Source of the DNA: Acidobacteriota bacterium
GTDB lineage: Bacteria; Acidobacteriota; Terriglobia; Acidiferrales; UBA7541
DNA: 34,878 nt
Reading direction: 5' to 3'
Assembly (NCBI GenBank): GCA_003225295.1
Contig: QHYZ01000097.1
Span: 1-34,878, forward strand
Positions within the stretch are counted from its first letter, which is position 1, and every line of letters begins with the position of its first letter. Positions 1 through 34,878 of this stretch are shown here, piece by piece. A program made the translations under genes and the position numbers. Under the pieces are notes generated by a model. It saw only the letters and a list, made by a program, of their open reading frames with translations, did not search any database and had not been told where the DNA came from.

Positions 1-2
1 CT

Positions 3-1094
3 ACCTTCAGCCGAACCTTCGCGTTGTTGACTCCGCAGGTCACCGAACAAATTCATCAGCGGGTGGTGAGCCTGGCGCGTGAGCAAGGCGTAGCGCACGG
101 ACGTAAACTTCGCACTGACACCAGTGTCGTGGAAAGCAACGTTCACTATCCTACTGACAGCTCGCTTCTGGGCGACGGTATCCGAGTGCTCAGCCGCAGT
201 CTCGAACGGATCGCCGCCGAGTGTAAGGACGGAGCCCTGAACGTGGTGCATCACGGGCGCGCGGTGAAATATCGCCTGCTGGAGATCGCCCGCGCTGCCA
301 AGTCACTTACGGAGGCCAACAAACAGCGGATGCGGGATAGTTACAAAAAGTTAGTGGGGCTGACCCGGAGCGTGGTGCGGCAGGCCAGCGAAGTGGTCGA
401 ACGATGGAGGAAGGGACGGCTGAAAGTGGTGGGCAAGTTCCTGCGGGTAGAAGCACAGATCGGGCAGTTGCGACACTTTCTACCTTTGGTGGAGAAGGTG
501 ATCACGCAAACCAAGGAACGAGTGTGGGGTGGAAACTGCCACGTGGAAGGTAAAGTGTTGAGTCTGTTCGAACCGCACACCGAAGTGATTCGCAAAGGGA
601 AAGCGCACAAGCCCAACGAGTTTGGTCGGCTGGTGCGGATTGACGAGGTGGAAAACGGCATCGTGAGCGCCTACCAAGTTCTGACCGGCAACCCGGCCGA
701 TACCACATCCTGGATGCCGGCCATCGAACAACATCAGGCTTGCTTCGGGCGAGCGCCGCAGATGGCCACGGGCGATCGAGGTTTTTTCTCCGCCAAGAAC
801 CAGCGTGCGGCGCAAAATCTCGGGGTAAAGAAAGTGGCGCTGCCGGGGCGCGGACGTCTCTCCGTCAAGCGGGCCAAGAACCAAAAGGAGCGCTGGTTCC
901 GGCGAGCGCTGCGCTGGCGAGCCGGCTGTGAGGCTACCATCAGCACCTTGAAGCATCCCTTCTCGATGTTGCGAGCCACGTACAAAACAGACCCTGGATT
1001 TCAGCGCTACGTGGGCTGGTGTGTGATTACCAAAAATCTGTTTTCCATCGCTCGCTATCAGGAGCGCAGGAGGATCAATGGCCAGGTCCATTGA
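3..1094 (+). CDS. ISNCY family transposase, 5' truncated by window edge
   Basis: DDE transposase of the ISNCY (IS1202/ISDol1-like) type. The frame is open to the first bases of the window, so the N-terminus is missing; family members are commonly around 440 residues and about 363 are visible here. The characteristic segment LRTDTSVVESNVHYPTD contains the first catalytic Asp. The motif ATGDRGFFS supplies the second Asp, and the C-terminal GCEATISTLKHPF supplies the Glu, so the visible catalytic triad is intact and no stop or frameshift interrupts it. A methionine-like TTG at 24 is not the true start. The end overlaps the next gene by 17 bases. Intact catalytic residues suggest recent activity, but mobility cannot be judged without the ends. 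Confidence 0.88.
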   Translation, partial: TFSRTFALLTPQVTEQIHQRVVSLAREQGVAHGRKLRTDTSVVESNVHYPTDSSLLGDGIRVLSRSLERIAAECKDGALNVVHHGRAVKYRLLEIARAAKSLTEANKQRMRDSYKKLVGLTRSVVRQASEVVERWRKGRLKVVGKFLRVEAQIGQLRHFLPLVEKVITQTKERVWGGNCHVEGKVLSLFEPHTEVIRKGKAHKPNEFGRLVRIDEVENGIVSAYQVLTGNPADTTSWMPAIEQHQACFGRAPQMATGDRGFFSAKNQRAAQNLGVKKVALPGRGRLSVKRAKNQKERWFRRALRWRAGCEATISTLKHPFSMLRATYKTDPGFQRYVGWCVITKNLFSIARYQERRRINGQVH

Positions 1095-1421
1095 TTCCGC
1101 TGCCCAACGACGCAAGCTGCTGGGCGAGATTGCACGTCTAGCAGAGGTCGCTATTTTCGGAACCCTATCGGAAACTTACCGCACCTGCGGACAAGCGGGC
1201 TGCCACTGCCAAGGAGATGGACTCAAGCATGGTCCGCATCTGAATGTGAGCTACCGTGGGGAGAAGGGTAAGACTACCGGCTACTATGTACCCAAGGCAG
1301 CACAAGAGGCCACGCGCGAGGGGTCGCCGCCTGGCAAAAAATGCAGGAATGTCTACGAGAACTGGCGGAGCTAAATAAGGAACGGAATTTGCAGAGTGCC
1401 CGCGAGGCCGATTCACGATGA
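1078..1421 (+). pseudogene. DUF6788 family IS-associated protein, frameshifted
   Basis: Small protein overlapping the transposase 3' end by 17 bases. It contains the DUF6788 hallmark YRTCGQAGCHC followed by HGPHLNVSYR and a YYVPK motif, a pattern resembling a small Cys-containing zinc-binding fold. From ATG 1078 the frame stops at 1374 after an atypical tail. Stepping into the -1 frame near the G-run at about 1319-1323 restores a family-like helical C-terminus (GVAAWQKMQECLRELAELNK) that ends at the stop 1419-1421. The simplest reading is loss of one G from a five-G run, leaving a broken gene. A programmed or slippage event at the G-run, or at the A6 tract about 1335, cannot be excluded. The function of DUF6788 is unknown to me beyond its association with IS elements. 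Confidence 0.65.
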
Positions 1422-2020
1422 AGCCAAGGTGCTGGTTAACCGCGGTCTGCTGGGCGCTGGTATGTCTGGTGCTCGGCCTCATTCAGCAGGCTGGCATGTA
1501 CTCGTCGCAGGTTTCGGGCTCAAGCCAATGGTTGGATCGATGCAGAGAACCCGCGTCTGGCTCGCCCACTGCGTCGGTTGTCGAAAGCACGCAATTCGAT
1601 CCGGCTCGTGCTGGGCCGCTCACATCTTTGGTCCTCGAGGATTCGTGGAGTAAGGGAAATATTGGCCCACCCGGGCAGGAAACCCATGGGCCACCGAAAA
1701 CGATCGGAAATTGGCGGTTGCCAGTCAAAGACGGCAGCTCAAAACAACAACGAGCCACCTTGCCCCAGGAAATTTTTGACTCAGCCGACGGAAAGCGCAT
1801 GACGTTAACTCCTTTGATTTCAGCACGTCTCGATTTGCGACCAGGGTCTTTCGACCCTGGCTCTCCCGAGCGCCGCGAGTTACTCCTGGCAAGCGCGTCG
1901 TTTTTTCTCCTGGCCAATGAGTGGCCCATCCCGCTTGCCGCTGCCAAAATGCTTGTTTTTTGGGTGAGATCGTGTCAAGATTCTGTGTATTGCCTCAGGA
2001 GTCCTCCCAAGGCGGCTTTT
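1422..2020. other. Region without a convincing gene (about 600 bases)
   Basis: A plus-strand frame stays open from an ATG at 1418 into the PilZ gene, but the translation before 2021 has no recognisable domain and is rich in low-likelihood residue runs; minus-strand frames are equally unconvincing. The region contains a perfect 8-bp hairpin at 1841-1860 and probably the unrecognised right end of the insertion sequence. I see no RNA gene. Confidence 0.5.
1841..1860. repeat. Perfect 8-bp stem-loop, TTTC loop
   Basis: CCAGGGTC and GACCCTGG pair perfectly around a four-base loop. No T-run follows on either strand, so it is not a canonical terminator. It sits about 160 bases before the PilZ start. 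Confidence 0.45.
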
Positions 2021-2425
2021 ATGCAGAGAACACGGTACCCCGAGCGTCGGCGAACCACGCGTCTTTCTCTTCAGATACCTCTGACCGTGCGTTGCTGGCT
2101 GCCGGAAGGCGAAACCATCGACCTGAAGGCGTCCACCTATATCGTGAGCGCCAACGGGGCCCTGCTGCTGATGGATACGCCTTTGATCCTCGGGCAGAAC
2201 GTGCGGATCATCAATCAGACGACTTCAGAGTCGGCGGAGTGTTTCGTGACTTCTCTGCGGGAGAAGCGGGAACGGCGATTCGTGGGAATCGGATTTGTGA
2301 ATCCCAACATCGACTTCTGGCACATCGTGTTTCCCAAGTCCGGCACGCGTCAGGCCGTCCGTTCTTCGCTGACGGGAGGGCTGGTGCCGCCGGGGTTTCG
2401 GCAGGATAATTCTCCTCAATTCTAA
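2021..2425 (+). CDS. PilZ domain protein
   Basis: Stand-alone PilZ protein of 134 residues, expected to be a cytosolic c-di-GMP receptor or a degenerate relative. The start at 2021 is preceded by an AAGGCGG element about eight bases upstream, and the PilZ fold begins immediately after it. The frame is open further back to 1418, but that extension has no recognisable content. The N-terminal arginine motif is present (R10-T-T-T-R14-like RxxxR). The second signature, normally D/N-x-S-x-x-G, reads IVSANG at residues 41-46, so the Asp/Asn is replaced by Ile. c-di-GMP binding may therefore be altered. It converges with ctaB; a hairpin separates them. No regulatory partner is adjacent apart from the insertion sequence. 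Confidence 0.8.
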   Translation: MQRTRYPERRRTTRLSLQIPLTVRCWLPEGETIDLKASTYIVSANGALLLMDTPLILGQNVRIINQTTSESAECFVTSLREKRERRFVGIGFVNPNIDFWHIVFPKSGTRQAVRSSLTGGLVPPGFRQDNSPQF

Positions 2426-2426
2426 C

Positions 2427-2444
2427 GAGTAGCGTCAGCTACTC
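2427..2444. terminator. Hairpin between convergent PilZ and ctaB genes
   Basis: GAGTAGC and GCTACTC form a perfect 7-bp stem with a GTCA loop, starting two bases after the PilZ stop codon and ending eight bases before the ctaB stop. The position suggests a bidirectional terminator. The T-rich tail is weak (TTCCT on the plus strand), so activity is inferred. Confidence 0.55.
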
Positions 2445-2452
2445 TTCCTAGA

Positions 2453-3346
2453 TCAGTGCGGCAGCTTGTCGTAGACCATCAAGCCGAGCAACAACGGAAT
2501 GTGCAGGACCGTCGCGTGCATGAGCCACTTGGCGCGAGCGTTCGTCTTGTTGCTAGAGGCCCACAGGCACACCTGCACCAAGGCGGTGCTGGTGACCAGC
2601 GCGCCAAAGAAATACTTCACGCCGGCCAGCCCTAGAATTGCTGGAAGCAAGCTCACCCCCACAAGTGCGACCGCATACAGAATGATCTGCCGGAACGTGC
2701 GTGAACCCTCGCGGTCAACCAACGGCAGCATCATGATGCCCGCGCGAGCGTAATCTTCGCGGTACATCCAGGCAATGGCATGGAAGTGCGGAAACTGCCA
2801 CAGAAACAATATTCCGAACAGCAACCACGCGCCACGGTCAAGCGACCCTGTTGCCGCCACCCAGCCGATCATCGGGGGAATAGCCCCGGGAAAAGCGCCG
2901 ATGAACGTCGCCCACACGGTGCGTTTCTTCAAGGGAGTGTAAGCCAGCAGGTAGCTCAGGCAGGTCGCCATGCCGAGTCCCGAAGCAAGCGCACCGGCCG
3001 CCACATACAGGTCCACGGCCCCGGCACTCGCCAGCGCCAGGCCAAAGACCAGCGCCTCCCGCGGCTGCAACACGCCGCTTGGCAGCGGTCGGGAAGCCGT
3101 TCGCCGCATGTGACGGTCGGACTCGCGCTCGATGTAATGATTCAATGCCGCGGTGCCCGCGGCGATGAGCATCGTGCCGAAAACGGCATGAATCATGTGC
3201 AGCCATGCGATGGGGCCGCGCGCTCCCATGTAATAACCGGCAGCCGTCGTCATCAGCACGAGGAAAGAAACGTCCGGCTTCGTCAGCGAGACGTATCCAT
3301 TCGCGCGGGCAGAAAACGTCAGCTCCGTGGCGTGTGCCGTGCTCAT
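2453..3346 (-). CDS. ctaB: Protoheme IX farnesyltransferase (heme O synthase)
   Basis: Membrane prenyltransferase of the UbiA superfamily, 297 residues, which adds a farnesyl group to protoheme to make heme O, the precursor of heme A. It shows the family signature near residue 65 (LNHYIERESDRHMRRTASRPLPSG), with the Asp-rich NxxxDxxxD-type motif here rendered as NHYIERESDRHM. A second motif, YTPLKKRT, is followed by the conserved IGAFPGAIPPMIGW loop and LFLWQFPHFHAIAW. About eight to nine hydrophobic segments are visible. The start at 3346 is chosen because its ATG overlaps the ctaA stop (ATGA) and the protein begins just before the first conserved helix; a longer in-frame extension would run antisense-like through ctaA. 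Coupling to ctaA agrees with the pathway order. Confidence 0.95.
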   Translation of the reverse strand: MSTAHATELTFSARANGYVSLTKPDVSFLVLMTTAAGYYMGARGPIAWLHMIHAVFGTMLIAAGTAALNHYIERESDRHMRRTASRPLPSGVLQPREALVFGLALASAGAVDLYVAAGALASGLGMATCLSYLLAYTPLKKRTVWATFIGAFPGAIPPMIGWVAATGSLDRGAWLLFGILFLWQFPHFHAIAWMYREDYARAGIMMLPLVDREGSRTFRQIILYAVALVGVSLLPAILGLAGVKYFFGALVTSTALVQVCLWASSNKTNARAKWLMHATVLHIPLLLGLMVYDKLPH

Positions 3347-4266
3347 CCTGCGGTCACCCGTCTTGACGCCGTTGCGGCAACTTCCCTCCCGCGCGGAATC
3401 AACCTGTAACACATCAGCACGATCAATACCGAGAACGCGAAGAGTATCGCTCCCACGACCGTATGGATCACGGTTAACGTTACCATAACAGGCATCGGCT
3501 GCGGAGCATCCGCGGTAGTCAGCCGCGACCAATAGGCCCCCAGACCCAGTAGGAACTGCGTTCCGAAAATCGCGTGCAGCAAGATTCGCGCCTTGGAGAA
3601 TTCGCGTGACTGCGTAAATCGTTTGCGCAGCGCGACCGCCGTCCAGATAACCATCCCGAGCACCAGCAACGCTCCGGCCATGTGCGGCCAGATCGGGATT
3701 TCCTTGTGCCGGAAGCCGGCGCCCAGAATCACCTGCAGATAGATGACGCCGGCGTTGAGGATCACCAGAGCGTGAATTGAAGGGGCTCCGCTGTCTTGCA
3801 GTAGCGGCTGATCGGAAACCCACCATTTGCTGGTAAACACAGAGATAGCGAGCACGGCGCCAAAAACGATCTGTGCAAAGCAGGCATGGATGATGGGCAG
3901 CCAGTAATGAAGCAACCGTATGACCACCTGGCCGCCGAGGATAGCCTGCACCGCGACACCAAGAACTGCAGTCAACCCCAGCCAACGCAGCCATGGCCGT
4001 TTTTCCTTCACCCAAAGCCATACGGCCAGCGAGAGTGTAAGGAGCCCCAAACCGCCCGCGACAACGCGGTGCGAAAACTCAAATAGGTCGCCGCCCTGAA
4101 GCATGGTTAGCGGAGGAATCCACGTGCCATGGGATTTCGGCCAGTCCGTCACGGAAAGGGCCGCATCTTTCGAGGTAACCAGCGCACCGGCAACGAAAAG
4201 AAGGATGGTCCAGCACACCGCAAAAACGGAGAATCTGTGCACACCTGGATTATAAGTGGATGACAT
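3343..4266 (-). CDS. ctaA: Heme A synthase (COX15/CtaA)
   Basis: Integral membrane monooxygenase of 307 residues that oxidises the C8 methyl of heme O to the formyl group of heme A for aa3/caa3 oxidases. It has the two-fold repeated four-helix architecture: helix starts near residue 10, and conserved His residues appear in FEFSHRVVAG (about 63-72), PIIHACFAQ (about 125-133), IWPHMAGA (about 193-200) and TVIHTVVGA (about 267-275). These are the expected heme ligands. The extracytoplasmic loop TSKDAALSVTDWPKSHG is COX15-like, although the Cys pair known from some Gram-positive CtaA proteins is absent here. The stop overlaps the ctaB start by four bases, so the two are translationally coupled. 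A TATAAT hexamer lies 22 bases upstream of the ATG. Confidence 0.93.
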   Translation of the reverse strand: MSSTYNPGVHRFSVFAVCWTILLFVAGALVTSKDAALSVTDWPKSHGTWIPPLTMLQGGDLFEFSHRVVAGGLGLLTLSLAVWLWVKEKRPWLRWLGLTAVLGVAVQAILGGQVVIRLLHYWLPIIHACFAQIVFGAVLAISVFTSKWWVSDQPLLQDSGAPSIHALVILNAGVIYLQVILGAGFRHKEIPIWPHMAGALLVLGMVIWTAVALRKRFTQSREFSKARILLHAIFGTQFLLGLGAYWSRLTTADAPQPMPVMVTLTVIHTVVGAILFAFSVLIVLMCYRLIPRGREVAATASRRVTAG

Positions 4267-4286
4267 TGCCCTTGTACCAGCGGCGG

Positions 4287-4292
4287 ATTATA
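4287..4292 (-). promoter_or_regulatory. Candidate -10 element upstream of ctaA
   Basis: On the minus strand the sequence GGGGTATAATCC gives a perfect TATAAT, 22 bases before the ctaA ATG, inside the 95-base hemH-ctaA gap. No good -35 hexamer is found at 16-18 bases, so it may be a weak or activator-dependent internal promoter. Confidence 0.35.
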
Positions 4293-4361
4293 CCCCAGAC
4301 GAGAATATTGCGCCCCGGAGAAAAATCGATCAGCAGTCCGTATCCCACAAAAACGTCGAGT

Positions 4362-5441
4362 TCAAACGTTGGATGAAATCGGGCCGGTCTCCTGACCCGC
4401 TGCTGGTGCTCGCAGGATGGAAGGCAACCCTGCCTCAATTCCCACGGCGTGCAACACGAGGTCCTTCAGCGCGGCGATAAATAGGGGCGAATCCCCCACC
4501 GCGGGCATCATGCGGAACGTGTGGATGCCCAGCTGGCCCGCTTGCTCGCGGGCCTCGATGTTGATTTCGTGGAGCGTTTCGATGTGCTCGGTGACGAACG
4601 AAATGGGAACGACGAGCATCTCTTTCACGCCTTCGTGGCCAAGCCGCTCGATGGTCCCGGTAAGCGGCGGTTGCAGCCACTTGGCGGGACCCACGCGGCT
4701 CTGGTAGCACAGCAAGTGCGCCCGGGGCCAGCCCGCGTACCGCTTGGCACCCAGCTCACAAGCCAGGCGCACGGTCTCTTCAATCTGTTTCGGATAAGGA
4801 TCGCCCTTTTCGACCAAGCTCATCGGCAGGCCGTGCGCGCTGAACACCAAGTGAATGCGCGAACTGTCCGGAAATTGGCGCAATACGGATCCGATCCGTT
4901 GAACCAGCGCCTGAATATACAACGGATGGTTGTGAAAATTGTTGACCGTGCGTTCCGGCGGGCCCCCCGCAGAGTGTCCCCACTTTGCTTGATCGGCGAC
5001 CCGGCGCCATTCCTTCAAGCTGCTCAGTGTTGTGGCGTACGAATAATGCGGATAAAGCGGCAACAAAACGATTTCATCAAGTGGCCCAGACTTGCGCAAC
5101 GTATCCACGGCCTCGGTCGTGAACGGATGCCAGTAACGCATCGCCACCACTGCCACCGGATCAACGTAAGGCGAGACCGCTTCGACCAGGCGCAAGCGCT
5201 GCCGTTCGGTGAGCGTCTCGATCGGCGAGCGCCGGCCGATTTGGGCGTAGCGGCCAGCGACCGGGATGGACCGGCGCGAAGAAATGAGCTTCGCAATCGG
5301 GCGGCGTAGCAGTCCGAAGGGTCCGAGCGGAATTATGTCCGGGTCCAGAAATAGATTCAGCAGAAATGGCTCTACGGCTTCCAGCGAATTCGGCCCGCCG
5401 AGCTGAAACATCACGATTCCGACTCTTTTTTTCCCTGCCAA
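4362..5441 (-). CDS. hemH: Ferrochelatase
   Basis: Inserts ferrous iron into protoporphyrin IX (or coproporphyrin III in some lineages), the terminal metal insertion of heme synthesis. The 359-residue protein starts like the family (VGIVMFQLGGPNSLEAVEPFL), carries the signature LVFSAHGLPMSLVEKGDPYP around residues 198-217 with the catalytic His, the YQSRVGPAKWLQPP segment, and the ISFVTEHIETLHEIN motif with the conserved Glu. The start is a TTG at 5441, two bases beyond the ccmD stop; no ATG nearby would keep the N-terminal strand. The C-terminus has about 25 extra residues (PSILRAPAAGQETG) beyond the usual fold. Its place between ccmD and ctaA links heme production with its use in cytochromes c and oxidase. 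Confidence 0.95.
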   Translation of the reverse strand: MAGKKRVGIVMFQLGGPNSLEAVEPFLLNLFLDPDIIPLGPFGLLRRPIAKLISSRRSIPVAGRYAQIGRRSPIETLTERQRLRLVEAVSPYVDPVAVVAMRYWHPFTTEAVDTLRKSGPLDEIVLLPLYPHYSYATTLSSLKEWRRVADQAKWGHSAGGPPERTVNNFHNHPLYIQALVQRIGSVLRQFPDSSRIHLVFSAHGLPMSLVEKGDPYPKQIEETVRLACELGAKRYAGWPRAHLLCYQSRVGPAKWLQPPLTGTIERLGHEGVKEMLVVPISFVTEHIETLHEINIEAREQAGQLGIHTFRMMPAVGDSPLFIAALKDLVLHAVGIEAGLPSILRAPAAGQETGPISSNV

Positions 5442-5442
5442 G

Positions 5443-5586
5443 CTATTTGCCCCGGCTCAATGAATTTTTCAGGCGCTCGATGTCCTCGCGTAGGACAGAG
5501 GTGCGACGTGCAATGCTGATGTAATAGACGAAGAAAACGGTCCAGCCAATCATATAGGCCGCGAAAACACTATTGAGATTTTTCAT
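5443..5586 (-). CDS. ccmD: CcmD-like small heme exporter subunit
   Basis: Short 47-residue protein with one transmembrane helix near the N-terminus (FAAYMIGWTVFFVYYISIA, about residues 8-26) followed by a basic, charged helix (RRTSVLREDIERLKN). This is the CcmD topology: a small membrane protein required to release holo-CcmE from the CcmABC complex. The ATG overlaps the ccmC stop (ATGA), and hemH begins right after its stop. Size, topology and position identify it; sequence conservation in this family is low, so the name rests strongly on context. Confidence 0.85.
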   Translation of the reverse strand: MKNLNSVFAAYMIGWTVFFVYYISIARRTSVLREDIERLKNSLSRGK

Positions 5587-6260
5587 GCTGCCTCCAATTC
5601 ACGTTGAATAATCTCGAGATCGCCTCGCATGGCCTCCAGCCGATAGCGCTGGCGCAGGAGTAGTGTCATCAAACCGAGCATGGCAAGCCAAGTGAAGAAA
5701 AGTACTCTGTACATCGTCGGGTCAAGCCCGGCGCCAGGCGCGCCCATAATAATTGGCTGTGGGTGCTGCGTGCGCCACCAGCGAATCGAACCGAAGACGA
5801 GAGGCACATCGATGAATGCGAATATGCCAAAGAGCGCACTAAGGAGTGCCCGCCTATCGGGCTCTTCGACCAGCGTCCGCAGGAGCAGATAGGAGACATA
5901 GAGCAGCCACAATACAAAAGTCGATGTGAGCCGCGCGTCCCAAGTCCACCAGATTCCCCAAACAGGATGGGCCCAGATGGGGCCGGTCAAGAGCACCACG
6001 GTAGTGAACACCAAACCAGTTTCACCCGCCGAAACACCCAGCCAGTCCCATCGTGGCTGGCGGCGCAAAACGTACAGGGAGTTCGCAATGAAGCAGATAA
6101 AGAATGAAGTAAGGCCGGTCCATGCGCTTGCCACGTGCAGGTACAATATCCGGTAGATCACACCTTGTTTCGCATCCGTCGGGGCCACAAAGAACGCTGC
6201 ATAGGCAGCCACCCCGAGAAGCAGAAGCACAACCATTGCAGATAGAACACTCTTCTTCAT
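5583..6260 (-). CDS. ccmC: Heme exporter protein CcmC
   Basis: Polytopic membrane protein of 225 residues of the heme-handling protein superfamily, which presents heme to CcmE at the periplasmic face. It has six predicted helices, the tryptophan-rich WAHPVWGIWWTWDARLTS motif (about residues 88-105), and conserved histidines in YRILYLHVASAW (about 40-51) and in IRWWRTQHPQP (about 150-160). The start at 6260 is chosen because a strong GGAGGAG element precedes it by about ten bases and the signal-anchor helix begins directly after MKK; an in-frame extension to 6353 would overlap ccmB without added domain content. It is five bases downstream of ccmB and overlaps ccmD. Confidence 0.95.
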   Translation of the reverse strand: MKKSVLSAMVVLLLLGVAAYAAFFVAPTDAKQGVIYRILYLHVASAWTGLTSFFICFIANSLYVLRRQPRWDWLGVSAGETGLVFTTVVLLTGPIWAHPVWGIWWTWDARLTSTFVLWLLYVSYLLLRTLVEEPDRRALLSALFGIFAFIDVPLVFGSIRWWRTQHPQPIIMGAPGAGLDPTMYRVLFFTWLAMLGLMTLLLRQRYRLEAMRGDLEIIQRELEAA

Positions 6261-6265
6261 GAGGG

Positions 6266-6940
6266 TTACTCCTCCACAAGATATTCGCCCAGAAGCCACA
6301 GGATCGTCAAAAAAGCCAGATCGAAAACCGCCAGGAAGCCAACTCCTTTCCATTGAACGTAGGGTGAGCGGTCGAATAGGGCTGCCGTTACTTCCGTGCT
6401 GGCCACCAGTATGGGTGTCAGGAGCGGGAGCAGAAGCAGTGGTAAAAGGAGTTCACGCATTCGGGCTTGCGCAGAGATGGCCGATAGAGCGGTGCCTGCA
6501 ATCGAGACCCCTAGACTTCCCAGAAAAAACACAAGCACGAGCCAGTGAAGCGTGGGCAAGACCGCTACGTTGTACATCACCGCGAAGACCGGCAGCAGCA
6601 AGAGTTCCGTAAGGAGAAGAAACAGGGTATTAGCAGCGAGCTTCGCTAGAAAGATAGCAAAAGGATCGGAGACCGAAAGACGCAAGGCACTGAGTGTGTC
6701 GCTGGTTTGTTCGCGGAGAAAGCACGACTGCAACATCAAAGACGCAGCGAAGAGAAACGCCAGCCAGAGGAGACCCGCGCCGAACCGTCGCGATTCCTCC
6801 GAAGTCGGATCGAAGGAAAAGCTGAAGAGCACCATGACGATCAGAACAAAAACAGTAGTAGTTGTGAGAAGTTCGCGCGAACGAAACTCCGTGCGAAGTT
6901 CCTTGCCAAGCAGGACCGTCGTATTGGAGAGCAGCGCCAT
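6266..6940 (-). CDS. ccmB: Heme exporter protein CcmB
   Basis: Membrane subunit of the CcmAB ABC complex, 224 residues with about six transmembrane helices. Family features include the cytoplasmic KELRTEFRSRE segment near the N-terminus, the FLREQTSDTLSALRLS loop (about residues 72-87) and the LLLPLLTPILVAST helix. With CcmA it uses ATP to release heme-loaded CcmE from CcmCD. The start ATG directly abuts the ccmA stop with no intervening base, and ccmC follows after five bases, so expression is tightly coupled. Confidence 0.94.
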   Translation of the reverse strand: MALLSNTTVLLGKELRTEFRSRELLTTTTVFVLIVMVLFSFSFDPTSEESRRFGAGLLWLAFLFAASLMLQSCFLREQTSDTLSALRLSVSDPFAIFLAKLAANTLFLLLTELLLLPVFAVMYNVAVLPTLHWLVLVFFLGSLGVSIAGTALSAISAQARMRELLLPLLLLPLLTPILVASTEVTAALFDRSPYVQWKGVGFLAVFDLAFLTILWLLGEYLVEE

Positions 6941-7675
6941 TCACGCGTTCGCAAAGGCCAGGACAGATCGAAAATTCGCACCGGTTCGCGTGTCGGCCAC
7001 CACCGCGCCGGCATCCAGCTGGATCGCCCGCGTGGCCAGCGTGGAGACTTCCGACTCGCCGTGCAGGCTCATCACGATGGTGCGGCCCGAATCTCTCAAG
7101 TGACGGAGCGTCTCGGCAAACCAGTGCGCCCCTTGCGGATCAAGCCCCGTCGTCGGCTCGTCCAGGAGAACCACGGCGGGTTGGTTTAGAAGCGCGCGCG
7201 CAATGGCGACGCGTTGGCGCATTCCGCGAGAAAACGTGCGCACTAGGGAGCTCCGGCGCTCCAGCAGGCCCACCTCCCGGAGCAGCGCCTCGGCGCGCGC
7301 GGCAGGCTCGGCGATTCCCTGTAGGCGCGCGAAGAGCAGAAGATTCTCTTCCGCCGTAAGCTCATCATAGACCATCGTGGCGTGCGCCACGAAACCGGCC
7401 CGCGGCAGCGTCCCGTCTCTCTCTTTCCCACTGTCGAGGAAGCTCACGCGGCCTGACGAGGGACGCACGAGGCAGGCCGCAATTCGCAAAAGCGTCGTCT
7501 TGCCGGAGCCGTTCCGCCCGGCGAATACCACGCACTCACCCGCTGAGATTTCCAGAGAAACGCGACGCAGCGCGTAAAGCCCGCCGTACCGTTTGTCAAT
7601 GTTTTCGAAGCGAATTCCAGTAGGAGAAAAAACCGTCGGCGTCACCGGGCGACCTCGGAGATCGACAGAGCACAC
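6941..7675 (-). CDS. ccmA: Heme exporter ATP-binding protein CcmA
   Basis: Cytosolic ABC ATPase partner of CcmB, 244 residues. Walker A GRNGSGKTT is near residue 53, the ABC signature is FSRGMRQRVAIARAL, Walker B is VVLLDEPTTGLDP, and the switch His is in MSLHGES. The signature SRGMRQR replaces the more usual LSGGQ, as is common in CcmA. The start is GTG at 7675, fourteen bases after the upstream gene's stop; about 15 residues precede the fold, so a slightly later start is possible. The stop abuts ccmB. Confidence 0.94.
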   Translation of the reverse strand: MCSVDLRGRPVTPTVFSPTGIRFENIDKRYGGLYALRRVSLEISAGECVVFAGRNGSGKTTLLRIAACLVRPSSGRVSFLDSGKERDGTLPRAGFVAHATMVYDELTAEENLLLFARLQGIAEPAARAEALLREVGLLERRSSLVRTFSRGMRQRVAIARALLNQPAVVLLDEPTTGLDPQGAHWFAETLRHLRDSGRTIVMSLHGESEVSTLATRAIQLDAGAVVADTRTGANFRSVLAFANA

Positions 7676-7689
7676 CCAGTCTTCAAGGG

Positions 7690-9003
7690 TTAGCCTCGCA
7701 CGAGATCGCGCAACACTTTTTCCGTGCTAGCGCGTTCCAATGCATATTCTTCTTCGGAGATGGTGCCCGCTTGTCGGCGCAGCTCGAGCCGGAACAGGCG
7801 CTCCTTTAGCCCATCCAGGCTGGTGCCGATGGCCACATCGAGTTCCTTAAGACTTGCGGCCCCGTTTGTTGGAACCGCAGGCGCACTCGGCGCAGAGGGG
7901 GCCTTCGATTTGGGTTTCTTCTGCTTTGCTGCAGCAACGTCCTGCTCCACCGGGGCCGGCACAGCTACCGCCACAACCGACTTGCGTGCAAGCAAAATCG
8001 CAACCAACGCAAAAACGCAAAGAAATCCAGCGATTAATGGCCATTTCAAAACGTCCAGGCGTCCGGGAACCTGCTGGATCCCTGCGCCGGTTGCTTCGCC
8101 GCCGCCCTGCTGTGCGTCCCGGCCCTGCTGCTGACCTTGCTCCGTTCCGGCATTTGCGTCCGGCACCGGCGCCGTGCCAGATACGCTCACGGCCACCAGC
8201 GTACCTGCCGGAACATCCTGACGGCCGTAGAGATTCATGCCCTGTTCTTGTCCCCCCGGAGCCAAGCCATCCCCGCTAATCTGCACACTGGGTGGCGCAA
8301 CAACCAGCAACCGGCCGCCCGGATAAATCGTCGCAATCTTTACCGTCGCCGCGTTCCCCTCGTACGGCAGCGTGTAGGAATACCGCACCGAGTTGTCACC
8401 AGGCCGAAACGCGAAGGCAATCGAGTAATGATTATTCTTCTTGTCGATGGGAAGTTGCACGACCGGCATGCCCGCTGGCCCGGCAGCGGCTACTTGTTGG
8501 AGCTGGCCTTTTTCCGGCAATGCGAAATTAAAACTGCCGTCGCTCCGGAAATAAGCTACCGGCGGCTGAGACTTGTTCTCTATTTGGTATTCTTCGCCGA
8601 CAGTCAGCGTCGCACCGTTCGGCTGAAAGATCACCACGTGTGAAGCTACGTTGATCGTCTTCGCGTCCTTGGAAGGCTCATAAATATCCACCTGCGCGGT
8701 GGCGGTGCCGGGCGGCACGGCATGATTGAAATTAACGCCGTGATACACCGCGCGGACGAGCATGGGCTGCGCACCGAGCCCGGGATGCTCAAACGTGAAT
8801 TCCCCTTGCGCGCCGCTCTTGGAATGGGCGACTTCCTGCATCCCCCCCTGAAGCTGGATCAGGATGAGCTCAATTCCCGCCGCTGCTTTGCCAGTTGTGC
8901 CGTTCATCACCGTGCCGCGAACCGTCCCGGCCTCGGCGATCGCCAGTGGAGCCAGCACCAGTGCGCCGAGCAATGCCAAACGCGCGGAGTAAGGGCGCCT
9001 CAT
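7690..9003 (-). CDS. Secreted/membrane companion protein with carboxypeptidase-regulatory-like and SHOCT-like parts
   Basis: 437-residue protein inside the ccm operon. A signal peptide covers about residues 1-25 (ALLGALVLAPLAIAEA). It is followed by a beta-sandwich of the carboxypeptidase regulatory type (GTVRGTVMNGTTGKAAAGIELIL), then a second beta-rich extracytoplasmic region, a Gln/Gly-rich linker, one transmembrane helix at about 320-345 (WPLIAGFLCVFALVAILLA), a Pro/Ala/Lys linker, and a C-terminal helical hairpin (LFRLELRRQAGTISEEEY). The hairpin resembles SHOCT domains and also the tail of the adjacent ccmI-like protein. The four-base overlap with that gene and the closeness to ccmA imply a role in cytochrome c assembly, perhaps as a scaffold at the heme-ligation site; this is inference, since it is not a canonical Ccm subunit. 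Confidence 0.8.
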   Translation of the reverse strand: MRRPYSARLALLGALVLAPLAIAEAGTVRGTVMNGTTGKAAAGIELILIQLQGGMQEVAHSKSGAQGEFTFEHPGLGAQPMLVRAVYHGVNFNHAVPPGTATAQVDIYEPSKDAKTINVASHVVIFQPNGATLTVGEEYQIENKSQPPVAYFRSDGSFNFALPEKGQLQQVAAAGPAGMPVVQLPIDKKNNHYSIAFAFRPGDNSVRYSYTLPYEGNAATVKIATIYPGGRLLVVAPPSVQISGDGLAPGGQEQGMNLYGRQDVPAGTLVAVSVSGTAPVPDANAGTEQGQQQGRDAQQGGGEATGAGIQQVPGRLDVLKWPLIAGFLCVFALVAILLARKSVVAVAVPAPVEQDVAAAKQKKPKSKAPSAPSAPAVPTNGAASLKELDVAIGTSLDGLKERLFRLELRRQAGTISEEEYALERASTEKVLRDLVRG

Positions 9004-9374
9004 GGCGCGCTCCCGTCAGCCGAGCGTGTTCCGCGCGGCCGCCGCACCTGCGCATCTGTCACCTGATCGATCTCCACGAGCACCAGCGCCGCTTCATTCT
9101 CAAGGCCTGTCTTCATCGCTTCGAAGTCACCTTCCGAGTATTTTCCGGAACGATACTCAAACCGCAGATCGCGCAGATTGTCGTAAATCGTGTCGCGGCG
9201 CTCCAGCAGTTGATCGAGCCGGGTCCGGTGCGGGGCAAGATCGGAGGCATCCGGCTGAATGTAAAATATAAAAAGCATGGTGGCAATGGCCAACGCCAAG
9301 CATGCACCCAGCACCGCCCAATCCCCGGAGGCAATCAGGAATATCGCAAGTGGGTAAAGCGCAGGCACCATCAT
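9000..9374 (-). CDS. CcmI-like membrane protein
   Basis: 124 residues: two adjacent hydrophobic helices at about 5-38 (ALYPLAIFLIASGDW, LGACLALAIATMLFIFYI), then a charged helical hairpin (RLDQLLERRDTIYDNLRDLRFEYRSGKYSEGDFE is the region at about 51-85). This matches the N-terminal membrane part of CcmI, which recruits apocytochrome and holds CcmF and CcmH together; the periplasmic TPR domain of proteobacterial CcmI is missing. The ATG directly follows the ccmH stop, and its stop overlaps the next gene by four bases. Assignment is by topology, size and operon position. Confidence 0.72.
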   Translation of the reverse strand: MMVPALYPLAIFLIASGDWAVLGACLALAIATMLFIFYIQPDASDLAPHRTRLDQLLERRDTIYDNLRDLRFEYRSGKYSEGDFEAMKTGLENEAALVLVEIDQVTDAQVRRPRGTRSADGSAP

Positions 9375-9866
9375 TTAATCCTGAGTCTCGCGTGACGCCC
9401 GCGCTCTGGAACGCTCCAACAAGTCGGCTGAAATGCCCGGGGCGGCTCCGGCGGGCGCGGCGGGGCGCTTTCGCCACCTGGATATCACGAAAACGACCAG
9501 TCCCGTGCCAACGAACAGATAAACGCTCGGCAATACCCAGGCGACGAGACTGAAACCTGATTTGGGCGGTTCCGCGTACACTTTCGTTCCGAATTCCTGC
9601 ACGAACATTTGCGTGATGGCATCCTCGGAATCGCCACGCGACAAGCTCTGGTCCAATTCCTTCAGCATGCTCGAGGACGTGCTGCAGCCCACGTGATTGC
9701 ATCCCGTAAGCACCTGGTTGCAGTTGCACATGCACATGAACTTGCCGCCCACCTGTTTCGCGCGATCGGAGAGTTGCTGTGCCCCGGCGGGCGTGATCAG
9801 CAGCGGCACAACGGCGAACATCACCAGCATGGTAATCGCGGCAACGGGCCGCGCTTTTTTAGTCAT
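9375..9866 (-). CDS. ccmH: Cytochrome c biogenesis protein CcmH, multi-cysteine variant
   Basis: Membrane-anchored thiol-disulfide protein that keeps the apocytochrome CxxCH cysteines reduced for heme attachment. 163 residues: signal/anchor helix at 9-29, then the redox segment GKFMCMCNCNQVLTGCNHVGC, a helix, and a second transmembrane helix near 107-130 (WVLPSVYLFVGTGLVVFVI). Instead of the proteobacterial LRCxxC, five cysteines appear at about residues 45, 47, 49, 56 and 61. The start at 9866 is chosen because GAGAGGG lies just upstream; it overlaps the ccmF stop by eight bases. A longer in-frame start at 9902 would overlap ccmF further. Confidence 0.9.
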   Translation of the reverse strand: MTKKARPVAAITMLVMFAVVPLLITPAGAQQLSDRAKQVGGKFMCMCNCNQVLTGCNHVGCSTSSSMLKELDQSLSRGDSEDAITQMFVQEFGTKVYAEPPKSGFSLVAWVLPSVYLFVGTGLVVFVISRWRKRPAAPAGAAPGISADLLERSRARASRETQD

Positions 9867-11916
9867 GGCCCTCTCGCAATGTAACCGACGGAGTAAGTCC
9901 ATGCGCTAATGGTTGTGCCGCTGGCTGCGGGGCGCCCGCGAGCACCAGCACGGCGCGGCGGTTCGGCAACATCGCCACCAGCGTTCCAAACACCACCACT
10001 GCTCCTCCGAGCCAGATCCACTTCACCAGAGGATTCAGATAGGCATGTAGCACGGGCAGGTTTGTCTCCGGGCTATCTCCGGCATAGACCACGTACAAAT
10101 CTTCCTTCAGCGTGGAGTAGATCGCCACCATCGTGCCGTTTTGCTCATTCGTCGAGAAGTGCCGCTTCTCCGGATAAAGCATCATCAGCGGCTTTTTGTC
10201 ACGCAGCACTTCGACGTTCATCCGTTGCGCGGTATAATTCTTCTCCGGCTTACTGTCGAAGCCCTGCAGCAGCAAAGTGTACGGCCCGATCTGCATGGTC
10301 TGGCCAACCTGCATGTCCTTTTGTATGTCGCGGTTAAACGCCGCACCAGCCAGCCCGATGAACACGAACACCATCCCCACATGAACGATATAACCGCCAT
10401 AACGCCGCGTATTGCGCAGCGTGAGATCCACCGCCGATGCCAAAAACGAAGCGCCGGCGCGCGCGCGAATCACCTTCGCACCACGATAGAATTCCAAGCC
10501 CACTGTGGAAGCCACAAATACGCATAGAATCAGGCACACCCAGGAGTAGATCTCGCGGAACCCAAACACCAGGGCAATCACGCCGGCCACCAACCCGATT
10601 GCCAGCGGCCAGCCAAAATTCCGCTTTAGGCTCTCGGTGGAAGTCTTCCGCCACGCCAGCAGCGGTCCCACGCCGGTCAAAAACAGGAGCAGCAACCCGA
10701 TGGGAATGTTCACCTTGTTAAAGAACGGGGCACCCACACTGATGCGGTTGCCGGTGATCCACTCGGAAAAAACCGGGAACAGCGTCCCGGAGAGAATTGC
10801 GATACAGGACACCAGAAGAATCAGATTGTTAAATAGGAAGCTCGATTCGCGCGAAACGATCGAATCAAGTTGATTCTCGCTCTTCAGGTAGTCGCGATTC
10901 TTCAAATAGGCCCCGAAGCACACCGTTATAATAAGTACGAGAAAGCCCACGAACCAGGTGCCGATGCTGGATTGCGCGAAGGCATGCACCGAGCTGACGA
11001 TGCCACTGCGTGTCAGAAATGTCCCCAGGATACAGAGCAGGAATGTGGAGAACACCAGCCACACATTCCAGACCTTCATCATGCCGCGCTTCTCCTGCAT
11101 CATCACGGAGTGCAGGAAGGCCGTGCCCGTCAGCCACGGTAAGAAGGAGGCGTTTTCAACCGGATCCCAGCCCCAGTAACCGCCCCAGCCGAGCACCGCG
11201 TAGGCCCAGTGGGCGCCCAGCAAAATGCCCATGGACTGAAACATCCACGCAATCATGGTCCACTTGCGCGTCAGATGAATCCACTTCTCGCCTGGGTAGC
11301 GGGCCAGCAGCGCGCCCAGCGCAAAGGCGAACGGAATGGTGAAGCCGGTATACCCCGAATACAGGTTGGGCGGATGGATCACCATCTCCGGGTATTGCAG
11401 CAGGGGATTCAATCCGCTGCCGTCGGCCCGCGCGACGTAATTCATCACCCCGTCTGCTCCCGCCGACGCCAGCGCTTTGAACGGGCTGGCAACAAAGTTA
11501 TTCAGCGTGAGGAAGAAAATCTGCACGCCGGCCATTACAACGCCGACGTAGGGCATCAACTCGCCATTCTTGTTCCGGTAGGTGACCAATACGGACAACA
11601 CATAAACGGCCAGGAGGAAGCTCCAGAACAGCAGCGAACCTTCCTGCCCGGACCACAGCGCGGCGATCTTATAAAATGTCGACAGGTCGCGATTGCTATG
11701 TGCCACGACGTAGGCGTTGGAAAAATTGTCGCTGAAGAACAGGTATTCGAGGCTGAATGTGGCGAGGAAAATCAGGCCGCAGGTGGCCATGCCGGCCTGC
11801 CGGGTGCTCTTGATTAGCAGCGGATGCCGCGTGAAAATTGCCGCGATACCCCCGCCAAACGCATACACCGCGCACACAAATGCTAAGACCAGTGCAAAGG
11901 AACCGAATACATCCAT
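9859..11916 (-). CDS. ccmF: Cytochrome c heme lyase CcmF
   Basis: Large membrane heme lyase, 685 residues with about 14-15 helices, which transfers heme from CcmE to the CxxCH motif of apocytochromes c. The tryptophan-rich heme-handling motif is WGGYWGWDPVENASFLPWL (about residues 224-242). Conserved periplasmic histidines appear in MVIHPPNLYSGY (about 179-190), AFLHSVMMQ (about 247-255), SSVHAFAQS (about 310-318) and in YIVHVGMVF (about 510-518). The C-terminal periplasmic domain around 540-640 has the usual YTLLLQGFDSKPEKNYTAQR region. The start ATG lies 35 bases after the ccmE stop, and the 3' end overlaps ccmH. Confidence 0.96.
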   Translation of the reverse strand: MDVFGSFALVLAFVCAVYAFGGGIAAIFTRHPLLIKSTRQAGMATCGLIFLATFSLEYLFFSDNFSNAYVVAHSNRDLSTFYKIAALWSGQEGSLLFWSFLLAVYVLSVLVTYRNKNGELMPYVGVVMAGVQIFFLTLNNFVASPFKALASAGADGVMNYVARADGSGLNPLLQYPEMVIHPPNLYSGYTGFTIPFAFALGALLARYPGEKWIHLTRKWTMIAWMFQSMGILLGAHWAYAVLGWGGYWGWDPVENASFLPWLTGTAFLHSVMMQEKRGMMKVWNVWLVFSTFLLCILGTFLTRSGIVSSVHAFAQSSIGTWFVGFLVLIITVCFGAYLKNRDYLKSENQLDSIVSRESSFLFNNLILLVSCIAILSGTLFPVFSEWITGNRISVGAPFFNKVNIPIGLLLLFLTGVGPLLAWRKTSTESLKRNFGWPLAIGLVAGVIALVFGFREIYSWVCLILCVFVASTVGLEFYRGAKVIRARAGASFLASAVDLTLRNTRRYGGYIVHVGMVFVFIGLAGAAFNRDIQKDMQVGQTMQIGPYTLLLQGFDSKPEKNYTAQRMNVEVLRDKKPLMMLYPEKRHFSTNEQNGTMVAIYSTLKEDLYVVYAGDSPETNLPVLHAYLNPLVKWIWLGGAVVVFGTLVAMLPNRRAVLVLAGAPQPAAQPLAHGLTPSVTLREGHD

Positions 11917-11951
11917 GGCGACCCCGCTTCCCCCCGGCGATTCCGGGTCCG

Positions 11952-12389
11952 CTACATGCTGCTGCGCTGGGGTGAACTTGCTGCCGCGCCACCGCTACCC
12001 CCCGGTGCGGCCTCATACTTGGAAGCGCATTTAGCCTGAACAACCTCAGCGACAAATCGGCCGTCCGGACTGGGGTGGCCCTCTACCAGGGCTTGGGACT
12101 TGTCTACAAAAGTATCCGGCAGTGGGTCGCTGCCAATGTAACTGACCGGAAGCGTCTTACCTTCGCCTTCCAACACAAAATCAATCCGGCCGCTGAGGCG
12201 GTGAATGCTTCCGGGTGCGACGGTGCCGCCGACGCGCATGCGTTGACCCTTCGCGGCGCCCGTCAGCGTTGGAAGTTCGGCGATGGTGTGATAGTACGTC
12301 TTGCTTTCTCCGTACCCCAGCCACGCCAGAAATCCCATCGAAGCTACAATGACACCGATTCCCACGCCAAACTTTACCTGCTTCTTCAC
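11952..12389 (-). CDS. ccmE: Heme chaperone CcmE, CxxxY variant
   Basis: Periplasmic heme chaperone anchored by one N-terminal helix (about residues 7-26) and folded as an OB barrel (RMRVGGTVAPGSIHR, IDFVLEGEGKTLPVSY, VEGHPSPDGRFVAEVVQAK). 145 residues. In E. coli the heme-binding site is AKHDENY; here the aligned stretch is AKCASKY, so Cys121 replaces the covalent-heme His and Tyr125 is kept. A CxxxY CcmE is known from Desulfovibrio and archaeal systems. The GTG start at 12389 is preceded by AGGAG seven bases away; an in-frame extension to 12440 has no such site. The C-terminal tail is Gly/Ala/Ser rich. It is the first gene of the ccm block. Confidence 0.93.
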   Translation of the reverse strand: MKKQVKFGVGIGVIVASMGFLAWLGYGESKTYYHTIAELPTLTGAAKGQRMRVGGTVAPGSIHRLSGRIDFVLEGEGKTLPVSYIGSDPLPDTFVDKSQALVEGHPSPDGRFVAEVVQAKCASKYEAAPGGSGGAAASSPQRSSM

Positions 12390-12430
12390 GGTAGTACTCC
12401 TGCCACGCCACCAATCCAGCGCACGGTACG

Positions 12431-12458
12431 ATTCTATCACACTTAAAAAGGTCGTCTA
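12431..12458 (-). promoter_or_regulatory. Candidate promoter of the ccm operon
   Basis: Minus-strand TAGACG (-35 like, 12453-12458) and TAGAAT (-10 like, 12431-12436) are 16 bases apart, with the -10 about 41 bases before the ccmE GTG. Position ahead of the first gene and the match to the sigma-70 pattern support it. Confidence 0.5.
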
Positions 12459-12518
12459 CCTGCTCCGAGTGCCATTTGTTTTACTGCTAACGGCCAGCTT
12501 GCGCTCCTGCCCCATAGG

Positions 12519-13094
12519 TCAGTCTCCCGGGGGGCCTGCCAGCGCGTCTCTTAACCGTGCCACCGAATTCCCCGACGCGGAACCGTCGAACTCGACGAGC
12601 TCCAAGACCACCGGGCAACCCAGTTCCAACGCCAAAAGTTTATCCACAATGGGCCCCAGCGCCTGAGAGATCAGCACCACTCGCTTCGGTTTCAGGGATC
12701 GGCGAATCCTTCTAGCCATGGGCTGGACGCGCTCTGCCAGCAACGCGGCAGACTCGACCCCTCGACCGGCGTGCTTGCCCAGCGGGCATTCCAGGACGTG
12801 AGTTAGAAAAAATCCCGCCCGTTGAAACTCCGCCGGCACAACCCCGGCTGCTTTTCCCACCGTAGAGATCCCTAGCGCATCCAGCAGGAGCGCCGCTTCC
12901 CCGTGGAACTCTCCGCTGGGGGCATACAGAAAATCGCTTTCCTCTTGCGGCGAGAAAGCGCCCAGCACCAGCGTGTTGATATGCACCGGCCGGTACCGGG
13001 TCGTCCATTCGAGTCGCTGGAGTCGGCGCGCAATATGCTCGCTCGACGCGGTCTGTCCGCATCCGTCACACCGCAGAGCGATTGAGTTTGTCAT
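12519..13094 (-). CDS. Uncharacterised protein, possible remote UDG-fold relative
   Basis: 191 residues, no signal peptide or membrane helix. I do not recognise it confidently. An N-terminal RCDGCG pair (Cys9, Cys12) is followed by a strand INTLVLGAF, then FLYAPSGEFHGEAALLLDALGI, a second strand FLTHVLECPLG, and a third VVLISQALGPIVDKLL. The order and spacing resemble family-4 uracil-DNA glycosylases (CxxC, strand with GExPG, PFVGxAGxLLD, TNVVKCRP, VIVALGxxA), but the catalytic loop residues are not kept and the fourth cluster Cys is missing. The C-terminus is LELVEFDGS followed by a short Ala/Gly tail. It is read divergently from nothing nearby and sits between ccmE and a ferredoxin-like gene on the same strand, with a 76-base gap to the ccm promoter. 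Confidence 0.7.
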   Translation of the reverse strand: MTNSIALRCDGCGQTASSEHIARRLQRLEWTTRYRPVHINTLVLGAFSPQEESDFLYAPSGEFHGEAALLLDALGISTVGKAAGVVPAEFQRAGFFLTHVLECPLGKHAGRGVESAALLAERVQPMARRIRRSLKPKRVVLISQALGPIVDKLLALELGCPVVLELVEFDGSASGNSVARLRDALAGPPGD

Positions 13095-13222
13095 CCGTGT
13101 TATGGCAAGCGCAGGTAAAGGTTAAGCGCTGACTAGCCCGGCGCTTTACCTCAATCTGAATGTAGTGCAGAGAGGAAAAGAGTGCAAATGGATCGGTTTC
13201 CGCGGGACTGGCATCAAAAAAC

Positions 13223-13543
13223 TTAAGACGAAACGGGCGTGTCCGACGGCAGCTTCGAACCCAGGCACCACTTCAGTTCCTGGCTCATCTCTGTGATTTC
13301 CATCCCGGGCATCACGATGAACTTGCAGCTCAGCATCTCGTGCGGTTCGTCCTCATCCGGCAGTTGACACGTCACGCGGCAATACTGGCAATCCTGATTC
13401 CAGCAAAAGCGCCCGTACGGAACCGTTTCGGGGCTGATGAACTGGAAACATCTTAGAAGCGAATTCCGCTCGGGGACCTGAAACTTTATCCCCGAGACCA
13501 TAATTTCCACCAGTTTTTCATAAGGACGGAAGGGTTCCGACAT
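13223..13543 (-). CDS. [2Fe-2S] ferredoxin-like protein
   Basis: 106-residue soluble protein. A ubiquitin-like beta-grasp start (EIMVSGIKFQVPERNSLLRC) is followed by cysteines at about 47, 52, 55 and 73 in the spacing C-x4-C-x2-C-x17-C (FCWNQDCQYCRV and MLSCKF), the plant-type [2Fe-2S] ligand layout with a shortened last interval; an extra Cys59 is present. The final MEITEMSQEL segment resembles the end of the ferredoxin-like domain in NADH dehydrogenase chain G type proteins. The ATG at 13543 has an AGGA about nine bases upstream, and the 18 residues added by an upstream start at 13597 look non-homologous. No oxidoreductase partner is adjacent. Confidence 0.75.
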   Translation of the reverse strand: MSEPFRPYEKLVEIMVSGIKFQVPERNSLLRCFQFISPETVPYGRFCWNQDCQYCRVTCQLPDEDEPHEMLSCKFIVMPGMEITEMSQELKWCLGSKLPSDTPVSS

Positions 13544-13780
13544 GACCAATCCTGTTCTCTGTGAACCGGCCTGTGCCGCCATCCCATTCCCCTGCACTGG
13601 GACACCTGGCCACTTGCCACAGATGATTGCCTACTCAGGGTAGACCGCAGATTTCACGTGCACAACGCCGACTCTGGTCCACGTTCCCAAAGTGCTACGG
13701 GGTGCACTCCCCCCGCAGTCCCCCTGCCGACGGCAAAGCATGTAGCGACAAAACAAATTCCATCCGCAAGCACATCGGCA

Positions 13781-15316
13781 CTACTTCTCTGTATTCTCCT
13801 TCGCCCACAATTGATAGCTGACAAACGCGAGCTGGCGGCTATCCGGCGACCACGAGGGCACATTCATCGTTCCCTGCCCTCCGAACAATTTCGCCAGCAC
13901 GGTAATCTTCTTGTCTTTCAGAGACATCAAACGCAGCATCACTTCTTTGTTCTCCGGATGGCCGGTCACGTTTGCGTCATACGTCAGGAACACTAGCTGC
14001 TGCCCATCGGGCGAGATGTGTGGGAACCAATCGTTGTATTGGCCAAAGATTACCTGCTCCTGCTCGCTTCCATCGGCCCGCATCCGCCAGATCTGCATGT
14101 GCCCGGTGCGTTCAGAGTTGAAGTAAATGTATTTGCCGTCGGGCGTGTATTCCGGCCCATCGTCCAGTCCCTTGGCGGTCGTCAGCTGCGTCTCCTCGCC
14201 GCCGGAAGCGGGAATCGCATAGATATCGAAATCCCCGTTCCTCTGGCCCACGAACGCCAGCGTTTTCCCGTCCGGAGACCACCCATGCCAGTACGACGGA
14301 GATTTTTGAGTGATGCGCCGGGGCGCGCCGCCCCCGATCGGCACGACATACACCAGGGAGCGATGCTCCTCCTGCGACTGGTCGCTGATGGCCAGTTGCG
14401 TGCCGTCCGGCGAAATGCCGTGGTCGTTGTTGCAGCGTGTTGCGAATCCTGTGTCCATGGTCTGCGGGGTCCCGCCCATCACGGGAATCTTTTCGATGTA
14501 CCCGTTCCTGTTGAAGAGCAGGCTCTTGCCATCCGGCATCCAATTGGGCGCCTCAAACCGCTCAGCTGCAACGTAAATGGCGCGCCGGTCCGTGGAGGCC
14601 ACGGTAATGATTTCGAGCGTACTGTAGAGCGTCGACGCTGCGGCGGCCGCAGGCTCTGCAGTCTTCAAATCTACATTCGAGAACACCGCTGTTTCCACCA
14701 CGTCTTTATCGTGGCTGCACACGCCCATCCCCACGTAAAACGGCGCTTTCAAAGTGATCCTCGTGGACCCGCTCGCCAGATAAAATTCACCTTTTTTGTC
14801 CGCCAGCCACAGGGAGAAGTACGCGCCGCGTTTTTCAATCCGCAGCCGCGCAGGTGCGGAAATGCTGGTCTGTATTTCGTGCGTGGCCGCACCCTTCTCC
14901 TCGCGATATTGCAGCGAGGTCAGACCGTTGCCGTGCAACGCCGCGTCGGCGTAAGGCGAATCCGCGTCAAGGCTTTGGCGGATCATGAGCACCGCTTTGC
15001 GATGCTCATTCACTCCCTTGCCGAGAAAAGAGATGTCCGCCGTCAGCGTCGCATCGCCGGACACTTTCTTCCACACGAATTGGAAAGCATCGCTGGCAAA
15101 CCACATATTCTCGCCGCTGCCAGCAATGGTGTAGCTGCGCTTCGCCGCGTCGTATTCCACGGACCCCGCGTGAAGAACGTTGCCAACGTCTCCATGGCCC
15201 TCGAAAGGGTCGGTCCCCGTTGGGGAGTGTTCCGCCCTGGCGCTGTTCTTTGCCGCGCCCAACAATGCAAGAGCGGCAGCCAGCACCGTCAACCAAGTGG
15301 CTTTCTTTCTGTCCAC
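13781..15316 (-). CDS. Secreted TolB-like beta-propeller protein with an N-terminal lectin-like domain
   Basis: 511 residues. A signal peptide covers about 1-28 ([17 protein letters not shown], cleavage after SARA). The N-terminal domain at about 45-215 ([57 protein letters not shown]) resembles the DUF1349/concanavalin-like sandwich. The C-terminal half carries at least six PD40 blades: [60 protein letters not shown] and [12 protein letters not shown]. The GTG start at 15316 follows a strong GGGAGGA, and a TTGACA promoter is found upstream; the frame continues further only as antisense of ssb. A periplasmic sugar- or protein-binding role is plausible but unproven. Confidence 0.88.
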
Positions 15317-15350
15317 GGTAAAATCCTCCCATTCAGCAAGACGAAGGGGA

Positions 15351-15379
15351 ACGTTAGGCTGGCTCCGCTTTATTGTCAA
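15351..15379 (-). promoter_or_regulatory. Candidate sigma-70 promoter of the TolB-like gene
   Basis: Minus-strand TTGACA (15374-15379), a 17-base spacer and TAACGT (15351-15356). The -35 is perfect, the -10 is moderate, and the predicted start lies about 28 bases before the GTG codon, in the 150-base divergent gap with ssb. Confidence 0.5.
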
Positions 15380-15466
15380 TTCGCGCGGTTCGATTTCTGT
15401 CTTCGCCTTTATTTCCCTTTTCCCTCCTCGCATGGTATCTTCGCTGCCGGAGGGGGGAATTCGTTC

Positions 15467-15964
15467 ATGTCCGTCAATAAAGTTATTCTCGTCGGCCGTC
15501 TGGGCCGCGATCCCGAAACCCGCTACACCGGCGGCGGCCAGGCCGTCGCAAATTTCTCCGTTGCCACTGATGAGTCTTACAAAGACAAAAACGGGGAGCG
15601 CCAGAAGCGGACCGAGTGGCACAAGATCGTCGTGTGGGGCAAACAGGCTGAAATTGCTCAGCAGTATCTTAAGAAGGGTTCGCTGATCTTCATCGAAGGC
15701 CGCATCCAGTCCCGCGAATGGCAGGACAAAGAAGGTCAGAAGCGCACCAGCTTTGAGATTGTCGCCAGCAACTTCCGCATGCTGGGTGGCCGCGCCGAAG
15801 GCGCTGCCGCGGCCGGTGCTGGGGCCAGCGGAGGTGCTGGTGCCCGCGCTGGCGGGGGCGATGACTTCGAAAGCCACGCCGCGCCTGCTGACGATTCTTA
15901 CGGCGGAGGTGGCGCTTCTTCCGGCGGCGCACCGGAAATCTCCGACGAGGATATCCCCTTCTAG
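15467..15964 (+). CDS. ssb: Single-stranded DNA-binding protein
   Basis: 165-residue SSB that coats single-stranded DNA in replication, recombination and repair. The OB fold covers about residues 1-110 ([74 protein letters not shown]). A flexible Gly/Ala-rich linker follows. The acidic C-terminal tip DEDIPF is the conserved interaction tail for partner proteins. ATG 15467 follows a GGAGGGGGG element about eight bases away. It is divergent from the TolB-like gene and not embedded in an rpsF-rpsR operon, so it may be a second or a relocated copy. Confidence 0.96.
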
Positions 15965-16004
15965 GTCGGGCAGCGGAGCATGGATTTGCGCTGTAACAAC
16001 GACG

Positions 16005-16106
16005 ATGGAAAAAATATCGTTGAGAGATCTCGCGTCCGTTCTTCTCGTGCCATGTTGGGTGCAGACTACAGCTAAGGCTGAACACAAGAATAGCAAGGGA
16101 ACCTGA
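16005..16106 (+). CDS. Possible 33-residue peptide ending at a hairpin
   Basis: Short open frame of 33 codons starting [17 protein letters not shown], with a hydrophobic core and a charged end ([10 protein letters not shown]). It stops one base before the perfect hairpin at 16108. No clear ribosome-binding site is present. It may be a chance frame, a degenerate signal-peptide protein, or a leader peptide; support is weak. Confidence 0.2.
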
Positions 16107-16107
16107 G

Positions 16108-16137
16108 TCCTTATCTCCGCAGTCGCGGAGATAAGGA
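16108..16137. repeat. Perfect 13-bp stem-loop between ssb and the MDR gene
   Basis: TCCTTATCTCCGC pairs perfectly with GCGGAGATAAGGA around the loop AGTC. There is no T-run on either side, so it is not a standard intrinsic terminator. It may be an RNA processing site, an operator, or a dispersed repeat. Confidence 0.6.
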
Positions 16138-16259
16138 ACGGCGAGTCGGTCTCCGTGAGATTCCACCTGCCAAGTCACTCGGTAATGATCGGCGCAATCT
16201 CCCGGCAAGATCTGTGCCGATGGAAAAGGGTTAAGCCCGCAAAACTCAATGAGATGGTA

Positions 16260-17261
16260 ATGCCCACGATCAATCGCCAACTTCGCCTTCAGAATCGTCC
16301 GAAAGGACTCCTGGCTCCCGGTGATCTTCAGCCAGTCGAAGACCCGGTGGCGCCGCTAAGCGATGGCCAAGCACTGGCCCGGGTCAAATATCTCTCCATT
16401 GATCCAACCATGCGTGTCTGGATGGTTGCGGATACGTACCTGCCCGCAGTGCCGATTGGTGAAGTCATGCGCGCCTTTGGTTTTGCCGAAATCATCGAGT
16501 CGCGCCACCCGGACTATCAAAAGGGCGACCGCGTGATGGGTCTCACCGGTCTGCAGGATTACGTGATCGTCGACTCTTTAGACAAGCGCTCATTTCAGAA
16601 AGTCCCCAAGATCCCTTTCGTTTCGGACACCGCATTTCTCGGAGTGCTCGGCATCAATGGCCTAACTGCGTTTTTCGGGATGGAAATCGCCCAGCCGAAA
16701 AAAGGTGAAACGCTCGTCGTTTCCGCCGCCGCTGGCGCTACCGGCAGCATCGTCGGTCAAATTGGAAAGATTCACGGCTGCCGCGTCATTGGCATCGCTG
16801 GCACCGACGAAAAATGCGCCTGGATCGTCAAGGATCTCGGCTTCGACGCCGCGATCAACTACAAGCATCCGGACTGGAAAGAAAAACTAGCCGCGGCCAC
16901 GCCCAATGGCATCGACATCGATTTTGAAAATGTTGGGGGAGAGATCATGCAAGCGGTGCTCGGCCGCATGAATCTCTTTGGCCGCGTCGTTGTCTGCGGA
17001 CTCATCTCCGGATACACCAAGGAAGATCCCGGCATGGCCAGCTTCGCCACTGTCTTGGTCAAGCGCCTCCGCGTTCAGGGATTCATTATTCTCGATTATG
17101 CCTCGCGCTTCATGGAAGCCGCGAAGCAGTTGGGTCAGTGGAAAATGTTCGGCAAGCTCAAGGACCGAGAGACCATCGTGGAGGGACTGGAGAAGGCGTC
17201 CGACGCCATCAATATGCTCTTCACGGGCGGCAACACGGGAAAGCTAATCGTCAAAGTGTGA
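16260..17261 (+). CDS. NADP-dependent MDR oxidoreductase (leukotriene B4 dehydrogenase/CurA-like)
   Basis: Zinc-free medium-chain reductase of 333 residues, a usual length for this family, which reduces enones and related alkenals with NADPH. The N-terminal catalytic domain contains LSIDPTMRVWM and VGEVMRAFGFAEI-like segments; the nucleotide-binding domain carries SAAAGATGSIVGQIGKIHGC (about residues 153-172), with the AxxGxxG turn, and GIDIDFENVGGEIM, the DxxFxNVGG motif of this family. The C-terminus has the GFIILDYASRF and GGNTGKLIVKV ends. Start 16260 is chosen over 16254 because the homologous region begins at MPTINRQ; ribosome-binding sites are weak for both. It stands alone on the plus strand, and its physiological substrate cannot be told. 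Confidence 0.92.
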   Translation: MPTINRQLRLQNRPKGLLAPGDLQPVEDPVAPLSDGQALARVKYLSIDPTMRVWMVADTYLPAVPIGEVMRAFGFAEIIESRHPDYQKGDRVMGLTGLQDYVIVDSLDKRSFQKVPKIPFVSDTAFLGVLGINGLTAFFGMEIAQPKKGETLVVSAAAGATGSIVGQIGKIHGCRVIGIAGTDEKCAWIVKDLGFDAAINYKHPDWKEKLAAATPNGIDIDFENVGGEIMQAVLGRMNLFGRVVVCGLISGYTKEDPGMASFATVLVKRLRVQGFIILDYASRFMEAAKQLGQWKMFGKLKDRETIVEGLEKASDAINMLFTGGNTGKLIVKV

Positions 17262-17284
17262 TCGAACTACGCGACCGCACCGAA

Positions 17285-17683
17285 TTACTGCTGTGCGTTT
17301 CTCTTTCTTTCTTCGTCCAAGCGCTTCAAGAACTCTTCGAACTTCGGCTTCTGCTCCGGCGTAAGAATCGCCCGAATCTGTTCTCGCCCCTTAAGTCGAG
17401 CTTCGTTGATCTGCGGATCCGTTGACTGGTGAATGGCTTTGTACTGGGCTTGCACGCTGGTTATAATCGCGTCAAGCTGCTTCTGCTGGTCGGGGTCCAG
17501 ATTCAATTCCTGGGTCAAGCGCTGCACCTTCTGCGCCCGCTTTTCCGCTTCCGTCATCTGCGGGGGAGCGGCAATCACACGGTGGGCAAAAACATACCCA
17601 AGCATCCCTCCGAGCGCCGCCCCGAGCAGGAAAACAACGCCGACCCATAGGGCCGCCTTGCGGGTTGCAGACGTACCGTTCAT
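17285..17683 (-). CDS. Membrane-anchored Spy/CpxP-like protein
   Basis: 132 residues. One transmembrane helix at about 10-33 (AALWVGVVFLLGAALGGMLGYVFA) anchors a periplasmic helical domain with the LTxxQ-like repeats LTQELNLDPDQQKQLDAII and ILTPEQKPKFEEFLKRLDEE. This is the pattern of Spy/CpxP/heavy-metal sensor chaperone proteins, here membrane-tethered rather than soluble. Its ATG overlaps the anti-sigma stop by four bases, so the two are co-translated. A role in sensing or buffering envelope stress for the sigma/anti-sigma pair is a reasonable inference. Confidence 0.82.
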   Translation of the reverse strand: MNGTSATRKAALWVGVVFLLGAALGGMLGYVFAHRVIAAPPQMTEAEKRAQKVQRLTQELNLDPDQQKQLDAIITSVQAQYKAIHQSTDPQINEARLKGREQIRAILTPEQKPKFEEFLKRLDEERKRNAQQ

Positions 17684-18195
17684 TGCTTCTGCTCAGCCAG
17701 GCTAATGAGCACATCATCCTGATTGAGGGGTGCCTGCGGCGCTTCAAAAAGATATTCCTGGTTCGCCGTCGCGGCTGGTTGGTTCGCCGGCGTCGTAGAA
17801 GGCCTTTCATACAACCACGTACTGGCCACCAGCAAAAGCGCTCCTGAAGCCACGGCCAGCCGTGAAGCAAACCTCGGCACTGCCAGCCACGTACTTGCCA
17901 TTTCCGATAATTCCCTCTCACGCGCGGCGATGGCGGCCATGACGCGGGACGCAAACCATGGCCTAGACACCTGTGTGGAAGAGGCCGCGCCCTTGAAGAT
18001 TTCCCGTGTCGCGAATACATCCTGCGCCGCCTCTCGGCAACTCCTGCACGCGGCGACGTGAGCGCGCTGCGCCGCAGGCCAGGTCTGGCTCAACTCTTCG
18101 ACAGGTACGGCTTCAGGACGAGCCGCTGCGGATTCCTCCAGCAAATCCTGCAGCTTCCTGCACTCTTCATCACTTTTCTTCACCAGGTTCCACAT
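17680..18195 (-). CDS. Zinc-finger anti-sigma factor
   Basis: 171 residues. The cytoplasmic N-terminal domain holds the ZAS signature HVAACRSC (His46, Cys50, Cys53; HxxxCxxC) of anti-sigma factors that trap ECF sigma factors. A transmembrane helix lies at about 109-129 (ASRLAVASGALLLVASTWLY), followed by a short extracytoplasmic tail (TTPANQPAATANQ). It is 24 bases downstream of the sigma gene and overlaps the Spy-like gene. Release of the sigma factor would require a signal acting on the extracytoplasmic part or the zinc site. Confidence 0.9.
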   Translation of the reverse strand: MWNLVKKSDEECRKLQDLLEESAAARPEAVPVEELSQTWPAAQRAHVAACRSCREAAQDVFATREIFKGAASSTQVSRPWFASRVMAAIAARERELSEMASTWLAVPRFASRLAVASGALLLVASTWLYERPSTTPANQPAATANQEYLFEAPQAPLNQDDVLISLAEQKQ

Positions 18196-18219
18196 CCCGC
18201 CTCCTCGCTGCTCGTGCCT

Positions 18220-18882
18220 TCATACTGAATCTCCGCGCTTTTTCGCCTGGCTCACCACCCGGCGCCGGGCCCGAAAGAGCCGCACCTTCACCGTATTACC
18301 ATTCAGATTCAGGACTGCCGCGATCTCCTCGATGGAGAATCCCTCCACTTCTTTCAGGATCAGCATCAGCCGGTCCCGTTCATCCAATCCTTCCAGCAGG
18401 CGCTCCACACGCTCCCGCGCTTCGATCTTCTCCCTGATATCAGGCCCGGGGTTCTCTTTTTCCCCTGACGTGATGACCTGTCTGGCCTGTTCCTCGCTCA
18501 AATCGGACTCGTACAACAGGGGTCGAACCTTCTTCTTTCTCAACAAGTCCCAGCACTCATTCACGGTGATCTTATACAGCCAGGTGCTGAATGCCGCTCG
18601 TTGATCAAATCGCTTGAGCGAGAAATACGCCTTGACAAAAACCTGCTGGGCGATATCCTCCACATCCTCCCGCCTTCGCAGGATCCCTCCTGCCACGGCA
18701 AATACTCGGTGCTGATGACGCCGCACCAATTCCTCAAACGCCTCTTGATCTGCTCTCTGTGCCCGGCGAACCAATTCGCGGTCGTCGGTCGCGCCGGCAG
18801 GTCGGGAGGCAGGCCCCCGCGCGGTCCCTACCGCGGGGGGCAGATCAAAGGGCTGCACTTTTGGGACGCGCGCCATAGGCAT
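18220..18882 (-). CDS. ECF (sigma-70 family, RpoE-like) RNA polymerase sigma factor
   Basis: 220 residues. Region 2 (about 45-115) contains the core-binding and -10 recognition helix DVEDIAQQVFVKAYFSLKRF and the AAFSTWLYKITVNECWDLLR segment. Region 4 (about 160-210) has LLEGLDERDRLMLILKEVEGFSIEEIAAVLNLNGNTVKVRLFRARRRV, shown here only in parts, with the helix-turn-helix SIEEIAAVL-NTVKVRLFRAR. A 30-residue Pro/Ala-rich leader precedes region 1-2. The start is 18882 or an ATG six bases further in. The downstream anti-sigma and Spy-like genes define a stress-response operon. A divergent XRE regulator lies 110 bases upstream. Confidence 0.94.
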   Translation of the reverse strand: MPMARVPKVQPFDLPPAVGTARGPASRPAGATDDRELVRRAQRADQEAFEELVRRHQHRVFAVAGGILRRREDVEDIAQQVFVKAYFSLKRFDQRAAFSTWLYKITVNECWDLLRKKKVRPLLYESDLSEEQARQVITSGEKENPGPDIREKIEARERVERLLEGLDERDRLMLILKEVEGFSIEEIAAVLNLNGNTVKVRLFRARRRVVSQAKKRGDSV

Positions 18883-18945
18883 TTGGTTACGGTGACTATC
18901 TCCAATTTGCGCAAACCTGCATCAAATGTTTCACTTCCGCAGCGG

Positions 18946-18959
18946 CAAGTTTGTACTTG
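18946..18959. promoter_or_regulatory. Inverted repeat in the sigma/XRE divergent gap
   Basis: CAAGT-TTGT-ACTTG is a perfect five-base inverted repeat located between the divergent ECF sigma and XRE genes, about 34 bases before the XRE start. It is a candidate operator for the XRE protein; short palindromes occur by chance, so confidence is low. Confidence 0.25.
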
Positions 18960-18992
18960 CTTCCTATCTTACCTACATGGAATAATGCCGGC

Positions 18993-19364
18993 ATGATTAT
19001 TGGTGACCGGCTTCGCGCACTCCGCGAAGAAAAGAAACTCTCCCAGGGCGACATCGAAAAACGAACGGGTCTGCTTCGTTGTTATATTTCCCGCGTAGAG
19101 AATGGTCATACTGTCCCGGCCATCGAAACGTTGGAAAAACTCGCTCGCGCTCTCGAGTGCCCACTCTATCAACTCTTTTATGACGGCGAGGAACCGCCGC
19201 AGTTGCCGAATCTCCCCAAGCGCAAGTCATCCGATGACATCGCCTGGGGCAGCGTTGGCAAAGATGCACGCTTTCTCAACAAGCTTCGCCGCTTGCTGAG
19301 CAAAGTGGAAGAAGGGGATCGCAAACTCATTCTGTACATGGCCCAGAAAATGGCCAACCGATAG
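18993..19364 (+). CDS. XRE family transcriptional regulator
   Basis: 123-residue DNA-binding regulator. The Cro/CI-type helix-turn-helix spans about residues 4-60 (IGDRLRALREEKKLSQGDIEKRTGL, CYISRVENGHTVPAIETLEKLARAL, given in part), followed by a conserved YQLFYDGEEPP linker and a C-terminal helical segment (KDARFLNKLRRLLSKVEEGDRK). The ATG at 18993 begins the fold directly; the frame extends 14 codons upstream without homology. Divergent from the sigma operon, so it may control it or itself. No ligand-binding domain is visible. Confidence 0.88.
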   Translation: MIIGDRLRALREEKKLSQGDIEKRTGLLRCYISRVENGHTVPAIETLEKLARALECPLYQLFYDGEEPPQLPNLPKRKSSDDIAWGSVGKDARFLNKLRRLLSKVEEGDRKLILYMAQKMANR

Positions 19365-19421
19365 TCCTGCGATCGGACTTCTGTGATCGTCGCCGTTCCA
19401 CATCAGCTCACCTTACAGGAA

Positions 19422-19468
19422 AGGCCGCACACACCCGCTGGGCGGCCTCTTTGTCTTTCCGGGCCGCC
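19422..19468 (+). terminator. Possible terminator with two alternative stems
   Basis: AGGCCGC (19422-19428) pairs with GCGGCCT (19442-19448), followed by CTTTGTCTTTCC, in the gap between convergent XRE and guaA. A second stem, GGCGGCC (19441-19447) with GGCCGCC (19462-19468), shares the middle arm, so the two are mutually exclusive. Confidence 0.45.
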
Positions 19469-19539
19469 GATTTTCAGCAAGGCTTCCTTTCGAGGGTTAA
19501 GTCCGCTCCCTCTGGTCATTAGCCTGACCTCTCAGAGAA

Positions 19540-21114
19540 CTATTCCCACTCGATCGTGCTGGGCGGTTTAGAGCTGATATCGTAAACTATTCTTGTCACA
19601 CCGGTTACTTCGTTGACGATGCGGGTAGAGATACGTTCCAGCACTTCCCCGGGCAGCCGGACCCAGTCCGCCGTCATGGCGTCATCGGACTCCACCACCC
19701 TCACGGCCACGGTTAGCCCATAGGTTCGCCCATCGCCCATGACCCCCACGCTCCGCACGGGGAGCAGAACCGCAAATGCTTGCCACACTTTGTCATACAG
19801 TCCCGCACGGCGAATTTCCTCCACCACGATCGCGTCGGCGTCCTGAAGGGTTACCAGATGTGGACGGGTGATCTCCCCGAGCAGACGGACCGCCAGCCCC
19901 GGCCCCGGAAACGGGTGTTTCACCAGAATCTCTTCCGGCAGGCCCAGCTCCTTGCCAATCCGACGAACTTCGTCCTTAAAGAGGTCCCTCAGGGGCTCGA
20001 CCAACGCAAAAGGCATCTTTTCGGGCAATCCGCCGACGTTGTGGTGCGTTTTGATCGTAGCCGAAGGCCCCTTTACGGAAACCGACTCGATTACGTCGGG
20101 ATAGAGCGTTCCCTGTACCAGGTAGCCGATCTCTCCGCGGGCCTCCCCCGCTTGGAGCTTTTGCGCCTCCTCAGCAAAGACAGCGATGAACTCCCTGCCG
20201 ATGCGCTTGCGTTTTTCCTCGGGGTCGGTAACCCCTTTCAATCGAGCGAGAAAGCGCTCAGAAGCGTCCACGCCGAGGACGTGGAGTTTCAGCCGGTCGC
20301 GCAACATCTCCAGGGTCTGCTCAAACTCGTTCTTCCTCAGCATCCCGGTATTCACGAAGATATTCGTCAACCGGGTGCCCATGGCCCGGTGCACGAGCAC
20401 CGCCGCGACCGTGGAATCCACGCCGCCGCTGAGCCCGCAGATGGCCCACTTATTTCCCACCTTCTCGCGGATCGCCGCGGTGCTCTCCTCGATAAAAGCT
20501 GCCCCGCTCCACTTCGGTTCTGCTTTACACACGCGAAACAAAAAGTTTCTCAATAGCTCCGTTCCTTGCTCGGTGTGCTTCACTTCCGGGTGAAACTCAA
20601 CGGCATAGATCTTCTTCGCCGAATTTTCCACGGCGGCGATGGCATTCTCGGTTCGCCCGATGGTTCGAAATCCTTCCGGAAGCGTTCGAACGTGGTCGCC
20701 GTGGCTGTTCCACACGCGCAGCGAGGCCGCAACCCCGGTAAACAGGTCGGATGCACCATTCGCTTTCGAATCGTCAATCCTCAATTGCGCGCGGCCATAT
20801 TCGCGCCGCTCCGCCTTCTCTACCGTGCCGCCGAGCGTGCGGGTGATCCACTGCATCCCGTAACAAATTCCCAGCACCGGGATGCTGAGTGCCAACACCT
20901 GCGGATCGCACTTGGGTGCTTCAGGGTCATAGACCGAGCTCGGCCCCCCCGATAATATGATTCCTGCAGGCTCGAGCTTGCGGATTTCTTCGATCGAAGA
21001 AGTGCATGGTAGAACGGCGGAGAAGACCTGCTGTTCCCGGATGCGGCGCGCAATCAGCTGGGTGTACTGCCCACCGAAATCCAGAACCACCACCCCGCCG
21101 AGTTCCGCTTTCAT
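19540..21114 (-). CDS. guaA: GMP synthase (glutamine-hydrolysing)
   Basis: Converts XMP to GMP with ATP and glutamine, the last step of de novo guanine nucleotide synthesis. 524 residues from 21114. The class I glutamine amidotransferase domain begins VVVLDFGGQYTQLIARRIRE, with oxyanion GGPSSVYDP, the nucleophile in LGICYGMQ and the His-Glu pair in EFHPEVKHTE. The ATP pyrophosphatase P-loop is GLSGGVDSTVAA (about residues 223-234), and the C-terminal dimerisation domain ends PPSTIEWE. ATG 21114 follows GGGAGG closely and gives a family-like N-terminus; an ATG at 21168 (18 residues longer, Ala/Gln-rich) also has a possible site and cannot be excluded. Last gene of the nfo-leuS-guaA operon. Confidence 0.96.
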   Translation of the reverse strand: MKAELGGVVVLDFGGQYTQLIARRIREQQVFSAVLPCTSSIEEIRKLEPAGIILSGGPSSVYDPEAPKCDPQVLALSIPVLGICYGMQWITRTLGGTVEKAERREYGRAQLRIDDSKANGASDLFTGVAASLRVWNSHGDHVRTLPEGFRTIGRTENAIAAVENSAKKIYAVEFHPEVKHTEQGTELLRNFLFRVCKAEPKWSGAAFIEESTAAIREKVGNKWAICGLSGGVDSTVAAVLVHRAMGTRLTNIFVNTGMLRKNEFEQTLEMLRDRLKLHVLGVDASERFLARLKGVTDPEEKRKRIGREFIAVFAEEAQKLQAGEARGEIGYLVQGTLYPDVIESVSVKGPSATIKTHHNVGGLPEKMPFALVEPLRDLFKDEVRRIGKELGLPEEILVKHPFPGPGLAVRLLGEITRPHLVTLQDADAIVVEEIRRAGLYDKVWQAFAVLLPVRSVGVMGDGRTYGLTVAVRVVESDDAMTADWVRLPGEVLERISTRIVNEVTGVTRIVYDISSKPPSTIEWE

Positions 21115-21180
21115 CCGGCCTCCCTGCTCTTGCGCTTGCTCCGCCGCCTGTTTTGCTGCGTTCTCCATGATGCCATCCCC

Positions 21181-23706
21181 TCATGCCACGACAAGATTCA
21201 ATAGTCTGTCCGGCACAAAAATGATTTTCATAATGCGTTTGCCGGCGAGATGCGGCGCAATCACGGCATCCCCTTGCGCCAGTTTTACGACCTCTTCTTC
21301 CCCGCTCCCCGCCGCTACCTTCACTTTGCCCCTCAGCCGTCCGCAAACTTGCACCGGGATTTCGACTTCCTCCTCCCGCGTCAACACCTCATCAAATGCC
21401 GGCCAGGCCGCCTTCCATAATCCGTATTTATGTCCGAGCATTTCCCAGAGCTCTTCCGCCAGGTGTGGGGTCATCGGCGCCAGCATCAGCGTCAGTAGTT
21501 CCAGCACTTCCCTGCGTACTTCCGGTCGCACGTCTTTTTCCAGCGGTTCTTGCAAATAAATCTCATTGGTAAGCTCCATGATCAGCGCAATCGCGGAATT
21601 GAAGTGCCAGCGAGTCTCGAAGTCCTGCGTCACGCGCCGCAGTGTCTGGTGAACTTTGCGCAGCAGGGTCTTCTCCTTTGCCGTAGCGGCATCGATGCTT
21701 CCGCCCTTCACTCCGCGAACGCCCTGCGCGTGCCGGTCCACCAGCCGATACACGCGGTTTAGAAACCGCCATGATCCTTCGATGCTCTCCTCGCTCCACT
21801 CCAGGTCTTTTTCCGGCGGAGCCGCGAACAGCGTATAGAGACGACCCGTGTCCGCCCCATATTTTTGAGCCATGTCTTCCGCGCCAACCACATTGCCCTT
21901 CGACTTTGACATGGCCACGCCGCCCTTTTGCACCATGCCTTGAGTAAAGAGCCGCGCCGCCGGCTCGTTATGTCTGATGAGCCCAAGGTCGCGCATCACT
22001 TTGCACCAAAAACGCGAATAGAGCAGGTGCAGGATGGCGTGGGTGATTCCCCCGATGTACTGGTCAATCGGAAACCAGTAGTCGGCCATGGCCGCATCAT
22101 AAGGCGCTTGGTCGTTGTGCGGATCGCAGTAGCGGTAGAAATACCAGGACGAGTCCACAAACGTATCCATGGTGTCCGTCTCGCGCCGCGCCGTGCCGCC
22201 GCATTTTGGACAAGTCGTATTCACGAACTCCGGCGTGGCTGCCAGCGGCGATTCGCCCATGCCCGTCAGTTTGGGGTTCGGCGGCAGCAGTACCGGCAAA
22301 TCCATGTCCGGCACTGGAACCATGCCATCCTTCGAACAATAGATGACCGGGATCGGCGTGCCCCAGTACCGTTGCCGCGAAATGCCCCAGTCCTTCAACC
22401 GGAAAATGGTCTCGGCGCGCCCGATTCCTTTTTGTTCTGCGAACGTGGTCATCTTGGCGATCGCCGCTTCCGGCGAAAGCCCGTTGTACGGTCCGGAGTT
22501 GACGAGTTTCCCTTGCTGGTGCTCGTCGAACGCCGCCGTCAGCTTTTCTTCAACTAGCTCTTGGCCTTCGAGCGGCTGCACCACCACGCGCACCGGCAAC
22601 CCGTATTTCCGGCAGAACTCCAAGTCCCGCTGATCGTGCGCCGGAACCGCCATAATGGCTCCCGTCCCATATTCCATCAGGATGAAATTGCCCACCCAGA
22701 TCGGAATCTTCTCGCCACTAAAGGGGTTGGTGGCGTATCGTCCGGTGAAGAAGCCTTCCTTCTCCATCGTCGCCAACTCCTCGGTCTTCACTGATGTCTG
22801 ACGCATTTTGGCCAGCTTAGAGTGTGCTTCCGCGCCCGCGGGTGATTCATTCAGCAGCTTCGGCAGCAGCGGATGCGCCGGCGCAAGGATCACCGCAGTC
22901 GCGCCATATATCGTGTCCATGCGTGTGGTAAAAACTTCGATCGGTTCCGCGCCCGCCACGTCCGCCACGGCGAACTTCACCTTCGCGCCCTGCGACTTCC
23001 CGATCCAGTTCCGCTGCATCAAGATGACGCGCTCAGGCCATCCGCCCTCTAGTTGCTTCAAATCATCCAGCAGCTGCTCCGCATACGCGGTGGTCTTCAG
23101 GAACCACTGCTCGATCTCGCGCGATTCCACCAACGTATCTTCGTGCCGCCAGCAGTAACCGCCATTCACCACCTGCTCGTTTGCCAGCACCGTGCAACAC
23201 TTAGGGCACCAATTCACGCGGCTCTTTTTCCGGTAGGCCAGCCCGCGGTCCAGCATGCGTAGGAAGAACCACTGGTTCCAGCGGTAATATTCAGGTTCAC
23301 AGGTGGAGATCTCTCGCCGCCAGTCGTAACTGAACCCAAAGCGCCGCAGCACGCGCTGAAATTCCGCAATGTTCTTGTTGGTCCACTCGCGCGGGTGGGT
23401 GTTGTTCTTGATCGCCGCGTTTTCCGCCGGCAGGCCGAAGGCGTCCCAGCCCATCGGATGCATCACGTTGAATCCGCGCATCCTCTTCACACGCGCCACG
23501 ACGTCCCCTATCGCATAGTTGCGCATGTGGCCCATGTGCAGCGTACCGGAAGGGTACGGCAGCATCTCCAGAACGTAATACTTGGGCTTCGCCGCGTCCG
23601 CCTCCGACTCGAATACGCGCGCCTCTGCCCAGCGCTTCTGCCACTTCTCCTCGATTTTGTGCGGATCGTATCCCGACCCCGTGCCCGGTATGTTCTGCTC
23701 CGCCAC
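21181..23706 (-). CDS. leuS: Leucyl-tRNA synthetase
   Basis: Class I aminoacyl-tRNA synthetase, 841 residues, charging tRNA-Leu. The HIGH-type motif is in [18 protein letters not shown] (about residues 51-68), followed by the [15 protein letters not shown] signature, the cysteine-containing [14 protein letters not shown] zinc-like insertion, and the editing (CP1) domain with the conserved [20 protein letters not shown] threonine-rich site. The KMSKS-type motif is [12 protein letters not shown] (about 598-609). The anticodon-binding domain and the C-terminal extension ending in RLLNLVVA are complete. It lies six bases after nfo and 66 bases before the chosen guaA start. Confidence 0.97.
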
Positions 23707-23712
23707 GCTGGC

Positions 23713-24936
23713 TTATCCCCTTTTTTTCTTTGCCGAACCCTTCCTGGCCCCGCCCTTCTTCGTCCGCGGTTTCTTCTCTGAGCGTCTTGGCGTCCGGCGC
23801 CTGCCCCGCCCCGATGGGAGCGTCTCTCGCTTAGCGTTTCTCTTCTTCTCTGTTTTTCTGTGTAGCGAAATCCTTTTTTGCAGCGCCGCGGTCAGCATGG
23901 AGAATCCTTTCTCCGCTTCCGGCTCCTGGCCCTTCAATCCCGCCAGCTCCCACAACATCGCCACGTTCCGCCGGTCATCGCCAGGATCATCGATCGGTGT
24001 CTCGGCCACAAAGGCCCGTCCCGGCAAACCTTCCGGCGCCGCCGCGCTGAATCGCGGATGCCGCAAAATTCTCGCAAACGCCTCCGCTCCAATCTTTCCT
24101 TTTCCGATGTGCTCGTGCCGGTCCACGCGCCCGCCCAGCGGAATCTTCGAATCATTCACGTGAATCACCGGCACGTTCTCGAGCCCAATCGCGCCGTCAA
24201 TCTGTCCGATCGTTGAAGCCAGCCCGCCCGGGCTCTTGATATCGTATCCCGCGGCAAAGAGGTGCGCCGTATCCAGGCACGCCCCCACCGGCAAGTTTCG
24301 CAACCCCGCCAAAATCTCTCCGAGTTCTTCCAGCCGCGCCCCGACTGACGTTCCCATCCCCGCCGTGTTCTCGATCAGTATTCGCAGCCCGTCCATCGGT
24401 GCGTGCTTCGATGCCTGCTTCACTGATTCCACGATCGTCGAAATCGCCTGCTCCGTCGTCGATTCACCGCGGGCCCCCGGGTGCACGATCAGAAAGTCCG
24501 CTCTCAACGCTATGGCTCGCACGATCTCATCGTGAAATGCCTGAATCGAGCGCGTCTGCAGCATGCGCTCGGCCGACGCGAGGTTGAGCAGGTAGTTGGC
24601 ATGTATCACCAATGGGCCGAGCCGCAGCTCTTCCCGGCGCGCCCGAAAGGCCTTGGCGTCTACGTCCGAAATCCGCGTCGACCCGCCTTGCCACATCCGG
24701 GGGCTGGCCGAGAAGATTTGCAGTGCGTTGCAACCCAGTTTCCGAGCCGATTCCAGGGCATTCAAATAGCTTCCCGCGATGGAGGTATGAATGCCGATGC
24801 GCACACGCCCATCCATCCAGGATGGCGGGTGAGGTTCAGGTTCAGGTTCGGGGCGGTACTCGTCTTCGGGATCGAATTCAGTCGGTTGGAGGATGGGCTG
24901 GTCAGGCACGCCGGTGGAAAATTTTTGCTCCGTCAT
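23713..24936 (-). CDS. nfo: Endonuclease IV with acidic/Pro-rich leader and Lys/Arg-rich tail
   Basis: AP endonuclease of the Nfo/AP-endonuclease-2 TIM-barrel family, which cuts 5' of abasic sites and removes 3'-blocking groups. 407 residues; typical members are about 280-300. The barrel at about 46-330 shows the zinc ligands in LVIHANYLLNLAS, LIVHPGA, ILIENTAG, ACLDTAHLFAAGYD, VIHVNDSKIPLGG, VDRHEHIGKG and FVAETP. An N-terminal 45-residue leader contains PEPEPEP repeats. The last 56 residues (from about 352) include 26 Lys/Arg, resembling a histone-like DNA-binding tail. No Shine-Dalgarno is seen; a TAGAAT -10 lies just upstream. First gene of the operon with leuS and guaA. Confidence 0.93.
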   Translation of the reverse strand: MTEQKFSTGVPDQPILQPTEFDPEDEYRPEPEPEPHPPSWMDGRVRIGIHTSIAGSYLNALESARKLGCNALQIFSASPRMWQGGSTRISDVDAKAFRARREELRLGPLVIHANYLLNLASAERMLQTRSIQAFHDEIVRAIALRADFLIVHPGARGESTTEQAISTIVESVKQASKHAPMDGLRILIENTAGMGTSVGARLEELGEILAGLRNLPVGACLDTAHLFAAGYDIKSPGGLASTIGQIDGAIGLENVPVIHVNDSKIPLGGRVDRHEHIGKGKIGAEAFARILRHPRFSAAAPEGLPGRAFVAETPIDDPGDDRRNVAMLWELAGLKGQEPEAEKGFSMLTAALQKRISLHRKTEKKRNAKRETLPSGRGRRRTPRRSEKKPRTKKGGARKGSAKKKRG

Positions 24937-24945
24937 AAACCAACT

Positions 24946-24951
24946 ATTCTA
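24946..24951 (-). promoter_or_regulatory. Candidate -10 of the nfo-leuS-guaA operon
   Basis: Minus-strand TAGAAT nine bases before the nfo ATG, preceded by a G/C-rich stretch. A start site about seven bases downstream would leave almost no leader, in keeping with the absence of a Shine-Dalgarno before nfo. No convincing -35 is seen. Confidence 0.4.
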
Positions 24952-25049
24952 GCACACGCGCCAAATCACCTCTGGGGTTGGCGGGTCTTTGGAGGAAGAG
25001 ACACCCCGCCGTATCAGCCTCCTCTCCAGACTGCCAGTCCGGAATTCAG

Positions 25050-25367
25050 CTATCCCTGCGGTCTTTCGTGCCCGAAGATGGAAAGCGGATTCCCGCGCGA
25101 CTCCTCTGTCCTTCGGTTCGCAGCGGCAATCACTTGGTCGGCCGGCCGATTGGCGATGCACTCCAGGGAATCTGCGATGCGCGACAAGTCATGAAGAAGC
25201 CGGTCGATTACGGCGGACCTCTGCAGGACAACAGTTCGTCTCCGGCGGAATAGCTGAACGACCCAAGCCCCTAGCGCAATCAAGACAATTGCGCCGGTGA
25301 CGAGTTGTTCGTAACCGGTTATAGTGAGAGTTCGGCCGAAAATAGTAAAGACATGATCCGAGAGCAA
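25050..25367 (-). CDS. Small single-pass membrane protein, unknown function
   Basis: 105 residues from a TTG at 25367, which is preceded by GGAGG five bases upstream; an in-frame ATG further back at 25436 lacks such a site. One hydrophobic helix at about 19-38 (QLVTGAIVLIALGAWVVQLF) is followed by RRRR, then a helical stretch with RSAVIDRLLHDLSRIADSLECIA, amphipathic enough to form a coiled coil, and a loose Arg/Glu tail. I do not recognise a family. It stands divergent from the PadR gene, whose start is 145 bases away. Confidence 0.6.
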   Translation of the reverse strand: MLSDHVFTIFGRTLTITGYEQLVTGAIVLIALGAWVVQLFRRRRTVVLQRSAVIDRLLHDLSRIADSLECIANRPADQVIAAANRRTEESRGNPLSIFGHERPQG

Positions 25368-25477
25368 TTCTTCCTCCCGGCTGGGGCGCAGAATCACAAC
25401 AGACCCATTAGATGCCTGGCGGGCTGTGCGCGTCAACGCCCACCGGGAGACTTTCTCGAGCTTCCTGTAAATCCTCC

Positions 25478-25506
25478 TTGACGAATTAACTCTATCTATG
25501 TAGAGT
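25478..25506 (+). promoter_or_regulatory. Candidate promoter for padR-type gene, leaderless
   Basis: TTGACG (25478-25483), a 17-base spacer and TAGAGT (25501-25506). The predicted start falls at about 25512-25513, on or next to the ATG, and no Shine-Dalgarno is present, so the mRNA is probably leaderless. Confidence 0.5.
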
Positions 25507-25509
25507 TAA
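25486..25509. promoter_or_regulatory. Palindromic operator over the PadR promoter
   Basis: TTAACTCTA and TAGAGTTAA form a perfect nine-base inverted repeat around TCTATG. It covers the -10 element and ends three bases before the PadR ATG, the arrangement expected for autorepression. Confidence 0.65.
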
Positions 25510-25512
25510 GGC

Positions 25513-25824
25513 ATGGGCATACGCATCCGCCTGTCGCATCCGACCTTGGCCATCCTCGATGCCCTCCTGGCACACCCCGCCCAGTGGCATCACGGCTATG
25601 CCATCTCCCTTCAAACCAGTATTCCTTCGGGCACTCTCTATCCCATCCTCATGCGCCTAGATAAGCGGGGCTGGCTTGAAACACGCTGGGAAAACTCCGT
25701 TCCGCAAGGCCGCCCTCGGCGGCATCTCTATCGTCTCACCGGCGCCGGCCGCGAATGGGCCCGCGAGGAACTGCGCGCTGCGCAGCAGCGCGAATTCTGG
25801 AAGCCCGCCGCGAGTCAGGCGTGA
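25513..25824 (+). CDS. PadR family transcriptional regulator
   Basis: 103-residue winged helix repressor. The PadR fold is shown by LAILDALLAHPAQWHHGYAISLQTS, SGTLYPILMRLDKRGWLET (recognition helix and wing) and GRPRRHLYRLTGAGREWAREEL. It is shorter than two-domain PadR proteins, with a single C-terminal helix for dimerisation. The ATG lies just after a perfect palindrome that overlaps the promoter, which points to autorepression. The stop overlaps or nearly touches the next gene (GTGA at 25821, ATG at 25827), so the membrane protein downstream is probably its co-regulated target. Confidence 0.92.
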   Translation: MGIRIRLSHPTLAILDALLAHPAQWHHGYAISLQTSIPSGTLYPILMRLDKRGWLETRWENSVPQGRPRRHLYRLTGAGREWAREELRAAQQREFWKPAASQA

Positions 25825-25826
25825 CC

Positions 25827-27494
25827 ATGACTTCCCGACAACCGTCACTGCCCTTCTGGCTCGCGCATGCCTCCCTACAGCTCGCTCTTCGACTTTGGCC
25901 CAAGGAATCGCGTGACTGGGGTCACGCCCTCGCCGCCGAGCTCGATGAAATTGAAAAGCCGTTCGAGGCCCTACGATGGGCCATAGGAGGAATCATGTTT
26001 TTCTCCCGCGCCTCGGCTTCTCACTTCCTGGCTTGGCTGAAGCTCCCGGCTGGCTCTGCCCTTTCCTCAACTTCCCTTCCTACCGGAGTCAGCGCCGCCG
26101 TTCTTCCCAAGCGCTCTCGGCTCTTCACCGTGGCCATCCTCCTGGCAACCGCAGTGGTTGTCTGCCTTCCCCAAAGCCGCGAAGCCATCTCTACCGTGCG
26201 CGGCAGTTGGAATGGGTATCGGGGATATTCGAGCGATGTCCGCGACTTGCGAAATCTGGCCGCTCGCGCTGAAAAGGAGAGGGACGCGCGCACCCTGGCC
26301 TTCGTCGCACTTGCTGCGCCTGACACAGGCAGCGCGATGGCGCTGGCGGATCATGCGGTGGCCATTGACCCGAGCCTAGTGTGGATCTACGCCGGCTCCA
26401 CGGGACATCCTGAATACGCGCCGCCATCGAAAGACGGACTGGCCCGATTGTTGTCCGCCGACCCTGACAACGCCTTCCCGGAACTCGTCGCCGCGCGAGT
26501 CAGCTCCGAGCCGCTATTCCGAAAGCTCATATTCCAGCATTCCCCGACCGAAAAAGAGTTCGAGACGTCCCTGGCCGCTGACCCCCAATGGATGGCTCAC
26601 ATGGACCGCGCTTTTCGAGCGCCCCGCTACGACACCTATTTCAATCGCCATTGGCAACTTACTCGAGAAGTCTGGAACCAGCATCAAGATCTGTCGGCAT
26701 CGGTGATTTTCAACACACTGTGGGCTCACCCTCTTCCTGACGTGGCTTCCATAAGGAGCTATGGCACTCATCTGGTGCACAACGCTCAGGAGGCCTCTAC
26801 GGCCGGTCGTCCCGATGAGGCGGAATCCCTGCTTAATCGTGTCGATGAGTTCGGTCGCCATATGGCAGATCAGGGCGAAACCGATTTTGAGCGCATGGTG
26901 GGTCTGAGCGTCTCCCATCAAGCATTGGCGGAGCTGCGAACTCTCCAGCAAACCCATGGCATGGACCGTCAGAGCCAGGAAGCAGCGCCGCGCCTCGAGG
27001 ACGTTGACGAACGGATAGAGAGCCTCGGCCACTCATTCCGACCGTGCAGCCCAGCCGAGCGCGCCCTCGATCACCGAGCCCTCCTGGTCCAACTCTCTGC
27101 CGTACTAGCCATGTTGGTCGCCATCGTTGCGGCGTTCAGCCTATTCGCTCTGGAGCTGCCCCTCGCCAGGCCGGGCCAGCAGCGTATCCGACTGCGTCGC
27201 ACCATTTGCGTTGCCGCGGACTGGGCTCCCGCAGCGCTGCTCATCGGTTGTTTCGCCTTGCTGCTGCTGTTCCAACCCTATGCGCAGATTCTCCGGTCGG
27301 CTCGCAGTCTCGGCTCTGCTTCGGAGGCCTGGCATTCCATGCATTTTGCCGGGCTGTTCACTCTATCGGCGAGTCTTGGCGCTCTGGCAGAGCCCTTTAC
27401 AGCAGTTCACTTCTGGCAAGCATTCATCGCTGCGAGCGTCGGTCTGGCCCTCTTCGTACTGGCGCGCGGATTCCTTGGTCACAAGCGCGCCTAA
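25827..27494 (+). CDS. Large membrane protein coupled to PadR
   Basis: 555 residues, family not recognised. The N-terminal segment WLAHASLQLALRLWPKESRDWGHALAAELDEIEKPFEALRWAIGG (quoted in part; about residues 10-60) resembles a cytosolic prefix seen in acidobacterial membrane proteins. A transmembrane helix at about 97-115 (FTVAILLATAVVVCLP) leads into a 290-residue extracytoplasmic helical region with TPR-like content (ALADHAVAIDPSLVWIYAG, LLSADPDNAFPELVAAR). The C-terminal quarter has four hydrophobic helices. Start 25827 is two bases after the PadR stop; a GTG at 25821 overlapping that stop is an alternative. Function is unknown; PadR neighbours often are efflux or signalling membrane proteins. 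Confidence 0.82.
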   Translation: MTSRQPSLPFWLAHASLQLALRLWPKESRDWGHALAAELDEIEKPFEALRWAIGGIMFFSRASASHFLAWLKLPAGSALSSTSLPTGVSAAVLPKRSRLFTVAILLATAVVVCLPQSREAISTVRGSWNGYRGYSSDVRDLRNLAARAEKERDARTLAFVALAAPDTGSAMALADHAVAIDPSLVWIYAGSTGHPEYAPPSKDGLARLLSADPDNAFPELVAARVSSEPLFRKLIFQHSPTEKEFETSLAADPQWMAHMDRAFRAPRYDTYFNRHWQLTREVWNQHQDLSASVIFNTLWAHPLPDVASIRSYGTHLVHNAQEASTAGRPDEAESLLNRVDEFGRHMADQGETDFERMVGLSVSHQALAELRTLQQTHGMDRQSQEAAPRLEDVDERIESLGHSFRPCSPAERALDHRALLVQLSAVLAMLVAIVAAFSLFALELPLARPGQQRIRLRRTICVAADWAPAALLIGCFALLLLFQPYAQILRSARSLGSASEAWHSMHFAGLFTLSASLGALAEPFTAVHFWQAFIAASVGLALFVLARGFLGHKRA

Positions 27495-27578
27495 ACGCGA
27501 GTACCACCGCATCCATTTGCTGCATCCTGGTGGCTTGCCGTAAACTCTGGGTTCACGAGCTCGGCCGGGGAGCCCTCC

Positions 27579-28607
27579 ATGCTTGTCGTCATGAATTCGC
27601 ACGCCACCGAGGAGCAAATCCATGCCGTTTGTAAGCACATCGAAAGCCTCGGCTTGAAGCCTCACCCCATGCCGGGGTCCCTCCGCACCGCCATTGGCAT
27701 CACCGGCAATAAGGGCGCCATCGACCTGGGCATCCTCGAATCCCTACCCGGCGTCGTCGAGTGTATCCCGGTCAGTAAGCCGTACAAACTCGTGAGCCGC
27801 GACACCAAGCAAGAAGACAGTATCCTGCGAATTCCCACACCCTCCGGCGACGTCATTGTCGGCGGCGATCACATCGCCCTCGTCGCCGGGCCGTGCGCCG
27901 TTGAAACCGAAGAGCAATGCCTGGCTATCGCCGAGCGCCTCAAAAAATCCGGAGTGCGGCTTTTCCGCGGCGGCGCCTACAAGCCCCGCACTTCTCCCTA
28001 CAGTTTCCAGGGCCTCGGCGAAGAAGGGCTCAAGATTCTCTCGAAAGTTCGCGCCACCCACGGCTTCGGTATCGTCACCGAAGCCATCGACAGCGAAAGC
28101 CTCGACCTCGTCGAAGAGTACGCCGATGTCATCCAGATCGGCGCGCGCAACATGCAGAATTTTTCTCTACTCAAACGCGCCGGGCGCGCCAGAAAGCCCG
28201 TCCTCCTCAAGCGCGGCATGTCAGCCACGCTCGACGAGTTCCTCATGGCCGCCGAGTACGTGCTCTCCGAGGGCAATTACAACGTTGTGTTGTGCGAGCG
28301 CGGCGTGCGCACTTTCTCCGATTTTTCACGCAACACCCTCGACCTGGCCGTCGTTCCGGCCGTAAAAAAGCGTAGCCATCTTCCCATCTTTGTGGATCCC
28401 AGCCACGGTACCGGCAAGCGCCACAAAGTCTTGCCACTCTCCCGCGCCGCTGTCGCTGTAGGAGCCGATGGTCTGCTCATCGAGGTTCATCATGAGCCGG
28501 ACAAAGCCCTCTCCGACGGCATGCAATCCCTGCTCCCCGAGGAATTCATCGCCCTCGCCGGTGAAATGCGCCAAATCGCCGCCGTCCTCCACCGCACCAT
28601 CAACTAA
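27579..28607 (+). CDS. aroF: 3-deoxy-7-phosphoheptulonate (DAHP) synthase, type I beta
   Basis: First enzyme of the shikimate pathway, condensing phosphoenolpyruvate with erythrose 4-phosphate. 342 residues. The N-terminal ferredoxin-like regulatory domain ([21 protein letters not shown], about 1-75) is the feedback-sensing module of Thermotoga-type enzymes. The barrel follows with [53 protein letters not shown] and [13 protein letters not shown], which include the metal- and substrate-binding residues. The ATG is preceded by CGGGGAG six bases away. It converges on the aminotransferase-oxidase fusion with a 147-base gap that shows no clear terminator. Confidence 0.95.
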
Positions 28608-28754
28608 CGAATGTCGACGAACTAGATGTACATCGACTTCGATGACTCTTCAAGAGGTGTGCGCCGGAGCGATAGTGCCCGTTCTTGGTAAGGGATCTGT
28701 TGTCTCAGCCAAGCGGTAGATCCGGCCGTTCAGTCCGCAACGCCGCAACCGCGC

Positions 28755-31370
28755 TTATTCTCCGCTGGCCGCCTTCTTCGCCAGTGCCAGGTTCCCATGC
28801 AGCTCAAAAAATCTGCTGGTAAAGCGATTCTCCGGATCAACGGCATGCTTCCTTTGGAAAAAAGCGCCAATCTCGCTGTACGCCTTTCTCAGCCAATCCA
28901 TCTCCAGTTCCCGCGCATAGGTCAGATAAAACGTTCCGCCGCAATTCACAGCGAGGCGCACCAGCCGATTGATCAGTGCGTTTGCCTTCGCTCGGCCATC
29001 GGCCGAACATACTTCGTTGAAGTAAACTATCACCGCGAATGCATTTTCTTTCGGTGCATAGGAAAGAGCCGTTTCGTTGTTGGCTTTCACATACCGTAAT
29101 GTCACGCCGAGGAGGTTCGTCTCCTCTTCTTGCAGGATGCCCCGCAGGCCTTCCATAAAAGTCATAAACCGCGGAATCGGAACAAAGAACTCTTGTATCA
29201 CGTCGGTGTCTTTTTCCGAATTATGTTCGAACATCTTCACCGCTGACACCGGTGGCCGCATGGCGTTATTTCTCGACACCAGTGTCTTGGTTGGCGAGTC
29301 GCGGGAGAGGTATTTCTCCGCATGCCACCGAAGCGTCTTCCCCCATTTGTATTGCCGCGACAATCCAAACAGAAACCGGTCGCGCGCTACGTTACGCTCG
29401 TGGTCCAGCTGAAACACCCCTTTATGGATTCTGTCCGTTTTTCTCCACATCGTTACGATCGTGTCGCTCAGAAAGCAATGCGGTGAAATCGAGGGGCGCG
29501 CCAAAAACAGCTCCACAGCGGGATTCGCCCGGACCTCTTGCTCGAAATTCTTGACCAGCGCCGCCAAGGGAATGACCGCGGAGCACTGCTCATAGACGCA
29601 ATCGTCCACCAGCGCAAAATCCACATCAAGGATGATTCCGAACAATCCGTATCCGCCGATGGCATTCCTGAACATCGCAGGATTCTCGTTCCGGCTAACG
29701 GACATTACCGATCCGTCCGCCAGCATGATCCGGAAGCCCAGCACGCTTTCCACAATGGTCGAGAACCGGGTGTCGCGTCCGTGAGCATTTGCCGCCAGCG
29801 AGCCCCCCACGGTGAAAATGTTGTCCGACTGCATGGCCTTCAGCGCCAGCCCCGCGGGATTCACGGCCTCTTGGATCTTGTCCCAAGTAATTCCGCTTTC
29901 TACCGTTATGCGCTTCTGTTCTCTATCTACGGAGCACACCCGATTGAACTGCCTCATGTCGAGAACCATCGCTCCATTCACAAAGGCGTGCCCGCCCAGG
30001 TTGTGACCGGTTCCCATCATGCAGACTGGTAAATTCTCTCGTTGCGCGCGTTGCACAACGTTTCGAATGTCCTCAACGCTTCTCGGCGTTTCAATGGTGC
30101 GCGCCACCGCCGCATAAACTCGTCGCGCGTCGGTCACCCGCAGATGAGGGGACTTGTCGAAAAGCTCAGCAATCGCCTTGCTGAGTCGCTGGCGTTCCCG
30201 CGGGGGAACCTTTGGATACACCGGCAGGTATAGTAATTTTCGATGAATCTCTCGCGTCTTGGAAGGCTCCAAAGCCTCCCGCCCGGCTGGCGGACAGATC
30301 ACGGAGAGCGCTGATCCAGATGTGGTTCCATCGAATCCGCGTCGGTGAAGTTCCGCCATGAATCGTTCCCGCGCTTCAACCAGAATCGGAAACACCCAAA
30401 AGCTGTGGAACGCCGCCCGATTTCCGGGATAGGAAATCTCGCGCGGCAGCGATTTCGCAAATTCCCTTCCCACGTGGATTCGTTCAGTCAGCCGGACGGC
30501 GTCGAACGTCCGCAGCCGGTGTGCCAGCAGCGCCAAAAGTGGGAAGGAGCATTGCTTGTGGATTTCCTTCAGCCAATCTTCCTCATCCAATCCCCGCACC
30601 CTAGCGATCAGCTCTTCAAAATCCGTTCCCCAAAGCGCGCATCCGCGGTACAACAAACCGAACAACGACGGCAGAGTAAACAGTTTGAGGATCACATGCG
30701 TCAGAAGCGTGCCGGCAAATTCCTTCCGCGTCTGAGTCGGATGCGTCCTCTGGATGACGCGCATCTTCCGTCTAAGCTCCGCATCCCTTACTCGCAGCAG
30801 AGCCCCTCCCAGTGACGTCATCGTCTTGATCGAACCGAAGCTGAACATCGCCACATCCGTCTCCGGATGCCCGGTGTAATCGTGGCCGGTAAACGCCTGC
30901 GCGCAGTCCTCGATCACCAGGATTCCGTGTTTTTTCGCCAACTCGACCACCGGCCCCATCGGCGTGCGCGTGCCAAAAAGGTGCGCAATCACAATCGCCC
31001 GCGTGCGTTCCGTGATGGCCTCTTCGATCGTCGCTATTTCAGGAGCCAGTGTCCCGCCTTCGATGTCCAGGGGAATCGGAACGAGTCTGTGATGCTTCAC
31101 GATATCAACCATCTCTTTGATGGTCAGCGCGGACATCAGAATCTCACTGCCCGCCGGTAACCCCAGCGCCCCCAGACACATATCGAATCCCGTCCGCACG
31201 GTAAACGCCGAAAGCACCGGGAAAGGAGACGCAAACATTCCTTCGAGTTCCGCTTCTTTAGCACGAATACTTCTGGGGAAAGCGCAATAGAACGCCGCGT
31301 ACAGAAGATCCAACCATCGGATATCCAGCTGCTTCCTGGGATACATTCGGAATCGAAGTGACTTTGTCAT
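28755..31370 (-). CDS. Fusion of DegT-type aminotransferase and VAO/DprE1-like FAD oxidase
   Basis: Single uninterrupted frame of 871 residues. Part 1 (about 1-405) is a DegT/DnrJ/EryC1/StrS PLP aminotransferase: VIEDCAQAF contains the cofactor Asp155, and MFSFGSIKTMTSLGGA contains the Schiff-base Lys182; the domain ends with the family-like LYLPVYPKVPPRERQ. It has extra hydrophobic segments (about 20-32 and 222-240), suggesting membrane association. Part 2 (about 426-871) is an FAD oxidase of the PCMH fold: MGTGHNLGGHAF (about 452-463), TVGGSLAANAHGRDTRFS (about 520-537) and IGGYGLFGIILDVDF, most like the DprE1/aldonolactone oxidase group. Start 31370 is chosen as the first Met before the fold; it lacks a Shine-Dalgarno, and a GTG start at 31469 is open. 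An oxidation-transamination role on a sugar or cyclitol is inference. Confidence 0.88.
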   Translation of the reverse strand: MTKSLRFRMYPRKQLDIRWLDLLYAAFYCAFPRSIRAKEAELEGMFASPFPVLSAFTVRTGFDMCLGALGLPAGSEILMSALTIKEMVDIVKHHRLVPIPLDIEGGTLAPEIATIEEAITERTRAIVIAHLFGTRTPMGPVVELAKKHGILVIEDCAQAFTGHDYTGHPETDVAMFSFGSIKTMTSLGGALLRVRDAELRRKMRVIQRTHPTQTRKEFAGTLLTHVILKLFTLPSLFGLLYRGCALWGTDFEELIARVRGLDEEDWLKEIHKQCSFPLLALLAHRLRTFDAVRLTERIHVGREFAKSLPREISYPGNRAAFHSFWVFPILVEARERFMAELHRRGFDGTTSGSALSVICPPAGREALEPSKTREIHRKLLYLPVYPKVPPRERQRLSKAIAELFDKSPHLRVTDARRVYAAVARTIETPRSVEDIRNVVQRAQRENLPVCMMGTGHNLGGHAFVNGAMVLDMRQFNRVCSVDREQKRITVESGITWDKIQEAVNPAGLALKAMQSDNIFTVGGSLAANAHGRDTRFSTIVESVLGFRIMLADGSVMSVSRNENPAMFRNAIGGYGLFGIILDVDFALVDDCVYEQCSAVIPLAALVKNFEQEVRANPAVELFLARPSISPHCFLSDTIVTMWRKTDRIHKGVFQLDHERNVARDRFLFGLSRQYKWGKTLRWHAEKYLSRDSPTKTLVSRNNAMRPPVSAVKMFEHNSEKDTDVIQEFFVPIPRFMTFMEGLRGILQEEETNLLGVTLRYVKANNETALSYAPKENAFAVIVYFNEVCSADGRAKANALINRLVRLAVNCGGTFYLTYARELEMDWLRKAYSEIGAFFQRKHAVDPENRFTSRFFELHGNLALAKKAASGE

Positions 31371-31602
31371 TAGGAGAGGTCCGCGCGCAGGCTTAGGATG
31401 CCGTTGCTTGCGGGGGTAAACAATTGGCCGTACACTCCACCATTTCCTCGTCGCCTGTTGGACAGTCACCGCCCGAAGGGGCGGATTCTACACCACCCTC
31501 TACGCCTACACTACAGCCTGTTTCATGCATGGATTTCGGAGGTTGCCGCTTTTGCCTCTCTTACTTTCATAAATCATGCTCATTTTTCCGGCTCGCTCCT
31601 GC

Positions 31603-32310
31603 TCACCCTCTCGGTGCATTGTTCTTAATGCCTAGTTGCTCCTGAGCCGCTAGCCACGCTTCAAGATGCTCGCGCCCATTCTCGTCGAAAGTCTGCAGGA
31701 CGATTCCCGCCATTCCTTCCGTGTTGATCCAGGCCACCTGCCCCTTCCCGGTAACGCTTGCTCCCGAAGACAAATCAAATGCGAAATCGATGATCGAGGA
31801 ATGGCGCAACGCTTTCGCGCTGCGCACAGCCATCCCTCCTTCACTCAGGTTGGTCATCCGTGCATGTTGCTCCGCTACCCCATCCTTCAAGACCAGCGGG
31901 AGATTCACGGCATGCCGGAAGTAGCGGCGCCGCTCGCGCTCCAGCAACTCTTTTGCAATCGTGATATGTAACGCCACGCTATCCTGGTGCAAAGGCTTGC
32001 GCAGAAGAAAGTTCGCCCCGGCACTTAACGTGTCCGTGTATTCTTTCGCGTCCGTGACGCAGGCAAAGATCACCGCCTTACTGTTTGACGTTCCTTTGCG
32101 GATGGCTTCCATCACCCCCAGCGCCCCCGGCACCTCCAGGTCCACAAAGACGCCGTCGATCCTCCGCCGGCTCAGGCAATCGCGCGCGGCTTCCGCCGTG
32201 GGGACCAACAGGAATTTCGCCCCATATTTCTTTACCCCTCCGGATACCGCGTTCATCATCGCATAGTCGCTGGACACGAGCACGAACTCGAGCTCTAACG
32301 GTATGGACAT
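31603..32310 (-). CDS. Receiver-like domain plus PilZ protein
   Basis: 235 residues. An N-terminal CheY-like domain (about 8-115) has the phosphoacceptor position in VFVDLEV (Asp57), the T86-type ACVTDAK and the Lys105-Pro106 pair in LLRKPL. The usual acidic pair near the N-terminus is reduced (SSDY), so phosphorylation is uncertain. A PilZ domain follows (about 127-225) with RRYFR (RxxxR, 128-132), TNLSEGG (NxSxxG, from 154) and a barrel ending AGIVLQTFDENGREHLEAWL. Both c-di-GMP signatures are intact. The start at 32310 removes a 72-residue extension without homology; no good ribosome-binding site is seen, so the start is uncertain. Confidence 0.85.
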   Translation of the reverse strand: MSIPLELEFVLVSSDYAMMNAVSGGVKKYGAKFLLVPTAEAARDCLSRRRIDGVFVDLEVPGALGVMEAIRKGTSNSKAVIFACVTDAKEYTDTLSAGANFLLRKPLHQDSVALHITIAKELLERERRRYFRHAVNLPLVLKDGVAEQHARMTNLSEGGMAVRSAKALRHSSIIDFAFDLSSGASVTGKGQVAWINTEGMAGIVLQTFDENGREHLEAWLAAQEQLGIKNNAPRG

Positions 32311-32627
32311 GGTGATGGAGGGGTTCTCCGTTACTCTGCGAAGGTCTGCTTCTGCGGTCTTACAACTGCCGACAATAATGCGAGAGCCGCTCTTCTGTCG
32401 AGTGTTTTCCGCTACCAGCTGTAAAATCAATCCAACAACGCTCCTCGATTCTTTGGGCGAATCATCGCTGGCCCGGCTCGCTCGTCCCGTGATTTCCATC
32501 TTCCAGTTCCCGACGAGTGTACCCACCAGGCGTTCTCGGCACGTCGGATCACCGGTTCCCGGTCATGCCCAGAGAACACGCACACAAGTTGTAAGCGGTC
32601 TGGTCTCAACGTGTTCGAGGTGAAGAC
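32311..32627. other. Divergent intergenic region (about 317 bases)
   Basis: Gap between the receiver-PilZ gene and the secreted protein gene. It contains a short hairpin ACCGG-TTC-CCGGT near 32551-32563. Open frames here lack domain content. Promoters for both genes must lie here, but I cannot place hexamers with confidence. Confidence 0.4.
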
Positions 32628-33158
32628 ATGAGACGACGGTTGGTTTTCCCCCTTGCTTTGGGATTACTCGTGGCGTTCCCGGTTCTCGCGCAACGCGGTG
32701 AGGAGCGCGGGCAGAATCGGCCGCGCGCCAACCAGGGCCGCGTTCCGCCACCGCCTCCTAGGAGAGATAATCCGCGCTCCCAGCCCGAACCCGAACGTCA
32801 TGACTCTCGCCGCGTGAACAGCACCCCGCATGTCAACAAGGACCACTGGTTCGGCCACGACCGGCCGGACGACAAGCGTTATCACTTCGACCGTCCTTTC
32901 GAGCACGGTCGCTTCGAGCATTTTGGCCCGTCCTACCGCTACCGCATCGAACGCTTCGATCGCGATCATCACCGCTTGTGGCTACCCGGCGGGTTCTTCT
33001 TTGAAGTCGCGGCCTGGGATTGGCCGATTTGCACCGATTGGTGCTGGGACTGCGCCGACGATTTCGTCATTTATGAGGATAGCGACCACGTCGGCTGGTA
33101 TTTGCTCTACAACGTTCACACTGGCGTGTACGTCCACGTCAGCTACATGGGGACCTAG
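32628..33158 (+). CDS. Secreted His/Arg/Asp-rich protein, unknown function
   Basis: 176 residues with a clear signal peptide (RRLVFPLALGLLVAFPVLA, cleavage at about 21). A Pro/Arg-rich low-complexity stretch (PPPPPRRDNPRSQPEPER) follows. A His/Asp/Arg/Phe-rich region (HWFGHDRPDDKRYHFDRPFEHG) leads to a compact C-terminal domain (LWLPGGFFFEVAAWDWPIC, WCWDCADDFVIYEDSDHVGWYLLY, VHVSYMGT). The Cys residues in ICTDWCWDC may form disulfides. The ATG follows GAGGTGAAG closely. I recognise the type as a secreted acidobacterial protein but know no function; metal binding is a possible guess from composition. Confidence 0.8.
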   Translation: MRRRLVFPLALGLLVAFPVLAQRGEERGQNRPRANQGRVPPPPPRRDNPRSQPEPERHDSRRVNSTPHVNKDHWFGHDRPDDKRYHFDRPFEHGRFEHFGPSYRYRIERFDRDHHRLWLPGGFFFEVAAWDWPICTDWCWDCADDFVIYEDSDHVGWYLLYNVHTGVYVHVSYMGT

Positions 33159-33498
33159 CCGCTTGCGCATGGCGTTTTACATCCCTCGACATCTTGTGTC
33201 GCTTTTCGATGTGGTCATCTGCGCGACGCAAGCCCTTCTGGAACCATAGGTCGCAAATTCTGTCCTGCCCAGTCTGTCGTCCAAGGCCTTCTCAAGCCCC
33301 CCAGAACCAGCCCGTTTCCCCCTGATTCGTCGGCCGAAGAATGGCCCTAGTACTAAGGGATTTGTGCAGGCCGTTATAAGGTTTTCACCCGATTGCCGGG
33401 GAAAGGGCCCAATGCTAAGTAATCGTTAGCGGAAGATCAGCGCAGCTCAATCGTCAAGGCCGACAAGAGCCGAGCACAGCTGAGGTCCGCCACGCGCT
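33159..33498. other. Intergenic region before tandem PilZ genes (340 bases)
   Basis: No open frame with domain content. A palindrome-like CCCTAGTACTAAGGG lies near 33348-33362, and a stem with a two-base mismatch (GCGC.TGGCC-AA-GGCCA.GCGC) spans about 33494-33516, covering the GTG codon at 33499. I see no match to a c-di-GMP riboswitch or other known leader. Confidence 0.4.
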
Positions 33499-33852
33499 GT
33501 GGCCAAGGCCAACGCGCCCCGTATGAAAATATTGAGCCTATTGAACGGACGTATGGACAAGCGTCTCCCCATCGCCATGGTCGTGCGGCTCGCCCAAGTG
33601 CAGGAGCAGCCCATCAACGGATCAGAAATGACCTACACAGACAACATCAGCGTCAACGGCGCTCGCGTAGTCTCGACCCGCTCTTGGCAAGCCGGCGAAA
33701 TCGTTCAACTAACCTCCTTGAAGGATGAAACCACCATCCGCGGAAAAGTCGTCTATTGCCAGAGACTCGTGGACGACCGCTACTGCATCGGATTGAATTT
33801 CAGCGGACGCCCCGTCACATGGTCGACTTTTCGGGCCTACAGTCGCACCTGA
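33499..33852 (+). CDS. Stand-alone PilZ protein A
   Basis: 117 residues, a c-di-GMP receptor of the minimal type. RMDKR (RxxxR) precedes the barrel, and DNISVNGARV gives the NxSxxG signature; the barrel strands QAGEIVQLTSLKDE and GKVVYCQRLVDDRYCIGLNF are typical. Start: GTG 33499 or ATG 33523 (MKILSLLNG), in frame; neither has a good ribosome-binding site, and a hairpin covers the GTG, so the shorter form of 109 residues is quite possible. It lies 75 bases before a paralog, PilZ B. Confidence 0.82.
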   Translation: MAKANAPRMKILSLLNGRMDKRLPIAMVVRLAQVQEQPINGSEMTYTDNISVNGARVVSTRSWQAGEIVQLTSLKDETTIRGKVVYCQRLVDDRYCIGLNFSGRPVTWSTFRAYSRT

Positions 33853-33927
33853 CACCGGCCCGGATAGCAAGCCCACTCCCGGCGCAGCTCGACAGACTCT
33901 GGCCAATCAAAAGGGAGAAAGCCAGCC

Positions 33928-34230
33928 ATGGCAAATGTATTCCCTCCGATCCGCACTGAAAGCCGCATTCCCGAGAAGCTGTTGGTCGAACTCTATAGCG
34001 TTGAGAATGCCACCCATGAGATTACCTCTACCATCAACGTTAGCCTTCACGGCGCCCGCGTTTTGACGAAGGCTCCCTGGGCGCCCGATCAGGATGTCTC
34101 CGTTCGATCGGTCCCCGGTAATCTCTATTCCCGCGCACACATCGTTTATTGCAAACCCCTTCCCGACCAGTCCTATTCCATCGGACTGCAGCTGCTTCGA
34201 CCAACCGAAAACTGGCCCGCCTTCAGCTAA
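33928..34230 (+). CDS. Stand-alone PilZ protein B
   Basis: 100 residues. RTESR (RxxxR) and INVSLHGARV (NxSxxG) are both intact, so it should bind c-di-GMP. It shares GARV, HIVYCK and YSIGLQL with the neighbour upstream, and the pair probably arose by duplication followed by divergence. The ATG is preceded by AAGGGAGAAAG. It may act as an adaptor or competitor for the same ligand; no effector domain is fused. Confidence 0.85.
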   Translation: MANVFPPIRTESRIPEKLLVELYSVENATHEITSTINVSLHGARVLTKAPWAPDQDVSVRSVPGNLYSRAHIVYCKPLPDQSYSIGLQLLRPTENWPAFS

Positions 34231-34309
34231 TCATCCACGGTGCCCCTCACCCTGATTAGTTTGTACCGCATGTTCACCCCGAACGAATGAGGTTCTCCGA
34301 AGAGAAATG

Positions 34310-34327
34310 CCCCGTGTTTTAGCGGGG
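34310..34327 (-). terminator. Possible terminator of the right-edge transposase
   Basis: CCCCG and CGGGG pair across the transposase stop codon, followed on the minus strand by CATTTCTCTT. A five-base stem with an eight-base loop is weak, so this is tentative. Confidence 0.3.
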
Positions 34328-34878
34328 TTTGCGACGTTCTGGCAGTTTTTTGCGCGTGTCTACACGCACCTTCACGCTGGGCAGGACGTCTGGCAAACGG
34401 ATATCCAAGGCCTGCAGCAAATCACGGCAGGCCGGATTCGGCATGGGGATGCGCAGGCAAGTACCGCCCTCTTTGATTTTCATTTCCGTCGAACTCAGCG
34501 CCTTCAACTGTTGTAGTCCCTCTTCGACGGTCACGTCCAAGGCCGCCCAAGCCCGGCTCAAGACCCGCCGGATGAGATAAGCCAGCATCACCACCAGAAC
34601 ATGAGCGCGCGTGTGCGCTGCGGTGCGTACATGGATCGGGCGAGTTTCCAGATGGGTGGTCTTGCAGGTGCGGAAGGCTTGTTCGACTTGCGTCAGATCC
34701 TTGTAGCGGTCATGCACTTCTTGCTTGGAAACAGCGCTCACCGGGAGATCCGTCTTGATCACGTAGCAGCCATCCAGTCGAGCGGCCTGTTCGTGAGCGG
34801 CGGAGTCCACCCGCAACGCCAGGGTTCGCCCCTGTACTTCGACCTGCAGCCAGTCATCGATTTTCAGTCGCTGGATCC
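34319..34878 (-). CDS. IS1634/IS4-type transposase, C-terminal part, cut by window edge
   Basis: DDE transposase fragment of about 186 residues, open to the window edge, so the first Asp residues and most of the catalytic domain lie outside. The visible part has the IS4-superfamily C-terminal motif: Y-x2-L-x3-E-x6-K in DRYKDLTQVEQAFRTCK, with the catalytic Glu, and the typical LETRPIHVRTAAHTRAHVLVVMLAYLI helix, quoted in part here. The C-terminus is a basic tail (VDTRKKLPERRKPR). No disruption is seen in the visible part. Family placement between IS1634 and its IS4 relatives is by motif memory only. Confidence 0.8.
   Translation of the reverse strand, partial: IQRLKIDDWLQVEVQGRTLALRVDSAAHEQAARLDGCYVIKTDLPVSAVSKQEVHDRYKDLTQVEQAFRTCKTTHLETRPIHVRTAAHTRAHVLVVMLAYLIRRVLSRAWAALDVTVEEGLQQLKALSSTEMKIKEGGTCLRIPMPNPACRDLLQALDIRLPDVLPSVKVRVDTRKKLPERRKPR

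Follow-up and report, generated by a model that had tools for sequence, protein, structure and literature searches.

Does one acidobacterial polypeptide that joins a DegT-type aminotransferase to an FAD oxidoreductase oxidize an alcohol and then aminate the ketone it has made? The question is raised by a single gene in the window, i.e., the whole stretch of 34,878 nucleotides that was analyzed. Our best single reading, to which we give a probability of about 0.42, is that the gene may encode a cytosolic bifunctional enzyme that converts an alcohol to a ketone and the ketone to an amine. The fusion itself is real and is conserved within a single genus of soil acidobacteria. It is a new combination of known domain families and was not found described in the open-licence PMC papers searched.

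An earlier interpretation of this DNA, the sequence-only reading, had described one polypeptide with two full-length modules. Pfam found both domains in a single frame: DegT_DnrJ_EryC1 (PF01041) at residues 61–209 (E = 1.6e-31; 110.3 bits against a cut-off of 19.8) and FAD_binding_4 at residues 428–558 (E = 2.6e-32; 111.9 bits against a cut-off of 26.4). Lys182, Asp155, and the motif MGTGHNLGGH (residues 452–461) were also located where that reading had put them. The minus-strand frame is open from 28755 to 31469, or 904 amino acids if a GTG is taken as the start. Translation nevertheless probably begins at the ATG at 31370, since the orthologs align from about this position and the sequence upstream diverges except in a relative of 96% identity; no clear Shine-Dalgarno sequence was seen ahead of this ATG. 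The features discussed below are listed in Table 1.

Table 1. Features of the fusion gene, with positions in the window and residue numbers counted from the ATG at 31370.
Feature	Position	Strand	Evidence
Fusion gene, 871 aa	28755..31370	(-)	ATG at 31370 taken as start
DegT/DnrJ/EryC1/StrS half, residues 1–408	30147..31370	(-)	Pfam; AlphaFold2; Z 34.5 to ArnB
Asp155, predicted contact of PLP ring nitrogen	30906..30908	(-)	9/9 fusions, 34/34 standalone DegT
Lys182, predicted PLP Schiff base	30825..30827	(-)	9/9 fusions, 34/34 standalone DegT
Insertion with helices, residues about 205–290	30501..30758	(-)	Alignment; AlphaFold2 helices; hydropathy
FAD oxidoreductase half, residues 412–871	28758..30137	(-)	Pfam; alignment; domain scan
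Flavin motif MGTGHNLGGH, His456 at covalent-FAD position	29988..30017	(-)	Pairs with GalDH position 56
Gln514, oxygen-gatekeeper position	29829..29831	(-)	Aligns with Ala113 of GalDH
Glu727, putative substrate residue	29190..29192	(-)	27/27 standalone, 10/10 fusion rows
Arg759, putative substrate residue	29094..29096	(-)	27/27 standalone, 10/10 fusion rows
Tyr818, YLxY motif of cap	28917..28919	(-)	27/27 standalone, 10/10 fusion rows

The architecture was searched for across genomes and recurs within one genus. Among 89 genomes of the family, nine, including the window's own, contain the fusion at full length and in one frame, and two further genomes carry pieces of it that are cut by contig ends. 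These carriers make up 11 of the 36 genomes of the window's genus, compared to none of the 53 elsewhere in the family. The other eight full-length proteins are 59–96% identical to that of the window. When 95 genomes of the order, 399 of the class, and 396 of the phylum were searched with a profile, no fusion turned up outside the genus; these sets overlap, and the larger ones were scored on the best two candidates per genome. Matches occurred in 584 plasmid records, none of which covered 80% of the fusion query. An exact-peptide scan of the genome collection, using peptides of one protein, returned five loci (L009–L013), all from acidobacterial MAGs and taken as genomes already counted, so that they add no carriers; none of the 60% identity group was returned.

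This distribution leaves next to no probability that the fusion is an assembly join or a frame artifact. Two relatives do end at contig ends, and nothing else speaks for such an origin; we rejected it on the strength of nine genomes that hold the fusion in one frame and in differing genomic contexts. Loss of the named catalytic residues in relatives, which had been raised as another way for the proposal to fail, is ruled out by the invariance of Lys182, Asp155, and His456 in all nine full-length fusions. Split orthologs were also sought. In 11 genomes that have a relative of the FAD half and lack the fusion, no DegT protein was close to the fusion half, with all matches at E = 1.9e-22 or weaker and within query residues 31–211. 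Among the best-scoring candidates of the 11 carriers, any match to the fusion profile beyond the fusion itself was no stronger than about E = 1e-21.

Alignment and domain scans show the FAD half to be colinear with the standalone FAD family over its full length. All 18 columns that are strictly invariant in the 27 standalone rows are kept in all ten fusion rows, as are 41 of the 58 columns conserved at 85% or above; these counts omit L126, which is truncated by a contig end, and the outgroup L007. Position 456 is His in 23 of the 27 standalone rows and in all ten fusion rows, while the position of Gln514 is Gln in every row of both sets (27/27 and 10/10). According to a study of aldonolactone oxidoreductases, a Leu-to-His change near the dimethylbenzene ring of the flavin installs a covalent link, and the oxygen gate of these enzymes is Ala113 or Gly (PMC11099136). 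FAD is therefore probably bound covalently at His456, and the Gln at the oxygen gate of the fusion would speak against a simple O2 oxidase.

The sequence-only reading had assigned this half to the DprE1 type. Kinship stands, in that both belong to the same superfamily, whereas membership was rejected: the NCBIfam model for DprE1 (NF053785) scored 98.3 bits against a cut-off of 500, and the lactone oxidases were about equally near, the sugar-1,4-lactone oxidase model (TIGR01678) giving 98.5 bits where its cut-off is 396.8. Because these scores are near-equal and lie far under both cut-offs, we place the FAD half in a distinct, uncharacterised family near the lactone oxidases and DprE1 that belongs to neither. 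When a profile of the FAD family was compared with solved structures, GalDH ranked first and DprE1 next. The C-terminal part of the fusion is also matched, weakly, by a second stretch of the DprE1 model, and a phmmer search of the PDB with residues 601–871 gave no match. Of six FAD-family proteins scanned for the ALO cap domain (PF04030), L127 and L122 scored above the cut-off, and the fusion itself, the truncated L126, L128, and L129 did not.

For the DegT half, Pfam covers the large domain only, and an AlphaFold2 model of this half alone (65 sequences; pLDDT 80.4; pTM 0.82) adds the small domain. Confidence in this model falls to a pLDDT under 50 at residues 1–16 and 222–237; a model of the whole protein had a pLDDT of 50.1 and was set aside. 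The best solved match listed for the model was ArnB (Z = 34.5; rmsd 2.6 over 327 residues), and the solved folds among the matches listed were sugar aminotransferases or close DegT kin, with the caveat that the alignment behind the model consisted of DegT relatives and so favored that fold. The modeled half has both domains of the type I aminotransferase fold and is thus complete. Two Deinococcus DegT proteins were also matched, and no FAD oxidase was annotated within 7 kb of either.

Conservation of the DegT active site is less even. Asp155, Ser177, and Lys182 are invariant across the 65 aligned DegT rows, and the roles of the Lys and Asp, together with an active site built from two subunits, were confirmed in a DegT relative in one report (PMC5936713). 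In three aminotransferases described in another, Thr60, Asp156, Ser180, Lys185, and Asn239 lie near the external aldimine and are conserved (PMC8040287). Pairing these positions by alignment and spacing via the standalone DegT proteins, and not through that chain itself, indicates that the fusions keep the Asp, Ser, and Lys of this set, but have Arg59 in place of the Thr and Ser or Ala in place of the Asn. The top-scoring standalone DegT relatives (L101, L103, L105, and L108–L110) also have Arg for Thr, but retain the Asn; the SGR clade of DegT proteins likewise lacks the Thr. Across 34 standalone DegT rows, seven of 12 strictly invariant columns are kept in the fusions and five are lost, and 22 of 45 columns conserved at 85% or above are kept. 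Both active sites had been described as visible in the sequence; that of the FAD half is well kept (18/18), while that of the DegT half is kept in part, with five of the 12 invariant columns and two of the five aldimine residues lost. Judged by these residues, PLP binding by the DegT half is likely, and ordinary transamination is plausible but not assured.

Phylogenetic trees were used to trace the origin of the two halves. The ten fusion rows of a 39-protein FAD tree formed one clade (support 100/100), and their nearest relative (support 98/94) was L126, a standalone FAD protein from another acidobacterial family that is truncated at its contig end. The nine fusion rows of a 43-protein DegT tree likewise formed one clade (100/100), subtended by a branch of length 2.49. 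Both trees were midpoint-rooted, and long branches and odd compositions were flagged in them. A single fusion event is likely on this topology. Of 25 standalone FAD proteins, 23 have either a hydrophobic N-terminus (10) or two arginines within residues 1–30 (13), the second being a loose test that the outgroup L007 passes too; L092 and L096 have neither. The DegT half of the fusion stands where the standalone proteins have this hydrophobic or twin-arginine stretch, and for this reason the fusion protein is probably cytosolic. In a further scenario, which we consider less likely than not, the fusion would be a natural alcohol aminase in which a covalent-flavin domain makes the ketone and hands it over internally to a tethered PLP domain for amination, and it would have originated when an exported or membrane-anchored lactone-oxidase-like enzyme was moved to the cytosol via fusion to DegT.

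The same observations can be read in another way that we consider unlikely: the FAD half would work, whereas the DegT half would have decayed and been kept as a soluble cap, or as a dimerization or substrate-binding domain, in replacement of the export signal or anchor. The unequal retention of invariant columns (18/18 in the FAD half versus 7/12 in the DegT half), the long DegT branch, and the N-termini of the standalone FAD proteins, as classified by the loose criterion above, are all consistent with this reading. However, the invariance of Lys182, Asp155, and Ser177 in all nine fusions would be of little use to a pure scaffold. Rates of substitution argue in the same direction, given that the dN/dS values of the two halves differed by no more than 0.05 in six of seven pairs. 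Values ranged from 0.08 to 0.33 for the DegT half and from 0.07 to 0.20 for the FAD half, with synonymous sites saturated in several of the pairs. The DegT value of 0.33 came from the closest pair, in which the insertion alone reached 1.03 on few changes. Both halves are under purifying selection.

The gene neighborhood of the fusion differs between genomes. In the window, the fusion gene follows a PilZ gene of the same strand, and a DAHP synthase gene converges on it from downstream. A GH57 gene is found upstream in the opposite direction in three relatives (G002, G019, and G001), a sigma factor gene and a short-chain dehydrogenase adjoin the fusion in three others (G009, G012, and G013), and genes for a 2-oxoacid:ferredoxin oxidoreductase do so in G015; some of these neighbors were scanned with Pfam, usually one member per cluster. 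A downstream converging gene is present in six of the nine full-length genomes, and also in G018, and hence the fusion gene often stands alone. The glycosyltransferase or polyprenyl-sugar genes that the sequence-only reading had suggested looking for beside orthologs were absent among the Pfam-named genes within 2.5 kb, a range in which several neighbors had no Pfam match. No aminosugar cluster was found among the fusion neighbors scanned.

Hydrophobic segments in the DegT half had also been taken to suggest a lipid-linked substrate. The insertion behind this suggestion is real, and it is hydrophobic at residues 222–240, most of which (222–237) fall in the low-confidence part of the model. Its hydropathy is a weak sign: the best 19-residue value was 1.76 in the fusion of the window and 1.71–1.93 over the nine fusions, compared to values of up to 1.85 in standalone DegT proteins, so that the fusions lie within the standalone range save for the one at 1.93. 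A substrate linked to a lipid of the polyprenyl phosphate or hopanoid type is, in our estimation, distinctly unlikely. It would fit with the insertion that the top-scoring standalone DegT relatives have at the same place, and with the genes that adjoin those relatives, which are of the radical SAM kind (tested for L101) or encode VTT (DedA-like) membrane proteins (tested for L103, L105, and L106). It would also fit with LptF/LptG (L045 tested, others by clustering), which lies downstream on the same strand and directly next to the fusion in two of the nine full-length genomes (G019 and G001); in a third (G002), an alpha/beta hydrolase and an NmrA-like gene separate it from the fusion. Set against this, besides the hydropathy, are neighbor genes that vary between subgroups and a genome in which no protein passed the DprE1 cut-off, the best match in the window's genome being the fusion itself at 82.5 of 500 bits. 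Furthermore, scoring points to haem o synthase for the UbiA-family gene in the window, and a polyprenyl-sugar setting in the window was rejected on that ground.

Members of the same oxidase family are joined to several other partners. In other acidobacterial families, one member (L127) is fused to an unnamed family of 376 residues as judged by eye; a second (L129) is fused to DUF805 and a methyltransferase domain; and a third (L128) is fused to a part that resembles an alpha/beta hydrolase by eye and in which Pfam found the FAD domain alone. The 376-residue family also adjoins three standalone oxidases of the window's genus. It was found in three of 20 genomes (G010, G020, and G023) and was absent from all 11 fusion carriers at E = 1e-8. 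Separately, an oxidase gene of Ruegeria pomeroyi is followed by a DUF4383 gene and by an unnamed gene of a size similar to the 376-residue family.

Given these other partners, fused to or beside members of the FAD family, the DegT fusion is one of several couplings, each of which may hint at a pathway. As the FAD family is fused elsewhere to unrelated partners, fusion alone is no proof that two halves share a substrate. Both sites could be active on different substrates or in the reverse order, with the DegT half carrying out other PLP chemistry, or with amination first and flavin oxidation elsewhere on the molecule. This too we regard as unlikely. The fusions of the FAD family to a methyltransferase, a probable alpha/beta hydrolase, and the 376-residue family would accord with it, as would the altered DegT residues near the external aldimine, but formation of a ketone followed by its amination is the established, usual pairing of these two chemistries, and nothing in our analysis points to another PLP reaction.

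Oxidation and transamination of one substrate, as the sequence-only reading had proposed, is the most economical interpretation; conservation of the fusion strengthens it and the partly kept DegT site weakens it. On the model of a bifunctional enzyme, the C-terminal FAD domain would take a hydride from a secondary alcohol to give a ketone, which the N-terminal PLP domain, using Lys182 and Asp155, would aminate with a donor that is probably glutamate. Overall, a single sugar-like or cyclitol-like substrate would exchange an alcohol group for an amine, and the linkage of the two sites would let the keto intermediate be passed on or protected. In support of this model, the best family matches of the FAD half, the aldonolactone oxidoreductases and DprE1, oxidize a sugar hydroxyl. 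The five lost DegT columns, the Arg59 and Ser/Ala substitutions near the external aldimine, the DegT branch length of 2.49, and the lack of pathway neighbors backing an aminosugar weigh against it.

If the bifunctional reading is true, the protein would be a natural single-protein enzyme for converting an alcohol to an amine, a reaction usually spread over several enzymes, and would give aminosugar chemistry a route that uses flavin. If instead the PLP half is inactive, the fusion would be a clear example of a catalytic domain that is decaying but retained as a scaffold. Judging by their N-termini, the standalone members of this oxidase family seem to be exported or membrane-anchored, and yet here the family occurs in a protein with no evident export signal.

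Comparison with known systems shows how each half resembles and departs from its relatives. With ArnB, GDP-perosamine synthase, and WbpE, the fusion shares the complete predicted fold and the PLP-site residues Lys, Asp, and Ser; it differs from them in its large insertion, a TVR in place of the SGT loop, the loss of the Asn, and the attached FAD domain. The FAD domain is shared with GalDH, GULO, and ALO (PF01565 with PF04030), and GULO and ALO have a His at the covalent position (PMC11099136), as does the fusion. These enzymes have Gly or Ala at the oxygen gate, whereas the fusion has Gln and, in addition, a DegT domain. The standalone FAD oxidoreductases, namely L126, L054–L058, and those of Legionella (L112) and Ruegeria (L113), are full-length homologs with 25–37% identity over the FAD half, but have a hydrophobic or twin-arginine N-terminus where the fusion has DegT. 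DprE1 matches the fusion at both ends of the FAD half, and the fusion differs from it in its DegT partner and in His456; the FAD of DprE1 is not known to be covalently bound. The mycobacterial DprE1 has Lys418 in its active site. Pairs of an alcohol oxidase and a DegT aminotransferase occur in aminosugar pathways, e.g., KdnB/KdnA, which likewise oxidize an alcohol before DegT-type amination, but do so as separate proteins and with a different class of oxidase.

An SGR motif in place of SGT, together with an insertion, marks one clade among the standalone relatives of the DegT half (L101, L103, L105, L106, L109, and L110). Radical SAM genes adjoin these DegT genes, as a test showed at L101 and as judged by eye at the other loci, and tests placed VTT/DedA-like membrane genes beside those of L103, L105, and L106. 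With their neighbors, the genes of this clade look like a small uncharacterized pathway.

Relatives of the FAD half are joined to other partners in other acidobacterial families. By-eye comparison identified the partner as an unnamed 376-residue family at L127 (genome G416) and a probable alpha/beta hydrolase at L128 (G591); at L129 (G653), DUF805 and a methyltransferase domain are joined to the FAD-half relative. On an IMG/VR contig catalogued as viral (L122), a FAD oxidase of bacterial type comes after a frame judged phage-capsid-like by eye, and a gene resembling a transporter comes next; this contig is probably a prophage edge.

Transposase genes of the ISNCY and IS1634 families, both above cut-off, lie at the two ends of the window contig and are probably why it breaks there. 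The window also carries a stretch of heme and cytochrome c genes.

Features of the window contig
Feature	Position	Remark
Transposase gene	1-1094	
Heme and cytochrome c genes	2453-11916	
Heme o synthase (UbiA)	within 2453-11916	
Ferrochelatase	within 2453-11916	
CcmB-like gene	within 2453-11916	match below its cut-off
Cytochrome c assembly proteins	within 2453-11916	two, one CcmF-like
ABC ATPase	within 2453-11916	
Transposase gene	34319-34876	

The standalone FAD oxidases of L055, L056, L057, and L113 have two neighbors, a small gene and a larger unnamed one whose product is roughly 350-376 residues long; the small gene matches DUF4383 weakly at L056 and is annotated as DUF4383 at L113. Such a grouping of three genes, seen in acidobacteria and on a Ruegeria megaplasmid, is possibly a conserved module.
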